DNA from: Hyphomicrobiales bacterium
GTDB lineage: Bacteria > Pseudomonadota > Alphaproteobacteria > Rhizobiales > Rhizobiaceae
Direction of reading: 5' to 3'
DNA: 64,000 nucleotides
Assembly: GCA_900466575.1 (NCBI GenBank)
Contig: UBMP01000001.1
Span: 124,001 to 188,000, forward strand
Shown: positions 1 to 64,000 of the stretch, one piece after another
Numbering within the stretch: position 1 is the first letter of the stretch
How the letters are laid out: every line of letters begins with the position of its first letter
Position numbers and translations under genes: made by a program
The notes under the pieces: generated by a model
The model's database searches: none
What the model saw: only the letters and a program-made list of their open reading frames with translations
Told to the model about the DNA's origin: nothing

Positions 1-1
1 G

Positions 2-85
2 TCGGCACCCAAGGCTCCCAAGAAGCCAAAGCCGCCGAAGCCGCCAAAGGTCCATAAGTGCCACGGAAAGCACGGCTGCCATTAG
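2..85 (+). CDS. C-terminal end of a Lys/Pro-rich, His/Cys-tailed small protein (start outside window)
   Basis: Only the last 27 codons are visible. They encode a Pro/Lys repeat tract (KAPKKPKPPKPPK) followed by a tail with the pattern HKCHGKHGCH and a TAG stop. The Cys/His-rich end could bind metal, but this is inference from composition only. No family is recognised. The reading frame is a plausible gene end because the composition is biased and a strong hairpin follows about 107 bases later. The low complexity means it could also be a chance open frame. Confidence 0.4.
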   Translation, partial: SAPKAPKKPKPPKPPKVHKCHGKHGCH

Positions 86-191
86 CGCGTGTTCGGGACA
101 GGGAGACGGTTTTGCACTACAGTGCTCTCGCTCTTTCTATCCCGATCGCATGCCGAAGGCTTGCACGGCCCGGCCGAAGCCTGAACAGGAA

Positions 192-219
192 ATCGGCTCT
201 CTTGAAAAAGAGAGCCGAT
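192..219. terminator. Perfect 12-bp hairpin between converging genes
   Basis: Arms ATCGGCTCTCTT and AAGAGAGCCGAT pair perfectly around a GAAA loop. On the plus strand a GGCTTTTGCC tail follows. It lies between the plus-strand fragment ending at 85 and the minus-strand oxidoreductase ending at 263, so it could terminate either transcript. Confidence 0.55.
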
Positions 220-262
220 GGCTTTTGCCGAGCATCGGCGAAGGTCGCGCCGCGCGCAGAAT

Positions 263-1492
263 TCACCGAAAGCGAAAAAGGTCTGCATCCGGATCGGATC
301 GACCCGCAATCATGGCGGAGATGATCTCCGCTCCAATCATGGAAAAGGTAATCCCGTTCCCGCCGAACCCCATCACGGTGAAGACACGCTCGAACCCCGG
401 CACCCGATCGATGATCGGCAGGCCGTCATCCGTCACGCTGAACGGCGCCGACCACCGATAAGCGGGCTTGCCGATCTTGATGCCGGTCAACGCCTCAAGC
501 TTGGCAGCGATCGTTTTCGACTTGGTCGACAGTTTCTGGGGATCTGAATTGCTGTTCGCGGCCTTCTCGTCCTCACCGCCAGCGATCACTCGACCGGCTT
601 CATCGCTGCGGAAATAGAGGTAGGGATCCGAAGCCTCCCAGACCATGACGTCGCGCAGCCAGCCGGGAAGTCCCCTCACCGGTTCCGACGCCAGCGCCCA
701 TGTGGACGTCACACGGTGCGTTGTCGATTTCATCTGCGGAAGATATTCATAGCCGGTGCAGAACACCGCATGCCCGGCAACCAGAACCTCACCTTTTGCG
801 GTCGCAAGTGCGACGCCGGAGGGGAGTTCGGCCATATCGGTAATCTCGACGGGCGAGACAAGCCGGGCCTGCCGCGACAGAGCAACCTGCAGAAGCCCAG
901 CGGCAAGCTGCGCGGGATTGGCCGACGCGGACGCTTGCGACAGAATGGCACCGGTCCGGTCGATACCGAAATGTGAAACGATGTCGGCATGCTTCAGGTA
1001 GTCGGCCGTGATGCCGATCTCGCGCCGGGCCTCGGCTTCCGCCGCCAATGCACGTGCGCCCATGTCGTCACCCGCAAGATAAAGCACCGGTCGCTGGCGC
1101 ATTTGGCAGTCGATCCGAAGCGTCTTGACCAGCGCTTGCAGGCCATCGACAGACTTCGCCGACCGCAGCCAGGCACGGTCCGCCCGATCCGCACCGACCT
1201 TTCGCCGAAGCCTTGTCAGCGGCATATCGATTTCATGCTGGATCATGGCCGTGGAAGCCGGCGTCGAGCCCCGAACCGGCGGACGACGATCTACGATCAG
1301 CACCGACCTGCCCGCCCGTGTCAGCGCTTCCGCCATAAGGGCACCCGAAATGCCCGCCCCGACAACAATCGCGTCGAACCGGTCGTGACGTAACTCCGAA
1401 GATGCATCGACTGTAGAATGGGAAGTCCGAACCCACAGGGGCGTTCCGCTTCGAAGCTCGTCTTTGCGTGTTTCCGCTTTGTGCTTTGTCAT
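263..1492 (-). CDS. FAD-dependent oxidoreductase, DAO (glycine oxidase/D-amino-acid dehydrogenase-like) family
   Basis: Oxidises an unidentified amine or amino-acid-like substrate using bound FAD. A Rossmann dinucleotide-binding motif (VVGAGISGALMAEAL) sits near residue 40 and is followed by the acidic strand end VDRR. The C-terminal FAD-closing motif GFGGNGITFS near residue 390 is typical of the DAO fold. Length (409 aa) fits single-domain DAO enzymes. The start at 1492 (MTKHKAETRK) is preferred over an upstream in-frame codon at 1585 because the extra 31 residues do not resemble the family. No operon partner; a tRNA gene on the same strand lies about 200 bases upstream. Substrate cannot be read from sequence. 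Confidence 0.8.
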   Translation of the reverse strand: MTKHKAETRKDELRSGTPLWVRTSHSTVDASSELRHDRFDAIVVGAGISGALMAEALTRAGRSVLIVDRRPPVRGSTPASTAMIQHEIDMPLTRLRRKVGADRADRAWLRSAKSVDGLQALVKTLRIDCQMRQRPVLYLAGDDMGARALAAEAEARREIGITADYLKHADIVSHFGIDRTGAILSQASASANPAQLAAGLLQVALSRQARLVSPVEITDMAELPSGVALATAKGEVLVAGHAVFCTGYEYLPQMKSTTHRVTSTWALASEPVRGLPGWLRDVMVWEASDPYLYFRSDEAGRVIAGGEDEKAANSNSDPQKLSTKSKTIAAKLEALTGIKIGKPAYRWSAPFSVTDDGLPIIDRVPGFERVFTVMGFGGNGITFSMIGAEIISAMIAGRSDPDADLFRFR

Positions 1493-1697
1493 GGTGCCTG
1501 TGAAAGGAATGAGAAATTCAAATTGCCACTCAAATCTGCGTTGGTGATCCGCCTGGTTCACGAAATACGCGAAGCGACCTGACAACGGCCAAAGCCGCCT
1601 GCAGTTCCACGACCAATGCGTCGCCGACCAGAAGGCGGCCAGAATTTCTCAGAGAAACTCAAACAAAAATAAACGGAAACAATAGGATAGGACGAAA

Positions 1698-1773
1698 TGG
1701 TGGGCCCGGAGGGACTCGAACCCCCAACCAAGCGGTTATGAGCCGCCGGCTCTAACCATTGAGCTACAGGCCC
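1698..1773 (-). tRNA. ileX: tRNA-Ile(CAU), lysidine-type isoleucine tRNA
   Basis: On the minus strand the 76-nt cloverleaf has acceptor GGGCCTG pairing with CGGGCCC (one G-U pair), D-arm GCTC..GAGC, anticodon CAT at 1738-1740, T-loop GGTTCGAGTCC and an encoded CCA. Anticodon CAU occurs in three tRNAs. The anticodon-stem context GGCGGCTCATAACCGC followed by TTGGTT closely resembles E. coli ileX rather than elongator or initiator Met tRNA, so I call the tRNA whose C34 is converted to lysidine to read AUA. Automatic annotation may label it tRNA-Met. Confidence 0.85.
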
Positions 1774-2047
1774 TCGCCGGCTGTTTGTCGGCGGCGCGGC
1801 GGACAATGGTGATCCGCAGCGCCGACCCGATTAAACGAATTCGCCCTCTGCGGCAAGCGTTCGCCGCATTTGCCTCACAATCCGCAGACACATCTTCTCG
1901 TCGCCGCGCCGCTTTGCGGACAAGCCCCCTACCGGACTTCGCCGGTCGGCGTGGTAAGATCATGAGAGCTGGCGAATGGTCTTCTGTTCGTCGGGCTCCG
2001 GAGCCTAAGGCGGGACACCGCTGGCTCGTATCAACTGGAGGACCAGA

Positions 2048-2770
2048 ATGTTTCAGACACGCACGCTCATGACCTCGCTTGCCATGTTGGCGCTGATCTC
2101 TGCCGCCCCGGCGAGCCGGGCGGCGGAGGAGACTGCGCGAATCACGGTGACCGGCGAAGGGATGGTCTCCGCGGCACCCGACATGGCCATTATCAATATC
2201 GGCGTTTTGAAGAATGCTGCCACCGCGCGCCAGGCATTGGATGAGGCAAACAAGGCGCTTTCGGATGCCATTTCCGGTCTGAAGGCCAAGGGGATCGAGG
2301 CGCGCGATCTGCAGACCTCCGGCTTCTCGGTGTCGCCGCAGTTCGACTACTCCGGCAAGAACGGCACGGCCCCGAAGCTGACCGGATACCAGGTATCGAA
2401 CATGCTGACGGTCCGCGTTCGCGACATCGCCGCGCTCGGCGATGTTCTCAACGACTCCGTCACAAACGGGATCAATTCCGGCGGATCGCTGAGCTTTGCC
2501 AACAGCAAGGAGAAGGATCTCGTCGCCGAAGCCCGCAAGGCTGCGGTTGTGGATGCCATTGCCAAGGCCAAGGCTTTGACGGAAGCGGCTGGGGTATCGG
2601 CAGGCGATATCCTCTCGATCTCAGAGGATGCCCAAATGCCGCAGCCTGTTCCCATGGTGCGGATGGCCATGGCCAAGCAGGCCACCGACAGTGTGCCGGT
2701 CGAGGCAGGCGAGAGCGAATATCACGCCCGTGTCACCGTCACGCTCTCCATCAACCAGAAGAAGCCCTGA
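2048..2770 (+). CDS. SIMPL-domain (DUF541) periplasmic protein
   Basis: Exported protein of the SIMPL/DUF541 family, which includes E. coli YggE, linked in the literature to oxidative-stress tolerance; the biochemical role is not settled. An N-terminal signal peptide (residues 1-26, hydrophobic MTSLAMLALISAAPA, Ala-x-Ala-type end) precedes the domain, which opens with ARITVTGEGMVSAAPDMA, a family hallmark. 240 aa is the usual length. An AGGA-type ribosome binding site lies just before the ATG. Monocistronic, followed by a perfect hairpin at 2782-2809. Confidence 0.85.
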   Translation: MFQTRTLMTSLAMLALISAAPASRAAEETARITVTGEGMVSAAPDMAIINIGVLKNAATARQALDEANKALSDAISGLKAKGIEARDLQTSGFSVSPQFDYSGKNGTAPKLTGYQVSNMLTVRVRDIAALGDVLNDSVTNGINSGGSLSFANSKEKDLVAEARKAAVVDAIAKAKALTEAAGVSAGDILSISEDAQMPQPVPMVRMAMAKQATDSVPVEAGESEYHARVTVTLSINQKKP

Positions 2771-2781
2771 GGCGACAGCTT

Positions 2782-2809
2782 CGGTGAAGATGCAAAAGCA
2801 TCTTCACCG
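2782..2809 (+). terminator. 12-bp hairpin after the SIMPL gene
   Basis: Arms CGGTGAAGATGC and GCATCTTCACCG pair perfectly around AAAA, twelve bases after the stop codon. There is no T tract, so it may be a Rho-dependent or 3'-stabilising hairpin. A similar GAAGATGC-(G)AAAA-GCA hairpin occurs at 12296-12326. Confidence 0.5.
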
Positions 2810-2850
2810 CACTGTGGAGTCGATCCACATCTATCGGATCGCCACGCCGG

Positions 2851-2887
2851 AAACAGAACGCCGCGCTCCTCGGCAGAGCGCGGCGTT
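2851..2887 (-). terminator. Intrinsic terminator of the 2929-3294 gene
   Basis: A 12-bp perfect stem (AACGCCGCGCTC / GAGCGCGGCGTT, 2857-2887) with a 7-nt loop. Read on the minus strand it is followed by CTGTTTCC. It lies 42 bases downstream of the minus-strand stop codon. Confidence 0.5.
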
Positions 2888-2928
2888 TGAAAAACCCGAT
2901 GGTGGATGGCGGCTTCACAGCCGACCCA

Positions 2929-3294
2929 TCACAACGGCGGGCAGCCCGGAACGTTGGCAAACTGGATCTGGCGAATGCGCCGTCCGGCCTGCCCTTCTAC
3001 GATGACGCGGCGCGGCGTCACGCGAACGACTTCCGGATCCTCCAGCCCCATGCGCCATGCGCGGCGCATCGCCTCACGCTCGCTGCAGCCGTAACCCGGC
3101 GGTGGCGGTGGCGGACGCCGGTAGCCATCGCGCTCCTCGTAGAAACGCGGCGGCGGCGGCGGCGGACGCCGGTAGCCGGGACCCGTATCAAAACCGAAAT
3201 AGATGCCGTCGGCCATGGCGGCGACAGGCGCAATCGAGAGCCCACCCACGCCCACCATTGCCGCAAGCAATGCTCTTGTCAGAATTTGTTTCAT
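2929..3294 (-). CDS. Secreted proline/arginine-rich hypothetical protein
   Basis: Residues 1-28 form a signal peptide (MKQILTRALLAAMVGVGGL..ALA-type end). Two copies of a GYRRPPPPPP segment follow and then a compact domain with one Cys on each side (GCSEREA near residue 69; PGCPPL at the very end) that could form a disulfide. The domain core, EREAMRRAWRMGLEDPEVVRVTPRRVIVEG, recurs in small rhizobial periplasmic proteins of unknown function. No function can be assigned. Terminator at 2851-2887. Confidence 0.7.
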   Translation of the reverse strand: MKQILTRALLAAMVGVGGLSIAPVAAMADGIYFGFDTGPGYRRPPPPPPRFYEERDGYRRPPPPPPGYGCSEREAMRRAWRMGLEDPEVVRVTPRRVIVEGQAGRRIRQIQFANVPGCPPL

Positions 3295-3535
3295 GTCTTC
3301 TTCTCCGTAAGAAGCCTTTGCCGGCCTTCGCCTCGCATGTCTTCAATTCTCTGGATCATACCCCCACCGGATGAATGTTGCCCGAATCGGCCATTCAGCA
3401 CCCATTCATCTACGTGAAACACTAGCAGATACTCTGGCCTTTGAGATCTTTTTGAGGCAGCAAACAGAACGAGAAAGGCATTGCACCACAAAAAACCAAC
3501 GTTATGATTCCGCAAGAAGCATGGGATCGGGAAAT

Positions 3536-4003
3536 ATGTCGACAGCGGAATTGATTGAGCAGATCAGGGCGGAAGAGGCCAGGCTCGTTTTCCGGGCCTT
3601 CAGTGAGGCGGAAGCGCTCGAAATCGGCATGGCGCTGGTGGCGACGGCACGGGTGGAAGGCGCACCGGTGGTAATCGATATCCGTACCTCCGACCGAACG
3701 CTCTTCCACGCCGCCCTTCCCGGTTCTGCGCCGGACAATGACGAATGGGCGAGGCGCAAGTCAAATACGACCCTTCGCTATCACAAGTCGTCGCTCGCCA
3801 TCGGAGAGGCTCTTCGACAGAAGGGCCGCGTGCCGGGGCCGGAAATCGGGATCGACCAGATGAATTTCTCGCATCATGGCGGCAGCTTCCCGGTTCGCGT
3901 GGCCGGCACCGGCGTGGTTGCGGCGATTACGGTCTCAGGTCTTGCCCAGACAGAAGATCATGGAATGATCGTGAAGGTCCTCAAGGATTATCTGAAAGGT
4001 TGA
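3536..4003 (+). CDS. UPF0303 / GlcG-HbpS-like heme-degrading-domain protein
   Basis: A 155-residue cytoplasmic protein of the UPF0303 family (HbpS/GlcG fold, often annotated heme-degrading domain-containing). Diagnostic stretches are ALEIGMALV, VVIDIRT, DNDEWARRKSNT and the C-terminal FSHHGGSFPV. The start at 3536 (MSTAELIEQI) gives the usual family length; an in-frame ATG fifteen bases upstream is an alternative. Its TGA is only six bases before the next gene's GTG, so the two are probably co-transcribed. Heme degradation is known only for some relatives and is not established here. Confidence 0.8.
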   Translation: MSTAELIEQIRAEEARLVFRAFSEAEALEIGMALVATARVEGAPVVIDIRTSDRTLFHAALPGSAPDNDEWARRKSNTTLRYHKSSLAIGEALRQKGRVPGPEIGIDQMNFSHHGGSFPVRVAGTGVVAAITVSGLAQTEDHGMIVKVLKDYLKG

Positions 4004-4008
4004 GTATC

Positions 4009-4653
4009 GTGCAGGTGTTGATCCGGATCGGGCTTGTTTCGCTTTTCGCGTTCTCGGGTGCCCAGGCGGCAACTGCCGCAGCCGAGCAAAAGGCATCGGC
4101 CGCAGGAGATAAGAAGCCGTCCTTCGATTGCACGACCGCCAGGCATTCCATCGAGGAGATGGTCTGCAAGGATCCCGAGCTCGCGGAACTCGACGTCAAA
4201 CTGGCTGCAGTCTTCGAAAGCGCCCTGAAGAAGGTTGAGGCATTGCCGAACACGGCACCGGAAATCCGGCACATGAAGGCCTATGAACTTCGCTGGTCCC
4301 GCGAGCGCAATGAATGCGCCAAGAGCAAGGACGCGAAGGAATGCACCGCAGAAAGCTATCGCTACCGCATCGCCGACCTGCAGGCACGCTTTTTCCTGGT
4401 CAAGAGCGAGTCACCTGCGGTCTATCTGTGCCGCAACAATCCGAAAAACGAGATGGTCGTGACCCATCTGGACAGCGACCCCGCCACGGTGCGGCTGGAC
4501 CGCGGTGGCAAGACCGCCATCACGTTCAAGGACGATGAAGGCGACGGCAAGCGCTATGACAGCCCGGACGGCACCAGTTTCGAAGTCGAAGGCGACATGG
4601 CACTCGTCACATGGCCGAAGGGCAACGAATTCGAGTGCATTCTGCGCAAGTGA
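4009..4653 (+). CDS. Exported LprI-like/MliC-like lysozyme-inhibitor protein
   Basis: Predicted to act in the periplasm against c-type lysozyme. A signal peptide (LIRIGLVSLFAFSGAQAATA) is followed by an LprI/DUF1311-like region (residues about 40-125) with paired cysteines: FDCTTARHSIEEMVCKDPELAELD, then NECAKSKDAKECT. The C-terminal region (residues about 135-214) resembles MliC: AVYLCRNNPKNEMVVTHLD, a central FKDD turn and a final EFECILRK that restores a Cys pair. Start is GTG at 4009; an in-frame TTG at 4000 overlaps the preceding stop. Combination of two inhibitor-type regions in one chain is notable. Confidence 0.7.
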   Translation: MQVLIRIGLVSLFAFSGAQAATAAAEQKASAAGDKKPSFDCTTARHSIEEMVCKDPELAELDVKLAAVFESALKKVEALPNTAPEIRHMKAYELRWSRERNECAKSKDAKECTAESYRYRIADLQARFFLVKSESPAVYLCRNNPKNEMVVTHLDSDPATVRLDRGGKTAITFKDDEGDGKRYDSPDGTSFEVEGDMALVTWPKGNEFECILRK

Positions 4654-4695
4654 GAGCGCCACGGGCAAGCACGGTGGCGCCTGATCGACGCGCGA

Positions 4696-5028
4696 TCAGG
4701 GCGCTTTCCGTGGCGCGGCTCCCAGCCGCGTCAGCACGTCTGCCGGAATGCCCATTTCGCGAATGATGAGCCGGTGGTCCCTGAGACCGCAGAGTTCACG
4801 CTGAACAAAATAGGCCCAGACAGCCTCGCCCGCATCGGCCAATGCGGCCTCGCGGCGTTCGCCTTCGGCAGCGGCCAGTACCGCCAGCGCCTTCTCCACC
4901 TTGCGCCCCTGATGTCCCAAAGACGAAGCGGTTTCCGACAGCGCCTCGGCCTCGAAATTCGACAAGGCACCATCGAACTGCCCACTGCGGGAAAGACGCG
5001 CCAGATCGCGCGGCATGCGTAGCGACAT
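4696..5028 (-). CDS. Conserved hypothetical protein, rhizobial (possibly DUF6665)
   Basis: A 110-residue soluble, mostly helical protein starting [16 protein letters not shown], with an Ala/Glu-rich middle and the C-terminal [22 protein letters not shown] that I associate with a small family of unknown function seen beside DUF930 genes in Rhizobiaceae. The ATG at 5028 is chosen because AGGAG lies seven bases upstream; an upstream TTG would include that ribosome binding site in the coding sequence. It is 24 bases downstream of the DUF930 gene, same strand, so probably one operon. Confidence 0.65.
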
Positions 5029-5052
5029 CTTTCGTCTCCTCTCCAAGAACCG

Positions 5053-5991
5053 TCAGTTTACCGGAAAATGCCGCGCTTTCCACTCGGACTCCGGCACGCG
5101 ATCACCGACCTTGAAGGCGAAGGAAACTACCTTCAGCCCTTCATCGTCAACCTCGCAGCGGAAACTGACATCATACCAGTCCGAAGGCGTTCGAAACGCA
5201 GCCTTGGAAACATCCAGCACGTTGCCAAATCGCAGCCGGTAAGCGGGCAGCATCATCGGATTGTAAACCGGTGCCGCATGGCGCAACTGCTCACGCAGTT
5301 CCGTCGCACAGAGCTGGCCGATGCGCGCCTCTCGCGGCATGTCCCCCATCGCCATCACCGCAGCCTGCCCCCCGATCGCAGCCTCCGAATAGAGCTTCCG
5401 CGCTTTCTTCAGTTCGGTCGCATCAGCAGGCTTCGGCGTCGCCGCCTTTTCCTCCACCGGCTTGCCGGCTGCGGCTGCCGAGGTGGCCTCCTGCTGTTCC
5501 AGCGCCTTCAGGATATCGGGCACGCCCGGCAGATCGTCCTTCGGTGGTTCCTTGGCAGCTTCCTCTGTCACCGCCTTCGGTTCTTCGGCCTTTGGCGCGT
5601 CAGGTTTCTTGTCGGCCAGTTCATCGGCCGCGTTCTTCTCGCCATCGGCCGCGCTGCCATCCTGCTTGGCGGGCCCCTCGTCCTTCTGACCAAACTGGAA
5701 GACCGGGCGCAGCGTCGGGACGGGCACGTTGGCCGGTTGCTCCGTTTTGGCTTCCTGTTGAGGTGGCGGGGGTGCCGGTGGCGGCGGTTGCTCCGCCGCC
5801 TTCTGCTCCGGCGGCTTGGGCGCGTCTTTCTCCTGCACGATATCCACCTTCACCGACTCGTCCTTCGGCGGCTCCGGTTGCTTGTCAGGCCATTTCAGAA
5901 AAAGCGCGGCAGCAATGACGGCGTGCAGGACAGCGGACGTGACAAACGCCCATTCCTTCCCCCGCTTCGGTACATTCTGCACATCGTCCAT
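5053..5991 (-). CDS. TonB-like membrane-anchored DUF930 protein
   Basis: One N-terminal membrane anchor (residues 15-33, [17 protein letters not shown]) is followed by a long Pro/Ala/Glu/Lys linker (residues about 36-220, [14 protein letters not shown] and similar) and a C-terminal DUF930 domain (about 225-312) with [20 protein letters not shown] and two cysteines. The architecture is that of TonB, an inner-membrane protein whose rigid linker spans the periplasm, but the C-terminal domain is not TonB. A second copy occurs at 28310-29038, sharing C-TE--EQ-R-A-P--NP and W----F-C motifs. Function unknown; periplasmic location inferred. Confidence 0.75.
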
Positions 5992-6060
5992 TTTTACTAT
6001 GTAGGGTGGATTCGCGGCAGGATCGAGAGGGGAAATCGGAATCTGGTTGCCCGAAACAAC

Positions 6061-6086
6061 AAGGCCCGGACTTGTATCCGGGCCTT
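6061..6086. terminator. Bidirectional intrinsic terminator after rpoD
   Basis: Ten-bp perfect stem AAGGCCCGGA / TCCGGGCCTT with a 6-nt loop. On the minus strand it is followed by GTTGTTTC, on the plus strand by GCTATTTTC. It lies 22 bases after the rpoD stop codon and can also isolate rpoD from the DUF930 operon. Confidence 0.75.
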
Positions 6087-6107
6087 GCTATTTTCAGTGT
6101 GGAAACA

Positions 6108-8156
<2,049 letters not shown>

Positions 8157-8535
8157 GTATCCGTCGCTTTCCTGTCACGTCTTAATTCGTCAAGCCGGAC
8201 GAGAGGCTGACGCAACGGCTCTTGAAAGCGTTGCGTCGCCCCCGTATCTGTCTTGAGCTAGCGGAAGACCATTAAATCCTGATTAACCACGAAAGCCCTC
8301 TTCTCGCAGCAGCCGGTTCGGCGCATGCGCAAGATGCGGGCATTCAAGCTGATTGACCAATACCACCATTTCCGATCCCGAAGGTGATTCCCACAATTCT
8401 CCGGGCAGTCAAGCATTTTGCCTGAAAAATCTGAAAAAACACCAAAAGCGGTAAAATCCAGACCTTTCGGGGCAGTATCCCCTATTTGGGAAGCGCGAGG
8501 AAAATTTCAAGTCGCGCGAAATGATGCGAATCACT
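8157..8535 (-). other. dnaG-rpoD intergenic / rpoD leader region
   Basis: 379 bases without a gene. It holds a perfect hairpin at 8209-8237 and, on the minus strand, a CTTGAC hexamer (complement of 8407-8412) that matches the rhizobial -35 consensus but has only a poor -10 seventeen bases on. A run of AT-rich sequence follows the dnaG stop codon. I see no open frame with coding character here. Confidence 0.4.
8209..8237 (-). promoter_or_regulatory. 9-bp perfect hairpin in the rpoD leader
   Basis: GACGCAACG and CGTTGCGTC pair around an 11-nt spacer that itself can pair CT with AG. It lies 53-81 bases upstream of the rpoD start codon, with no T tract, so it is more likely a leader structure or operator than a terminator. 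Confidence 0.4.
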
Positions 8536-10527
8536 TCAACCGCCGACTGCGGGACCCTTGATGCGGCCTGACAGCACCCCGAAGCCATCGATGATGGCCT
8601 CCTGGTTCTCCAGCCGCGCAGCTTCCGTCTGCACTTCGCGTAATGCCTGAAGCAGGCCTTCGATATTGCGATCGTCGTCCTTCTCGATCGCTTCCGCGAT
8701 TTCGCGTTCCAGCTCTCCAATCTGCTGGCGCAGCACGCGGGTGCGCTGGTGCAACGCCAGAACCTGCAGGAACGCCTCCCGCGCATCCTCGGACGCGGCC
8801 TGTTCGGTCGCCGTCCAGAGCCGCGCGTTGCGCACCTGCTGGTCGAGAAGCTTGAGGAGCGTCGAGAACCCTTGTGCCTCGAGGCTCGCGACCAGCGTCT
8901 CGCGGCTGAATTTCTGAGACCCCGCCATCGCGGCCTCCGAAAGCACCGCCGAGCGAAGCTTCTGGATATCGCGGTTTTCGAAATCGAGGTCGGCGATATG
9001 GTCATATTCGTCGATCAGGATCTGCGGATGATTGACGATCGTCAGCGCCAGCACCGCCTCGCGCAGCGTCGGCACATCCTGATGTCCGCGCACCATGCCG
9101 GAGCGCGCCAGACTATCGGAAATCCCGCCGACGCGGCTATTCGCCTGAGCGCCGCGCTGCCCGCCGCCCCGCTGGAAGTTGCCGCCACCGTTGCGCCCGC
9201 CGCCTGAGCGCCAGTTTCCGCTGTCGCGCTGCTGCGGCTGGAAGAAGGCATTCAGCTTCTCGCGCATCGCCTGCTGGTAATGGCGGCGCACGGTTTCGTC
9301 GGCGATGACATTGGTGATTTGCCTCAGACGGGCTTCCAGCTCCGCGCGCTTCTCCGGCGTCGCGAAACTGCCCGACTGCGATTCCCGCGTCCAGATCATT
9401 TCAGCGAGTGGCTTCGCCTGTGCCATGACGCGATCGAAGGGTGCGCGCCCGTCATGCTTGACGAGATCGTCCGGGTCCTTGCCATCCGGCAGAAGCGCGA
9501 AGGAGACCGACTTGCCCGGCCCGATCAGCGGCAGTGCCAGATCGGCGGCACGATAGGCCGCACGAAGACCCGCGCCATCGCCGTCGAAGCAGAGCACCGG
9601 CTCCGACGTCATCTTCCACAGGAGCCCAAGCTGGTTTTCCGTCAGCGCCGTGCCGAGCGGCGCCACGGCATTCTCTATGCCCGCCTGATGCAGCGCGATC
9701 ACGTCCATATAGCCCTCGACCGCAATCACGGTCGTTGCGCCATTTGCGCCCTGCATGGCCTTTCGGGCACGGGAGAAATTGTAAAGCACATCGCCCTTGT
9801 GAAAGAGCTCCGTATCGTTTGAATTGAGGTACTTCGCCATCGCATCCGGCGACATGGCGCGCCCGCCGAAAGCGATCACCCGCTCCCGGGAACTGAGGAT
9901 CGGGAACATGATGCGATCACGGAAACGGTCATAGGAAACCGGAATATCCGGCCCATGTACCACCAGCCCGCAGGCCTCGATCTGCTCCTTCGGAATGCCC
10001 TTCCCCGACAGATATTCTTTCAGCGCATTGCGACTTTCCGGCGCATAACCCAGCCGAAACGTCTCGATCGTCCGCCCCGTCAGCCCGCGATCGCGCAGGT
10101 ACGCCCGCGCCTTGGCGCCATTGGCGCTCTGCAACTGGTCCTGGAAGAAGGCGGTCGCCAGCTCCATGACATCCATCAGCGTCGTGCGCTGCTCGTCGCG
10201 CCTGGCCGCTTCCACATCGGGCTGCGGCATGGGCACGCCGGCAAGCCCGGCGATCTGCTCAACCGCCTCCGGGAAACTGACCCCTTCGAGATCCGTCAGA
10301 AACCGGAAATGATCCCCAGTCACCCCGCAGCCGAAGCAATGATAGCGGCCCTTGCGATCCTCGCAGTGGAAACTCGGCGTCTTCTCGCCATGGAACGGGC
10401 AGCAGCCCCAATAGTCGCCCCGCGCCGCATTCGTCTTCTTGCGATCCCACGCAACACGACGCCCGATCACCGCCGAAATCGGCACGCGATCGCGTATCTC
10501 GTCGAGAAAGCCCTGGGAAAAGCGCAT
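8536..10527 (-). CDS. dnaG: DNA primase DnaG
   Basis: Synthesises RNA primers at the replication fork. Order of domains: CHC2 zinc finger at the N-terminus (GCCPFHGEKTPSF, ligands C43, H46, C64, C67 in FGCG), the RNA polymerase basic region with EQIAGLAGVPMP, the TOPRIM domain with VEGYMDVIALHQAGI and the metal-binding CFDGDGAG, a Gly/Arg/Asn-rich low-complexity linker (residues about 440-480), and a helical helicase-binding C-terminal domain. The start at 10527 (MRFSQGFLDEIR) matches the family; 18 extra upstream codons are discarded. 663 aa. Confidence 0.97.
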   Translation of the reverse strand: MRFSQGFLDEIRDRVPISAVIGRRVAWDRKKTNAARGDYWGCCPFHGEKTPSFHCEDRKGRYHCFGCGVTGDHFRFLTDLEGVSFPEAVEQIAGLAGVPMPQPDVEAARRDEQRTTLMDVMELATAFFQDQLQSANGAKARAYLRDRGLTGRTIETFRLGYAPESRNALKEYLSGKGIPKEQIEACGLVVHGPDIPVSYDRFRDRIMFPILSSRERVIAFGGRAMSPDAMAKYLNSNDTELFHKGDVLYNFSRARKAMQGANGATTVIAVEGYMDVIALHQAGIENAVAPLGTALTENQLGLLWKMTSEPVLCFDGDGAGLRAAYRAADLALPLIGPGKSVSFALLPDGKDPDDLVKHDGRAPFDRVMAQAKPLAEMIWTRESQSGSFATPEKRAELEARLRQITNVIADETVRRHYQQAMREKLNAFFQPQQRDSGNWRSGGGRNGGGNFQRGGGQRGAQANSRVGGISDSLARSGMVRGHQDVPTLREAVLALTIVNHPQILIDEYDHIADLDFENRDIQKLRSAVLSEAAMAGSQKFSRETLVASLEAQGFSTLLKLLDQQVRNARLWTATEQAASEDAREAFLQVLALHQRTRVLRQQIGELEREIAEAIEKDDDRNIEGLLQALREVQTEAARLENQEAIIDGFGVLSGRIKGPAVGG

Positions 10528-10654
10528 GGAAACCTCTGGGTAGCCCTTCCATATAGGTTGCCGTCCTTGCAAAGGCCACATGCTGAAAGGCTCAGACCCC
10601 GATATTCACAGTTGAGACGCGCGAACAGGCGTCCAAATTTCCCTTCAGTGTGTC

Positions 10655-10681
10655 GTGAACAATAACGCAATCACTGTTCAC
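10655..10681. promoter_or_regulatory. Inverted repeat GTGAACA-N13-TGTTCAC upstream of the VOC gene
   Basis: Two perfect 7-bp arms separated by 13 bases, with half-site centres 20 bp apart (two helical turns), in the divergent dnaG/VOC intergenic region. The geometry suits a dimeric repressor or activator, but no cognate regulator is encoded next to it. Confidence 0.35.
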
Positions 10682-10772
10682 TTTATCGGAACGATTTATC
10701 CATCCGGCGTGATCTATGCCGGGAACCGAAGCAGGAGCATAAAGACTTCACCGAAACCGCAGGATCACTCCC

Positions 10773-11744
10773 ATGGCCTCCTCTTCATTCGACATCACCC
10801 GCCGCGCCGCTCTCCATGTGCTTGGCGCAGCACCGATCCTTCTTGGTGCAGCCGCTCCCTCCGTTGCAGCGCCGCTGAAACCCTCCTTTGCCGTCAGCAC
10901 GCCGATCCATATCAACTCGGTGACGCTACGTGTCCGCGACATGACGGTCATGACCGCCTTCTACAATCAGGTTCTCGGCCTCGCCATTCTGTCGACAGAC
11001 GCCGAAAGCACGGTGCTCGGCGCCGACGGCGTGCCGCTGGTCACACTTCTGAACAAGCCGAACGATGCCCCAGATGATCTATCGACTGCGGGTCTCTATC
11101 ACACCGCCTTCCTGATGCCGGACCGCAAGGAACTGGGCCGCTGGCTGATCACGGCCTATGTCAACGGCGTACCTTTCACCGGCTTTGCCGACCATTCGGT
11201 TTCGGAAGCGCTCTATCTCGACGATCCGGAAGGAAATGGCATCGAAGTTTATGCCGACCGGCCGAATGAAAGCTGGACCTGGAAGGCAGACGGCCAGGTG
11301 AAGATGGGAACGGAAGAATTGAACGTCGACGACCTCATCGCCGGTCTTCCGCGTGACAGCAAGCTGCCCTACACGGCACCGTCCGGCTTCCGCATCGGCC
11401 ATGTCCACATGCGTGTCGGTGATACGGCTCTGGCGCGCGACTTCTATGTCAAGGCAACCGGCCTCGACATGACAGCCCTGATCGCGAACGAAAGCGCGGC
11501 CTTCTTCTCAAACGGCCGCTATCACCATCACATCGGTTCCAACGTCTGGCAGTCGCGCGGTGCGGGGAAACGCCCCGGCAGCATGTCCGGGCTCGAAACC
11601 GCAGCTTTCACCGTCGCCCCCGACCTGATGGAAGGATTGCGTTCGCGGCTGAAGAGCCATGGCACGGAAATGAAGGAAGAAGGTAGCACCCTCGTCGCGC
11701 TCGATCCCTGGGCCACACCGATCCGGTTTATTCCGGGCGCCTGA
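10773..11744 (+). CDS. VOC-family (CatE-like, two glyoxalase/dioxygenase modules) protein with Tat-type signal
   Basis: Two tandem vicinal-oxygen-chelate modules (about residues 45-155 and 205-320), as in CatE-like catechol 2,3-dioxygenases. Candidate metal or substrate ligands are visible in HINSVTLRVRD, YHTAFLMP, GNGIEVYAD, GHVHMRVGD and HHHIGSNVW. Unusually, the N-terminus reads DITRRAALHVLGAAPILLG..APSVAAP, a twin-arginine signal with a hydrophobic core and an Ala-rich cleavage region, so the protein may be folded with its metal and then exported. Substrate unknown. Start ATG is followed directly by the signal; a palindromic site lies about 100 bases upstream. Confidence 0.75.
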   Translation: MASSSFDITRRAALHVLGAAPILLGAAAPSVAAPLKPSFAVSTPIHINSVTLRVRDMTVMTAFYNQVLGLAILSTDAESTVLGADGVPLVTLLNKPNDAPDDLSTAGLYHTAFLMPDRKELGRWLITAYVNGVPFTGFADHSVSEALYLDDPEGNGIEVYADRPNESWTWKADGQVKMGTEELNVDDLIAGLPRDSKLPYTAPSGFRIGHVHMRVGDTALARDFYVKATGLDMTALIANESAAFFSNGRYHHHIGSNVWQSRGAGKRPGSMSGLETAAFTVAPDLMEGLRSRLKSHGTEMKEEGSTLVALDPWATPIRFIPGA

Positions 11745-11766
11745 CGAAGAGCGTTTCCAAACTTGC

Positions 11767-11791
11767 GCCGCAAGCGAAAACCGCTTGCGGC
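11767..11791 (+). terminator. 10-bp hairpin after the VOC gene
   Basis: GCCGCAAGCG and CGCTTGCGGC pair perfectly around AAAAC, 23 bases after the VOC stop codon. No T run follows, so it may be a transcript-end hairpin or a member of a rhizobial palindromic repeat. Confidence 0.45.
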
Positions 11792-11851
11792 AAGACAAGA
11801 CCGGTGGGATAAAGTCAGTTGAATCAACGTCCCAACGGAGACTGACGCTTC

Positions 11852-12277
11852 ATGCGCCTCGCCCTGATCGCCGCCGCATTACTCACGACCGGTTTTCACG
11901 CCCAGGCCGAGGACGTCAAGTTCGCGCCGACCGATGCCAAAAAGCCTTATCTCATGGATGCGCTGAAGGAAAAGACGATCCGCGCCCCCGTGGTTGCGTT
12001 GATCACGCGTGAAGAGTTGCCTCATTGGGCCAAGGGCATCATCAAGAACCGGAATTATACCGCTCAGCCCGTGCTGACGACGATCTCTCCCCTGCCCGGC
12101 ACGGACGTCTACAATGCCTGCGAGGCACACAATTGCGGCGAGAACCGCATTTCGATTCTCGTGACACCGCAGAGGCACCATGCCTACGCCCTCCTCAAGG
12201 AAGGCAAGACACTTCGCTTCGTCGGCGGTCCGAAGCCCCAGCAACAGGCCATTCTGAGCGCCGCCATGGCAAAGTGA
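11852..12277 (+). CDS. ivy: Ivy-family lysozyme inhibitor, periplasmic
   Basis: Predicted to inhibit c-type lysozyme in the periplasm. A signal peptide (MRLALIAAALLTTGFHAQA) precedes a 120-residue domain. The pattern CEAHNC at residues 90-95 corresponds to the disulfide-closed loop CKPHDC with which E. coli Ivy plugs the lysozyme active site; the loop keeps both Cys and the His. Upstream SPLPGTDVYNA and downstream NRISILVTPQRHHAYAL also fit the family. Monocistronic. The match rests on the motif and overall length, so the family call is firm but inhibitory activity is inferred. Confidence 0.75.
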   Translation: MRLALIAAALLTTGFHAQAEDVKFAPTDAKKPYLMDALKEKTIRAPVVALITREELPHWAKGIIKNRNYTAQPVLTTISPLPGTDVYNACEAHNCGENRISILVTPQRHHAYALLKEGKTLRFVGGPKPQQQAILSAAMAK

Positions 12278-12295
12278 CGGCATTTGCGATCTGGC

Positions 12296-12326
12296 GTCGG
12301 GAAGATGCGAAAAGCACCTCCCCGAC
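12296..12326. terminator. Imperfect hairpin between converging genes
   Basis: GTCGGGAAGATGC and GCACCTCCCCGAC pair over 11 of 13 positions around GAAAA, between the Ivy gene and the converging YqeY gene. It may serve both transcripts. Confidence 0.4.
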
Positions 12327-12343
12327 AAACGAGAGCAAAGTGA

Positions 12344-12793
12344 TTACTTCAAAAGGTCCTTGAGGATGGCCGAAGCCTTGGCGAAATCCATCTGGCCCGG
12401 ATATCTTTCCTTGAGAAGAGCGACGCACTTGCCCATGTCGCGCAGGCTCGCTGCCCCCGTTTCGGCAATGACTGCGACACAGATTTCGCGCACCTTTTCC
12501 TCGGACAATTGTTCAGGCATGAAGCTGCGGATGATCTCCATTTCCTCACGCTCCTGATCGGCGAGATCGGTGCGGCCGTTTTCCGCATAGATCTTCGTCG
12601 ATTCCTCGCGCTGCTTGATCATCTTGGCAAGAACCTGGAGAATTTCCTCGTCGCTTACCTGCTCGTGGCCGGGAGCGCGCATGGCAATGTCGCGGTCCTT
12701 GATCGCGGCCATGATCAGACGCACGGTCGCAAGACGCCGCGTATCCTTGGCCTTCATGGCATCCTTCATGGCTTGTGAAAGCGTCTCGCGCAT
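12344..12793 (-). CDS. yqeY: GatB/YqeY-domain protein
   Basis: A 149-residue YqeY protein. The family shares the tRNA-binding tail domain of the amidotransferase subunit GatB but its own role is not established. Visible landmarks are the N-terminal AMKDAMKAKDTRRLATVRLIMAAIKDRDIA, a central ILQVLAKMIKQREES and the C-terminal GKCVALLKERYPGQMDFAKAS. It faces away from carA; in rhizobia yqeY and carA are commonly neighbours. Start ATG with AGGAA upstream. Confidence 0.9.
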   Translation of the reverse strand: MRETLSQAMKDAMKAKDTRRLATVRLIMAAIKDRDIAMRAPGHEQVSDEEILQVLAKMIKQREESTKIYAENGRTDLADQEREEMEIIRSFMPEQLSEEKVREICVAVIAETGAASLRDMGKCVALLKERYPGQMDFAKASAILKDLLK

Positions 12794-13118
12794 GGAATTC
12801 TTCCTCGTAAGTGACCGTAAAACGAAGACTTTCCGGCTGCCCGAATGGCCTCCGAAGGGTTCTTTCGATCCCGGCTTTTTGTGAATTTGGCTTGCCGCTA
12901 CTTAAGCCTCCGACGGCCGCCGATCAAACAAAATGAATAATCGATTGAAAAGATTGCTCTTTTAAAACGGGGAATCCTCTCTCCAAAGGTTGACCCCGTG
13001 GGGGAGCCACACTATTTTCCCGGCCTTAGCACAAAGACAGACGGATTTCGCATTCGCGGCGCAGGAAACTGCGAGCCGCGCCCTTGCCGCGAACACGTCA
13101 AACCGCCGGAGAAAACCC
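12794..13118 (+). other. yqeY-carA divergent intergenic region / carA leader
   Basis: 325 bases without a convincing gene. It contains a hairpin at 13055-13080 (CGCGGC.GCA pairing with TGC.GCCGCG, GA bulged) close to the carA start, and an AT-rich stretch near 12935-12965 with TTGAAA that may belong to a promoter. No T tract follows the hairpin, so I do not call an attenuator. Confidence 0.4.
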
Positions 13119-14333
13119 ATGGCCGCCACAGCCCCCTGGACCACTGAAAAGCCCACCGCCCTTCTGGTTCTTGCCGACGGAACGGTCATCGAAGGCAAGG
13201 GCATTGGTGCCACCGGCCATGTCCAGGCCGAAGTCGTCTTCAACACGGCGCTCACGGGATACGAAGAAATCCTGACCGATCCCTCCTATCTCGGCCAGAT
13301 CGTTACTTTCACCTTCCCGCATATCGGCAATGTCGGCACCAATGAGGAAGACATCGAGGACCTGACGCCCGCTGCCCGCAAGGGCGCGGTGGGCGTCATC
13401 TTCAAGGCCGATATCACCGACCCGTCGAACTACCGTGCTGTCAAGCATCTCGACCAGTGGCTGAAGGCGCGCGGCGTCATCGGTCTCTGCGGCGTCGACA
13501 CGCGTGCGCTGACCGCCTGGATCCGCGAGAACGGCGCACCGAATGCTGTCATCGCCCACGACCCTTCGGGCAACTTTGACATCGAAGCACTGAAGAAGGA
13601 CGCCAAAGCCTGGAGCGGCCTGATCGGCCTCGACCTCGCCATCGAGGCGACGTCCGGCCAGTCCTCGCGCTGGAACGAACGGCCGTGGGTCTGGAACGAG
13701 GGCACGAGCGAACTCGGCGAGGCTGACGCCCGCTACCATATCGTCGCTGTCGACTATGGCGTGAAACGCAACATCCTGCGCCTCTTTGCCGGCCTCGACT
13801 GCCGCGTCACCATCGTTCCGGCCAAGACCTCGGCCGAAGACATCCTGGCGCTGAACCCGGATGGCATCTTCCTGTCCAACGGCCCGGGCGATCCGGCCGC
13901 AACGGGGGAATATTCCGTTCCGGTCATCCGCAAGCTGATTGACAGCGGTCTGCCGCTCTTCGGTATTTGCCTGGGTCACCAGATGCTGGCGCTGGCGCTC
14001 GGCGCCGAAACCGAGAAGATGCATCAGGGCCATCACGGCGCAAACCACCCGGTCAAGGACTACACGACCGGCAAGGTGGAAATCGTTTCGATGAACCATG
14101 GCTTCGCAGTTGCCTCGAGGTCGCTGCCGGAAGGCGTTGAGGAGACTCACGTTTCCCTTTTCGACGGCACGAACTGCGGCATCCGCGTGGTCGGCAAGCC
14201 GGTCTTCTCCGTGCAGCATCACCCGGAGGCCTCGCCCGGCCCGCAGGACAGCCACTACCTCTTCCGCCGCTTCATCAACCTCGTGCGCGAGCGCAAGGGC
14301 GAGCCGGCGCTCAACGAACGCAGCGCCGCCTGA
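13119..14333 (+). CDS. carA: Carbamoyl-phosphate synthase small (glutaminase) subunit
   Basis: Releases ammonia from glutamine for carbamoyl phosphate, the shared precursor of arginine and pyrimidines, and channels it to CarB. The N-terminal CarA-specific domain (LADGTVIEGKGIGA; GYEEILTDPSYLGQ) is followed by a class I glutamine amidotransferase domain with the nucleophile in GICLGHQM (C284) and the catalytic His/Glu in VQHHPEASPGP (H368, E370). 404 aa when begun at 13119, where GGAGA precedes the ATG; an upstream in-frame start would add residues unlike the family. carB lies 8.3 kb away, so the two are not one operon. Confidence 0.97.
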   Translation: MAATAPWTTEKPTALLVLADGTVIEGKGIGATGHVQAEVVFNTALTGYEEILTDPSYLGQIVTFTFPHIGNVGTNEEDIEDLTPAARKGAVGVIFKADITDPSNYRAVKHLDQWLKARGVIGLCGVDTRALTAWIRENGAPNAVIAHDPSGNFDIEALKKDAKAWSGLIGLDLAIEATSGQSSRWNERPWVWNEGTSELGEADARYHIVAVDYGVKRNILRLFAGLDCRVTIVPAKTSAEDILALNPDGIFLSNGPGDPAATGEYSVPVIRKLIDSGLPLFGICLGHQMLALALGAETEKMHQGHHGANHPVKDYTTGKVEIVSMNHGFAVASRSLPEGVEETHVSLFDGTNCGIRVVGKPVFSVQHHPEASPGPQDSHYLFRRFINLVRERKGEPALNERSAA

Positions 14334-14339
14334 CCTGGC

Positions 14340-14383
14340 GTAATTCCCGCGAAAGTGTGAATCGGTTTCGCGACGGGAATTAC
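14340..14383. repeat. Rhizobial palindromic intergenic repeat (RIME-like)
   Basis: GTAATTCCCG and CGGGAATTAC flank a core (CGAAAGTGTGAATCGGTTTCG) that also pairs CGAAA with TTTCG. The pattern AATTCC..GTGTGAA-CGGTTT..GGAATT is a familiar dispersed repeat of Rhizobiaceae. Related copies are at 20195-20243 and 54434-54478. Confidence 0.6.
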
Positions 14384-14393
14384 TTGGAAAAAG

Positions 14394-14430
14394 AAACGCC
14401 GTGCCCTGGATGGAGGCACGGCGTTTTTGT
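14394..14430. terminator. Strong bidirectional intrinsic terminator between carA and the MATE gene
   Basis: Twelve-bp stem AAACGCCGTGCC / GGCACGGCGTTT, 9-nt loop, then TTGTTTG on the plus strand; on the minus strand the stem is followed by CTTTTTCC. It serves carA and the converging MATE gene. Confidence 0.85.
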
Positions 14431-14467
14431 TTGTGACGAGGATTTGGACCGGGTGTCTGCGGGCCAA

Positions 14468-15841
14468 TCAGGCCAGCCGGTTACGGCTCGCGAGGTAATA
14501 GAAGCGCCCATTGAGCGCGATTGACGCGGCGGCCAGTCCCAGCATGAAGCCGTACCAGATCCCGATGCCGCCAAAGCCGAGCGGGAAGGCAAGGACATAG
14601 GCGCTGGTAAAGCCGATGCCCCAATAGCTGGCAATCGCCAGAACCATCGGCACGGTGGAATCCTTCAGGCCTCGGGCAAGCCCTGCCCCGATCGCCTGCA
14701 ACCCGTCGAAAAGCTGGAACGCGCCGGCGACGATGATGAACGGCCCCGCCGTTGCGATCAATTCCACCGCATTGCTTGAAGCCGGATCGACAAAAAGGCG
14801 TGCAAGTGATTCTCTTTCCACGATGAAAAGGATGCAGCTGGCGAGCGCAAAGCCAGTGGCCAGCAGAACGGCCGCACCGCCTGCCCGCATCACGTCCACG
14901 CGCCTGCCCGCGCCCGCCGCAAGGCCGACACGAACGGTCGCCGCCTGTGCCAGACCCAGCGGGACCATGAAGGACATGGACGCGAATTGCAGCGCGATCC
15001 CGTGCGCGGCGAGTTCGACCGTGCCGATCCAGCCCATCATCAGCGAGGCCACCGTGAACAGGCTGACTTCCGCCAGAACCATCAAGCCGACCGGAACACC
15101 GAGCCGCACGACCTCGGCCAGCGCCTGCCAGTCGGGACGCCAGAAACGCGTGAAGAGACCATAGGCCGCCAGCATCGGTACCCTCTCGATATAGAGGACC
15201 GCCGCGACGAAGCCGAACAGGTTGACGCCTGCCGCCACATAGGCGGCCGCATGCATCCCGAAGGCAGGCATGCCGAAATGCCCGAGCACGAATGCATAGG
15301 CAAACACCGCGTTGAGCACGAGAACGGCAACGGTCACATAGAGGATGATGCCCGCACGCTTGAGCGCGCTGAGGAAGGACCGCAGTACCATGAACTGCAG
15401 CGCCGGAATGATCCCGAAGCCTGCAATGTGCAGATAGGACGCCGCATAGGCAGCCACATCCGGCTTCTGCCCCAGGGCGAGCAGGATCGGTTCGGAGAAG
15501 AGGAAAAGCGGGAGGCTCAAGAGCGAAAAGGCGAGCGACGCCCACATGCCCATTCGAATAGCGCGTCGAACGCCGCGCTCATCGCCAACCGCCAGCGCAT
15601 GGGTGGCCAGCGGGATCGCTGCCGTCGAAAACCCGCTGCCCAGGATGAAGATGGTGAAGAAGAATTGCGATGCCAGCACGATGGCAGCCAGTTCTGCGGT
15701 TCCCAACTGGCTGATAATGAGCACATCCGTCGTGTTGATGGCCAGCTGCGCGATCTGCGCGCCGATCAGCGGAGCACCGAGCAACGCCGTATCCGCCAGA
15801 TGCCGGCTCCAGGAGCCGCCTGTTTTCAATGCCTGTTCCAT
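14468..15841 (-). CDS. MATE-family multidrug/metabolite efflux transporter
   Basis: Exports drugs or metabolites in exchange for Na+ or H+ across the inner membrane. About 12 hydrophobic segments are visible, in two similar halves; the first half starts LADTALLGAPLIGAQIAQLAINTTDVLIISQLGT, a typical MATE opening (QLA..NTTD). 457 aa. The ATG at 15841 (MEQALKTGG) is taken because the family normally begins close to TM1; an ATG eight codons upstream is possible. Substrate unknown. It shares a bidirectional terminator with carA. Confidence 0.9.
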   Translation of the reverse strand: MEQALKTGGSWSRHLADTALLGAPLIGAQIAQLAINTTDVLIISQLGTAELAAIVLASQFFFTIFILGSGFSTAAIPLATHALAVGDERGVRRAIRMGMWASLAFSLLSLPLFLFSEPILLALGQKPDVAAYAASYLHIAGFGIIPALQFMVLRSFLSALKRAGIILYVTVAVLVLNAVFAYAFVLGHFGMPAFGMHAAAYVAAGVNLFGFVAAVLYIERVPMLAAYGLFTRFWRPDWQALAEVVRLGVPVGLMVLAEVSLFTVASLMMGWIGTVELAAHGIALQFASMSFMVPLGLAQAATVRVGLAAGAGRRVDVMRAGGAAVLLATGFALASCILFIVERESLARLFVDPASSNAVELIATAGPFIIVAGAFQLFDGLQAIGAGLARGLKDSTVPMVLAIASYWGIGFTSAYVLAFPLGFGGIGIWYGFMLGLAAASIALNGRFYYLASRNRLA

Positions 15842-15997
15842 GTCGATTCTCTGGCGCTTTATCATGTCTGCCGGTCAGGAAAGCGCCAAAAGCAGCCCGG
15901 CAGTCTCAATTTGCGCGGCAACGTAGCCTAAAAAAGTGGCAAATGGCAGCCCGGAAAACGACCGCGTTGATGAAATTTCTTGATGAAGGCCAAAACG

Positions 15998-16024
15998 GAG
16001 CGAATGGGAGAGGCCCATTCGCTC
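15998..16024 (-). terminator. Intrinsic terminator of the zinc metallopeptidase gene
   Basis: Eleven-bp perfect stem GAGCGAATGGG / CCCATTCGCTC with a 5-nt loop, 14 bases after the stop codon of the minus-strand gene, followed on that strand by CGTTTTGG. Confidence 0.75.
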
Positions 16025-16037
16025 GATTTCGCAACGG

Positions 16038-16946
16038 TCAGATCGCGCCGCTGAACGTGTCGCAAGCCGAAAGCTTGCCAGTATCGAAGCCCTTCTGAAA
16101 CCACTTCATGCGTTGCGCCGACGTGCCATGCGTGAAGCTGTCGGGCACGACGTAGCCCTGGCCCTGCTTCTGCAGCGCATCATCACCGATCTGGTGGGCG
16201 GCGTTCAGTGCCTCTTCGAGATCGCCCGATTGCAGGATGCCTTTCTGCTGCGTGAACTTGCCCCAGATGCCGGCAAAACAGTCGGCCTGCAGCTCCACGC
16301 GAACCGACATGGCGTTCGCCTGCGTCTCGCTCATCTTCGCACGCGCCTGATTGAACTTCGGCAGGATACCAAGCAGGTTCTGGACGTGGTGACCCACCTC
16401 ATGCGCGATCACATAGGCGTCGGCAAAATCGCCACCAGCGGAGAACTTGGTCTGCATTTCGCGGAAGAAGTCGGTGTCGAGATAGACCTTGTGGTCGGAC
16501 GGGCAGTAGAACGGCCCCACGGCTGAATTGGCCTCGCCGCAGGCAGAACGCCAGCGGCCGGAATACATGACCAGCTTTGGCTTCTCATAGGTCTTGCCCA
16601 TGCTTTCGAAAATGCCCGTCCAGGTGTCTTCGGTGTCGGCGAGAACCTGCGAGACGAACTTCTTCATTGAATCGTCCTGTGCGGTGTTACTTCCCTGCGA
16701 CTGGCTGTAGTTCGATCCCACGTGCCCGCTCGGTTCGCCGGAAAGAATCTGCAGGAGATCAACTCCAAAGAAGAGTTTGACCACGAAATAGATGACAACG
16801 AAGATGATGATCGTGCGGAAAGAAAATCCGCCGAGCGGAATGCCGCCGGGGATGTTAAACCCGCCGCCGCGCCCCACCGGGCCACCATCGGACTGGCCGC
16901 GCACGTCTTCAATATTGTCGGATTCCCGGCGTCCGTTCAGATCCAT
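16038..16946 (-). CDS. YpfJ-type neutral zinc metallopeptidase, membrane-anchored
   Basis: A 302-residue protein of the YpfJ family. An N-terminal Gly-rich tail is followed by one membrane segment (about residues 44-63, FRTIIIFVVIYFVVKLFFGV) and an extracytoplasmic domain with the zinc motif HEVGHHVQNLLG. Other family landmarks are YSGRWRSACGEANSAVGPFYCPSDHKVYLD and VRVELQADCFAGIWG. Two conserved Cys pairs suggest a disulfide-stabilised periplasmic fold. The physiological substrate of the family is not known. Confidence 0.88.
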   Translation of the reverse strand: MDLNGRRESDNIEDVRGQSDGGPVGRGGGFNIPGGIPLGGFSFRTIIIFVVIYFVVKLFFGVDLLQILSGEPSGHVGSNYSQSQGSNTAQDDSMKKFVSQVLADTEDTWTGIFESMGKTYEKPKLVMYSGRWRSACGEANSAVGPFYCPSDHKVYLDTDFFREMQTKFSAGGDFADAYVIAHEVGHHVQNLLGILPKFNQARAKMSETQANAMSVRVELQADCFAGIWGKFTQQKGILQSGDLEEALNAAHQIGDDALQKQGQGYVVPDSFTHGTSAQRMKWFQKGFDTGKLSACDTFSGAI

Positions 16947-17020
16947 TGCGTGCCCCTCTCAACCGCTGACGTCACTCTTCTATCCGAATTCAACGGCGCG
17001 GCAAATCTAAGGCGGGAAGA

Positions 17021-17668
17021 TCAGCTGACCTTTTCGATCGCGCGCTGATAGGCGGGCCGGGTCTTGATAGCATGCAGCCAGGAATTGATGGAGCGATATT
17101 CGGAGCCAAGACCGGCGCGGGTGATGGCGGCCTCGACCGGAAAGCTCATGATGATGTCGGCAGCGGAAAATTCAGAACCTGCGAACCAGCCGTTTTCCGA
17201 AAGCTCGGCTTCCCACAGGTCGGCATTCTCCTTCAACTGCGGATCGAGCATGCGGCTCATGACACTGCCGCTGATAGCCTTCGCAAACGGCTTCATGAAG
17301 AAGGGAACCTGCCGCGGGATCATGCCGAAGATCAGCTTCATCACGAGAAGCGGCATGGCCGAACCTTCGGCATAGTGCAGCCAATAGGTATAGGCGAGAC
17401 GCTCCGGCGTGCCCTTTGCCGGGACCAGCCCCTTCGGATCGTATTTATCCAGAAGGTATTCAAAGATCGCCCCGCTCTCGGCAATTACCAGCCCATCGTC
17501 TTCCAGCACCGGCGACTTGCCGAGCGGATGGACCTTCTTCAATTCGTCCGGCGCGCGATAGTCGGGACCGCGTTTGTAGAACTTGATCTCATAATCGAGA
17601 CCCAGTTCCTCCATGAGCCAGATCAACCGGTGAGCACGGGAATTGTTGAGGTAGTGGACGATCAGCAC
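17021..17668 (-). CDS. Glutathione S-transferase
   Basis: Conjugates glutathione to electrophiles, or acts as a related thiol enzyme. The N-terminal thioredoxin-like domain has HYLNNSRAHRLIWLMEELGL and the glutathione-contacting GKSPVLEDDGLVIAESGAI (cis-Pro and Glu-Ser). The C-terminal helical domain contains WFAGSEFSAADIIMSFPV, the N-capping box motif of the fold. 215 aa. The start is GTG, with GGAGA upstream; an ATG two bases earlier is out of frame. The DUF2306 gene lies 11 bases upstream on the same strand, so the two are co-transcribed. Confidence 0.9.
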   Translation of the reverse strand: MLIVHYLNNSRAHRLIWLMEELGLDYEIKFYKRGPDYRAPDELKKVHPLGKSPVLEDDGLVIAESGAIFEYLLDKYDPKGLVPAKGTPERLAYTYWLHYAEGSAMPLLVMKLIFGMIPRQVPFFMKPFAKAISGSVMSRMLDPQLKENADLWEAELSENGWFAGSEFSAADIIMSFPVEAAITRAGLGSEYRSINSWLHAIKTRPAYQRAIEKVS

Positions 17669-17679
17669 ATGTTTCTCCG

Positions 17680-18225
17680 TCAGGTATTCTCGATAGATCG
17701 AACGTTGCCGGGCCGACGCGATCCAGACCTGAACCGCATGACATACATCGTGTAGGCATAACCCAGCGCAACAACCACGGCAGCGGCGATAATGGCGTTC
17801 GTCGTCGATTGCGGTGTTGCGCCGGCAGAGCCGTCCAGGAATATTGCGTTCATCAGCCGGCCAGGCCAGAAGGTGAAGAGCCCCGCTCCGAATATCCCGC
17901 CGATATAGGCACTGATCAGGGCGGATTTATGCGCCCGGACATTGCCGCGCCGAATCTGCCAGATCGCCGTGCCACATGAGACGATTACGACCACGGAAAG
18001 GATATGGATCGGGCTGAAATCGCCCCATACCCGGATCTGGTGAATGAAGAAGGTCGAAATCGCCGTCATGACCATCAGGATCATCCAGATCCGGCCGAGC
18101 AGCTTGTGCCGCGGTGTGCCCTTTCGGGTCAAAAGTACAGTGGCACCGAGAAAAGCTGCCGGCACGACGGTCAAAACGTGAAACTGTATGGCGAAAGATG
18201 CGTCGAGAAGAGGCTGCAGGTTCAT
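17680..18225 (-). CDS. DUF2306 membrane protein
   Basis: An integral membrane protein of 181 residues with four or five hydrophobic segments. The HVLTVVPAAFLGATVLLTRK and GTPRHKLLGRIWM motifs and a mid-chain HIHQIRVWG-like loop fit DUF2306, whose histidines may bind heme, though function is unknown. The ATG at 18225 is supported by GGAG twelve bases upstream, which the longer TTG-started version would place inside the gene. First gene of a two-gene unit with the GST. Confidence 0.75.
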   Translation of the reverse strand: MNLQPLLDASFAIQFHVLTVVPAAFLGATVLLTRKGTPRHKLLGRIWMILMVMTAISTFFIHQIRVWGDFSPIHILSVVVIVSCGTAIWQIRRGNVRAHKSALISAYIGGIFGAGLFTFWPGRLMNAIFLDGSAGATPQSTTNAIIAAAVVVALGYAYTMYVMRFRSGSRRPGNVRSIENT

Positions 18226-18317
18226 TTGGCTGGCTCCGGGGGATTGCAACTGCCCCCTGCTTCGTCCAATTGTTTCCGCCGATCAAATCCGTCTACGCAC
18301 GTTGAAGAGGCCTATAC

Positions 18318-19172
18318 GTGAACGGTGGCAAATTGCACTCCGCGCTTCGCGAACTGCAGGACTTCGCAAGCTCCAGAAATTTCTGGGTCGTGCTTGCGGC
18401 CATTGTCGTGCTCTTCACCGCCATCGGACCGTTCAGCACGGGTGAGCATATGGGCGTGCTGCCCCGCTTCGGTTTCTGGCTGGTGAACATCTTCGTCAGC
18501 ACCTGGGTCGCCATTCTCATCGTGGTGTTTGCGGAACTGTATCTCGACCGTTTCATAGCCGCTCCGTTCCCGCGCATGTTCGCCGGCTCGCTTCTCGCGT
18601 GCCCCGTGATCGGCTTGACGACGATGCTGATCGTCTATTCGTGGCGCGGGCCCGAACCGTCCTGGCAGGCCTATCTTGAAAACACGGCCCAGGCCTTCCC
18701 GATCTCCATGGTCTTCACGCTGATCTTCTGGGCCTCCATGCGGCATGAGAAACAGATCAAACTGGCAACTGAAGCCGGTGCCTTCGGGCTCACCCTGCCC
18801 CGTGCAGACGCGCAACCTGCCCAGCCCATGGCGCCACCCGCGCCCGAGCCGCCGCCGATGCTCACGCGCCTGAAGCCGGAAAACCGGGGACCCATCCTGC
18901 GTCTGTCGGCCGAAGACCATTACACGCTGACGGTCACCAGTCGCGGGCGGGAACTCATCCTGATCCGCTTCTCCGATGCGCTGTCCGAACTTGGCGACAC
19001 CGCGGGCACGCAGATACACCGCTCGCACTGGATCGCCCGCGCCGCCTTTGAGAGCCTGGTGACGAAGGAGGGAAAACTCCTGGCGCGTCTGAAGGACGGC
19101 ACGGAGCTTCCCGTCAGCCGCAGCTTTGCGGGGGAAGTGAAGTCAAAGGTCGCGAACTGGACCTGCGAGTAA
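18318..19172 (+). CDS. Membrane-anchored LytTR-family transcriptional regulator
   Basis: Four membrane segments (about residues 22-40, 51-72, 88-108, 124-141) are joined by a Pro-rich linker (APPAPEPPPM) to a C-terminal LytTR DNA-binding domain (about 190-284), with ILRLSAEDHYTLTVTSRGRELILIR, HRSHWIARAA and ELPVSRSFAGEV. The linkage implies that a membrane signal is passed to DNA without a kinase. Start is GTG with GAGG upstream. Divergent from DUF2306-GST, which is a natural candidate target. LytTR regulators are common in Firmicutes and less so in alphaproteobacteria. 284 aa. Confidence 0.85.
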   Translation: MNGGKLHSALRELQDFASSRNFWVVLAAIVVLFTAIGPFSTGEHMGVLPRFGFWLVNIFVSTWVAILIVVFAELYLDRFIAAPFPRMFAGSLLACPVIGLTTMLIVYSWRGPEPSWQAYLENTAQAFPISMVFTLIFWASMRHEKQIKLATEAGAFGLTLPRADAQPAQPMAPPAPEPPPMLTRLKPENRGPILRLSAEDHYTLTVTSRGRELILIRFSDALSELGDTAGTQIHRSHWIARAAFESLVTKEGKLLARLKDGTELPVSRSFAGEVKSKVANWTCE

Positions 19173-19179
19173 TTTCGGA

Positions 19180-20106
19180 TCAAGCGGCTTTCGGTCGCGC
19201 CATCCAGATACCCCACAGGATGATCATCCCGCCGCCGGCCTGCAGCAGCGAAACCGGCTCATCGAGCAATATCCAGGCAATGATTGCCGCCGCAATCGCC
19301 TCCAGGAAGATGACCAGCGACGAGAACACCGTCGGCAGCCGTCCGAGCGCAATGGAAAGCAACCCCTGCCCGCCCGCGTGGCTGACGAAGGCGAGCGTGA
19401 GCAGGATCCCCCAGCCATAACCGCTCTTCGGCAGGATATGCGGTTCCATGACATAGGCACCGACGAACAGAAGTGCCGCCGTGATCAGGCTCATCTCGAA
19501 GGTGACGCGCGCCGCGCCGCTCTTCAGCCGTGCGGCGCCGACGCAGAGAAAATAGAGACCGAAGAAGACACCGGTGACGATGCCCATCGCATCGCCGAGC
19601 GCATGCGCGGGATTGAAAGCGAGGCTTTCGGCAACGAGCGCCGCACCCCCGACGAGGCAGAGCCCGAGCCCTAACAATGTCATGCGGCTGACCCGCTGGC
19701 GCAGCAGCAACCAGCCGAAGATCACCACCCAGAGCGGCGCCATCGTTGCGAAGAAGGTGCCGTTGGCAATGCTCGTGTGCATGACCGTCAGGTGCCAGAA
19801 GAACAGATCGCCGGTGAAGGCAAGACCGGCGAGAACGGTGGCCAGCGGAAAACGCGCACGCGGCGCATCCGGCCGTTGGCGCTCTTCCTGCAGCATCCAG
19901 AACCAGAGGACCGGCAGCGCAAGAAAAACGCGCCAGAAGGCACTGGCATAGGGGCCGACATCGGCAAGCCGCACCAGCGAAGGCGAAATGCTCATGGCAA
20001 GCGCTGCCGCAATCATCGCGACAAGACCCAGCGCAAAGCCTGCCGGTCGCGCGGAAACAGTTGCGACTGCTGGAGTTTCGGGCTTCGGGGAAGCATCTAT
20101 GGTCAT
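19180..20106 (-). CDS. DMT-superfamily (EamA) transporter
   Basis: A 308-residue inner-membrane protein with ten hydrophobic segments arranged as two EamA repeats. It has the usual features WRVFLALPVLWFWML in TM2 and the second-repeat SHAGGQGLLSIALGRLPTVFSSLV. Family members export amino acids, nucleotides or other metabolites; the substrate here is not readable. The stop codon is seven bases from the converging LytTR gene stop. A rhizobial repeat lies upstream at 20195-20243. Confidence 0.88.
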   Translation of the reverse strand: MTIDASPKPETPAVATVSARPAGFALGLVAMIAAALAMSISPSLVRLADVGPYASAFWRVFLALPVLWFWMLQEERQRPDAPRARFPLATVLAGLAFTGDLFFWHLTVMHTSIANGTFFATMAPLWVVIFGWLLLRQRVSRMTLLGLGLCLVGGAALVAESLAFNPAHALGDAMGIVTGVFFGLYFLCVGAARLKSGAARVTFEMSLITAALLFVGAYVMEPHILPKSGYGWGILLTLAFVSHAGGQGLLSIALGRLPTVFSSLVIFLEAIAAAIIAWILLDEPVSLLQAGGGMIILWGIWMARPKAA

Positions 20107-20194
20107 GGGCGGGCTTTCGGGGGAAAATAACTCCCGCCTTCTGACATAATCGCGACGTCAAGGAAACGTCTTTTTCAGCCGCCTCATCGGGCTG

Positions 20195-20243
20195 GAGCAA
20201 TTCCAGGAGAAGCCGGACGTGATTTTTCGTCCGGAATTGCGCA
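20195..20243. repeat. Rhizobial palindromic intergenic repeat (RIME-like)
   Basis: Nested inverted repeats: GCAATTCC (20197-20204) with GGAATTGC (20233-20240), and CCGGACG with CGTCCGG inside. The GAGCAATTCCAGGA...CGTCCGGAATTGCGC layout is one of the commonest dispersed repeats in Rhizobiaceae genomes. Confidence 0.7.
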
Positions 20244-20305
20244 GAAACGAGCCGTTAGTGCATTTCGGCTGATCCGGCTTTCATCGGAAATGCCCTGGAA
20301 GAAAA

Positions 20306-20818
20306 TCAGACTTCCGAAGACTTAGCCCGTTGCTCGAATTCATCGACAAACTTGAGGTACAGCCGCCCAAAATGCGCGATATCCTCTGGACTCCAGTCGG
20401 CGACGATGGACTCGATCAGATCGCGCTTCACGCTCTGCGCCTCCCGGAAATAGGCTCGCGCCTTGTCGGTGAGTTCGACGACCGCACGGCGCGCATCAGC
20501 CTGAGAGACGGAGCGGACGAGGAATTCGCCCTGCACGAGTTCGGAAATCAGCCGGCTGCTGCGCGAGGGATCGACATGCATCATATCCGCAACCGCCCCC
20601 ACCGTGACCTCGCCCGTCTCCGAAATCCGCCTGACAGCTTCAATGACATCGAGATGGGACAGTTCGAGCGTCGGTGCGGCCCGTTTCATGGCCATGCGCC
20701 CGATGATGCGACGGCCGATCATCAGACGCATGCGCGACATCGCCTGTCCGATCAGAGCGATATCGGCTGACGTTTCTGGCTTTGCGCGGTCAGGCGCGTG
20801 TTCGGCATGGGCGGTCAT
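20306..20818 (-). CDS. MarR-family transcriptional regulator
   Basis: A 170-residue winged-helix regulator. After a short polar N-terminus comes a dimerisation helix (IALIGQAMSRMRLMIGRRIIGR), the recognition region GEVTVGAVADMMHVDPSRSSRLISELV and the wing DARRAVVELTDKARAYF. It is divergent from an MFS efflux gene; the intergenic region holds a large imperfect palindrome next to a good promoter. The layout indicates a repressor that responds to a pump substrate, by analogy with MarR/EmrR, and probably also controls itself. Confidence 0.9.
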   Translation of the reverse strand: MTAHAEHAPDRAKPETSADIALIGQAMSRMRLMIGRRIIGRMAMKRAAPTLELSHLDVIEAVRRISETGEVTVGAVADMMHVDPSRSSRLISELVQGEFLVRSVSQADARRAVVELTDKARAYFREAQSVKRDLIESIVADWSPEDIAHFGRLYLKFVDEFEQRAKSSEV

Positions 20819-20847
20819 GGAAAATACGGGTCCCCTAGGTCTCGTTC

Positions 20848-20881
20848 ATGCATAACAAATTTATCTGCGTTTGTCACGCAT
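20848..20881. promoter_or_regulatory. Candidate MarR operator
   Basis: Arms ATGCATAACAAA and TTTGTCACGCAT match at 10 of 12 positions around a 10-bp spacer. The element lies between the divergent MarR and MFS genes and ends seven bases before a TTGACA hexamer, where a bound repressor would block polymerase. Confidence 0.55.
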
Positions 20882-20887
20882 ATGAAT

Positions 20888-20916
20888 TTGACATTTGTTT
20901 GCTACAGGCACATAAA
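20888..20916 (+). promoter_or_regulatory. Promoter of the MFS efflux gene
   Basis: Perfect -35 TTGACA (20888-20893), 17-bp spacer, -10 CATAAA (20911-20916). The start of the MFS gene is about 43 bases downstream of the -10. Confidence 0.55.
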
Positions 20917-20958
20917 CGCACAACTCGCCTTGAGCTACTCTATCGAGATTGCTTTGTC

Positions 20959-22488
20959 ATGCACAACCGTATCAAGCCTGCCCCTGCAGAATCCGAAATT
21001 CATCACGAAGCACCGATGGCGCTCGACCATCGGCGCCGCCTGATCGTCTTCGCCTTCCTGCTGACCGGGGTGTTCATGGCAACGCTCGACAACCAGATCG
21101 TCGCGACAGCGCTCCCGACCATCGTCGGGGAATTCGGACAGCTGGAGCGCTTCGGCTGGGTCGGCTCCGCCTACCTCCTCGCATCCAGCGCCGTCATGCC
21201 GCTCTATGGCAAGCTGGGGGACCTCTTCGGCCGGAAATATGTAATGATGGCCGCCGTCTTCATCTTCACGCTCGGTTCCGCAACCTGCGGCCTTGCTGTC
21301 TCCATGGACACGCTCATTGCCGCCCGCGTCCTGCAGGCACTCGGTGGGGGCGGCATCATGGTTTCGATCTTCTCGATCAATGCCGACCTCTTCGAGCCCC
21401 GCGAAAGGGCGAAATACCAGAGCTATTCGAGCCTCATGCTGATGCTTTCCGGTGCGGTCGGTCCGGCACTGGGTGGCGTGATGAGCGACCTGTTCGGCTG
21501 GCGGTCGATATTCCTCGTCAACCTTCCTATCGGCCTCGTTGTGCTCATCGGCATTGGCGCTATGCTGCCCTACAAGCGCCCACACCGCAAACCGAAGATC
21601 GACTATCTCGGCGCGATCCTGATTGCTGCGGCCATCGCGAGCTTCGTTCTCTGGGCGGACAGTTCGGAACTTTTCGGCGGTCTGCTTGCCCCGCAAAGCC
21701 TCGCCATCCTCGGCATAGGCGCACTCTGCATCGTCATCTGGATACAGGTGGAAAAGCGGGTCGCCGAACCCGTCGTTCCCCTCAGCCTGTTCTCGAAATC
21801 GACTGTCAACTTGCTGCTCATCTATTCCATGGCAAGTGGCGCCATCGGCATCGGTCTTTCGACCTATATCGCGCTGTACCTGCAATCCGCCGTGGGCCTG
21901 ACGCCCACCAATGCCGGCCTCTTCTTCATCCCGCTGACCGGGGGCATTGCCATCGGGTCGTTGACGTCCGGCCGCATCATGTCGAGCACCGGCCGCTACA
22001 AGATTTTCGCTGTGATTTCCGGCGTTTCAGCCGTGGTGGCGTTGACCACCCTCGCTTTCCTGCCGCTCTCGGCGCCGCTCTGGGCCATCGCGCCACTGCT
22101 TCTGATCAACGGTCTGGGCATAGGCGTTGCACAGCAGGTGCCCGTCCTGGGTGTGCAGAACGCCGCAGACAAGCGTGATACGGGCGCGGCAACCGGCGTC
22201 GTCACCCTCACGCGCATGGGTGGAGCCTCCATCGGCATCTCGGTCTATGGCGCGATCCTGGCCGCCAGCGTCGCCCACCTGACCGTGCCCATCCCGGGCG
22301 TCGACGACATCGAAAAGCTGACCCCGAAGGACGTGTCGGGCCTGCCGGAAGCGGCACGACAATCCGTCGCCGCCGTCTATCACAGCGCTTTCCACCCGCT
22401 CTTCCTCACGGGGGCAGCGATAGGGCTTGTCGCGCTGATCTGCGCGTTGAGCCTGAAGAATGTACAACTGCCGGTCAGGAAGAGCTGA
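20959..22488 (+). CDS. MFS efflux transporter, DHA2 (14-TM) drug:H+ antiporter family
   Basis: Exports toxic compounds using the proton gradient. About 14 membrane segments. Motif A-like GKLGDLFGRKYVMM follows TM2, the DHA2 opening reads FMATLDNQIVATALPTIVGEF and motif C-like GAVGPALGGVMSDLFGWRSIFLVNLPIG is in TM5. The ATG at 20959 (MHNRIKPAPA) is chosen over one at 20848, because the latter would place the operator and promoter inside the coding sequence. 509 aa. Divergent MarR gene implies substrate-induced expression. Confidence 0.9.
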   Translation: MHNRIKPAPAESEIHHEAPMALDHRRRLIVFAFLLTGVFMATLDNQIVATALPTIVGEFGQLERFGWVGSAYLLASSAVMPLYGKLGDLFGRKYVMMAAVFIFTLGSATCGLAVSMDTLIAARVLQALGGGGIMVSIFSINADLFEPRERAKYQSYSSLMLMLSGAVGPALGGVMSDLFGWRSIFLVNLPIGLVVLIGIGAMLPYKRPHRKPKIDYLGAILIAAAIASFVLWADSSELFGGLLAPQSLAILGIGALCIVIWIQVEKRVAEPVVPLSLFSKSTVNLLLIYSMASGAIGIGLSTYIALYLQSAVGLTPTNAGLFFIPLTGGIAIGSLTSGRIMSSTGRYKIFAVISGVSAVVALTTLAFLPLSAPLWAIAPLLLINGLGIGVAQQVPVLGVQNAADKRDTGAATGVVTLTRMGGASIGISVYGAILAASVAHLTVPIPGVDDIEKLTPKDVSGLPEAARQSVAAVYHSAFHPLFLTGAAIGLVALICALSLKNVQLPVRKS

Positions 22489-22562
22489 CACCGGCAGGTA
22501 CCCGCGCGCACGCGGCCTCCGACAAACCGAAAACTTTCCCCCGGAAACCGCGATTTTCGGGG

Positions 22563-22591
22563 TTGGTTTCCACAAAGACATTCCCTATAAG
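22563..22591 (+). promoter_or_regulatory. Candidate carB promoter
   Basis: TTGGTT (22563-22568), 17-bp spacer, TATAAG (22586-22591, five of six to consensus). It would start transcription near 22598, placing the hairpin at 22625-22655 within the carB leader. Confidence 0.4.
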
Positions 22592-22624
22592 GCCCACCTA
22601 GCCTTTAAGTCACGAAGCCTGCAC

Positions 22625-22655
22625 CCGGCACGGTCCTGAACCGTCGCCGGTTTTT
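22625..22655 (+). terminator. Terminator-like hairpin 30 bases before carB
   Basis: CCGGCACGGT pairs with ACCGTCGCCGG (one bulged G) around CCTGA and is followed by TTTTT (22651-22655). It may end the MFS transcript 137 bases upstream or, if the 22563 promoter is used, act as an attenuator of carB. Confidence 0.55.
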
Positions 22656-22685
22656 GACGCAGGCCTAAAATATGGAAATGACGCC

Positions 22686-26171
<3,486 letters not shown>

Positions 26172-26196
26172 GCTTTTTGGCAGACGAGCTTAATCA

Positions 26197-26228
26197 GAAG
26201 GCGGGCCAGGTGCCCGCCTTCTTGTTTT
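26197..26228 (+). terminator. Intrinsic terminator of carB
   Basis: Ten-bp stem GAAGGCGGGC / GCCCGCCTTC with a 5-nt loop, followed by TTGTTTTC. Confidence 0.85.
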
Positions 26229-26308
26229 CGGCGTACCATCACCCAATTGTCACAAGTCCTACACACAAGCCTGCTTCTCTCCGGCAAAACGTGGATAGGA
26301 TTTAACAA

Positions 26309-27211
26309 ATGCAATATGACCTCGAGCGTATCAAAACCGAAATCGCCGACAGCTTCGATGAGGAGCTGGAGCTGCAGATGGACGAGGATCAGCTCGATGA
26401 GCTTGTCGTCGAGGGCATGACGCATGAGGCCGAGCCGACGCTCGACCGCAAGATCTATTTTCGCGAACTCTTCCGTCTCCAGCACGAGCTGGTTCGCCTC
26501 CAGGACTGGATCCAGCACAAGAAGCTGAAGGTCGTGGTGATCTTCGAAGGCCGCGATTCCGCCGGCAAGGGAGGCGCGATCAAGCGCGTGACGCAGCGGC
26601 TGAACCCGCGCGTCTGCCGCGTCGTCGCACTCCCCGCCCCCACCGAGCGCGAGCGTCACCAGTGGTATTTCCAGCGCTATGTGCCGCACCTGCCGAGCGC
26701 CGGCGAAATGGTTCTCTTCGACCGCTCCTGGTATAACCGCGCCGGGGTCGAACGCGTCATGGGCTTCTGCAACAAGGACGAACTGGAGGAATTCTTCCGC
26801 TCTGTTCCCGAGTTCGAGCGGATGCTCGTTCGCTCCGGCATCATCCTCATCAAATACTGGTTCTCGATCACCGACGAGGAACAGGAATTCCGCTTCAAGA
26901 TGCGCATCCACGACCCCCTGAAGCAATGGAAGCTTTCTCCCATGGACCTCGAAAGCCGCGTTCATTGGGAAGACTACACCAAGGCGAAGGAAGAAATGCT
27001 GGAGCGCACCCATACGCAGGAGTCACCGTGGTGGGTTGTCGAGGCCGTCGACAAGAAGCGCGCCCGTCTGAACTGCATCGCGCATCTTCTCCAGCAAATT
27101 CCCTATGAGGAAGTGCCGCGCCCGACCATCGACCTTCCCGAGCGCGTTCATCATGACGACTATTACCGCAAGCCGGTGCCGGACGACATGTACGTGCCGA
27201 AACTCTATTGA
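26309..27211 (+). CDS. ppk2: Polyphosphate kinase 2
   Basis: Transfers phosphate between polyphosphate and nucleotides, usually making ATP or GTP from polyphosphate. The P-loop core has Walker A GRDSAGKGGAIKR and a Walker B-type MVLFDRSWYNRAGVERVMGF, with the lid region RFKMRIHDPLKQWKLSPMDLE and the final RPTIDLPERVHHDDYYRKPVPDDMYVP. 300 aa is the class I size. The acidic N-terminus (residues 10-35) is typical of rhizobial members. AGGA precedes the ATG. It sits alone between carB and a diguanylate cyclase. Confidence 0.93.
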   Translation: MQYDLERIKTEIADSFDEELELQMDEDQLDELVVEGMTHEAEPTLDRKIYFRELFRLQHELVRLQDWIQHKKLKVVVIFEGRDSAGKGGAIKRVTQRLNPRVCRVVALPAPTERERHQWYFQRYVPHLPSAGEMVLFDRSWYNRAGVERVMGFCNKDELEEFFRSVPEFERMLVRSGIILIKYWFSITDEEQEFRFKMRIHDPLKQWKLSPMDLESRVHWEDYTKAKEEMLERTHTQESPWWVVEAVDKKRARLNCIAHLLQQIPYEEVPRPTIDLPERVHHDDYYRKPVPDDMYVPKLY

Positions 27212-27312
27212 GCGCCTTTTTGATCCGGAACGGTACAAAATGCCGCTCTTCTTTACCGCCGGATTAACAGACGTCCGCGTAATTTAAGTCTCTCGTAGAC
27301 GCTTCTTCAGCA

Positions 27313-27332
27313 GACTTGATTTATAACAAGTC
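27313..27332. promoter_or_regulatory. Palindrome GACTTG-N8-CAAGTC over a TATAAC hexamer
   Basis: Perfect 6-bp arms flank an AT-rich spacer that contains TATAAC, about 90 bases upstream of the diguanylate cyclase start. A protein bound here would overlap a possible -10 element; no convincing -35 is seen. Confidence 0.35.
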
Positions 27333-27421
27333 AGGCAGGACCGGGGCATATTCAGACGCTTCGGCCCTGCAGTCCGACCGAGGCAGGAATCCTCTGCCGT
27401 GCGGACGCGAGGAACACGGCC

Positions 27422-28210
27422 GTGAAGCCAGCCAAACTGAGCATGCGGGATTATGCGGTGATCATGGCGGTCACGCTGGCCTTCACCAGCGTGGCGACGC
27501 TTCTCGTCTTCGCCATCGACTACACCAATCTGATGGCGCAGAGCGCAGAGCAGCGCTGGAGAGATATTCGCAGCGACATCCTGAACCCGGTTCTCATCGG
27601 CGGGCCGACATTCTTCTACCTCTTCTCGAAGCTGCGCCAGCTGGCGCTGACACGCAAGATGCTGGAGCGGCTTGCCTTCACTGACAGCCTGACGGGAATT
27701 TTCAACCGGCGCGCCTTCCACAATGCGGTCGAGCCGGTCCTGCTTTCCGACGTGCCCGTTGCGGCGGCCATGATGGTCCTCGACGTCGACCATTTCAAGA
27801 AAGTCAACGACACCTACGGCCATCATACGGGCGACGAGGCTTTGGTCGCCGTGACCGAGGCCATCAAGGCATGCCTCAACGAGGACGAAGTCTTCGGGCG
27901 CATTGGCGGTGAAGAGTTTGCCGTCTTCACACGCTGTGCAACGCCGGGATTGGCCGCCCTGCAGGCGGAGCGATTGCGCGCCGCCGTCGCGGCATCCGAC
28001 TTCGGCAACGCACTCCAGTCCTCCAGGCTGACGATCAGCATCGGTGTTGCCTTCAGCGACACATCGACCACCTATGAGCAACTGTATCGTGAAGCGGATG
28101 CATGTCTCTATGAGGCAAAACAGAGAGGTCGCGATTGCGTCGTCGTCACCTTCCGCGACCGGCCCCGCGCCTTTGGCGACAAGATTTCATCGAGCGTAAG
28201 CGCCGCCTGA
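27422..28210 (+). CDS. Membrane-bound diguanylate cyclase (GGDEF domain)
   Basis: Makes c-di-GMP from two GTP. Two N-terminal membrane segments (about 11-33 and 52-70) are followed by a short helix and a GGDEF domain from residue 86 (LAFTDSLTGIFNRRAF). The active-site motif is GGEEF (162-166), an active variant, with the metal-binding DVDHFKKVND. The I-site RxxD is absent (NEDE in its place), so product inhibition is not expected. Start is GTG with GAGGAA upstream. 262 aa. One of three c-di-GMP proteins in the window. Confidence 0.9.
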   Translation: MKPAKLSMRDYAVIMAVTLAFTSVATLLVFAIDYTNLMAQSAEQRWRDIRSDILNPVLIGGPTFFYLFSKLRQLALTRKMLERLAFTDSLTGIFNRRAFHNAVEPVLLSDVPVAAAMMVLDVDHFKKVNDTYGHHTGDEALVAVTEAIKACLNEDEVFGRIGGEEFAVFTRCATPGLAALQAERLRAAVAASDFGNALQSSRLTISIGVAFSDTSTTYEQLYREADACLYEAKQRGRDCVVVTFRDRPRAFGDKISSSVSAA

Positions 28211-28309
28211 AAATCCCCGCGTCGATTATCTCTTGCGTCCTTTCTCCAACGGATTATCGGTGGCGGCTGCGAAAGAACTGGTGACAGCGACGGCAGAGAG
28301 GCGCAATCC

Positions 28310-29038
28310 GTGCAGGGAAGGAAGACGTTTCGGGCCGGACTTGCGGGCTCGATTGCCATTCACCTTCTTGTCGTCGTTTATGTTCTGCGATTCAGCCCCG
28401 TTCAGGTCGAAGTCTCTTCCGAGCCGGTGGTTTCCGTTACCATGGTTGAGCAGTCCATCGCCCCGCAGGGTCCAACCGGCCCTCTGATGACGCCCAGCGT
28501 CGGGCCTGAGCAGCAGGAGCGAAAACCGCCTGCTGCTGCGCAAGACCAGCAAAACGCCCCGTCTCCGCAGGCACTGCCCCCCAAGCCTCCGCCACCATCG
28601 GCACAATCACCGGACAACGCACCGGCGCCTCCTCCGCCACATGGCGACCGCGCGCCGACGATGATTGAGGCCGCTGCCTTCTACGCGGCCTCCATTCTCG
28701 CGCGGCCGGAAAACCGCTCCGCGCGCGAAGCCCTGGCGACCCTGTCACCGTCAGAACGCAATGAACAGATTTGCGATACGGAGGCCATGGAGCAGGTTCG
28801 ACGCGCCGATCCCATGTTCAATCCGGACCGGTTGATCGCCTATGCCCTCCAGAACACCGAAGTCGATGGAAACAGGTTACACGCGCCGGGTGCCGCCTTC
28901 CGCAGCGCGCATCGCTGGTTCCGCCTCGCCTTTGACTGCACGCTGGACCCACGGCGACAAACGGTCACGGCCTTCCGGTTCGCCATCGGCGCGCTGATCC
29001 CGAGCAGCCAATGGAACGACCTTCAGCTTGAGCGCTGA
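28310..29038 (+). CDS. TonB-like membrane-anchored DUF930 protein (second copy)
   Basis: One N-terminal anchor (residues 9-27, [18 protein letters not shown]), a Pro-rich linker ([12 protein letters not shown] and similar, about 55-115) and a C-terminal DUF930 domain (about 122-242). It shares [19 protein letters not shown] and [10 protein letters not shown]-type motifs with the protein at 5053-5991, including the paired Cys. Linker and anchor sequences have diverged, so the pair is not a recent duplication. Start is GTG. Located 241 bases upstream of greA. Function unknown. Confidence 0.72.
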
Positions 29039-29148
29039 CGTCCATTCCAAGCCCTTGTTCCCGCACGGCCTTTGGCCATCGTTGAAGGAGCGCAACAGAT
29101 TTTCCTCGCTTTTTCAAAAAGCTTTCTGTTATATTGATTTCCGTTTTG

Positions 29149-29190
29149 AACGGTTCCGTTGCGTGAAGCTCCGGGGACCGTTTTATTTTT
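29149..29190 (+). terminator. Terminator/attenuator in the greA leader
   Basis: AACGGTTCC pairs with GGGACCGTT (one T-G pair) and runs into TTTTATTTTT. A TATATT hexamer ends at 29135, so a transcript starting near 29142 would be cut after about 50 bases unless read-through occurs. It could also simply end the DUF930 transcript. Downstream a perfect palindrome CATGCGGCCGCATG (29227-29240) and the hairpin CGCATGGG-N6-CCCATGCG (29235-29256) cannot form together. Confidence 0.55.
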
Positions 29191-29279
29191 GTGCCGCGCT
29201 CATCAAAAGACGTGGAAACGACAAGACATGCGGCCGCATGGGGTGCCTCCCATGCGTCAGCGACGGGAAGGAAATGGAA

Positions 29280-29756
29280 ATGGTCGAAAAAGTTCCGATG
29301 ACCCAGTCCGGCTTTGCCAAGCTCAGCGAGGAGCTGCGCTGGCGCCAGCAGGAAGAACGCCCCCGCATCATCGAGGCGATCGCCGAAGCGCGCGCTCATG
29401 GCGACCTGTCGGAAAATGCCGAGTATCACGCGGCAAAGGAAGCGCAGAGTCATAACGAGGGTCGCATCGCCGAGCTTGAGGACTTCATCTCGCGTGCCGA
29501 GGTCATCGATCTTTCCAAAATGTCTGGCACCAAGATCAAGTTCGGCGCCACGGTGAAGCTCGTGGACGAGGACACCGAAGAAGAAAAGACCTACCAGATC
29601 GTCGGCGATCAGGAAGCCGACGTGAAGTCGGGCCGTATCTCCATCTCCTCGCCGATCGCCCGTGCCCTCATCGGCAAGGAAAAGGGTGACAATATCGAGG
29701 TCAACGCGCCGGGCGGCTCCAAGGCCTACGAAATCCTGAACGTCACCTGGGGCTGA
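29280..29756 (+). CDS. greA: Transcription elongation factor GreA
   Basis: Rescues backtracked RNA polymerase by stimulating transcript cleavage. The N-terminal coiled coil carries the acidic tip in [20 protein letters not shown]; the C-terminal FKBP-like domain includes [29 protein letters not shown]. 158 aa exactly as in the family when begun at 29280 with AAGGA seven bases upstream; the in-frame ATG at 29274 is less likely. A hairpin-rich leader precedes it. lpsB follows after 32 bases, as in Sinorhizobium. Confidence 0.97.
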
Positions 29757-29788
29757 TCCGCCCGGAAATCCGCCGGAATCCCGACATC

Positions 29789-30847
29789 GTGACACACTCC
29801 GCGACCGCCGCCGAAACCCGCGTCATTGCGCCGAATTTCAAGCGGCGGCTCTCGGGCGTCACATCAACGATCGTTCAGCTCGTTCCCGAGCAGAACCGCC
29901 AGGGCCAGGGCGTTGCAGTCCTTGGCCCCGGCCTGCCGGACCACCTGCCTCATCTCGGCTGGTTTGACCTGCTGAAGCTCTGGAAGCGCCCGAAAACTGG
30001 CGGCAAGCGCATCTGGCATGCGCGCCGCAACAACGAAATGCTCTTCGGCCTTCTCCTGCGCGATATCCTGCGTATGCCGATCAAGCTCCTCTTCACCTCC
30101 GCCGCTCAACGCAACCACAGCCGCTATACCCGGTGGCTGATTTCGAAGATGGATGCAGTCGTCGCCACCAGCGCCCGCTCCGGTTCCTATCTCAAGGTCC
30201 CACATACGGTCGTCTCGCATGGAGTCGACCTCGCCCTCTTCCATCCGCCGCAGAGCGATAGTGACACGATGGCCGTAACCGGCCTGCCCGGCCAATATCT
30301 CATCGGCTGCTTCGGCCGCGTCCGTCACCAGAAGGGAACGGATCTTTTCGTCCGTGCGATGATCGAGCTGCTGCCGAACCATCCTGGCTGGACGGCCATC
30401 ATCACCGGCCGGGTGACTGCCGATAACAAGGCCTTTGCGACTGCGCTGCAATCCGACATCGAGGCGGCCGGCCTGCAGGACCGCGTCCGTATCCTCGGCG
30501 AAGTCGATGATATCAAGCCCTGGTATCGCCGCCTCACCCTCTATGTCGCCCCCTCCCGCAACGAAGGCTTCGGCCTCACCCCGCTCGAGGCTATGGCGTC
30601 AAGGACCGCGGTCGTCGCCAGCGACGCAGGCGCCTATGCAGGCATGATCGTTCCGGGCAAGACAGGCGAAATCGCCCCCGCCGGCGATTACGAGACGCTG
30701 CGCGATGCGATTGCGAAATATCTGGCCGATCCGGCGCTGGCGGAAGCCCATGGTGAGGCTGCGCTGGATGACGTTCGCGCCCGTTTCGACCTCAAGGGCG
30801 AGGCAGCGGCGTTAGGCGCGATCTATGAAAGGCTGGCAAGGGACTGA
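29789..30847 (+). CDS. lpsB: LPS core glycosyltransferase LpsB (LpcC), GT4 family
   Basis: Adds a mannose to the inner core of rhizobial lipopolysaccharide (function known for S. meliloti LpsB and R. leguminosarum LpcC). The signature N-terminus VIAPNFKRRLSGVTSTIVQL and the middle RRNNEMLFGLLLRDILRMP are highly conserved in that group. The GT4 nucleotide-sugar site is seen in GCFGRVRHQKGTDLF and in PSRNEGFGLTPLEAMA. 352 aa, GTG start. In S. meliloti lpsE, lpsD and lpsC follow; here the next gene is lrp, so those are absent from this location. Confidence 0.92.
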   Translation: MTHSATAAETRVIAPNFKRRLSGVTSTIVQLVPEQNRQGQGVAVLGPGLPDHLPHLGWFDLLKLWKRPKTGGKRIWHARRNNEMLFGLLLRDILRMPIKLLFTSAAQRNHSRYTRWLISKMDAVVATSARSGSYLKVPHTVVSHGVDLALFHPPQSDSDTMAVTGLPGQYLIGCFGRVRHQKGTDLFVRAMIELLPNHPGWTAIITGRVTADNKAFATALQSDIEAAGLQDRVRILGEVDDIKPWYRRLTLYVAPSRNEGFGLTPLEAMASRTAVVASDAGAYAGMIVPGKTGEIAPAGDYETLRDAIAKYLADPALAEAHGEAALDDVRARFDLKGEAAALGAIYERLARD

Positions 30848-30940
30848 AGAGAGCCCGCCATCCGTCTCCCCTGTAGAGAACAGCGCGGCAGCCAGAACCC
30901 TTCGTAGTCAGGGGGCGGGAGAGCCCCCGCCTCGCCGCTT

Positions 30941-31408
30941 TCAAATTTCGATCAGCCCGACCTTCTTCACCTGCCGGATCGTCAGCATGGTGCGCACGGT
31001 GTCGACATTCTCGTCTGCGGCCAATTGCTCGATGACAAAATCCTGAAACACGGTCAGGTTCTCCGCCACGCAATGCAGCAGAAAATCACTTTCGCCCGAC
31101 ACCATCCAGGCCTGCCGCACAAGAGGCCATTTTGCCGTGGCGGCCGAAAAGCTCTTCAGACTCGCTTCCGACTGATGCTTCAGGCCCACCATGCAAAAAC
31201 CGGTCAGATCCATGCCGAGCTTGGGGCCGTTGAGGATGGCGCGATAGCCCTCGATGATCCCCGTGTCCTCCAGCCGGCGGACGCGACGCAGACAGGGCGG
31301 CGCGGAAATGCCGGCGCGGCTGGCGAGCTCGACATTGGTGATCCGCCCATCCGCCTGCAACTCCCGAAGGATTCTGATGTCGATCGCGTCGAGTTCGGCA
31401 CGGAACAT
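30941..31408 (-). CDS. lrp: Lrp/AsnC-family transcriptional regulator
   Basis: A 155-residue feast/famine regulator: N-terminal HTH (LDAIDIRILRELQADGRITNVELASRAGIS..CLRRVRRLEDTGIIEGYRAIL, in pieces) and a C-terminal RAM ligand-binding domain (GESDFLLHCVAENLTVFQDFV). Divergent from trxB across 208 bases, the arrangement conserved in rhizobia, where an Lrp protein lies between the lps genes and trxB. Ligand not readable; amino acids are usual. Confidence 0.92.
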   Translation of the reverse strand: MFRAELDAIDIRILRELQADGRITNVELASRAGISAPPCLRRVRRLEDTGIIEGYRAILNGPKLGMDLTGFCMVGLKHQSEASLKSFSAATAKWPLVRQAWMVSGESDFLLHCVAENLTVFQDFVIEQLAADENVDTVRTMLTIRQVKKVGLIEI

Positions 31409-31616
31409 GAAGGGTCCAAAAGCTTGGGAATCGGCTCAAATGTGTGCTTTAGCTATGACAGGACGCGAGATTGCGCACAAGCGGGCGCGGCTTTCTGTTG
31501 GTAAGCACCGCTCTCCCTTGAAACTACCCCCTCTCGCCTCATAAATAACGGTCAAGTTTCATGGTCGCGGCGCGCAGGATTTGCGCCTTCTTATGGCCGC
31601 GCGAAAGGATCAGTCC

Positions 31617-32582
31617 ATGTCCAACCGTCACGTCAAGGTTCTCATCATCGGCTCCGGCCCGGCCGGGTACACCGCAGCGATTTATGCAGCGCGCGCCATG
31701 CTGCAGCCTGTGCTGATCGCCGGCCTTGATCAGGGTGGTCAGCTGATGATCACCACTGATGTCGAGAACTATCCGGGCTATGCCGATCCAATACAGGGTC
31801 CGTTCCTCATGGAGCAGATGCTGAACCAGGCGACGCATGTCGGCGCTGAAATCGTCAATGACATCGTGACCAAGGTCGACCTCTCCCGTCGCCCGTTCAA
31901 TGTCGTGACCGACAGCGGCGCAACCTGGACGGCGGACACGCTGGTGATTGCGACGGGCGCCAAGGCCAAGTGGCTCGGCATCGATTCTGAAAAGACGTTC
32001 CAGGGATTTGGCGTTTCGGCCTGCGCAACCTGCGACGGCTTCTTCTATCGCAACAAGGATGTGATCGTGGTCGGCGGCGGCAATTCCGCCGTCGAGGAAG
32101 CGCTGTACCTTTCGAATATCGCGAAGTCCGTCACGGTCGTTCATCGTCGTGACTCGTTCCGCTCGGAAAAGATCCTGCAGGAACGCCTGTTCGCCAAGGA
32201 AAACGTCAAGATCGTATGGAATGCCGAGATTGCCGAAATCATCGGCGATGCCTCCCCGGTCTCCGTCACCGGCGTGAAGCTGCGCAACACCAAGAGTGGC
32301 GAGATCACCGAACATGCCACCAATGGCGTCTTCGTGGCCATCGGCCATGCGCCAGCGGTCGAACTCTTCGAAGGCCAGCTGCGCCAGAAGCCGAATGGTT
32401 ACCTGTGGACAGCACCCGATTCGACTGCCACTAATGTCGAAGGGGTATTCGCAGCAGGCGACGTAACGGACGACACCTTCCGGCAGGCCATCACGGCTGC
32501 CGGCATGGGCTGCATGGCAGCGCTCGAAGCCGAGCGCTATCTGGCCGGTCATCTTGCAGCGCCTGCTGTCGCCGCCGAATAA
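31617..32582 (+). CDS. trxB: Thioredoxin reductase
   Basis: Uses NADPH to reduce thioredoxin through FAD and a redox-active cysteine pair. FAD site GSGPAGYTAAIYAARA at the N-terminus, CxxC as CATC (C136/C139), NADPH motif VVGGGNSAVEEAL and the C-terminal FAD contact GVFAAGDVTD. 321 aa. The ATG at 31617 has AAAGGA upstream and gives the canonical MSNRHVKVLIIGSGPAG start. lsrB begins 30 bases downstream, so both are probably transcribed together. Confidence 0.97.
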   Translation: MSNRHVKVLIIGSGPAGYTAAIYAARAMLQPVLIAGLDQGGQLMITTDVENYPGYADPIQGPFLMEQMLNQATHVGAEIVNDIVTKVDLSRRPFNVVTDSGATWTADTLVIATGAKAKWLGIDSEKTFQGFGVSACATCDGFFYRNKDVIVVGGGNSAVEEALYLSNIAKSVTVVHRRDSFRSEKILQERLFAKENVKIVWNAEIAEIIGDASPVSVTGVKLRNTKSGEITEHATNGVFVAIGHAPAVELFEGQLRQKPNGYLWTAPDSTATNVEGVFAAGDVTDDTFRQAITAAGMGCMAALEAERYLAGHLAAPAVAAE

Positions 32583-32612
32583 CTAGAAGTTCATGACCTC
32601 AAGGGGAACGGC

Positions 32613-33515
32613 ATGGGCGGACCGCTGGACTGGGACAAGCTGAGAATTTTCCATGCCGCTGCGGAGGCAGGGTCGTTCACGCACGCCGCCGAGAGCCTGC
32701 ATCTGTCGCAATCCGCGATCAGCCGGCAGGTGAGCGCCCTCGAAAGCGATGTCGGCTGCAAGCTGTTTCACCGCCATGCGCGCGGCCTGATCCTCACTGA
32801 GCAGGGCGAACTCCTCTATCGCACCGCGCACGACGTGCTGATGAAGCTGGAAACGGTGAAGATCCAACTCACCGAAACCACCGAGAAGCCGAGCGGCAAG
32901 CTGAAGGTCACCACCACCGTCGCCCTCGGCCAGGGCTGGCTGACCGACAAGATCCAGGAGTTCCTGAACCTTTACCCCGACATGCAGGTCCAGCTTATCC
33001 TCGACAACGAGGAGCTGGACGTGAACATGCGCCATGCCGACTGCGCCATCCGGCTGCGCCAGCCGCAGCAATCAGACCTCATCCAGCGCAAGCTCTTCAC
33101 GGTGCATATGCATGTCTATGCCGCACCTGCCTATCTCAGCCGCCATGGCGAGCCGCAATCGCTGGATGATCTCGACAAGCACCGGATCATTTCGTTCGGC
33201 GAACCTGCGCCGGGCTATCTCCTCGATGTGAACTGGCTGGAAATCGCCGGCCGCTCCTCGGACAATCCGCGCACGCCGCATCTGCAGATCAATTCGCTCA
33301 CCGCCATCAAGCAGGCGGCCCTGAAGGGGATCGGAATTGCCATACTGCCCGACTATATTGTCGGCCGCGATCCCGGTCTTGTGCAGCTCGTCACGAATGC
33401 CGACGTGCCGTCGTTCGACACGTATTTCTGCTATCCGGACGAAATGAAGAACGCCGCGAAACTGAAAGTCTTTCGCGATTTCATAGTGGCCAAGGCCCGC
33501 AACTGGAACTTCTGA
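32613..33515 (+). CDS. lsrB: LysR-type regulator LsrB/VtlR
   Basis: Orthologue by sequence and position of S. meliloti LsrB and of VtlR of Agrobacterium and Brucella. Those regulators affect LPS, oxidative-stress genes, symbiosis or virulence and activate the AbcR small RNA. N-terminal winged HTH (GSFTHAAESLHLSQSAISRQVSALE), C-terminal substrate-binding-like domain. Three cysteines are present (C49, C144, C273) and could act as redox switches; C144 probably equals the conserved Cys near 146 of LsrB, an assignment from memory that needs alignment. Sits between trxB and the abcR candidate. 300 aa. Confidence 0.9.
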   Translation: MGGPLDWDKLRIFHAAAEAGSFTHAAESLHLSQSAISRQVSALESDVGCKLFHRHARGLILTEQGELLYRTAHDVLMKLETVKIQLTETTEKPSGKLKVTTTVALGQGWLTDKIQEFLNLYPDMQVQLILDNEELDVNMRHADCAIRLRQPQQSDLIQRKLFTVHMHVYAAPAYLSRHGEPQSLDDLDKHRIISFGEPAPGYLLDVNWLEIAGRSSDNPRTPHLQINSLTAIKQAALKGIGIAILPDYIVGRDPGLVQLVTNADVPSFDTYFCYPDEMKNAAKLKVFRDFIVAKARNWNF

Positions 33516-33714
33516 GCATCGCCGCAGGCCGCATCGACTCGCCCATATCGTAGGCACGCATGGTTAATGTCGATATTTTAGGCATAAACATATCATCTAT
33601 TTTGAATTCTGGGCCTTCGGCGAAAAACCTGCGTGATCAGACACCCGTTTTTTGACCATTAAGAAAATTAAAAAAGCCAAATTTTACAAAGCATTGAGAG
33701 AAATCCGGATGCAG

Positions 33715-33742
33715 GCATGCGTCAAAAGCATAGCTGACATGC
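33715..33742 (+). promoter_or_regulatory. Candidate LsrB/VtlR operator at the abcR promoter
   Basis: GCATGCGTCA and TGACATGC form an imperfect dyad, with GTCA-N10-TGAC at its core, typical of LysR-type sites. It overlaps the CTGACA -35 hexamer of the sRNA promoter. Confidence 0.4.
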
Positions 33743-33762
33743 AAGGAGTGTCCTTGTACCCT
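33734..33762 (+). promoter_or_regulatory. abcR promoter
   Basis: -35 CTGACA (33734-33739), 17-bp spacer, -10 TACCCT (33757-33762). Transcription should begin near 33769. The weak -10 is in keeping with activator dependence. Confidence 0.5.
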
Positions 33763-33768
33763 GCCTAA

Positions 33769-33904
33769 TTTGACACCATATCACGCTCAGTTGTTGAGCT
33801 TAGCGGTTTTCCTCCCAGTGCCGCTACAACAACTGTTCCCCTCTGGAGGTTTTTACCTTCACAACTACACGGGCCCGAGAGAAATCTTGAGGCCCATTTT
33901 TTTT
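33769..33904 (+). ncRNA. abcR: AbcR-type (alpha-r15) trans-acting small RNA
   Basis: Lies between lsrB and an EF-hand gene, the location of the AbcR genes of S. meliloti and Agrobacterium. The predicted transcript has two unpaired anti-Shine-Dalgarno stretches (TTTTCCTCCCAGTG near 33810 and CCCCTCTGGAGG near 33839) and ends with an intrinsic terminator, GGGCCCGAGA pairing with TCTTGAGGCCC (one bulged A), then eight T. AbcR RNAs repress many ABC-transporter mRNAs with Hfq. Only one copy is seen, whereas S. meliloti and Agrobacterium carry two in tandem. The 5' end is inferred. Confidence 0.75.
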
Positions 33905-33932
33905 GCTTGAAATAATGCTTAGCGTTATAACT

Positions 33933-33967
33933 GAAAACGCAGCGCGGCGTCACCGCCGCACCGCGCT
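33933..33967 (-). terminator. Terminator of the EF-hand gene
   Basis: AGCGCGG pairs with CCGCGCT, with an inner GCGGCG-GTGA-CGCCGC hairpin; on the minus strand GCGTTTTC follows. It lies 19 bases after the stop codon. Confidence 0.6.
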
Positions 33968-33985
33968 TTGCAAGCTTGCATGGCT

Positions 33986-34720
33986 TCAGCCAAGAGCAAC
34001 CGTGTCGGCGGGGGTGCTCGCGTCGCCACTGTCGACATAGCCGTTGTTGAAAGTCTGGATGACCTCCTTCAACTGCGTCACAAGGTCCTTGGCAAGTGCC
34101 TGCATGTCAGGCTTCGAATCCGCCCCATTTGTGCCGGTCGCACGATGAGCAGCACCGGCTTTTTCATGCTCCGCCTTCAGATTGGCGGCAAACTGATCCT
34201 CGGTGATCGACCCGGTCCCCTGCGTATCGATCGAGTTGAAGATTTTTGTCGCATCATCCTCCGACATATCCTTCGGACGACCGGCCACGAATTCCGAAAG
34301 CGACACTGAACCACTCTGGTCCGTATCGATCTTGGCGAAGGCTTTCTCTGCGCCCTGCGCGCCCCCGCCGCCATGATGACCGTGGTGGCCGTGCACGGCG
34401 CCGGACTGCTGCTGTTCGGCGGGCTGGGTTCCGTCCGTCGCGGACGTCGAGCCCGTGGTGGAGGACGGGTCCGATGCCGCCCCGGCTCTCATGGCCTGGA
34501 TCTCCATCATCAGCGAATTGATGGTGGAGGTCGCCTGAGCGCCGACGCCGGTCGTGTCGTCGGTGCTGAGCACACTCGCCAGCGACGGAACCGTCGGAGC
34601 AGCTGTCGTTGACGGGGTACCCGAATCGTCACTGTCTGTAGACTGGTTAGCGCTGAGTAACTGGGACAAAGGACTGGTATAGACGGCGGTGCCGCCTGGC
34701 GATGACATTATAGAGGTCAT
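33986..34720 (-). CDS. EF-hand calcium-binding domain protein
   Basis: A 244-residue low-complexity protein (Ser/Thr/Gly-rich, HGHHGHHGGGG stretch near residue 115) with two EF-hands: IDTDQSGSVSLSEF (about 133-146, all ligands) and a looser IDTQGTGSITEDQF (about 168-181). Calcium binding is likely, function unknown. No signal peptide is evident, though the Ser/Thr-rich head resembles secreted proteins lacking one. The ATG at 34720 is chosen because AGGAG lies six bases upstream; the preceding in-frame ATG abuts that site. An EF-hand gene is the usual neighbour of abcR. Confidence 0.8.
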   Translation of the reverse strand: MTSIMSSPGGTAVYTSPLSQLLSANQSTDSDDSGTPSTTAAPTVPSLASVLSTDDTTGVGAQATSTINSLMMEIQAMRAGAASDPSSTTGSTSATDGTQPAEQQQSGAVHGHHGHHGGGGAQGAEKAFAKIDTDQSGSVSLSEFVAGRPKDMSEDDATKIFNSIDTQGTGSITEDQFAANLKAEHEKAGAAHRATGTNGADSKPDMQALAKDLVTQLKEVIQTFNNGYVDSGDASTPADTVALG

Positions 34721-34841
34721 GCTCATCTCCTCACGAGATTGCAGTTGAAGTCACCACTCGTCGCCGTCCCCATGCGCGAGAAGCGGCCCCAATAGGCTCT
34801 CGGAACCTTGAGCCAGGATTGCGTTTCGTAAGGGCCGCGTA

Positions 34842-34871
34842 CAAAAAACCGCCGGACTTGCGCCCGGCGGT
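34842..34871 (-). terminator. Intrinsic terminator of the aminotransferase gene
   Basis: ACCGCCGG (34848-34855) pairs with CCGGCGGT (34864-34871). On the minus strand the stem is followed by TTTTTG. Confidence 0.85.
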
Positions 34872-34900
34872 CTGAAACATGCGAAAAATGCTCTGAAAGC

Positions 34901-36205
<1,305 letters not shown>

Positions 36206-36335
36206 TCAATTCAGGCAATACATGCTTCAATTTTGACGATCGAACAAAGTGCGAAGCCGCAGAGGTTAAGCCGTAATTAAGGAATTGATGTTATTCCGAG
36301 CGTTGAATGTACCAATCTGTCACCGGATTCTCGTG

Positions 36336-37232
36336 ATGTCTTCGACCAGCATTTTTTCACGATTGCAGCGACTGGAGGACGGCACCTATGTCGCGACATA
36401 TGGCGCATTCGTGCTTCAGACCGCCCTTCAGCCAATCTTCGGTGAAGACGCCAATGGTGACCTCCTGCTCGCCGCCTTCGAAGGTCTGGTCCGCGCCAAG
36501 CGCGGCAATGAGCCCGTCTCCCCGTCGCAATTCTTCCCGCAGGTCAATCCAGCCGACCTCCCGGAAGTCGACAGCCTGCTGCGCACGTTGCACATCCTGA
36601 ACACCGGTCTGCTGAACCGCCGTTCGGTCAAGCTCTTCGTCAACTTCCACCCCGGCATGTTCCTCACCCTGCAGGCGATCCGGCACGAAGTGGACCGCAT
36701 CGCGCTTGCGACCCATGAAGCGGGCATGAAGCCGGAGCAGATCGTCTGCGAAATCACCCGCAAGAAAAACGAGGACCTGAAGGCGATCACCCATTTCGCC
36801 AACAGCCTTCGTGAACTCGGCTTCAAGACCGCCGTTGACGAATATGGCGCGCAGGACAGCGACGCCGAGCGCGTGGCGATCCTGAAGCCGGAATTCGTGA
36901 AGTTCGAAACGACCTGGGTTCTCGAATTCATGCAGGACCCGACGGGCTTCGCGCTCCTCAAGGTCATGGTCGAGCAGTTCATGGAACGCGGCATCCAGCC
37001 GATCTTCGAAGGTCTGGAAGAGCTTTCCCAGGTGGAACTCTGCCAGGGGCTCGGCGTCCCGCTCATGCAGGGCTACGTTCTGGCTCGTCCGGAGATCGCC
37101 CCGACGAGCTTCAACCGGACCTATCCGGAACCTTTCGAACATGTACGTCAGCAGGCTGCTCCGGCCCGCGCGACCGCGCCGGCCTTCGGCGCTGGCCGCC
37201 GAGCCTCATCGTTCGGCAAAAGAGGGGCATAA
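36336..37232 (+). CDS. EAL-domain protein with altered catalytic motifs
   Basis: A stand-alone EAL-type protein (298 aa) without membrane segment. Comparison with active c-di-GMP phosphodiesterases: EAL is EGL (E49), VNFHP keeps the Asn (N103), CEIT keeps Glu (E139), DDFGTGYS has become DEYGAQDS (D168, E169), ILKPEFVKFE keeps Lys and EGLEE keeps Glu. The changed second Asp and the lost GTGYS loop suggest weak or no hydrolysis, so a c-di-GMP sensor or scaffold is possible. An Ala/Arg/Pro-rich tail follows. Start at 36336 is tentative; ATG 36288 with AAGGA is an alternative. Confidence 0.8.
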   Translation: MSSTSIFSRLQRLEDGTYVATYGAFVLQTALQPIFGEDANGDLLLAAFEGLVRAKRGNEPVSPSQFFPQVNPADLPEVDSLLRTLHILNTGLLNRRSVKLFVNFHPGMFLTLQAIRHEVDRIALATHEAGMKPEQIVCEITRKKNEDLKAITHFANSLRELGFKTAVDEYGAQDSDAERVAILKPEFVKFETTWVLEFMQDPTGFALLKVMVEQFMERGIQPIFEGLEELSQVELCQGLGVPLMQGYVLARPEIAPTSFNRTYPEPFEHVRQQAAPARATAPAFGAGRRASSFGKRGA

Positions 37233-37257
37233 CCGCCCCTCCCCCGCACGGAAGCTT

Positions 37258-37764
37258 TTACTTCCCGATTGAATTGAGCACCTGGTAGACATCTGCAGGC
37301 TTCTTGCCGGCAGCCTCTGCCATCGTCTTCATCGGCGAGGCTGCATCCGCATTGGTAAACCCAGCGGCCTTCAGCTTCTCGACGAGAACATCCGGGCTCA
37401 CACCCAGCACAGGGGCAACCGCAGCCGGCGTCGAGGCCACCATGGTCGCGGCGAGCGCGAATTGCGGCGGGCCGCTTCTTTCACCCTCTGCACCCGCAGG
37501 CACGATCCCGAAGGCCGCAACGGCGGCGACGCCGACAGCAAGGCTGATGGGCATTGCGGCGCGCTTAAAATAGTTAACGAAAGGTCGCCAGTTTCGCCAC
37601 ATGTGAAGCGCGAAAGGTACAATCAGAAGCAGGCTGAGCCATTCATGCACACCATGCAACCAGTTGGGGCCGATATGGAAAAAAATGATCACGCCAGATA
37701 TCAGCGAGATCACGAAAAGTGATGTCATTGCAGGGGTAGCGTAGCGGAATAAGGCGTCTTTCAT
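37258..37764 (-). CDS. DUF4405 membrane protein
   Basis: Two membrane segments near the N-terminus (about 10-32 and 40-60) carry spaced histidines, FFHIGPNWLHGVHEWLSLLL and ALHMWRNWRPF, the hallmark of the DUF4405 group, which resembles b-type cytochrome membrane subunits and may bind heme. A third segment (72-92) precedes a C-terminal soluble domain of about 70 residues (VSPDVLVEKLKAAGFTNADA..PADVYQVLNSI) that recurs in such proteins. GGAG precedes the ATG. Function unknown; 168 aa. Confidence 0.75.
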   Translation of the reverse strand: MKDALFRYATPAMTSLFVISLISGVIIFFHIGPNWLHGVHEWLSLLLIVPFALHMWRNWRPFVNYFKRAAMPISLAVGVAAVAAFGIVPAGAEGERSGPPQFALAATMVASTPAAVAPVLGVSPDVLVEKLKAAGFTNADAASPMKTMAEAAGKKPADVYQVLNSIGK

Positions 37765-38137
37765 CTCCGGTCTCCTTGGAACATTTCTCTGTGTACGAAG
37801 ACCGGCCTACACCCGAAACAAGCTACTGTAAAACAACATTAAAATAATTTTCCTCCTCACAACACGGCTTCACGTTTGCGCCACAAAACTTAACAATCGC
37901 GCCGCTGTCCCGCACCCGGCGGGCGATACTGTCATGCAAGTTTCACGCGTGCCTTGAATTGGTCATGATATTTCTCGCCTCGCGTCACAATTTGACCCGT
38001 CTGAGGCCACGATGACCCGTTTTAAAATAAGACATCGATCAGGGACCGCCTGTTACTGAGGAAACAGCCCCCGGACGTCACGATCGATAGAGACTTGCAG
38101 ACCAGTCCAACGGTCAGTGGGAAGATTGGGGAAGATC
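37765..38137. other. Divergent intergenic region with 20-bp-spaced direct repeat
   Basis: 373 bases without a gene between DUF4405 and a two-gene unit. TGACCCGT occurs twice, at 37993-38000 and 38013-38020, exactly 20 bp apart (two helical turns), followed by the AT-rich TTTTAAAATAA, which may be a -10 region. The remainder shows no clear structure. Confidence 0.4.
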
Positions 38138-38635
38138 ATGTTTCTGGAAGACGAACTGGAATATGTGCGGCTCAAGCGCAGCGACAACATCATGGGATGG
38201 CTCGCGATCATTTTCGTGGCCGCGCTCGTGTTCATGTTTGCGGGCATCATGAATTCCGCTTCCGCGACCGGTTCTTCCTCCGCCCCCGTTCATCGCACCG
38301 AGGCGGTCGCTGCCGTGCCGTTTCAAGTGAACTCCGGCGCGACGCTGGCAAGCCCGCTTGACGTCAAGCCGATCCTTGTGTCGTTCAATGATGCGCAGAC
38401 CGCGCCGGTGGGCAAGGACGTCGCAGCGAACCATATCGGCGAAGTTCAGACGCTCGCTCTGACCTTGCCGGACGGCGACACACCTCATTCCACTGCCAAA
38501 CTCGCAGATCACGATATCAAGACCGGCGCGCTCATCCTCTCCTTCGCCCTGATGGGCGGCAGCTTCGTCATGCTGACCTTCGGCGGTCCTCGTGCGGGCC
38601 GAACCGAGGACGAGGATCCGAACGATGCCTTCTGA
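38138..38635 (+). CDS. Hypothetical two-TM membrane protein
   Basis: A 165-residue protein with an N-terminal charged stretch (MFLEDELEYVRLKRSDN), a membrane segment (about 21-38, GWLAIIFVAALVFMFAGIM), a periplasmic region of about 85 residues without Cys, and a second segment (about 130-149, ALILSFALMGGSFVMLTFGG). No family is recognised. GGGGAAG precedes the ATG at 38138. The downstream gene overlaps it by eleven bases, so the two products are translationally coupled and probably work together. Confidence 0.65.
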   Translation: MFLEDELEYVRLKRSDNIMGWLAIIFVAALVFMFAGIMNSASATGSSSAPVHRTEAVAAVPFQVNSGATLASPLDVKPILVSFNDAQTAPVGKDVAANHIGEVQTLALTLPDGDTPHSTAKLADHDIKTGALILSFALMGGSFVMLTFGGPRAGRTEDEDPNDAF

Positions 38636-38852
38636 GACGGACCCCGAGCGGCGCCAGCCGCTTGCCATCCGTCTGGCTATTGCCCTCATGGTCCTGGTGG
38701 CGCTCTCCGGCATCGCAATGATCGGAAACGGGCTCTACATGATGGCGCGGGCTGAATTCTCCAAGGTCTCGCAGAGCAGCAGCACAGAGCATCACCTCGC
38801 GCAGGTTCGCGACACGGACGGGGCTAGCCTCGAAAGCGTGACAGACAGCTGA
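38625..38852 (+). CDS. Small single-TM membrane protein
   Basis: A 75-residue protein (MPSETDPERRQPLAIRLAI...) with one membrane segment (about 15-38, IRLAIALMVLVALSGIAMIGNGLY) and a short polar tail. The ATG overlaps the end of the preceding gene (stop at 38635) and is preceded by GAGGA within it, the usual sign of translational coupling. The longer open frame beginning upstream has no ribosome binding site. No family recognised. Confidence 0.6.
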   Translation: MPSETDPERRQPLAIRLAIALMVLVALSGIAMIGNGLYMMARAEFSKVSQSSSTEHHLAQVRDTDGASLESVTDS

Positions 38853-38994
38853 GGCAGCTCTTGGCATCCGTTGGGGCGAACACCGGTTCTCCGTCGGCAT
38901 GCTTTTCAGCGCCCTCCCCTTGAGCCATTGGTAAGCGGCTGCTAGAAGCCAGGCCCGTGCACGCTGTCGCACACTTCCCCGCGCAAGGCCTTCC

Positions 38995-39888
38995 ATGACC
39001 CGTCTGCAAGCCAATCTTTGCCTTCTACTCGCCGGAGCGATCTGGGGCGGCGGCTTCGTGGTCCAGTCGAGCGCCATGAAATCGCTTGGGCCGCTGTGGT
39101 TCATCGGCCTGCGGTTTCTCGTTGCAACCGCCGCTGTTGCTCCGTTCGCCTGGCGCGAAGCGCGACACGCAACCACTCCGGCGACCGCGCGAAGCTACGC
39201 CGCCTTCACGGCTATCGGCCTGGCACTCTTTGCGGGCGCGGTGACGCAGCAGATCGGTCTGCTCACCACGACCGTCACCAACTCCGGCTTTCTGACTGGC
39301 CTCTATGTCATCATGGTGCCGATCCTCACTGTCGTCATCCTGCGACGTTCGCCGCACTGGATCGTCTGGCCCGCAGCGATCCTGGCCCTCGTTGGCATCT
39401 TCCTTCTGAGCGGCGGGGCGCTGTCCGCCGTCTCCTATGGCGACGGCATGACGATTGTCTGCGCCTTCTTCTGGTCCGTTCAGGTTTTCCTGATCGGCAT
39501 TTTCGCCAGCCAGAGCGGGCGACCGCTCCTGCTGTCGGCCTGGCAGTTTGCGGTCACCGGCCTGTGCGCAACGGTTGCCGCGATCATTCTCGAGCCGATA
39601 TCCTGGGAGGCGATCAGGAACGCCGGCTTCGAAATCGCCTATGCAGGCGTCTTCTCCTCTGGCCTGGCATTCAGCCTCCAGGTGATCGGTCAGCGCTACA
39701 CCACCGCCCCGCAGGCGGCGATATTCTTGTCCTCCGAAGCATTGTTTGCAGCAACCTTCGGCGCGCTTATTCTCGGCGAGACCATCTCCCCGCTTGGCTA
39801 TGTCGGCTGCGGCGTGATCTTTCTGGCCATGCTGCTCGTTGAAATCGTTCCCGAAATCCTCTCCCGCCGGGCACGGCAGGTCGCCTGA
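38995..39888 (+). CDS. DMT-superfamily (EamA) transporter
   Basis: Inner-membrane transporter of 297 residues with ten hydrophobic segments in two EamA repeats (LLLAGAIWGGGFVVQSSAM at TM1; SGLAFSLQVIGQRYTTAPQAAIFLSSEALFAATFGALIL in the second repeat, quoted in part). Substrate unknown. It is only distantly similar to the DMT protein at 19180-20106. AAGG precedes the ATG. It stands alone; two inverted repeats lie downstream at 39916-39957. Confidence 0.88.
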   Translation: MTRLQANLCLLLAGAIWGGGFVVQSSAMKSLGPLWFIGLRFLVATAAVAPFAWREARHATTPATARSYAAFTAIGLALFAGAVTQQIGLLTTTVTNSGFLTGLYVIMVPILTVVILRRSPHWIVWPAAILALVGIFLLSGGALSAVSYGDGMTIVCAFFWSVQVFLIGIFASQSGRPLLLSAWQFAVTGLCATVAAIILEPISWEAIRNAGFEIAYAGVFSSGLAFSLQVIGQRYTTAPQAAIFLSSEALFAATFGALILGETISPLGYVGCGVIFLAMLLVEIVPEILSRRARQVA

Positions 39889-39932
39889 GCGCCCCACTTT
39901 GTACGAATTCGTTCCTGCTTGATTTTCAAGCA

Positions 39933-39957
39933 CTTGCAAAAAGTGCCCAGTTGCAAG
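39933..39957. promoter_or_regulatory. Inverted repeat CTTGCAA-N11-TTGCAAG
   Basis: Perfect 7-bp arms in the AT-rich region after the DMT gene, directly adjoining another inverted repeat (TGCTTGA/TCAAGCA). Possible regulator-binding site or transcript-end structure. Confidence 0.3.
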
Positions 39958-40232
39958 GCAATTAAACTTTTGAAATTCTCTAAAGTTGCCACAAGAAGTT
40001 TTCAAAAACGCGCAAAAGTTTCGCTTGCCAATTTTTCAGAACTACATCACTCTGCGCTCCGTTCACAGAATTCTGTGGACATACGGGAAGACCTCATAAT
40101 TTCTGCGCTCCGGAGACGCGACAAGTTCCGGGCGGTCAGTTTGGGGATCGGGCAAGGCAGGTTCGATCTCCATATGTACCGCGGTAACAAAACAGGACCT
40201 TTCCTCCGCATGACCTTGACTGCCTGCCGATA

Positions 40233-40275
40233 GCCTCCTTTGCGAGGCGCAGCATGAGCCCGTAGCGGCACGGGC
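40233..40275 (+). promoter_or_regulatory. Two-hairpin 5' leader of the cold-shock gene
   Basis: GCCTC-CTTTGC-GAGGC (40233-40248) and GCCCGT-AGCGGC-ACGGGC (40258-40275) lie 23 bases or more before the csp start codon. A CCTTTCCTCCGC stretch (near 40198) is complementary to the GGACC/AAGGA-type ribosome binding region. This is the kind of leader that folds differently with temperature in cspA genes. Confidence 0.45.
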
Positions 40276-40297
40276 GTGAGAAAAGGACCTGGGACAC

Positions 40298-40513
40298 ATG
40301 GCCGAGACTGGCACTGTAAAATTCTTCAATACTGACAAGGGCTTCGGCTTCATCAAGCCCGACAAGGGCGGCGCGGACATCTTCGTCCACATCTCCGCCG
40401 TACAGGCATCCGGCCTCAACGGCCTGACCGAAAATCAGAAGGTCTCCTTCGACACCGAGCCGGATCGTCGCGGCAAGGGCCCGAAGGCTGTGAACCTTAC
40501 GGTTACCGGCTGA
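40298..40513 (+). CDS. Cold-shock domain protein (CspA family)
   Basis: A 71-residue single-domain OB-fold protein that binds single-stranded RNA and DNA and melts RNA structure. RNP1 is KGFGFI and RNP2 is DIFVHI, both intact; the ending PKAVNLTV is normal. Rhizobia have several csp paralogues, so no number is assigned. A ribosome binding site (AAAAGGACC) and a structured leader precede the ATG; a large bidirectional terminator follows. Confidence 0.96.
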
Positions 40514-40545
40514 GCCTGAGCGGCCTCACCCATTGAACTGACTTG

Positions 40546-40592
40546 AAACCGCGATTTGCGGGCGCTTTTTTCGCGCTCCGCATCGCGGTTTT
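40546..40592 (+). terminator. Terminator of the cold-shock gene
   Basis: AAACCGCGAT (40546-40555) pairs with ATCGCGGTTT (40582-40591); the interior adds GCGG/CCGC and CGC/GCG pairs around a T-rich loop. TATATTT follows. Confidence 0.75.
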
Positions 40593-40638
40593 ATATTTCG
40601 TGCGGGAACTTTGCCGCCTTCGGGGAATTTTAACCTTT

Positions 40639-40655
40639 GTTCAGACTGCGTTCAG
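40639..40655 (+). promoter_or_regulatory. Direct repeat GTTCAG-N5-GTTCAG upstream of BA14K gene
   Basis: Two GTTCAG copies 11 bp apart, 66-82 bases before the start codon. The spacing is that of OmpR-type response-regulator half-sites. No regulator is assigned. Confidence 0.35.
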
Positions 40656-40720
40656 CTTAGACGACCTAATTTCGTCACAACGACGCGATCTGATCGCGCG
40701 CATGGACGAAAGGAAAGGCC

Positions 40721-41134
40721 ATGAACAAGGTTTCTAAATTTATCGCGATTTCCTGCGCCGCGACAGTCGCGGCATTGGCCGTCGGCAGCGGCGCTTCCGC
40801 ACAGGAATGGCATCGCCGACATTATCATCATGGCGGCGGCGATGCGCTCGCTGCCGGCGTCGCCGGTCTCGCTGTGGGCGTGATCGCCGGTGCGGCACTT
40901 GCCAGCCCGCCCCCACCGCGTCGCTATTATTATGACGATGGCTACTATGCTCCCCGTCGCGTCTACTACCGTCCCGCCTACGTCTACGACGAGGCGCCGC
41001 CGGTTTACCGCCCGAGCCTGCAGCCGTGGTCGCGCAGTTGGTATAACTATTGCGCGAACCGCTATCGGTCTTTCGACCCGCGGAGCGGCACCTTCATCGG
41101 GTATGATGGCCGCCAGCATTTCTGCGCGGGCTGA
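40721..41134 (+). CDS. BA14K-family secreted protein
   Basis: A 137-residue exported protein. Signal peptide (residues 1-27, FIAISCAATVAALAVGSGASAQ), His-rich segment (HRRHYHHGG), a Gly/Ala hydrophobic stretch (LAAGVAGLAVGVIAGAALA), a Pro/Tyr/Arg-rich middle and the C-terminal BA14K motif (CANRYRSFDPRSGTFIGYDG..C) with two cysteines. BA14K proteins are Brucella antigens with lectin-like activity; role in rhizobia is unknown, envelope location likely. Confidence 0.85.
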   Translation: MNKVSKFIAISCAATVAALAVGSGASAQEWHRRHYHHGGGDALAAGVAGLAVGVIAGAALASPPPPRRYYYDDGYYAPRRVYYRPAYVYDEAPPVYRPSLQPWSRSWYNYCANRYRSFDPRSGTFIGYDGRQHFCAG

Positions 41135-41155
41135 GGCTTCGATTGCATCGACTTC

Positions 41156-41186
41156 AAATGCCGGGTTCCACGCCCGGCATTTTTTA
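41156..41186 (+). terminator. Intrinsic terminator of the BA14K gene
   Basis: AAATGCCGGG / CCCGGCATTT with a 7-nt loop and a seven-T run. Confidence 0.9.
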
Positions 41187-41199
41187 TGGCCACGAAGGC

Positions 41200-41847
41200 T
41201 CAAAGCCCGACAAGAAACGGGTTATTCCGCCGCTCGTCACCGATCCGACTGCCAGGACCATGGCCGCAGATGAAACCGACATGGTCGCCCAGCGGAAATA
41301 CCTTGGTCTTGATCGAGTTCAGCAGCGTCGCATGATCTCCACCCGGCAGATCCGTCCGACCGATTGAGCCGTGGAACAGCACGTCGCCCAGATGAGCGAT
41401 CCCCTCCTCGCGATGGAAATAGATGACGTGTCCGGGCGCATGCCCCGGCGTATGATAGACCTCAAAGACATGGCTGCCAAAACCGACCGTGTCTCCGTCA
41501 TCCAGCCAGCGATCGGGCGTGCAATTGCGCATGGGCGTGTCGAGACCATACATCTTGGCCTGTGCCTCAAGCCCCTTCAGGAAGGTCTCGTCATTCTTGT
41601 GAGGTCCCAGGATATCGACGCCGAGCGCTTCCTTGAGCTCCATCGCGCCGCCTGCATGATCGAGATGTCCGTGCGTCAGCCAGATCGCCTTGACATCGAT
41701 CGCGTTGGATTTCAGCACCTCCAGGATCGTCTCCACGTCACCGCCCGGATCGACGACAACGCCTTCCTTGGTCTCACTGTCGAAGAGAACCGTGCAGTTC
41801 TGCTGGAACGCCGTTACCGGGATGATCCCCGCCTGAAGCTTCGCCAT
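41200..41847 (-). CDS. MBL-fold metallo-hydrolase (glyoxalase II-like)
   Basis: A 215-residue single-domain metallo-beta-lactamase-fold hydrolase. Metal motif THGHLDHAGG, further ligands in HTPGHAPGHVIYF, GDVLFHGSIGRTDLPGGD and the last His in CGHGPGS. The layout matches the YcbL/GloB-like group that cleaves hydroxyacylglutathione or related thioesters; the exact substrate is unproven. The start codon is directly preceded by a region encoding no partner; converges on the BA14K terminator. Confidence 0.88.
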   Translation of the reverse strand: MAKLQAGIIPVTAFQQNCTVLFDSETKEGVVVDPGGDVETILEVLKSNAIDVKAIWLTHGHLDHAGGAMELKEALGVDILGPHKNDETFLKGLEAQAKMYGLDTPMRNCTPDRWLDDGDTVGFGSHVFEVYHTPGHAPGHVIYFHREEGIAHLGDVLFHGSIGRTDLPGGDHATLLNSIKTKVFPLGDHVGFICGHGPGSRIGDERRNNPFLVGL

Positions 41848-41920
41848 GTCGCTACTCCGTTGTCACTCCCCGAGTGAGATAGAGCAACTTCGAGACGATG
41901 GAAACCGCGGGAGTGCGAAT

Positions 41921-42085
41921 TCACTGACCGGAAATGTCCGCCTGCGGCGGTGTCAGCGGAGAAACGGCGAAAGACGCGGTCGCAGCAAGAAGCGCGGCGA
42001 CGCTCAGGACAACCGCGAAGAAAACAATGGCGACCGGCCGCATGCTACGCGGCGACTCGTCGTTCGAAACATGGATTGAAGACAT
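41921..42085 (-). CDS. 54-aa single-TM small membrane protein
   Basis: Read on the minus strand, an ATG at 42085 preceded by GAGGGA opens a 54-codon frame ending at TGA (41921-41923). The product begins MSSIHVSNDESPRSMRP, has one clear hydrophobic helix (about 18-41, PVAIVFFAVVLSVAALLAATASFA) and a short polar tail VSPLTPPQADISGQ. The good ribosome binding site and a clean membrane helix argue for a real gene. No family recognised. Confidence 0.6.
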   Translation of the reverse strand: MSSIHVSNDESPRSMRPVAIVFFAVVLSVAALLAATASFAVSPLTPPQADISGQ

Positions 42086-42220
42086 GGATTTCGTCCCTCA
42101 AACGTTGCTTGCTGCTATCGGATTCGGTTTTACAACGCCAGCCCGAAACGAACTGTTCCCTGCGAAACAGGCCCATTTTGCCTTTTGTCAAACCGCGCGC
42201 ACATTTGCTGGGCCAATACC

Positions 42221-42261
42221 TTGATCTGGATCAATCTGCGTCATTAAGTCGTTGACATAAT
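42221..42261 (+). promoter_or_regulatory. FNR/FixK-type box and promoter of the 42315 gene
   Basis: TTGATCTGGATCAA (42221-42234) is a perfect FNR/FixK half-site pair. A CATAAT -10 (42256-42261) follows at a distance that places the box centre about 40.5 bases before the predicted start of transcription, the standard class II activation position. Confidence 0.75.
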
Positions 42262-42314
42262 CCGCAATTCGCATGAAGCTTTCAGAGAGATCATGAACTG
42301 ACGGGAGGCATTTC

Positions 42315-42590
42315 ATGGACTACGCAAGCATCGCAATCCAGGTGATCGCAGGTATTATCGCGGGCAACGCTGTCTGCGCGGCCATGAAGCAACCGGCACT
42401 CAGTACATGGACGAGAACGGCGGTCGGCGCAATCGGCGGTCTTGTCGGCGGCATCGTCTTTCACATGACCGCCGGCGACGGCGCCATCTCCGGTGCCCTT
42501 GTCGACATCTACACGGGTGGTTTTGGCGGAGCGATCCTGACGCCCATCGTCGGTGCCTTGACGACCGGCATGCTACGGCACCGCCACTGA
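42315..42590 (+). CDS. Small hydrophobic membrane protein under predicted FNR/FixK control
   Basis: A 91-residue protein that is almost wholly hydrophobic: segments about 4-24 (SIAIQVIAGIIAGNAVCAAM), 33-52 (RTAVGAIGGLVGGIVFHMTA) and 60-85, with repeated Gly motifs (GAIGGLVGGI, GGFGGAIL) like those of small membrane proteins that pack tightly. One Cys (C21) and two His near the end. No family recognised. GGGAGG precedes the ATG. The FNR/FixK promoter predicts induction at low oxygen. Confidence 0.7.
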   Translation: MDYASIAIQVIAGIIAGNAVCAAMKQPALSTWTRTAVGAIGGLVGGIVFHMTAGDGAISGALVDIYTGGFGGAILTPIVGALTTGMLRHRH

Positions 42591-42762
42591 ACCTGCGCCG
42601 GCCCGATCCGACTCGATCGCCTTGCGAAGCGGCCGAACCGTGTCATCACGCGAAGGCAACCAGAACTCATGTCTTGCTGTTAATCCGATGGACATTTACG
42701 GTCTATCGCGAAACACGGGCCGCAAGCGGCGGCCCTGACACAGGATGACACGAGGACTGCGC

Positions 42763-43269
42763 ATGCCCCAGGTTCAACGCACGCGGAGCGGCAAGACAAG
42801 CCGACCGGAGCCGATCATGGAGCCGATGACGGCCGCCGACGGCGTTGACTTCGAAATCATAGAACTCGTCTTCTTCGCCTACCGCGCCTTTACGTCGGAT
42901 CCGGATGCCATTCTGGAGAAGGGCGACATGGGGCGCGCGCATCACCGCGTCATGCATTTCGTCAACCGCGAACCCGGCATGACGGTCGCAGCGCTCCTCG
43001 ATACGCTGAAGATCACCAAACAATCGCTCGCCCGCGTGCTCAAGCAATTGATCGACAAGGGCTATATCTGCCAGATCGCGGGGCCTGAAGATCGCCGCCA
43101 GCGCTGCCTCTACCCGACTCGGGCAGGCCGCGAACTGGCGCTGGAACTGGCCGCGCCCCAGCATCGCCGCATCGCGCATGCGCTGGAGAAGGCAACCCCG
43201 GAGGAACGCGCAGAGGTCGTGCGGTTCCTGACCCGCATGTGCGACGAACGCGAAGGAGGCAAGGAATGA
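42763..43269 (+). CDS. petP: MarR-family regulator (PetP-like)
   Basis: A 168-residue winged-helix protein with the HTH in GMTVAALLDTLKITKQSLARVLKQLIDKGYI and a wing DRRQRCLYPTRAGRELA. Its stop overlaps the response-regulator start (ATGA). The MarR / OmpR-type regulator pairing is that described as petP-petR in Rhodobacter capsulatus and seen across alphaproteobacteria, so I use petP tentatively. The ATG at 42763 has GAGG eleven bases upstream; an earlier in-frame ATG at 42745 lacks spacing for one. Confidence 0.8.
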   Translation: MPQVQRTRSGKTSRPEPIMEPMTAADGVDFEIIELVFFAYRAFTSDPDAILEKGDMGRAHHRVMHFVNREPGMTVAALLDTLKITKQSLARVLKQLIDKGYICQIAGPEDRRQRCLYPTRAGRELALELAAPQHRRIAHALEKATPEERAEVVRFLTRMCDEREGGKE

Positions 43270-43976
43270 TCACAAGCGCGAAGATCGACCCGATTGCCGA
43301 CGACGCCCCTCACCTGCTGATCGTTGATGACGACAAGCGCATTCGCGACCTGCTGCAGCGGTTTCTGCAGGAGAAGGGCTTCCGCGTCACCGCCGCCGCC
43401 GACAGCCAGGAAGCGCGCCGCAAGCTTGAGGGGCTGGACTTTGATCTCCTGATCGCCGACGTCATGATGCCGGGCGAAAACGGCATCGCGCTGACGAAAT
43501 CGCTGCGAAAGGACCGCAAGTTCCCGATCATCGTGCTGACCGCACTCAGCGAGCCCGAATCCCGCATCGAGGGCCTTGAGGCCGGGGCGGACGACTATCT
43601 CGGCAAGCCTTTCGATCCGCGCGAGCTGGTCTTGCGTATCAACAACATCCTCCGCCGAAGCGCCGCTGAACGCCCGCCGGCGATCGAGCAGATGATGTTC
43701 GGGCCGTTCACCTTCTCGATTACCAAGTCAGAGCTTCGCCGTGGAGGCGAATTCGTGCATCTGACCGATCGCGAGCAGGAGATCATGCGTATTTTCGCCA
43801 TGCGGCCGGGCGATACCGTTCCCCGCCATGAACTCGCGGGCAGCGACGCCGAGACGGGCGAACGCACCATCGATGTGCAGATCAACCGCCTGCGCCGCAA
43901 GATCGAGGACGATCCGTCCAACCCGGTCTGGCTGCAGACGGTGCGCGGCATAGGCTATCGCCTGAATACGGAATAA
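43266..43976 (+). CDS. petR: OmpR-type response regulator (PetR-like)
   Basis: Receiver domain with the acidic pocket DDD (21-23), phosphoacceptor D65 (LLIADVMMPGENG) and K114 (YLGKPFDPREL), then an OmpR/PhoB winged-helix domain (HLTDREQEIMRIFAMRPGDTVPRHELAG; RTIDVQINRLRRKIEDDPSNP..VRGIGYRL). 236 aa. The start overlaps the MarR stop by four bases, with GGAGG upstream, and the histidine kinase begins six bases after its stop: one operon, with the kinase as cognate partner. The signal is not known. Confidence 0.92.
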   Translation: MITSAKIDPIADDAPHLLIVDDDKRIRDLLQRFLQEKGFRVTAAADSQEARRKLEGLDFDLLIADVMMPGENGIALTKSLRKDRKFPIIVLTALSEPESRIEGLEAGADDYLGKPFDPRELVLRINNILRRSAAERPPAIEQMMFGPFTFSITKSELRRGGEFVHLTDREQEIMRIFAMRPGDTVPRHELAGSDAETGERTIDVQINRLRRKIEDDPSNPVWLQTVRGIGYRLNTE

Positions 43977-43982
43977 GGGTCC

Positions 43983-45386
43983 ATGGCAGACACGGACGCA
44001 AAGCCCAGCAGCTTCGACGCGATCCGCCCTGAGCGGGATCGCCCGACTGCGTCCGGCTGGAAGCGCTCGATCCGCTGGCTGCGCCGCCAATTGCCAACCG
44101 GCCTGTTCGCGCGCTCCGTGCTGATCATCATCCTGCCGATGTTCATCCTGCAAGGCGTCGTGACCTATCTGTTCATGGAACGTCACTGGCATATGGTGAC
44201 CGAGCGGCTTTCCAGCGCCGTCACGCGCGACATCTCCGCGATCATCGACATGATGGAGACCTTTCCGCAGAATGACGACTACGCGCAATTGAAGCGCATC
44301 GCCAGCCAGCGCCTTGAACTGGACATCTCGGTCGAGAAGAACGGCACGCTGCCGCCGCCGCGTCCCAAACCCTTCTTCTCGCTGCTGGACGACTTTCTCA
44401 GCCAGGAAATTGCACAGAGGATCGCCAAGCCTTTCTGGATCGACACGGTCGGCAATTCACGCATTATTGAAATCCGCATCCTCGTCGGCAAGGACGTGCT
44501 TCGCATCTTTGCGCCCCGCGCTGCGGCTTATGCCTCCAACACCCATATCTTCATGGTCTGGATGGTGGTGACCTCGCTGATCCTCATCGGGATATCGGTT
44601 CTGTTTATCCGCGGGCAGATCCGGCCGATCACCGCACTGGCGAAAGCCGCGGAAAGCTTCGGCAAGGGCCAGAAGATGCCGGAGAATTTTGCGCCGCGCG
44701 GCGCAGATGAAATCCGCAAGGCGAGCCTTGCCTTCATCCTCATGCGCGAGCGCATCGAGCGCCATGTCGAGCAACGAACGGCCATGCTCTCCGGCGTCAG
44801 CCACGACCTGCGTACCATCCTCACCCGCTTCAAGCTGCAGCTGGCGCTTCTCGGCGACGACAAGGAACTGGAGCCGCTGCACCAGGATGTCAACGACATG
44901 CAGTCCATGCTGGAAGGCTATCTCGCCTTCGTGCGTTCTGAGGCAGAGGAAGATGTCGGGACGGTCTATCTCAGCGAAGTCATGCGCCGTCTCGAAATGC
45001 ATGCCGAGCTGGAAAACAAGGGCTTCGCGTCGACAGTCGAAGGCCGCGACGAGATCCGGGTGCGACCCAATGCCTTCAACCGCCTGATTTCGAATCTCAT
45101 CTCAAATGCCTGGCGACACGCCGACAATGTTCGCGTCAGGGCTGATCACGGCACGAAATGGCTGACCGTCACCGTGGACGACGACGGCCCCGGCATTCCG
45201 GTCGCCATGCGCGACGAGGTCTTCAAGCCCTTCTTCCGGCTTGACGAGGCTCGCAATCTGAATGCCTCCGGAACGGGCCTGGGCCTCTCGATTGCCCGCG
45301 ACGTGGCGCGCGCCCATGGGGGCAATGTCACGCTCGACGATAGCCCCATGGGTGGGTTGCGCGCCATTATCCGCATCCCGGCGTGA
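43983..45386 (+). CDS. EnvZ-like sensor histidine kinase
   Basis: A 467-residue membrane kinase: TM1 (about 42-64), a periplasmic domain (65-185), TM2 (about 188-209), HAMP, then the dimerisation helix with the phospho-His in SGVSHDLRTIL (H274), and an ATPase domain with N box (LISNLISNAWRHA), G1 (DDDGPGIP), F box (FKPFFRL) and G2 (GTGLGLSIA). The H-box form and layout are EnvZ-type. It phosphorylates the adjacent response regulator. Periplasmic ligand unknown. The hydrolase gene converges with seven bases between stops. Confidence 0.93.
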   Translation: MADTDAKPSSFDAIRPERDRPTASGWKRSIRWLRRQLPTGLFARSVLIIILPMFILQGVVTYLFMERHWHMVTERLSSAVTRDISAIIDMMETFPQNDDYAQLKRIASQRLELDISVEKNGTLPPPRPKPFFSLLDDFLSQEIAQRIAKPFWIDTVGNSRIIEIRILVGKDVLRIFAPRAAAYASNTHIFMVWMVVTSLILIGISVLFIRGQIRPITALAKAAESFGKGQKMPENFAPRGADEIRKASLAFILMRERIERHVEQRTAMLSGVSHDLRTILTRFKLQLALLGDDKELEPLHQDVNDMQSMLEGYLAFVRSEAEEDVGTVYLSEVMRRLEMHAELENKGFASTVEGRDEIRVRPNAFNRLISNLISNAWRHADNVRVRADHGTKWLTVTVDDDGPGIPVAMRDEVFKPFFRLDEARNLNASGTGLGLSIARDVARAHGGNVTLDDSPMGGLRAIIRIPA

Positions 45387-45392
45387 CCATCG

Positions 45393-46439
45393 TCACCCCT
45401 CCAGAAGGTGCAGTAGTCTTTCTTCAAACAGCGCCGGATTGCGGGCGAAGAAGGAATGTCCCTCATCTGCAATCAGATCGACACCGAGCCCGCAGCGCTG
45501 GAATTGGACGGCCGTATTCGCCGACTGCATGACCGCATCGGCTCCGCCGCAGAGGACACCGATCTTCTTCCTGTCCGCGTCGGGCAATGATGCCAGAAAG
45601 GCGCGATGATCGATCTCGCGCGAGACGATCGCCTGCCGCGCGGCTGGCGGAAGCTGCAGATTGTAGGTTAGCGCCGCGATGATTTCGTCACGCGTGGCCG
45701 CCGGCCGGCCGCTGACCGCGTCTGAAAGGGCGAGGTCCACGAATGCCGTGAGACCTTCGATGACGGAGGCCGCAGTCGAAGGGACCGGCGGCTCGGCGAT
45801 CAGGTTCATCTCCAGCGTCGGGAACACAGCCGGGGGTACGGCGGGCTGGAAGACATGCTCGCCACCGACATCGGGCGTACCCGGCGGCATGAGGCCGGGT
45901 GTCGTGTTGATCAGGACGACCCGCGAGGCGGCACCGAGCCCGCCATGGGTGCTCATGTAGTCGCACAGCACGACAGCGCCATAAGACCACCCGACAAGAA
46001 CCGGCAGATGCAGATCGAGCCCCGAAATTGCGGCTTCGATATCGTAGGCCCACCGGCGGGAGGTGCCGGCCCGGTCACCCGGCGCACAATAATAATCCTC
46101 ATGCAGCAGCGGCAGAACCCGACCGTCTTGCGCCACGGCCCCGAACGCACCCTGCGATCGGCCGTGCCCACGCAGATCGATGGCAACGAGCCTGTAACGC
46201 GAACGCAGAGAGGCGGACAGGAACTGCATGCGCCAGCACAGCGCCGATTGTGAAAGCCCATGCACAAAGACAAGCGCCGGCTTGTGGCGCTCGCCCGTAT
46301 CGATGACGCTGAGGGTCACGCCGTCGGCCGTCTTCACCTCCTGACAGGAGACCTTCGCGGGCGCGCGCCCCTGGGCGCCCCATAGACCGGCAGGCGATGC
46401 CACCATTCCGTGCCGCAACCGATTTGACCAGAACTCCAT
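45393..46439 (-). CDS. Alpha/beta-fold hydrolase
   Basis: A 348-residue alpha/beta hydrolase. The oxyanion motif is FVHGLSQSALCWRMQF, the nucleophile elbow GWSYGAVV (Ser), and the catalytic His DEGHSFFARNP; an acid follows the sixth strand (CGGADAVMQ). The N-terminal 35 residues are polar and unlike the family. Start at 46439 is supported by GGGAG upstream. Divergent from a LysR gene, which suggests substrate-induced expression. Substrate unknown. Confidence 0.85.
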   Translation of the reverse strand: MEFWSNRLRHGMVASPAGLWGAQGRAPAKVSCQEVKTADGVTLSVIDTGERHKPALVFVHGLSQSALCWRMQFLSASLRSRYRLVAIDLRGHGRSQGAFGAVAQDGRVLPLLHEDYYCAPGDRAGTSRRWAYDIEAAISGLDLHLPVLVGWSYGAVVLCDYMSTHGGLGAASRVVLINTTPGLMPPGTPDVGGEHVFQPAVPPAVFPTLEMNLIAEPPVPSTAASVIEGLTAFVDLALSDAVSGRPAATRDEIIAALTYNLQLPPAARQAIVSREIDHRAFLASLPDADRKKIGVLCGGADAVMQSANTAVQFQRCGLGVDLIADEGHSFFARNPALFEERLLHLLEG

Positions 46440-46521
46440 TTTCTTCACTCCCTGGATCGTGTTAGCCTTGCGATGGCTGAGACCGTAAGGCGGATTGCCC
46501 TGTCCCGTCGACGCGGAGTTC

Positions 46522-46538
46522 TGCACGCCCGCCGTGCA
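46522..46538. promoter_or_regulatory. Palindrome TGCACG-N5-CGTGCA between hydrolase and LysR genes
   Basis: Perfect 6-bp arms in the divergent intergenic region, 17 bp in total, compatible with a LysR-type recognition site. It sits about 84 bases from the hydrolase start. Confidence 0.4.
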
Positions 46539-46588
46539 TGGATGCGCGGCCGATAGTTGGTCGAATTGACATCGCGCGAGAGGCACGC

Positions 46589-47497
46589 TTGGAGTGGAGC
46601 CATCTGAAAGTCCTGCTGGCACTGCAACGCGGAGGCTCGATCGCCGGGGCTGCGCGTGAGCTGAAAGTGGATCATTCCACCGTCAGTCGACAGCTTTCAG
46701 CGCTGGAAGAGGCAGTGGGCGCCCAGCTTCTGATCCGGGGCGGAAGCGGCGTAACCTGGACAGCGCAAGGCACCCGCCTGCTTGAGGCCGCCCTGCAGAT
46801 GGACGCAGCCGCTTCGGATGCGATGCGCGAAGTGCGCGGCGTTCTCGCCGATGTAACGGGCTCCGTGCATGTCAGCGTGCCGACGGGTTATCTGCCCATC
46901 CTGATCCGGCTTGCGCTTCCCAGACTTGAAGCGGAGTGTCCGGGCCTGACGGTCAAGATGGAAGGGACCTATCAGCAGGTCGATCTGGCGCGCGGCGGCG
47001 CTGACATTGCCATCAGGATGGCACGCCCGAAAGAACTGGATCTCGTTGCCAAGCGCGCCTTCAGCGAAGCTTGGTTTGCCTATGCGTCGGAGCGCTATGT
47101 CGCGCGCCGCGGGCTGCCGCAGGACATGGAAAACCTGCCGGATCACGATCTCGTCCTTTACGCCGAGCGCCTCCACGGCCTCGAGCCCCTCGGCTGGCCG
47201 GACAGGTTCTCAGGCGAGAGGATTGGACGGATCCGGGTCGACACGATCGAGGCCGCAGCCCAGATCGTCGCGGCAGGCGGCGGCGTTGCGGTGCTGCCCG
47301 CCTTCGTCGCCCATGATATCCCGTCAGTTGTGAGGGTTTTCGACACGCCGATTGCCGCCAAGGAGGGTTGGATCGTCTTTCATGAGGCGCTGCGTGGAAC
47401 TGCCCGGACACGCGCGGTCGTGGACGTGCTGACAAAGGTCTTTCGGGAAAACAGGTCAGTTTTCATGGGTTCGGACAGCCCGGCATCTGCGGACTGA
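46589..47497 (+). CDS. LysR-family transcriptional regulator
   Basis: A 302-residue LysR regulator with HTH GGSIAGAARELKVDHSTVSRQLSALEEAVGAQLL and a ligand-binding domain (VHVSVPTGYLPILIRLALP; GGGVAVLPAFVAHDIP). I prefer the TTG at 46589 (MEWSHLKVLLALQRGGS), which has AGAGG upstream and gives the standard LysR opening; the ATG at 46538 would add 17 residues and overlap a palindrome. Likely to control the divergent hydrolase gene. Confidence 0.85.
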   Translation: MEWSHLKVLLALQRGGSIAGAARELKVDHSTVSRQLSALEEAVGAQLLIRGGSGVTWTAQGTRLLEAALQMDAAASDAMREVRGVLADVTGSVHVSVPTGYLPILIRLALPRLEAECPGLTVKMEGTYQQVDLARGGADIAIRMARPKELDLVAKRAFSEAWFAYASERYVARRGLPQDMENLPDHDLVLYAERLHGLEPLGWPDRFSGERIGRIRVDTIEAAAQIVAAGGGVAVLPAFVAHDIPSVVRVFDTPIAAKEGWIVFHEALRGTARTRAVVDVLTKVFRENRSVFMGSDSPASAD

Positions 47498-47506
47498 AAG
47501 ACTATC

Positions 47507-48064
47507 CTACCGCCCGTAGCCGCCCATCAATTCCGGATAAGGCCGGCGCAGATTGTAGCGGTGCCAGGCATCGATCCGCTTCGGGTAACGCGCCCGCAAT
47601 GCGTCGAGCGGCTGCAGCAGCGCCCCGCCGCGACCGAGATGCGCGTCGATGATCTCGACGATACGCCGGTTCGGCCAGGGCTTGTTGACGATCTTGAGAA
47701 AGGACTCAAAGGCCTTTGCCTCCTGCCCCGCCCCAAGTCGATGCGCCATGAGGCAGAAGGCGAAGGCGGTCGAGCGGCTGACGCCGGCATGGCAATGGAC
47801 GAGGATCCGGCTGTCGGGGAGCTCCACTGCGGGCCGCACGGTCTCGAACAGACTGACGACGACATCGGGAAAATGCGCGGTAAAGGCCGCAGTCTCCTGG
47901 TCCCGAAGCCGCGCCACGATATGTTCGCCGCGTCCAATGACGGGCACGAGATGGTCCGGGAGTTCCGGATCGATCAGGGACACGACATGGGTTGCACGCC
48001 ACGCCTCTGCCACCTCGCGGGCGCGCGGCAAGCAGCTCACGCGGAAATTTTGATCCAGCATCAT
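47507..48064 (-). CDS. Tyrosine/dual-specificity protein phosphatase
   Basis: A 185-residue Cys-based phosphatase with the P-loop HCHAGVSRSTAFAF (Cys nucleophile and Arg) and a likely general acid in the preceding DVVVSLFETVRPAVELPDSRILV segment. Members of this short rhizobial group are usually annotated as tyrosine phosphatase family proteins. Two adjacent ATG codons start the frame. It converges with the LysR gene, nine bases between stops. Substrate unknown. Confidence 0.8.
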   Translation of the reverse strand: MMLDQNFRVSCLPRAREVAEAWRATHVVSLIDPELPDHLVPVIGRGEHIVARLRDQETAAFTAHFPDVVVSLFETVRPAVELPDSRILVHCHAGVSRSTAFAFCLMAHRLGAGQEAKAFESFLKIVNKPWPNRRIVEIIDAHLGRGGALLQPLDALRARYPKRIDAWHRYNLRRPYPELMGGYGR

Positions 48065-48149
48065 CTTGCATCCCCTCGAAACCGAGAATCAGGCCTACGC
48101 CCTGATTGGGGCGAAAAGTCGCTTGCCACAGCCCGCCGAAGAAATGTGA

Positions 48150-48491
48150 TCAGCAGAGCTTCGCGCCGTCGGGTACGGGAAGATCGACACCCGCGAGCAC
48201 GATCGCGCCTTGCGCATCGGCAAAGCCGAGCGTGAGCACCTCAGACATGAATGGACCGATCTGGCGCGGCGGAAAATTGACGACGCAAAGAACGCGCCGC
48301 CCGGCCAGAGTTTCAGGTGCATAATGCGCGGTGATCTGCGCCGACGATTTCTTGCGCCCGATCTCCGGACCGAAATCGATGACCAGCTTGATCGCCGGCT
48401 TGCGCGCCTGCGGAAACGGCTCCGCCTCGACGATCGTGCCAAGACGGATATCGACCTTTTCGAAATCGGCGTAAGTGATGGTCTCGGTCAT
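48150..48491 (-). CDS. csaA: CsaA-type tRNA-binding domain protein
   Basis: A 113-residue OB-fold protein of the CsaA / EMAPII-like tRNA-binding family. Landmarks: FEKVDIRLGTIVEAEPFPQARKPAIKL, DFGPEIGRKKSSAQITAHY, VVNFPPRQIGPFMSEVLTLGF and the end VPDGAKLC. CsaA has chaperone-like and tRNA-binding roles in Bacillus. It starts ten bases after the proC stop, so it forms an operon with ybjN-like and proC genes. Start at 48491 (MTETITYADFE). Confidence 0.92.
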   Translation of the reverse strand: MTETITYADFEKVDIRLGTIVEAEPFPQARKPAIKLVIDFGPEIGRKKSSAQITAHYAPETLAGRRVLCVVNFPPRQIGPFMSEVLTLGFADAQGAIVLAGVDLPVPDGAKLC

Positions 48492-48501
48492 ATGCGGCCG
48501 C

Positions 48502-49314
48502 TCAGTTCGCCAGTTCCTGCGCACGCTTGCGCGCGGCGGCAATGGCTGCATCGAAGAGCGGCTGCATGCCGTCTTCCGCCATCAGGACAGAAAGCGCTGC
48601 CGCCGTCGTGCCGCCCGGAGACGTTACATTGATGCGCAGCTGCGAAGCATCCTCGGGGGACTGGTGTAGGAGTTCACCAGCCCCCGAGACTGTTTCTCGA
48701 GCAAGACGCATGGCGAGGTCCGCCGGCAGACCGAGTTTTCGGCCTGCTTCAGCCATGCACTCGACGAGATAGAAAACATAAGCCGGGCCACTGCCCGACA
48801 GCGCCGTCACGGAATCGATGTCCGTTTCCGACGAAACCCATTCGACCGGTCCGCTGACCTTGAGCAGATCATGCACGGCAGCCTTCTGCGCAGCCGACAC
48901 GGCGGGATTGGCAAAGGCCCCGGTCACACCACGACCGACCATGGCCGGCGTATTCGGCATGGCACGCACAAAGGCGCCCGTCCCCAGGTGACTTTCAATG
49001 AAGGAAAGCATCTTGCCAGCGGCAATCGACACAATCACCGTGTCCGGCCCGACAAGGGTTTTGACCGATGGCAGCGCCGCATCCATGACCTGCGGCTTGA
49101 CGGCAAGGAAGATGATCTCGGCCGTCATACCCGCCGGCGACGCGGCAGCGATCTGGACGCCGTGCTCGGCAGCCAGGCCCGCCATCGAGTCCGAAACCTT
49201 CGGATCGAGGATCAGGATCGACGAGCCGTCGATACCGCTTTTCAGCCAGCCGGCGAGCATAGCCCCGCCCATATTGCCTGCACCGAGAAGAACGATCTTT
49301 TTCGTCGATACCAT
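48502..49314 (-). CDS. proC: Pyrroline-5-carboxylate reductase
   Basis: Last step of proline synthesis, reducing pyrroline-5-carboxylate with NAD(P)H. Rossmann motif LLGAGNMGGAMLAGWL at the N-terminus, the nucleotide-contacting FLAVKPQVM, RAMPNTPAMVGRG, and the C-terminal catalytic helical domain with LSGSGPAYVF and LRINVTSPGGTTAAAL. 270 aa, full length. Two bases separate its start region from the preceding gene's stop. Confidence 0.95.
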   Translation of the reverse strand: MVSTKKIVLLGAGNMGGAMLAGWLKSGIDGSSILILDPKVSDSMAGLAAEHGVQIAAASPAGMTAEIIFLAVKPQVMDAALPSVKTLVGPDTVIVSIAAGKMLSFIESHLGTGAFVRAMPNTPAMVGRGVTGAFANPAVSAAQKAAVHDLLKVSGPVEWVSSETDIDSVTALSGSGPAYVFYLVECMAEAGRKLGLPADLAMRLARETVSGAGELLHQSPEDASQLRINVTSPGGTTAAALSVLMAEDGMQPLFDAAIAAARKRAQELAN

Positions 49315-49316
49315 AC

Positions 49317-49817
49317 TCAGGCTTCTCCGGCCGTTTCGAACAGGACGGCATCGACAGCCTCCTGCGCGTCCATGCCGGACCAGACGACAAACTGGAAGGC
49401 CTGAAAATAGGCCTCGCAGCTATCAAGGGCATTCGACAGCAGAACCTCGACCTGACGGTCCGTCGGCTCGGCGCCGCCTGCCAGCAGCAGCGACTGGCGG
49501 AAGATGATTGCATCCTCGTGCCGCCAGATGTCGAAATGCCCCATCAGCACCTGCCCATTGACGATGGAAAGCAGCCGTATCACTTCGTTGACGCGGCTCT
49601 GCGGCACCTTCAGGTCGAAGGCACAGGCGAGATGCAGCGCCTCGAAGTCCTCCATCCAAGAAAAGGACACGTTGTAGTCGGCCCAGCGGCCGCCCACGGA
49701 CATCGAAATCTCATCCTCGCCGGACCGTTCAAAGGTCCAGTCGTTGTTGGCGGCAACAAACTCGATCATGTCGACCGGGTTCGACTGGCGCGCGATCTGC
49801 ACGTCTATAAGGCTCAT
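49317..49817 (-). CDS. YbjN-domain protein
   Basis: A 166-residue soluble protein of the YbjN family (type III chaperone-like fold, role uncertain), with PVDMIEFVAANNDWTFERSGEDEISMSVGGRW, FSWMEDFEALHLACAFD and GHFDIWRHEDAIIFRQSLL. It heads an operon with proC and csaA, an association conserved in rhizobia. Start at 49817 is the first ATG consistent with the family; 21 upstream codons are rejected. Confidence 0.85.
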   Translation of the reverse strand: MSLIDVQIARQSNPVDMIEFVAANNDWTFERSGEDEISMSVGGRWADYNVSFSWMEDFEALHLACAFDLKVPQSRVNEVIRLLSIVNGQVLMGHFDIWRHEDAIIFRQSLLLAGGAEPTDRQVEVLLSNALDSCEAYFQAFQFVVWSGMDAQEAVDAVLFETAGEA

Positions 49818-50282
49818 TCGGCATGTTCTCCATCGGACCCGCAAACGGTTCGGCGACAAGCACACACTCGCCAAACTCACTCAACGCGCCAGATACAAAG
49901 ATGAAACGATCCTATGCGGTAAAAAGGCTAGGCGCGTCGTCCTGCCCGAAACTTGCGCCGCTTCGAATCGTCGTTGAAAATCAGTCTATAGCGACGACCC
50001 GCTCCCGCCACCCCCGCCGCAGCGGCTTTTGAAGCCCGAAATCCTCAAGTCACTTTAGGAGCCGCTTGATCGCAAAGGCATAACTGACTCTGCGACAATG
50101 ATTTTTCGTTCGAATCCACAGGTCGAGAAAATTTCCGAAAAAATTCGGTTGAACGAAAGTCCGATGAATGCACCTGCGAAAAGGCGGTGATTCATGCACA
50201 GGTAGGCTGTTCGACAGACCGCCGGAAGTGAAATCTAAAAAACGCGAAGCAGGACTCCAAACCCCTTCGGCGAAGATCAAAA
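49818..50282. other. Gene-free region upstream of the toxin-antitoxin pair
   Basis: 465 bases with no convincing gene. It holds an imperfect hairpin at 50164-50195 (ATGAATGCACC / GGTGATTCAT, one bulge), AGCGGCT/AGCCGCT arms at 50021-50066 and an AT-rich stretch near 50130 (AATTTCCGAAAAAATTCGG). A small RNA is possible but no promoter and terminator pair is seen. Confidence 0.35.
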
Positions 50283-50300
50283 CTTGTCTAATATGACAAG
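50283..50300. promoter_or_regulatory. Candidate toxin-antitoxin operator CTTGTC-N6-GACAAG
   Basis: Perfect 6-bp arms 42 bases upstream of the toxin start and just before the predicted -35. This is where an XRE antitoxin would bind to repress its own operon. Confidence 0.45.
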
Positions 50301-50305
50301 CTCAC

Positions 50306-50334
50306 TTGGCAATTCACCGTTTCTGTGACATATT
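50306..50334 (+). promoter_or_regulatory. Promoter of the toxin-antitoxin operon
   Basis: TTGGCA (50306-50311), 17-bp spacer, CATATT (50329-50334). Transcription would begin at about 50341, next to the ATG at 50342, and no ribosome binding site is visible, so the toxin message may be leaderless. Confidence 0.45.
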
Positions 50335-50341
50335 TTACCGC

Positions 50342-50673
50342 ATGAGGGAGATCGTCTGGATCAAGCAAGCGCGCAAGGAATTCGCTTTCCCTTGGGCGCT
50401 CGGGACGACATGCTGACGGCGCTGGACATCGCGGCCCTGGGCGGCAAAGCCGACATTGCAAAACCGATGAAGGGATTGGGTCCGGGCGTGATGGAAATTG
50501 CCCTAGCCTACCGGTCGGATGCCTATCGCGTAATTTACGCTGTCCAGATCGGCGACGAAATCTGGGTGATTCACGCGTTCCAGAAGAAATCCACGAAGGG
50601 CATCTCGACGCCCCAAAAGGAGTTGGATCTTATCAAGGCGCGCCTGAAACGAATTAAGGAGATGCAGTCATGA
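50342..50673 (+). pseudogene. RelE/HigB (Gp49-like) toxin gene split by a -1 frameshift
   Basis: The ATG frame encodes MREIVWIKQARKEFAFP and then stops at 50414. The rest of a Gp49/HigB-like toxin (LGARDDMLTALDIAALGG..PMKGLGPGVMEIALAYRSDAYRVIYA..EIWVIHAFQKKSTKG) continues in the -1 frame to 50673. The switch falls on TTTCCCT (50386-50392), which fits the slippery pattern X XXY YYZ in the ATG frame; slipping there would make one 110-residue protein. Either frameshifting is programmed or a small deletion inactivated the gene (family members seem to have one more residue here). The antitoxin start overlaps its stop (ATGA). Confidence 0.65.
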
Positions 50674-50993
50674 GTGAGGAAGATCTGGAAATCGTTCGGG
50701 GCAGCGGCAATATTTTTGCGGATTTTGGCGACCCCGACGCTGAAGCCAAGCATATGAAGGCAGCGCTGGCCGCCAAGATTATCAACGCTCTCGATGAAAG
50801 AGGGCTCTCGGCCCGCGCGGCTGCCAAACTCGTTGGCGTTGCCGAAGCTGACATATCCCGCGTTCGCAATGCCAGCCTGTCGAAATTCACGCTCGATTGG
50901 CTCGTTCGGCTGCATCATATGCTCGAGCCCGGGATTGTCGTGGAATTGACCTTCGCTCCGCGCCCGCCTGAAGCCGGCGACGTCGCCGCCTAG
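50670..50993 (+). CDS. XRE-family (HigA-like) antitoxin
   Basis: A 107-residue HTH protein with the segment RGSGNIFADFGDPDAEAKHMKAALA before the HTH (LSARAAAKLVGVAEADISRVRN), as in antitoxins paired with Gp49/HigB-like toxins. Its start overlaps the toxin stop by four bases. In such systems the antitoxin binds the toxin and represses the operon. The complete, undamaged reading frame contrasts with the interrupted toxin. Confidence 0.85.
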   Translation: MSEEDLEIVRGSGNIFADFGDPDAEAKHMKAALAAKIINALDERGLSARAAAKLVGVAEADISRVRNASLSKFTLDWLVRLHHMLEPGIVVELTFAPRPPEAGDVAA

Positions 50994-51059
50994 TCTTGCC
51001 AATTAAAGCGCCGACGTCAGTCGCATGGGCAGGTGCACTGCCCATAACGCACTCGTTTA

Positions 51060-51317
51060 TTACTTCTTCGCCGCCAGCTTCGCCTCAAGCTCGGCGATGC
51101 GTGCCGCAAGCGCATCGTTTTCCTCGCGCGCCTTGACGGCCATTTCACGTACCGCTTCGAATTCCTCGCGCTTGACGAGGTCCATCGAGTTCATGAACCG
51201 CTCGGCTTGCGCGCGAAACGCCGTCTCGGCTTCCTGGCGCAGCCCCTGTGCAGCGCCGGCTGCATCCGTCATCAGCTTGGCGAAATCGTCAAAAATGCGG
51301 TTCGGTCCCGTGGACAT
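51060..51317 (-). CDS. ubiK: Ubiquinone-biosynthesis accessory factor UbiK
   Basis: An 85-residue coiled-coil protein of the UbiK/YqiC (BMFP) family: IFDDFAKLMTDAAGAAQGLRQE, RFMNSMDLVKREEFEAVREM and an Ala/Glu heptad-like C-terminus (LAARIAELEAKLAAKK). UbiK assists the soluble complex that makes ubiquinone. It is divergent from lgt, as in many alphaproteobacteria. ATG with AGGGAG upstream. Confidence 0.88.
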   Translation of the reverse strand: MSTGPNRIFDDFAKLMTDAAGAAQGLRQEAETAFRAQAERFMNSMDLVKREEFEAVREMAVKAREENDALAARIAELEAKLAAKK

Positions 51318-51517
51318 GATCGTCTCCCTTGCCTTTCGGACTTGAACTTTCTGAAACTGAGGTAGGTTGTCGCGCGATCATATGCAAGCACTATTGCACA
51401 GGCCTGCAGGGCACGTTTGACGAAGCGCAGGCGGGTTTACCAAAGCTGCGAAAAATCGCCTTGACCCTGCCCCTTTCACACTTCATTTTCCGCCCAAATC
51501 AACGGGCAGGAAACAGT

Positions 51518-52384
51518 TTGCACACCGAACTCATCACCATGGCGGCGATCGCCTTTCCCGGCTTCAACCCGGTCGCCTTCGAAATCGGGCCGCTGAAGGT
51601 ACATTGGTACGGCATCGGCTATGTCGTTTCCATTATGCTCGGCTGGTTCTATGCCCGACGCCTGATCGCCAGTGGCAATCTCTGGCGCAATGGCAAGGCG
51701 CCGATCAGCGCGCAGCAACTCGATGACTTCGTCCTCTATGCCGCCATCGGCATCGTCGTCGGCGGCCGCGTCGGCTATGCGCTCTTCTATGACCTCCCGA
51801 ACGTGATCGCCGATCCTCTGCGATTCTTCCGCGTCTATGATGGCGGCATGTCCTTCCATGGCGGTTTCCTCGGCACGACCATCGCCATGATCCTGTTTGC
51901 GCGTGTCAACAAGATCCCTGTCTGGAGCCTGTTCGACATCGTCTCCATCGTCGCCCCGATCGGGCTTGGCATCGTCCGTGTGGCCAATTTCATCAATGGC
52001 GAGCTCTGGGGACGGATCACCGATGTGCCATGGGCGGTCGTCTTCCCGACCGGCGGCCCCTTCGCCCGCCATCCAAGCCAGCTCTACGAAGCCGGCCTTG
52101 AAGGCATCGTGCTCCTCTCCGTCCTGAGCATTCTCGCCTATGGTCCAAAACTTCTCAAAACGCCCGGATTCATCACAGGCGTCTTCGTCTGCGGCTATGG
52201 TTTGAGCCGCATTACGGGCGAATTCTTCCGCGAACCCGATGCACAGCTCGGCTATCTGTTCGGCGGCTGGCTCACCATGGGCATGCTGCTCTCGCTGCCG
52301 ATGGTGGCGGTCGGGCTCTGGGCCATGTGGCGCGCCCGTCGCGCCGCCGCGCACCTGCCGAACCCGGAAGCCGCTGCGCCATGA
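51518..52384 (+). CDS. lgt: Prolipoprotein diacylglyceryl transferase
   Basis: Attaches diacylglycerol to the lipobox Cys of prolipoproteins, the first step of lipoprotein maturation, in the inner membrane. Seven membrane segments. Signatures: [43 protein letters not shown] (catalytic His-Gly region) and the Lgt signature [13 protein letters not shown]-like [15 protein letters not shown], then [14 protein letters not shown] take the TTG at 51518, which has AGGAAA upstream and restores the usual N-terminal length; the ATG at 51539 has no ribosome binding site. Overlaps the next gene by four bases. Confidence 0.93.
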
Positions 52385-53487
52385 CCACCCCGCTTGCCGA
52401 AAAGATCAAGGCCTTCATCAGGGCCAACGGTCCGATCAGCGTGACGGACTATTTCGCGCTCTGCCTGGCCGATCCCGAGCACGGCTACTACAAGACGCGC
52501 GAGCCCTTCGGCGCGGCCGGTGATTTTACCACCGCCCCGGAGATCAGCCAGCTCTTCGGAGAAATGGTCGGCATCTTCCTCGTGCAGGCGTGGAAGGCGC
52601 ATGGCGCGCCCGGCGAATTTCACCTCGCTGAAATCGGCCCCGGCCGCGGCACGATGATGGCCGACATCATTCGCGTCATCAAGAAACTTGCCCCCGACAT
52701 GTTCGAGGCCGCGCAAATCCACCTGATCGAAACCAGCGAGCGCCTGCGCAAGGTGCAGGCCCAGACGCTGGTGGCCGACAAGTGGAAGATCAGCTGGCAC
52801 GACGGCTTCGACGGCATTCCGGAAGGCCCCCTCCTCGTTGCCGCCAACGAACTCTTCGATGCCATCCCGATCCGCCAGTTCGTGAAGACGCCGACCGGCT
52901 TTCGCGAGCGCATGGTGGGGCTGGATGCCGATGACAATCTCACCTTCGCGGCCGGCATGGCCGGCGTCGATCCCGCCCTCCTGCCCGGCCCGCCGGGCCT
53001 GCAGCCGATGGGCGCCATTGCCGAATTTGCCCCTGCCCGCCTTGCCGTCATGCAGGCGCTTTGCCAGCGCCTTCTCGAAGGCGGCGGCTCGGCGCTGATC
53101 ATCGACTATGGCCATGTGGCATCCGGCTATGGCGATACGCTGCAGGCGATCCGCAGCCACCAGTTCGATCCGCCGCTCGCCCATCCCGGCGAAGCCGACC
53201 TGACGAGCCATGTGGATTTCGAGGCGCTGGCAAAGACGGCGCATCTCTCCGGGCTCCACGTCAACGGCGTGATGCATCAGGGGGATTTCCTCGCTGGGCT
53301 CGGGATTTACGAGCGCGCCGAAGCCCTTTCACGCGGCAAGGAACCTCTGGCTGTCGAGGAGATTGCCACAGCCGTCGATCGTCTCGCCGGCGCCGGCGCC
53401 GGCAAGATGGGGGAACTCTTCAAGGTTCTCGCCGTTTCCTCCAGCCATGTGGAACTCGACCCCTTCATCGCCCGCCGGCACCCATAA
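52381..53487 (+). CDS. MidA/NDUFAF7-like class I SAM methyltransferase
   Basis: A 368-residue protein of the family of mitochondrial NDUFAF7/MidA, which methylates an Arg in complex I. Landmarks: [42 protein letters not shown], the SAM-binding [30 protein letters not shown] and [20 protein letters not shown]. The start overlaps the lgt stop (ATGA), so translation is coupled; this lgt-MidA order is standard in rhizobia. Target in bacteria is inferred. Confidence 0.9.
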
Positions 53488-53637
53488 AGCAGTGAGGCCA
53501 GTGCCAGGCACACGCTCAGTCGGGCGCCCGCTCGGGCGATTGACAGACCCATCCGCAGTTTGCAACATCCGCCTCCATATCGGAGCTCGTCGCAGGACGG
53601 AGCCAGCAAGACAGGCGCGACAAACGGAGAAGACATC

Positions 53638-54435
53638 ATGGACATCTCCACCAGCCTCAGCCCGATCATCAGTGACGTGCTCAGCAATGCCTCGGGCGAG
53701 ATCGTTACCCACGGCTTTTTCACCCGGCAAGGCGGCGTCTCCGAAGGCATTTATGAAGGCCTCAATGTCGGCCTCGGGTCGCGCGACACGCCGCAGCGGG
53801 TGATCGAAAATCGCGCGCGCGTTGCGGGGTGGTTCGGCGCACCGATCGAGAACCTGGCAACTGTGCATCAGATCCACTCGCCCGACGTCTTCACGGTAAA
53901 AGGCCCTTATGATGGCGGGCGGCCCGAAGCGGATGCGCTGGTCACAGCAACGCCCGGTATCGTCATTGGCGTACTTGCTGCGGACTGCGGCCCGGTCCTC
54001 TTTGCCGACGCGGAAGGCGGAGTCATCGGCGCGGCGCATGCGGGGTGGAAGGGCGCGCTCTATGGTGTCCTCGAAAACACGATCGACGCGATGATAGCGC
54101 TGGGTGCAAGGCGCGAAAGGATCACTGCCGTCCTCGGCCCGTCGATCAGCGCGGCGAACTACGAGGTCGGCCCCGAATTCGTGGAGCGTTTCCTGGCCAT
54201 CGATCCAGACTACGCGCGCTATTTCAGCCCGTCGACCAATGAAGATCATTCGATGTTCGACCTGCAGGGGCTGACGGTGGCGCGCCTGAAGGCCGCCGGC
54301 GTGAATGCCGCCATGACCGGTCACTGCACCTATGCCGACGAGAAGCGATTCTTCTCATACCGGCGCACGACGCATCGCAAGGAGCCGGATTACGGCCGGC
54401 AGATTTCCGCTATCCAGCTCAAGCGAACCGGCTGA
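53638..54435 (+). CDS. pgeF: Peptidoglycan editing factor PgeF (YfiH, multicopper-oxidase-like fold)
   Basis: A 265-residue protein of the PgeF/YfiH (DUF152, laccase-domain) family, which removes wrongly incorporated amino acids from peptidoglycan precursors. Conserved: THGFFTRQGGVSEGIYEGLN, VHQIHSPDV, ADALVT, VLAADCGPVLFAD, GAAHAGWKGAL and GPSISAANYEVGPEF, with the metal-binding Cys and His intact, then TGHCTYADEKRFFSYRR. ATG at 53638 with GGAGA upstream. A 150-base spacer separates it from the methyltransferase gene. Confidence 0.92.
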   Translation: MDISTSLSPIISDVLSNASGEIVTHGFFTRQGGVSEGIYEGLNVGLGSRDTPQRVIENRARVAGWFGAPIENLATVHQIHSPDVFTVKGPYDGGRPEADALVTATPGIVIGVLAADCGPVLFADAEGGVIGAAHAGWKGALYGVLENTIDAMIALGARRERITAVLGPSISAANYEVGPEFVERFLAIDPDYARYFSPSTNEDHSMFDLQGLTVARLKAAGVNAAMTGHCTYADEKRFFSYRRTTHRKEPDYGRQISAIQLKRTG

Positions 54436-54478
54436 GCAAATCCGTGAAACCGAAGACCGGTTTCACGTCCGGAACTGC
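54434..54478. repeat. Rhizobial palindromic intergenic repeat (RIME-like)
   Basis: GTGAAACCG (54444-54452) pairs with CGGTTTCAC (54458-54466) inside a looser outer dyad GCAAATCC/GGAACTGC. The GAGCAAATCC..CGTCCGGAACTGC frame resembles the repeat at 20195-20243. It also follows the pgeF stop and may end its transcript. Confidence 0.5.
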
Positions 54479-54519
54479 ATGGAAGACAAAGCGCTGCACC
54501 TGAACGGGAGGACAAGGAC

Positions 54520-55671
54520 ATGGCGATGCATTTTTCCGAACGGGAATATACCCAGCGGATGGACCGCCTGACCGCGCGGCTGCGCGAAGACAAGCTCGAT
54601 GCGATCCTGCTCTTCGCGCAGGAAAGCATGTACTGGCTGACCGGCTACGACACCTTTGGCTATTGCTTCTTCCAGACGCTCGTCGTCAAGGCCGACGGCA
54701 CGAGGGTTCTGCTGACGCGGTCCGCGGACCTGCGTCAGGCCCGCCACACATCCAACATCTCGGACATCCGCATCTGGGTCGATCGCGCCAACGCCGATCC
54801 TTCGGTCGATTTGAAGGAACTGCTCAACGAGCTGGATCTTCTCGGCGCCCGCGTCGGAGTCGAATATGACACCCATGGAATGACGGGCCGGACCGCGCAT
54901 CTGGTCGACCGCCAGCTGATGAACTTCTGCGAAATGATCGATGCCTCGTTGCTGGTAAGCCAGTTGCGCCTCATCAAGAGCGAAGCCGAGATTGCCTGCG
55001 CGACAGAGGCTGCACGCCTGGCCGACGTCGCGCTTGACGAAGCAATCCGTCTCACCAAGGCCGGCGCGAACGAGGCCGACATTCTGTCTGCCATGCAGGG
55101 CGCGATCCTTGCCGGAGGGGGCGACTATCCGGCCAACGAATTCATCATCGGCTCTGGAGCAGATGCGCTTCTGTGCCGCTACAAGGCCGGCCGCCGCACG
55201 CTGTCCGAACGCGACCAGCTGACGCTGGAATGGGCGGGCGTTTCCGCCCACTATCACGCCGCCATGATGCGGACCATCGTCATCGGCGAGCCCGAACCCC
55301 GCCAGGTCGAGCTCTTCGAGGCCTGCCGCGACGCCATCCAGGCAATCGAACTCGTGCTCCGCCCCGGCAACACGTTCGGCACCGTCTTCGACGTTCATGC
55401 CCGCATCATGGACGAACGGGGGCTTGCCCGCCATCGGTTGAACGCCTGCGGCTATTCGCTTGGGGCCCGCTTCTCACCTTCCTGGATGGAGCATCAGATG
55501 TTCCTTGCCGGCAATCCCCAGGAGATCGAACCGGGCATGACGCTTTTCGTGCACATGGTCATCATGGATTCCGAATCGGGTTTCGCCATGACGCTCGGCC
55601 AGACCTATCTGACGACCGAAGACGCGCCAAAACCGCTGTCACGTCATCCTCTGGCGCTCCTCAGCGCTTGA
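54520..55671 (+). CDS. M24-family (creatinase/aminopeptidase P-like) protein lacking canonical metal ligands
   Basis: A 383-residue pita-bread-fold protein: an N-terminal creatinase-like domain (RLREDKLDAILLFAQESMYWLTGYDTFGYCFFQTLVV) and a C-terminal M24 domain. In metal-dependent members the first Asp pair and the GHGIG His are ligands. Here the corresponding places read LTLEWAGVSAHYHAAMMRT and CGYSLGARF, so at least two ligands are missing, and the second-strand Glu region is VHMVIMD. It is more likely a metal-free hydrolase of the creatinase or ectoine-hydrolase kind than a peptidase. Unlinked to transporter genes. Confidence 0.75.
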   Translation: MAMHFSEREYTQRMDRLTARLREDKLDAILLFAQESMYWLTGYDTFGYCFFQTLVVKADGTRVLLTRSADLRQARHTSNISDIRIWVDRANADPSVDLKELLNELDLLGARVGVEYDTHGMTGRTAHLVDRQLMNFCEMIDASLLVSQLRLIKSEAEIACATEAARLADVALDEAIRLTKAGANEADILSAMQGAILAGGGDYPANEFIIGSGADALLCRYKAGRRTLSERDQLTLEWAGVSAHYHAAMMRTIVIGEPEPRQVELFEACRDAIQAIELVLRPGNTFGTVFDVHARIMDERGLARHRLNACGYSLGARFSPSWMEHQMFLAGNPQEIEPGMTLFVHMVIMDSESGFAMTLGQTYLTTEDAPKPLSRHPLALLSA

Positions 55672-55786
55672 ATGGTGCAGAACCCGGCCTTGCGCGACGC
55701 AATTGGTTTCATGCGATTGACACGACGCGGGCGACAACCGTTAATGTGACGCAATTCAGCCTGAGCCAACAGGAGAACGGAACAGG

Positions 55787-56557
55787 ATGCGGCAGCTTTT
55801 CGTGTCAGTGCTGACAGCAGCTGCGTTTGCCCTGCTTTCCGCCTGCACGACCTCTAGTCTCATGTCGCCGCCTGAATCGATCGGCGATCCCGCCGAGAAG
55901 ACGGCTACGACGAAGCAGGGTTCAGCCCCCGCGCTCGATTCCCCCGGCCAGACCAGCCTCGCAGCGGAAGAAAACCGCAACATCGGCACGCAGCAGACAC
56001 AGTTCCCGCGGACAGCAACGACCGCAGGAAACGACCCGCAGCCAATGCCCGAACAGACCGGACCGCGCAGTCCGATGCTCGGTTCGCCCGGCGGCGTTTC
56101 GGCGACGCAGAAGTCGATTTATCAGGCTTCCAGTCAGCCGCAGGCTCCGGGCGTGCTCGGCACATTGCCGGCCGGCGAGAGCGCCGCAGCCGGCGGGTCG
56201 ATCCGGTTCCTGCCGATCATCGGCGCGCCGATTTCGGCCGTCACACCGCTCTCGCGCGATCTGGCGACCAACGCCTCCGCGCGGGGGATTTCCATCAAGC
56301 CCTCCTCGGACAACTCCGCCGAACACATGTTGAAAGGCTATTTCTCCGCCTTCGATGACGGCGGCGGCACGACGATCACCTATGTCTGGGATGTCCTGGA
56401 TGCCTCGGGCGCTCGGCTGACGCGTCTGCAGGGCCAGGAGAAGCTGCCAGGCAAATCCGCCGATCCGTGGGCGAATGTGTCGCCGAACATCATGTCCAAG
56501 ATCGCCTCCGACACCATCAACCAATACGTCACCTGGAAGTCCTCCCGCCGGGGTTAA
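55787..56557 (+). CDS. Putative lipoprotein of unknown function
   Basis: A 256-residue exported protein with a lipobox signal peptide (AAAFALLSACTT; lipidated Cys at residue 20), an 80-residue low-complexity Ser/Pro/Gln/Thr segment and a C-terminal domain (about 140-256) with RFLPIIGAPISAVTPLSRDLA, GYFSAFDDGGGTTITYVWDVLDASG and ANVSPNIMSKIASDTINQYV. It is recognisable as a rhizobial family located upstream of prs. It resembles outer-membrane-directed lipoproteins, but no activity can be assigned. Start has GAGAACGGAACAGG in front. Confidence 0.7.
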   Translation: MRQLFVSVLTAAAFALLSACTTSSLMSPPESIGDPAEKTATTKQGSAPALDSPGQTSLAAEENRNIGTQQTQFPRTATTAGNDPQPMPEQTGPRSPMLGSPGGVSATQKSIYQASSQPQAPGVLGTLPAGESAAAGGSIRFLPIIGAPISAVTPLSRDLATNASARGISIKPSSDNSAEHMLKGYFSAFDDGGGTTITYVWDVLDASGARLTRLQGQEKLPGKSADPWANVSPNIMSKIASDTINQYVTWKSSRRG

Positions 56558-56681
56558 TGTGACCAATTCACCCGCAAATCCGCCAATTTACGGGAAAACT
56601 ACGGGAATCGGCGTTTCCCGCTTGCATTCATGAACGAGAGCGCTAAAAGGCCGCCATTCAGCATCATCAGGGCGGGCCATC

Positions 56682-57614
56682 ATGAAGGTTTTCGCAGGGA
56701 ACTCGAACCGGCTTCTGGCCGAAGCGATCTGCAACTATCTCAAAGTTCCCATGGGAAAGGCCACGGTTCGGCGCTTTGCTGACCAGGAAATCTTTGTAGA
56801 GCTTCAGGAAAATGTGCGCGGCGAAGATATCTTCGTCGTCCAGTCGACATCTTTCCCGGCCAATGACCACCTGATGGAACTGTTGATCATGATCGACGCG
56901 TTCCGCCGCTCTTCCGCCCGCCGCATCACCGCCGTGCTTCCCTATTTCGGCTATGCCCGCCAGGACCGCCGCGCCTCTGGCCGCACGCCGATCTCCGCCA
57001 AGCTGGTGGCCAACCTGATCACCGAAGCCGGCGCCGATCGCGTTCTGACGCTTGACCTGCATGCCGGACAGATCCAGGGCTTCTTCGACATCCCGACCGA
57101 CAATCTCTTCGCCGCCCCGATCCTCGCGCGCGACATCAAGGACCACTATGACCTGAAGAACGTCATGGTCGTATCACCCGACGTCGGCGGCGTGGTGCGC
57201 GCCCGCGCGCTCGCCAAGCGCCTGGACTGTCTGCTGGCCATCGTCGACAAGCGTCGCGACCGTCCGGGCGAATCGGAAGTGATGAACATCATCGGCGACG
57301 TGACCGGCAAGGATTGCATCCTCATCGACGACATCGTCGACTCGGGCGGCACGCTCTGCAACGCCGCCGAGGCGCTCCTGAAGAACGGAGCGACCAGCGT
57401 GACGGCCTATATCACCCACGGCGTTCTCTCCGGTGGCGCGGTTGCCCGCGTCAGCTCTTCGAAGCTGAAGGAACTGGTGATCACCGACACGATCCAGCCG
57501 ACGACGGCTGTCCAGTCTGCGCACAATATTCGCGTGATCACCTCCGCTCCCCTGCTGGGCGAAGCCATCAGCCGCACCAGCATGGAAGCGTCGGTCTCCA
57601 GCCTCTTCGATTGA
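56682..57614 (+). CDS. prs: Ribose-phosphate pyrophosphokinase
   Basis: Makes PRPP from ribose-5-phosphate and ATP for nucleotide, His and Trp synthesis. Two phosphoribosyltransferase-fold halves. Signatures: [59 protein letters not shown] (flexible loop) and the PRPP-binding [20 protein letters not shown]. 310 aa, standard for class I. The 124-base upstream spacer likely holds its promoter. A perfect 18-bp hairpin ends the transcript. Confidence 0.97.
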
Positions 57615-57632
57615 TCGGCGGGATAAAGCCTC

Positions 57633-57677
57633 AACCTGAAACGCCGTGCGTTCATCGACCGCACGGCGTTTCAGGTT
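57633..57677. terminator. 18-bp bidirectional terminator between prs and the GAF regulator
   Basis: AACCTGAAACGCCGTGCG (57633-57650) pairs perfectly with CGCACGGCGTTTCAGGTT (57660-57677), 9-nt loop, between converging stop codons. It serves both genes. Confidence 0.8.
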
Positions 57678-57698
57678 TAAGGTCGGAATTTACCGGAT

Positions 57699-58640
57699 TC
57701 AGTTCAGCCCGAGCCGCTTCACCTTGCGATGCAGGGTGGCGCGGCTGATGCCGAGCGCTTCGGCCGTGCGCGACATGTTTCCGCCATTGCGGCTGATCGC
57801 ACGGCGCAGCGCCGCCCGTTCCGCTTCAAGAAGATCCGCCGAGCCCGTGGGCTCGCTTTCGTTCAGCAGATCGGCAGCCGGAATCCCCGCCGCAAGCCGG
57901 CCGTCGTCGAGACCCAGCGCCTGTCGTGCGCCGCGTGTCGCGCCCAGAACGATATCGTCGCGATCGACGGCCAGAAGCGCGCCATAGCCATTGCCCACCA
58001 TCACGATCCGCGCCAGCGGGAAGGCGCGGCGGAAGAGATTGCCCTCGATCCGCAAAGCGGCGTCGCGCACCGCATGGGAAAGGATTGTCATCGTCAGTTC
58101 GTTGGCATCGTCCCGGCAGGTCGAGAAATCGAGCACGCCGGATATGCGCGCCGTGTGGTCGCGGATGGGCGCCGCCGTGCAGCTCAGGCCCGTATTGGAG
58201 GACAGGAAATGCTGATCGCGACTGACAGTCGCCGCGCGCTGGTCGGCAAGTGCCGTACCGATGCCATTGGTTCCGACGCTCGCCTCGCTCCATACAGTAC
58301 CGGACCAGAGACCGACACCGCGAAACTCCTTCTCGTCACCGGCGGTTCCCCGACGGTCCAGCACGACACCGTTCCCGTCCGTCAGCAACAGCGAGTGGCC
58401 GGATCGCCCGGCCATCATGAACAGACGGTCGAGTTCATCGCGCGCCTCTTCCACCATGACCCGCGACCGCTCTGTCGCGTCGCGGAATTCCTGGTCTGTC
58501 AGCCGTGCGGGCGAAAGGTTCTGGTCCGGGCTGAGCTTGTGCACGTTCATGCATCTGAGCCAGGAAGCGGCAACCGGCGAACTCGCAGCCTGTGAAGACT
58601 TGCGCGCGAGTGAATATACCTTGTCTGCATGTTGTGTCAT
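57699..58640 (-). CDS. GAF-Fis (AcoR-like) regulator without the AAA+ sigma-54 domain
   Basis: A 313-residue protein: N-terminal linker, a GAF domain (about 60-200, LLLTDGNGVVLDRRG..GLWSGTVWSEASVGTNGIGTALADQRA, in pieces, with the SCTAAPIRD and SGVLDFS motifs found in AcoR-type regulators), a PAS-like segment (about 210-255) and a C-terminal Fis-type HTH (AERAALRRAISRNGGNMSRTAEALGISRATLHRKVKRLGL). The central AAA+ module of bacterial enhancer-binding proteins is wholly missing, so it cannot activate sigma-54 itself. Start at 58640; a longer TTG version is possible. Divergent from the region with the palindrome and sigma-54-like promoter. Confidence 0.82.
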   Translation of the reverse strand: MTQHADKVYSLARKSSQAASSPVAASWLRCMNVHKLSPDQNLSPARLTDQEFRDATERSRVMVEEARDELDRLFMMAGRSGHSLLLTDGNGVVLDRRGTAGDEKEFRGVGLWSGTVWSEASVGTNGIGTALADQRAATVSRDQHFLSSNTGLSCTAAPIRDHTARISGVLDFSTCRDDANELTMTILSHAVRDAALRIEGNLFRRAFPLARIVMVGNGYGALLAVDRDDIVLGATRGARQALGLDDGRLAAGIPAADLLNESEPTGSADLLEAERAALRRAISRNGGNMSRTAEALGISRATLHRKVKRLGLN

Positions 58641-58819
58641 GATCAGCTCAGCTCCTCCCAAAGCTCCTGCCCAGGTCTTGCGCGACGAGGTCCCGACTTA
58701 ATCCTCGGGGAAAATGCCGCATGATCCTGCAGGTCCGTGCCGATTACACGAAATCGTCGCCGAGAATGGCACGGTTCTTTGGCGAATGCATCAGGTCAAT
58801 TGATGGGGTCCCAGTGGAC

Positions 58820-58837
58820 TGTCGCAATATTGCGTCA
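58820..58837. promoter_or_regulatory. Palindrome TGTCGCAATATTGCGTCA
   Basis: The core CGCAATATTGCG is a perfect 12-bp palindrome and the flanks (TGT / TCA) nearly match. This is the right size for the dimeric Fis-type HTH of the divergently encoded GAF regulator. Confidence 0.5.
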
Positions 58838-58854
58838 CATGCACCGGGATCGCA

Positions 58855-58868
58855 TTGATCTTCGTCAA
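58855..58868. promoter_or_regulatory. FixK/FNR-like box TTGATCTTCGTCAA
   Basis: It fits the FixK consensus TTGA(T/C)-N4-(G/A)TCAA. It lies between the palindrome and the sigma-54-like promoter, about 200 bases before rplY. Confidence 0.55.
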
Positions 58869-58888
58869 GCCGCCTGAGACAACTCCTT

Positions 58889-58905
58889 CTGGCCCCCGCC
58901 TTGCA
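58889..58905 (+). promoter_or_regulatory. Sigma-54 (-24/-12) type promoter
   Basis: CTGGCCCCCGCCTTGCA keeps GG-N10-GC spacing and matches YTGGC.C....TTGCA. Transcription would start near 58917 and run into rplY. Confidence 0.5.
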
Positions 58906-58965
58906 TTTGAAATCCCTTTGGAGTAAGGAGCGCCGTCCGCCTAGACACCCTTGGAGGCAAGGCGG

Positions 58966-59049
58966 ATGAGGCTTCTAGCGCATTCAGCAACAAGCTTCAG
59001 CTTCGCATCGGTTGGAGACAACCTGTTGCGGGCTCTCCGCAAACGTTGA
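58966..59049 (+). CDS. 27-codon leader ORF upstream of rplY
   Basis: An ATG at 58966 with GGAGG about nine bases upstream opens a 27-codon frame ([25 protein letters not shown]) and ends at TGA 59047-59049, eleven bases before the rplY start. The basic C-terminus is unusual. It could be a leader peptide affecting rplY translation or a chance frame. Confidence 0.3.
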
Positions 59050-59060
59050 AAGGAAATACC

Positions 59061-59660
59061 ATGAGCCACGCTTCGTACGAGCTCAAGGCCGAAAAGCGCA
59101 ATCGGGCTGGTAAGGGGTCCTCCCGCGAACTGCGCCGCAACGGTCTTATTCCCGCAGTTATCTATGGCGACAAGCAGGCCCCGATTTCGATCGCTCTGTC
59201 GACCAATGAAGTCACGAAGAAGATCCACGCTGGCGGTTTCATGACCACCATCGCAACGATCGACGTCGAAGGCGAGAAGATCTCGGTTCTGCCGAAGGAT
59301 TACCAGCTGGATCCGGTCCGCGACTTCACCTTGCATGTCGACTTCCTCCGCGTCTCGGGCAACACCCAGGTCACGGTTGCCGTTCCGGTTCACTTCATCA
59401 ACCACGAGAAGTCTCCGGGCCTCAAGATCGGCGGCACGCTGAACGTCGTTCGCCACGAAGTGGAATTCCACTGCCCGGCCAACGCGATCCCGGAATTCAT
59501 CACGGCTGACCTCGAAGGCTTCAAGATCGGCGACGGTGTTCACATCTCGCACATCAAGCTTCCGGCAGGCGTCACGCCCGTCATCACCGACCGCGACTTC
59601 ACGATCGCCACGATCGCGACCCCGGCCGGCGGCGTCCAGGAAGAAACGACGGAAGCCTGA
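59061..59660 (+). CDS. rplY: 50S ribosomal protein L25 (CTC form)
   Basis: Binds 5S rRNA in the large subunit; this is the longer CTC type with a C-terminal extension. Start [36 protein letters not shown] is standard; the TL5-like second domain includes [27 protein letters not shown] and [24 protein letters not shown]. 199 aa. The ATG at 59061 has AAAGGA upstream. In many rhizobia pth follows directly; here three genes lie between. Confidence 0.96.
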
Positions 59661-59699
59661 TCGATTTTCGATCGCGCGTTCATCAATTCAGTTACGTGC

Positions 59700-59740
59700 A
59701 AGGCCCACTCTACAGAGATGTAGGTGGGCCTTACATTTTT
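59700..59740 (+). terminator. Intrinsic terminator of rplY
   Basis: AAGGCCCAC / GTGGGCCTT with an inner TACA/TGTA pairing, followed by ACATTTTT. It separates rplY from the downstream c-di-GMP module. Confidence 0.85.
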
Positions 59741-59843
59741 GCGCAATGCAAAAAATTTCAGTCCGATATTCAAGATCGGTTAAGGCCCACATGTAACATT
59801 AGCCGCTTCGTCGGGCGGATCGGCACGCTTACTTCAGGGCCTC

Positions 59844-62216
59844 ATGTACACCCACTCCGTAGAAAAACGATTTCTTTTGATCATCTGCGCGGCGGTTCTC
59901 ATCTTCGTGATGCCGCTGTTCGCGTTGTTTTTCTACCTTTCGGCCGAGCGCACGCTGAGCGAGCGCATGGAGCGGATCAATCTGACGATCTCGACCAATG
60001 CAAACGCGCTTGGCAAGCCGCTCTGGGACTTCGATGTCGACAGCGCGCGGAAGGTTGCCGCAGCGATCGCCGCCGGCGGTGAGATCGAGGCGGTTCACGT
60101 CCGCGACAACTCTGGATCGATCGAGATCAACAACCCGCCCTCCGGCACGAAACATCACGTGCCAACGCGGCGCTTCTCGACCCCGATCTACTACTCCTCC
60201 GTTGATGGTGAGAAATACGCCGGCACGCTGGAGATCGACGTCGACGATGGCGGCCTGATTTCGACGATCAAGGCCCGTGACGTGAGCTTCATGTTCATTT
60301 TCATCTTTGCAGTGGCGATCGTCTTCCTGGCGGCGCTGATTGCCAACCGGGTCATTGTCATCCGCCCTCTCCTCCGCCTGATCGACGCCGTCATCCGCAC
60401 ACGCAGAAGCGGCTATCGGCAGCGGGTCGATTGGCGCTCTCGGGACGAAATGGTTCTGCTCGCGGACAATTTCAACGAAATGCAGAGCGAACTGGCGCAT
60501 GAGGAAAGCGCGTTGAAGGCGGCACACGCGATGGTGCAGGCCGTCTACAACAAAACGCCGGCCATGCTCTACATGATCGACGCGGAGGGCAGGATCGCAG
60601 CTGTCTCCGACTACTGGATGCTCACCACCGGCTATTCCCGCGAGGAGGTGACCGGTCGTCAGTTCAGCGATTTCCTCACCAGTGGCGAAACCTGGACCCT
60701 CGGCCTCTACACGCAGCGCTCGGCGGCACCCGAAGCCGCAGGCAGAACCGTCAAGTTCCAATGCGCAAATGGCCGCATCATCGACGTGCTCATTCGGGAG
60801 ACGCCGATGAGCGATGACGCCGGGCGAACCAGCGCCCTCTGCGTGATGACCGATGTGACGGAACTGAAGGAAGCCGAAACCCGCAACCACCTCCAAGCGA
60901 TCACGGATCATCTGACCGGCCTTCTCAATCGCCAGGGCTTCGAAGCTGCGTTGGACGGCAAGATCATGGAGGCCGACAAACGCGGGCATCAGCTTGCCTG
61001 CCTCTTCGTTGACCTCGACCGTTTCAAGTGGATCAACGACAATCTGGGTCACGCGGCCGGCGACGAGGTCCTCAAGGAAGTCGTCAACCGCGCCGCCACG
61101 CAGTTGCGCCCATCCGATGTCATTGCGCGCCTCGGCGGCGACGAGTTCGCGATCCTCGTCTCCGCGCCGGACGCGGAGACCGTCGCGCGCGGTATTTCCG
61201 ATCGGATCAAGTCGATCTTCGCCAAGGCCTTCACACCCGAAGGCGCGAGCGTCACTTTAAGCGCCAGCATCGGGATTGCGCTTTATCCGCAGCATGCCGC
61301 CTCCGCCGCCGAACTGCTGCAGAAGTCGGACCTCGCCATGTACGCCCGCAAGCGCAACGGCAAGAACGGCACGGAGGTCTTTGCCGATTCCATGGCGGAC
61401 AATGCCCGCGAACGCGCCGAACTCGAGCGTTACATCAACGAAGCGCTGGAAAACGACTGGTTCGACGCCTGGCTGCAGCCGATCTGCGACCTGGAGACCG
61501 GCCGGCCGAAGAATTTCGAGGCCTTGATGCGCCTGCGCCATCCCGCACACGGGATCCTGCCGCCAGCGAAAATCATCGCCGTGGCGGAAGAGAACGGCAC
61601 GATCGAAGCGATCGGCAATGTGATCCTGAAGAAGGCTGTGACCTATCTCGCCCGGATCAGCGACATTCCCGGCTTCGAGAACGTCCGCATGTCGATCAAT
61701 TTCTCGCCGCTACAGCTCAACGCCGATCTCCTGGCGCGTATGTCGGACATCCTGATGAAATCCGGCATCCAGCCATCTCGCATCGTGCTCGAGATCACCG
61801 AAGCCGTGCTGATGCGCAACAATCCGGAGATCAACATGGTGCTGCGCGGATTGCGCGATTGCGGCATGTCGATCGCCCTCGATGACTTCGGCACCGGCTA
61901 TTCATCGTTGAGCTACCTGCATCGGTTTCCCGTCAATATCGTCAAGGTGGATCGCTCCTTTGTCGCCGCCCTTCACCCGGACAGCGCCGTCGAACGCGAC
62001 AAGGCCTATCTGCTGGTCCAGGGCATCAACACGATTGCCCAGCATCTTAACTGCAAGGTCGTGGCCGAAGGGATCGAGACGCCCAGTCAGCGGGAGATTC
62101 TGAAGGGCATGGGCATCCAGTTTGGCCAGGGTTATCTCTTCTCACGCCCCTTGAGCATCGACGACATCGAGCAGCTCTACAACCCGACCGGAGAGCGCGT
62201 GTCCGCACGCGGGTGA
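59844..62216 (+). CDS. GGDEF-EAL c-di-GMP enzyme with periplasmic sensor, HAMP and PAS
   Basis: 790 residues: TM1 (9-33), periplasmic domain (34-149), TM2 (150-171), HAMP (about 172-224), PAS (about 228-345), GGDEF domain with intact GGDEF (431-435) and an I-site RPSD (422-425), and an EAL domain with E559-A-L, INFSP, LEITE, DDFGTGYSS (680-688), KVDRSF and AEGIET, so both cyclase and phosphodiesterase sites look usable. The downstream solute-binding-protein gene begins at or close to its stop, which links the periplasmic sensor to a soluble partner. Function: sets c-di-GMP level in response to a periplasmic signal (inferred). Confidence 0.93.
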   Translation: MYTHSVEKRFLLIICAAVLIFVMPLFALFFYLSAERTLSERMERINLTISTNANALGKPLWDFDVDSARKVAAAIAAGGEIEAVHVRDNSGSIEINNPPSGTKHHVPTRRFSTPIYYSSVDGEKYAGTLEIDVDDGGLISTIKARDVSFMFIFIFAVAIVFLAALIANRVIVIRPLLRLIDAVIRTRRSGYRQRVDWRSRDEMVLLADNFNEMQSELAHEESALKAAHAMVQAVYNKTPAMLYMIDAEGRIAAVSDYWMLTTGYSREEVTGRQFSDFLTSGETWTLGLYTQRSAAPEAAGRTVKFQCANGRIIDVLIRETPMSDDAGRTSALCVMTDVTELKEAETRNHLQAITDHLTGLLNRQGFEAALDGKIMEADKRGHQLACLFVDLDRFKWINDNLGHAAGDEVLKEVVNRAATQLRPSDVIARLGGDEFAILVSAPDAETVARGISDRIKSIFAKAFTPEGASVTLSASIGIALYPQHAASAAELLQKSDLAMYARKRNGKNGTEVFADSMADNARERAELERYINEALENDWFDAWLQPICDLETGRPKNFEALMRLRHPAHGILPPAKIIAVAEENGTIEAIGNVILKKAVTYLARISDIPGFENVRMSINFSPLQLNADLLARMSDILMKSGIQPSRIVLEITEAVLMRNNPEINMVLRGLRDCGMSIALDDFGTGYSSLSYLHRFPVNIVKVDRSFVAALHPDSAVERDKAYLLVQGINTIAQHLNCKVVAEGIETPSQREILKGMGIQFGQGYLFSRPLSIDDIEQLYNPTGERVSARG

Positions 62217-62236
62217 ACGACAGGAATAACAAATCG

Positions 62237-62980
62237 ATGCAATTCACCCCCGCCTTGCTGCGCCTGGTGTTTGTCCTGGCGTCGGCGACCAGCGCTGCGA
62301 ACGCCGCGGAAATCCACTTCGTGACCGAGAACTATCCGCCCTTCAATTACCTTGAGGACGGGCAGATAAAGGGCATGTCGATGGATCAGGTGAAGCTGAT
62401 CATGAAGAACGCGAAGATCAGTTATTCCGTCGAGATCATGCCTTGGGCGCGCGCCTTGGCGCTGGCCGAAATCGAGAAGGATTTCTGCGTTTTCACTGCG
62501 GTTCACAACGCTGAGCGCGACCGGAAATTCAAGTGGGTCGAGCCGCTGTCGAGGAGCCGGACACTTCTGGTCCGCAAGGCCGGTTCGCACGTTGCACCGG
62601 GGACACTCGATGAGGCAAAGGCCTTCACGATCGGCACACAGCGCGGGGATTTCACCCACGATATCCTGAAAAACTACAACTTCCCGAAGATCGATCTGGC
62701 AACCGATCTTGATCTCAGCCTGAAGAAGCTGATGAGTGGGCGCATCGATCTCATGCCGATCTCGGAAAAATATTACGAGAAGCTGAAACGTGATGGCGCT
62801 GAAATCGAATCTGTGCTCACATTCTCCGAGAGCACATACTCCATCGCCTGCAACCGGGGCGTTCCCGACACGACGATCTCCACCATGCAGCAGGAACTGA
62901 ACAGGTTGATAGCCGACGGCACACAGCAGCAGATCAGCAATGCAAATAGCATCGCTGCGGACAAGAGCGCATCTCGCTAA
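62237..62980 (+). CDS. Periplasmic solute-binding protein (SBP_bac_3-like), copy 1
   Basis: A 247-residue exported protein: signal peptide (FTPALLRLVFVLASATSAANA) and a family-3-like binding domain starting EIHFVTENYPPFNYLEDGQIKGMSMDQ, with MPWARALALAEIEKDFCVFTAVHNAERDRKFKWVEPL. No permease or ATPase gene is nearby, so a sensing role with the upstream GGDEF-EAL protein is more likely than transport. The 62237 ATG is preferred; a GTG at 62213 overlaps the preceding stop. Two Cys (near 92 and 213, as CVF and IACNRG) are shared with the next protein. Confidence 0.8.
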   Translation: MQFTPALLRLVFVLASATSAANAAEIHFVTENYPPFNYLEDGQIKGMSMDQVKLIMKNAKISYSVEIMPWARALALAEIEKDFCVFTAVHNAERDRKFKWVEPLSRSRTLLVRKAGSHVAPGTLDEAKAFTIGTQRGDFTHDILKNYNFPKIDLATDLDLSLKKLMSGRIDLMPISEKYYEKLKRDGAEIESVLTFSESTYSIACNRGVPDTTISTMQQELNRLIADGTQQQISNANSIAADKSASR

Positions 62981-63015
62981 GCGATCGCATGAAACTGGCT
63001 CGCATGAGGTCATGC

Positions 63016-63807
63016 ATGATGACAGCGCACCTCGGACATAACCACAAGCGAAAGGCCGGCAGGCTTGTCCGCCAGCTCTGTCTGGCAGCGTTCTGCTCGG
63101 CCCTGGGATACCCGGCCCATGGCGAAACGCTGGAATTGCTGACGGAGTCTTATCCGCCATACAGTTACCAGGAGGACGGTGTTCTGAAGGGCATCGCCGT
63201 CGACCTCGTCAAGGCGGTCATGGCCGATGCAGGCATCGACTATGACATGAAGATCCGGCCCTGGGCGCGCGCCTACGGTCTCGCCCTGAACACCCCAGGC
63301 CACTGCGTCTTCTCCACGGTCCATACGCCGGAACGCGACGTGCTGTTCGAATGGGTCGAACCGCTCTTCAGCACCGAACAATATCTGGTGCGCAAGACCG
63401 GCTCGAACGTCAATCCCGCCAATCTCGATGACGCCAAGCACTATCTCGTCGGTACGCAACTGGGCGATTATACGGAAGGTCTGCTCAAGCAGGCCGGTTT
63501 CAACCGAGTGGACCTGACGTCCGAGATCGATCTCACCGTCAAGAAACTTCTGGCGGGACGCATCGACCTGATGCCTATGGCCGCGTCCATGGTGAGGGAT
63601 CTCCAGAAGAAAGCCGTCGCAGTCGAGCCGGCGGTCATACTTACCCGGAGCGTCGACTCGCTGGCCTGCAACAGGGACACGCCGCCGGAAACGCTGGAGC
63701 GGATGCGCAACAGTCTGAAGCAGCTTACCGAAGATGGCACTCGAGCGGGTATCTTTCAGCGCTACAAATTCGTTGAAGGTGGGCTCCTCCCCCCGTCAAA
63801 GCCCTGA
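63016..63807 (+). CDS. Periplasmic solute-binding protein (SBP_bac_3-like), copy 2
   Basis: A paralogue of the preceding protein, with the same landmarks: TLELLTESYPPYSYQEDGVLKGIAVDLVKAVM, RPWARAYGLALNTPGHCVFSTVHTPERDVLFEWVEPL, VKKLLAGRIDLMP and SLACNRDTPPE, including both Cys. A signal peptide follows a long basic N-region (KRKAGRLVRQLCLAAFCSALGYPAHG). GAGGT precedes the ATG at 63016; an in-frame ATG at 62989 is an alternative. The two share motifs but are well diverged, so duplication is old. Same operon as copy 1. Confidence 0.78.
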   Translation: MMTAHLGHNHKRKAGRLVRQLCLAAFCSALGYPAHGETLELLTESYPPYSYQEDGVLKGIAVDLVKAVMADAGIDYDMKIRPWARAYGLALNTPGHCVFSTVHTPERDVLFEWVEPLFSTEQYLVRKTGSNVNPANLDDAKHYLVGTQLGDYTEGLLKQAGFNRVDLTSEIDLTVKKLLAGRIDLMPMAASMVRDLQKKAVAVEPAVILTRSVDSLACNRDTPPETLERMRNSLKQLTEDGTRAGIFQRYKFVEGGLLPPSKP

Positions 63808-63872
63808 AGGCTTGACACGCGCCCGCCTTTCGCATTTCACAGCCGCAACTCTTTAACCTGCGGACGGCAGCC

Positions 63873-64000
63873 ATGAAAATCATCGTCGGCCTCGGTAATC
63901 CCGGCCCGAAATATGCGTTCAACCGCCACAATATCGGCTTTATGGCCGTCGATGCGCTGCATCGGAAACACCCTTTCGGTCCGTGGTCCAAGAAGTTCAA
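63873..64000 (+). CDS. pth: Peptidyl-tRNA hydrolase, N-terminal part (cut by window end)
   Basis: The first 42 codons read [20 protein letters not shown] and [11 protein letters not shown], the canonical Pth opening with the catalytic His in NRHNIGF. The enzyme frees stalled peptidyl-tRNA. Recognition is firm even though the gene runs off the window. In rhizobia it normally follows rplY. Confidence 0.93.

Follow-up and report, generated by a model that had tools for sequence, protein, structure and literature searches.

The locus examined here, at positions 59844-63807 of the window (the whole stretch of 64,000 nucleotides that was analysed), raises the question of what binding proteins do when they are encoded directly behind a c-di-GMP enzyme with no transporter. 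An earlier note on this DNA had described a two-domain c-di-GMP enzyme and two paralogous binding proteins lying without a permease between rplY and pth, and the open reading frames and Pfam matches bear out that description: the interval holds one GGDEF-EAL enzyme and two SBP_bac_3 proteins (SBP1 and SBP2, 43% identical over 231 columns), with rplY to the left and pth to the right, and the nearest match on the contig to the permease profile BPD_transp_1 is about 66 kb away from SBP1.

The answer argued for here is that the block is probably a transporter-less signalling unit, in which the binding proteins would act as the ligand-sensing subunits of the enzyme. The computed basis of this reading consists of the catalytic sites, the binding-protein fold, the absence of a permease, linkage, co-occurrence, the tracking of divergence, and related pairs. 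In the proposed mechanism a putatively exported SBP_bac_3 protein would bind a small-molecule ligand in the periplasm and, with or without that ligand, would dock by direct contact onto the CHASE5-like periplasmic domain; the change in docking would be relayed through TM2, HAMP and PAS, shifting the balance between synthesis and breakdown of c-di-GMP, with control presumably running from the binding protein to the enzyme.

Composition of the block

Table 1. Features of the rplY-pth interval, in coordinates of the window.
Feature	Position	Strand	Remarks
rplY (ribosomal protein L25)	59061..59660	+	left neighbour; ORF listed from TTG 59046, ATG at 59061
Hairpin followed by T run	59696..59741	+	probable rplY terminator, from folding energy against shuffles
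GGDEF-EAL enzyme	59844..62216	+	790 aa; N-terminal TM, periplasmic sensor, TM, HAMP, PAS, GGDEF, EAL
Periplasmic sensor, CHASE5-like	59934..60281	+	about residues 31-146; KPLWDxD motif
HAMP	60357..60494	+	residues 172-217; 24.1 bits, just below the cut-off of 25
PAS	60531..60869	+	residues 230-342; Pfam
GGDEF domain	60897..61367	+	GGDEF motif and RxxD I-site
EAL domain	61434..62150	+	catalytic residues intact
SBP1	62213..62980	+	probably exported SBP_bac_3, conserved copy; 255 aa from GTG
SBP2	62989..63807	+	probably exported SBP_bac_3, derived copy; 272 aa; start codon uncertain
pth start (peptidyl-tRNA hydrolase)	63873..64000	+	right neighbour, runs past the window end

The block probably forms a separate transcription unit, because a probable terminator sits behind rplY: the hairpin stretch (59696-59752) has a minimum free energy of -28.1 kcal/mol (z -5.6), and equally stable folds were found in 0 of 200 shuffles. 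This hairpin is absent from the listing of the consensus scan, and a scan for sigma-70-type consensus promoters gave none for the block.

The enzyme matches the Pfam families EAL (5.9e-63), GGDEF (4.7e-42) and PAS (1.1e-10), while no NCBIfam equivalog stands above its cut-off among the 25 best matches listed. The edges of the periplasmic sensor were set visually, from where the hydrophobic stretches and the helices of the model lie. CHASE5 (PF17149) is matched by 32 of 46 sensor members at E<=0.5, with a best value of 4.9e-5, and the window enzyme itself lies below the cut-off for this family (E 0.072; 13.5 bits against 27 bits); HAMP is found at E<=0.5 in all 46 sensor rows. The GGDEF motif and the EAL catalytic positions are intact in 61 of the 61 readable family enzymes, the one gap row in this check being L049 (the second copy in genome G065, with an enzyme frame of 400 aa), which was also omitted from the enzyme tree.

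The catalytic sites bear on an alternative in which control runs from the inside out, the enzyme reading or setting cytoplasmic c-di-GMP while its periplasmic domain holds or releases the binding proteins. LapD, a degenerate receptor for inside-out signalling, is likewise a GGDEF-EAL protein, and its periplasmic fold may be related, since the second-ranked structure match of the sensor model is a LapD-type periplasmic domain (4u64, E 5.8e-4). The model that yields this match is, however, weak (pLDDT 75.5, pTM 0.47, low confidence), the interval contains no other gene, and LapD is catalytically dead, whereas the GGDEF and EAL residues of the family enzymes are intact. Inside-out control is thus highly improbable, and assignment of the enzyme to the LapD-type receptors, whose GGDEF and EAL sites are degenerate, was rejected on its intact catalytic residues.

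SBP1 and SBP2 both match SBP_bac_3 (PF00497), at 50.3 and 56.1 bits respectively against a cut-off of 26.4, and this is the only Pfam family that either matches at E<=0.1; neither has an NCBIfam equivalog above cut-off. The GTG of SBP1 at 62213 overlaps the stop codon of the enzyme, and the ATG at 62237 is the likelier start. A two-lobed fold is predicted for SBP1, the copy that was modelled (pLDDT 95), and the structures nearest to this model are mostly amino-acid binding proteins (GlnP, ArtJ and others). Cys61 and Cys182, a candidate disulphide pair, are invariant. The ligand probably carries a carboxylate, because an arginine which we take to be the carboxylate-binding residue of amino-acid binding proteins is also invariant. 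The aspartate that usually contacts the alpha-amine would presumably lie at position 153, which is Ser here (Ala in SBP2), and a standard alpha-amino acid bound in the usual manner is for that reason an unlikely ligand.

Linkage and divergence of enzyme and binding protein

A binding protein of this kind occurs in 59 of 297 sampled family genomes, whose genera include ones known for plant symbionts. In all 59 it directly follows the enzyme, in the same orientation, at rplY-pth, with an rplY relative beside the block, so that the order of enzyme and then binding protein is conserved. The distance from the end of the binding-protein genes to the start of pth is 54-357 nt in these genomes, and in none of the 59 are the gaps among rplY, enzyme, binding protein and pth large enough to contain a transporter gene; co-occurrence with permease genes, a possibility raised in the earlier note, was not seen here. 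Neither the ORF list nor the 59 holder genomes show an additional gene between rplY and pth; neighbours in the family genomes and at the named loci were recognised solely by their resemblance to rplY, enzyme, binding proteins, pth and one regulator. As a control, a BPD_transp_1 match lies within about 1.1 kb of seven of the eight other SBP_bac_3 genes of the same genome. Where the block is missing, rplY adjoins pth (20 of 20 inspected pth loci), as expected if the block splits this pair.

The sensor is present in 63 of the 297 family genomes, and all 59 genomes with the binding protein fall within these 63. A set of named loci, the best 80 of 402 matches in the scan of genome contigs, was retrieved through the sensor and not through the binding protein; it has the order rplY-enzyme-SBP-pth in 78 of 80 cases, the other two being off-locus pairs of enzyme and binding protein. 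In two genomes (G112 and G276) the enzyme stands at rplY-pth without a binding protein, as does a weaker enzyme relative in a third (G180).

Set A1 covers 46 of 62 sensors, and set A2 53 of 69 binding proteins. The divergence of the binding protein was compared with that of the parts of the enzyme. Over 53 loci, the partial rank correlation of the binding-protein distances is 0.29 with the sensor and 0.33 with TM/HAMP (0 of 300 permutations each), 0.10 with PAS (19/300) and -0.10 with GGDEF-EAL (277/300); rplY and pth themselves give raw correlations of 0.46 and 0.48. The divergence of the binding protein follows the sensor and TM/HAMP and not GGDEF-EAL, in correlations that are modest and that are as high for TM/HAMP as for the sensor.

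These patterns must be weighed against two alternatives in which the binding proteins do not serve the enzyme. In one, the sensor binds a ligand of its own directly, as CHASE- and CACHE-type domains often do, and the binding proteins act apart, for example as scavengers. The two genomes that keep the enzyme alone are consistent with this, as are the distant loci at which the class sample has the sensor: in 25 of 29, no binding protein was seen up to 1.5 kb from the matching sensor, a reach too short to catch one behind a long enzyme gene, and none was seen in 16 of 20 wider stretches. Among these 20, L255 and L260 were chosen since a binding protein had already been seen there, and L248 and L251 had shown one too; before that choice, 4 of 29 loci had one. 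Direct sensing is nevertheless decidedly unlikely in view of the confinement of the binding protein to sensor genomes and its partial correlation with the sensor. In the other alternative, the binding proteins are orphans that serve an ABC transporter whose genes lie at another place, and are carried as passengers in the enzyme operon. Their family is that of amino-acid transporter binding proteins, and orphan binding proteins can serve remote permeases, but the unbroken linkage in 59 genomes, the tracking of the sensor and TM/HAMP, and the existence of relatives paired with chemoreceptors and kinases make this very unlikely.

The pairs just mentioned join a sensor and a binding protein to other outputs. 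In the class sample these are two chemoreceptors and one hybrid kinase; the family sample has such a pair with a hybrid kinase, and genome G031 has one with a chemoreceptor. Together with linkage, co-occurrence, the absence of a permease (with its control) and divergence tracking, they uphold the claim that the binding proteins belong to the enzyme. A compact pair that has been kept in 59 of 297 family genomes, and whose ligand-binding part is probably soluble, offers a part that can be purified and screened.

The second binding protein

One binding protein is the usual state, and two are a lineage-specific addition, in keeping with the suggestion that two per enzyme are unusual: in the family sample two occur in 6 of the 59 holder genomes, all of them from the window's genus, where every genome examined has two (6 of 6), and among the named loci (the 80 best from 402 matches) 7 have two. 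Three named genomes outside the genus also have two, and their second copies are of separate origin. These copies, of the Pararhizobium/R. herbae group, have T and not A at position 153 and cluster with binding proteins of other lineages. They may have arrived already different, because T153 is shared by 6 of 71 single-copy rows and because of this grouping. A single origin of all second copies was rejected (AU p 0.011, for a group named after the tree was seen), and an origin of SBP1 and SBP2 inside the window's genus is neither established nor rejected (p 0.49). The second tree of binding proteins took in those of 18 of the 80 named loci, with L045 left out, and the trees were built from open frames trimmed to a fixed length and not from curated gene starts.

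Within the genus the two copies differ at what are predicted to be positions of the ligand cleft. SBP1 has Q28, R113, S153, Q195 and Q207 (mature numbering) in 6 of 6 species, and these are the commonest states in the family; SBP2 has L28, L113, Y116 and A153 in 6 of 6. It could accordingly be asked whether SBP2 is blind to ligand, acting as a constant competitor or set-point partner on the sensor that damps or biases the effect of SBP1. Its L113 and A153 depart from the R and S found in 64 and 61 of 71 single-copy rows, and its stem in the tree is long; set against this, it keeps E8, Y10, W47, R49, R71 and D115 in 6 of 6 copies, which is unusual for a disused pocket, A153 is the state of 2 of 71 single-copy rows too, and the second copies of the other lineage have T153 instead. 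A ligand-blind SBP2 is on this evidence rather unlikely.

The reading preferred here is that the window's genus and, independently, the Pararhizobium/R. herbae group gained a second binding protein, which would most likely supply the one enzyme with another ligand or change the response, because the invariant core is kept while cleft positions differ. The two proteins may also give opposite or graded input, as the earlier note suggested. The second protein of the genus thereby suggests one enzyme reading two chemical cues. A stronger version, put forward tentatively and with somewhat less than even expectation, is that two dedicated binding proteins of different specificity compete for one sensor, that cyclase or phosphodiesterase activity is set by the ratio of two outside compounds, and that the family gained this two-input form on at least two occasions through a second binding protein with a different cleft. 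The tandem form makes it testable whether one enzyme can weigh two chemical cues by way of a pair of competing binding proteins.

Comparison with known systems

No paper on the rplY-pth block was found in the open-access literature, a search that had most subscription journals outside its reach. The nearest parallel is the NspS-MbaA pair of Vibrio cholerae (smc00991-smc00992 in Sinorhizobium meliloti), in which a binding protein sets the cyclase/phosphodiesterase balance of the adjacent GGDEF-EAL enzyme (PMC8967002, PMC9993111). The earlier note had invoked this parallel, and it holds as a working analogy: in both systems a binding-protein gene with no permease adjoins that of a GGDEF-EAL enzyme which has a periplasmic domain. 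It fails in the details: NspS is PotD/PotF-like and polyamine-binding, whereas the window proteins match SBP_bac_3 only; nspS overlaps the downstream mbaA in V. cholerae, whereas here the enzyme comes first; and NspS-MbaA has one binding protein where the window locus has two. Membership in the NspS-MbaA type was rejected on family and gene order.

In ScrABC of Vibrio parahaemolyticus, the periplasmic binding protein ScrB, with its signal, interacts with the GGDEF-EAL protein ScrC and turns it from cyclase to phosphodiesterase (PMC11315295). That operon has a signal-making aminotransferase, ScrA, of which there is no counterpart between rplY and pth in the window, and membership was rejected on this ground. 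The Salmonella response to L-arginine, according to a review, needs the putative arginine-binding periplasmic protein ArtI and the periplasmic domain of STM1987 (PMC8846402). The sensor of STM1987 is dCACHE_1, whereas that of the window enzyme is CHASE5-like. Salmonella artI is unlinked to STM1987 and serves a transporter. An amino-acid ABC importer would have permease and ATPase genes alongside its binding protein; here the nearest BPD_transp_1 match lies about 66 kb from SBP1, and the 59 holder loci have no space for such a gene.

By analogy, the working mode of the block may resemble that of NspS-MbaA and ScrB-ScrC, with the second binding protein adding or changing an input. Two different binding proteins, for ribose and for galactose, feed the Trg chemoreceptor, as is proposed for the window enzyme; the output of the Trg system is chemotaxis, and its binding proteins are shared with transporters and encoded apart from the receptor.

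Gene content, transcription and transporter genes

The block between rplY and pth is a real and conserved unit, probably of the kind in which a solute-binding protein (SBP) gates a c-di-GMP enzyme. The GGDEF-EAL gene and the two binding-protein genes described in the earlier note were all recovered where it had placed them, as open reading frames with Pfam matches. SBP1 and SBP2, the first and second binding proteins behind the enzyme, each match SBP_bac_3, are 43% identical to each other and carry an apparent Sec signal peptide at the N-terminus. The GTG of SBP1 is overlapped by the enzyme stop; taking ATG 62237 as the start gives a cleaner signal peptide.

Features in and beside the block (window positions)
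Feature	Position	Strand	Description
AcoR-type-regulator-like gene	57699-58661	-	GAF-like part and Fis-type helix-turn-helix, by eye; divergent from rplY
Hairpin with T run	59696-59741		3' of rplY; -28.1 kcal/mol, z -5.6
GGDEF-EAL enzyme	59844-62216	+	TM start, periplasmic region of ~115 residues, second TM helix, HAMP, PAS, GGDEF, EAL; TM edges by eye and from helices in the predicted sensor model
SBP1	62213-62980	+	SBP_bac_3
SBP2	62989-63807	+	SBP_bac_3

Downstream of rplY, a stable hairpin is followed by a T run, which makes separate transcription of the block probable. Consensus scanning yielded no sigma-70-type promoter for the block and passed over this hairpin, possibly owing to an interruption in its stem. 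The AcoR-type-like gene occupies the same place by rplY in many relatives.

The claim that the block has no permease or ATPase gene holds, since its contig has no permease match closer to SBP1 than about 66 kb and the gaps in the block are too small to hold an ATPase gene. The window's genome contains 10 matches to SBP_bac_3 and 122 to BPD_transp_1, with one BPD_transp_1 match below the cut-off. As a control, a permease match lies no more than about 1.1 kb from seven of the eight SBP_bac_3 matches that are not in the block; the sole exception is on contig C34 (locus L007). By eye, this gene (L007:1486-2358, minus strand, in G000, the window's genome) is flanked by two membrane-protein genes and a glycosyltransferase-like gene.

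Conservation between rplY and pth

In an evenly drawn sample of 297 genomes of the family, SBP1-like proteins (E<=1e-20) were found in 59 and matches to the first 221 residues of the enzyme (E<=1e-10) in 63, which include all 59; the surroundings were inspected in every holder of either. The search for GGDEF-EAL genes with adjacent SBP genes that the earlier note proposed finds the enzyme directly ahead of the SBP in 59 of 59 genomes, the window included, with rplY, enzyme, SBP and pth in that order on a single strand. The distance from enzyme stop to mature SBP start, signal peptide counted in, is 50-283 nt (median 89), and that from SBP end to pth start 54-357 nt (median 90). A search for pth in 41 genomes found it in 40, and 30 loci were kept, 10 of them in block-holding genomes; at all 20 kept loci of genomes without the block, rplY and pth share a strand and lie no more than about 530 nt apart. 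The proposed comparison of junctions in relatives therefore bears out that the block splits the rplY-pth pair, the block having been either gained or lost at a junction of two neighbouring genes.

Four genomes have the sensor without such an SBP. Two of them, G112 (L099) and G276 (L100), have rplY-enzyme-pth without an SBP of this family, and these natural SBP-less variants could reveal whether the enzyme functions alone. G180 has a weaker enzyme relative at rplY-pth, also without an SBP, and G105 has a remote sensor relative elsewhere, as part of a hybrid kinase, with an SBP gene ahead whose product is 27% identical to SBP2. An additional enzyme and SBP pair lies away from the locus in three genomes, all of the genus g61.

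In many relatives (loci L042, L043, L053, L057, L066, L074, L080 and others) a further GGDEF-EAL gene, 26-36% identical and on the opposite strand, lies upstream of rplY, which thus has a c-di-GMP enzyme on either side. At L047, L049, L050, L138 and L150, from g61 genomes and Sinorhizobium contigs, the enzyme and SBP pair has no rplY or pth found alongside; at L047, L049 and L150 it adjoins a GGDEF-EAL gene pointing the other way, and at L049 the enzyme reading frame is interrupted.

When a species-genome collection was scanned with the sensor alignment, 402 relatives were found; the best 80 of these, from Rhizobium, Sinorhizobium, Ensifer, Shinella, Pararhizobium, Mycoplana and others, were carried forward. 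An SBP adjoins the enzyme in each of the 80. One SBP at rplY-pth is found in 71 of the best 80 and two in 7, in keeping with the suggestion that two binding proteins would be unusual; the other 2, from Sinorhizobium, are off-locus. Four of the seven belong to the window's genus and were already counted in the family sample, and the others are Rhizobium herbae DSM 26427 (L140), isolate AFS073149 (L141) and Pararhizobium antarcticum (L186).

Origin and residues of the second binding protein

The second SBP is the unusual element of the block, and the two-SBP form is lineage-specific, with at least two origins. The tandem pair is present in 6 of 6 genomes of the window's genus, whose SBP1 and SBP2 all fall within a 17-row clade (95/86). 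SBP2 of the six species forms a single group on a long stem (100/99), and SBP1 of five groups with single SBPs of other genera (96/80), with which the genus also groups in the enzyme tree (SH-aLRT 96, quick method). SBP1 of G003 is on a long branch and its placement is unsure, yet it has the SBP1 states at positions 28, 113 and 153. The AU test (p 0.49) speaks neither for nor against a duplication inside the genus. The second copies of L140, L141 and L186 branch in other parts of the tree, close to SBPs from other lineages (SH-aLRT 97 and 81), and a single origin of all second copies is rejected at AU p 0.011, a value that is indicative because the tested group was named once the tree was known. 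From this placement and rejection, these second copies may have entered in an already diverged form instead of arising by duplication at the locus.

SBP1 gives a good predicted model (pLDDT 95), whose many structural matches include GlnP, ArtJ and an ancestral arginine-binding protein. By alignment to AncQR, positions 153, 116 and 71 (mature SBP1 numbering) correspond to three residues of amino-acid SBPs, namely the aspartate that binds the alpha-amine, a threonine at the carboxylate and the carboxylate-binding arginine, roles taken from LAO-type structures. SBP2 of the genus has L28, L113, Y116 and A153 in 6 of 6, and SBP1 has Q28, R113 and S153 in 6 of 6, with F116 in five and V in one. Among 71 single-copy rows, which include two identical pairs, Q28 is present in 67, R113 in 64 and S153 in 61; Y116 alone is unremarkable, because Y occupies this position in 23 of these rows versus F in 37. 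Copy 2 of L140, L141 and L186 has S116 and T153 in all three, while copy 1 has F, F and L at 116 and S throughout at 153; T153 is not exclusive to them, being found in 6 of the 71 single-copy rows. Invariant positions across 53 aligned SBPs include E8, Y10, W47, R49, C61, R71, D115 and C182; in a larger set, E8 and Y10 are unaligned in copy 1 of L186. The two cysteines, constant in 53 of 53 SBPs, could possibly have a disulphide or redox role.

Sensor pairing and the probable gating of c-di-GMP output

The reading that best accounts for these results is that the SBPs gate the c-di-GMP enzyme. In 61 of 61 enzymes that could be read, both the GGDEF motif and the catalytic residues of the EAL domain are preserved. 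At the I-site, R occupies the arginine position in 35 of 62 rows and D the aspartate position in 55, with one row gapped. The likeness of the sensor to CHASE5 is weak (13.5 bits for the window protein; E<=0.5 in 32 of 46 sensor members, best 4.9e-5), and its poor predicted model (pLDDT 75.5, pTM 0.47) has two structure matches at E<=0.001, an integrative WalK model and a LapD-type periplasmic domain.

Across 53 single-SBP loci, with rplY, pth and the remaining enzyme parts partialled out, SBP distances correlate with those of the sensor (0.29) and of TM/HAMP (0.33), neither value being reached in 300 permutations; the correlation is weak for PAS (0.10, 19/300) and absent for GGDEF-EAL (-0.10, 277/300). 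The raw SBP correlations are 0.46 with rplY and 0.48 with pth.

MbaA and ScrC are described as SBP-gated c-di-GMP enzymes, as proposed for the block enzyme, and receptor stimulation by loaded SBPs is described as a general and widespread mechanism (PMC9602780, on SBP repertoires). Of the PBP clan, only SBP_bac_3 is said in a review of c-di-GMP sensing to have been studied in c-di-GMP networks, as an RmcA domain (PMC8846402); in the block it is a separate protein. No description of the rplY-pth unit was found in the literature reachable by search. The second SBP would provide either an additional ligand input or a competitor that fixes the baseline.

The sensor profile matched 36 of 385 genomes of a class sample, the window's own included. 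A similar SBP lies within 1.5 kb of the sensor match, a reach which overlooks any SBP behind a long enzyme gene, at 4 of 29 class loci beyond the window's own; in 20 wider stretches, picked mostly by score and including these four places, those four again had an SBP and the remaining 16 had none. The outputs are chemoreceptors at L236 and L238 (seen as L255 and L260) and a hybrid histidine kinase with a divergent SBP gene at L222 (L251); L219 (L248) is cut by the contig end.

In G031, from another family of the order, a chemoreceptor gene overlaps an SBP gene by 59 nt, as the ORFs are listed (L045:6486-8910). The SBP is 42% identical to SBP1, and the periplasmic part of the chemoreceptor shares an LWxFD motif with the enzyme sensor. 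Kinship of the two sensors is likely though not sure: against the sensor profile, the full-length chemoreceptor scores 8.7 bits (not significant) and its first 235 residues score 24.7 bits once filters are switched off, and hhalign gives an E of 2e-5 (probability 76%) for that one pairing of sensors alone. The G031 pair adjoins pst/phoU/phoB-like genes, named by eye from translations.
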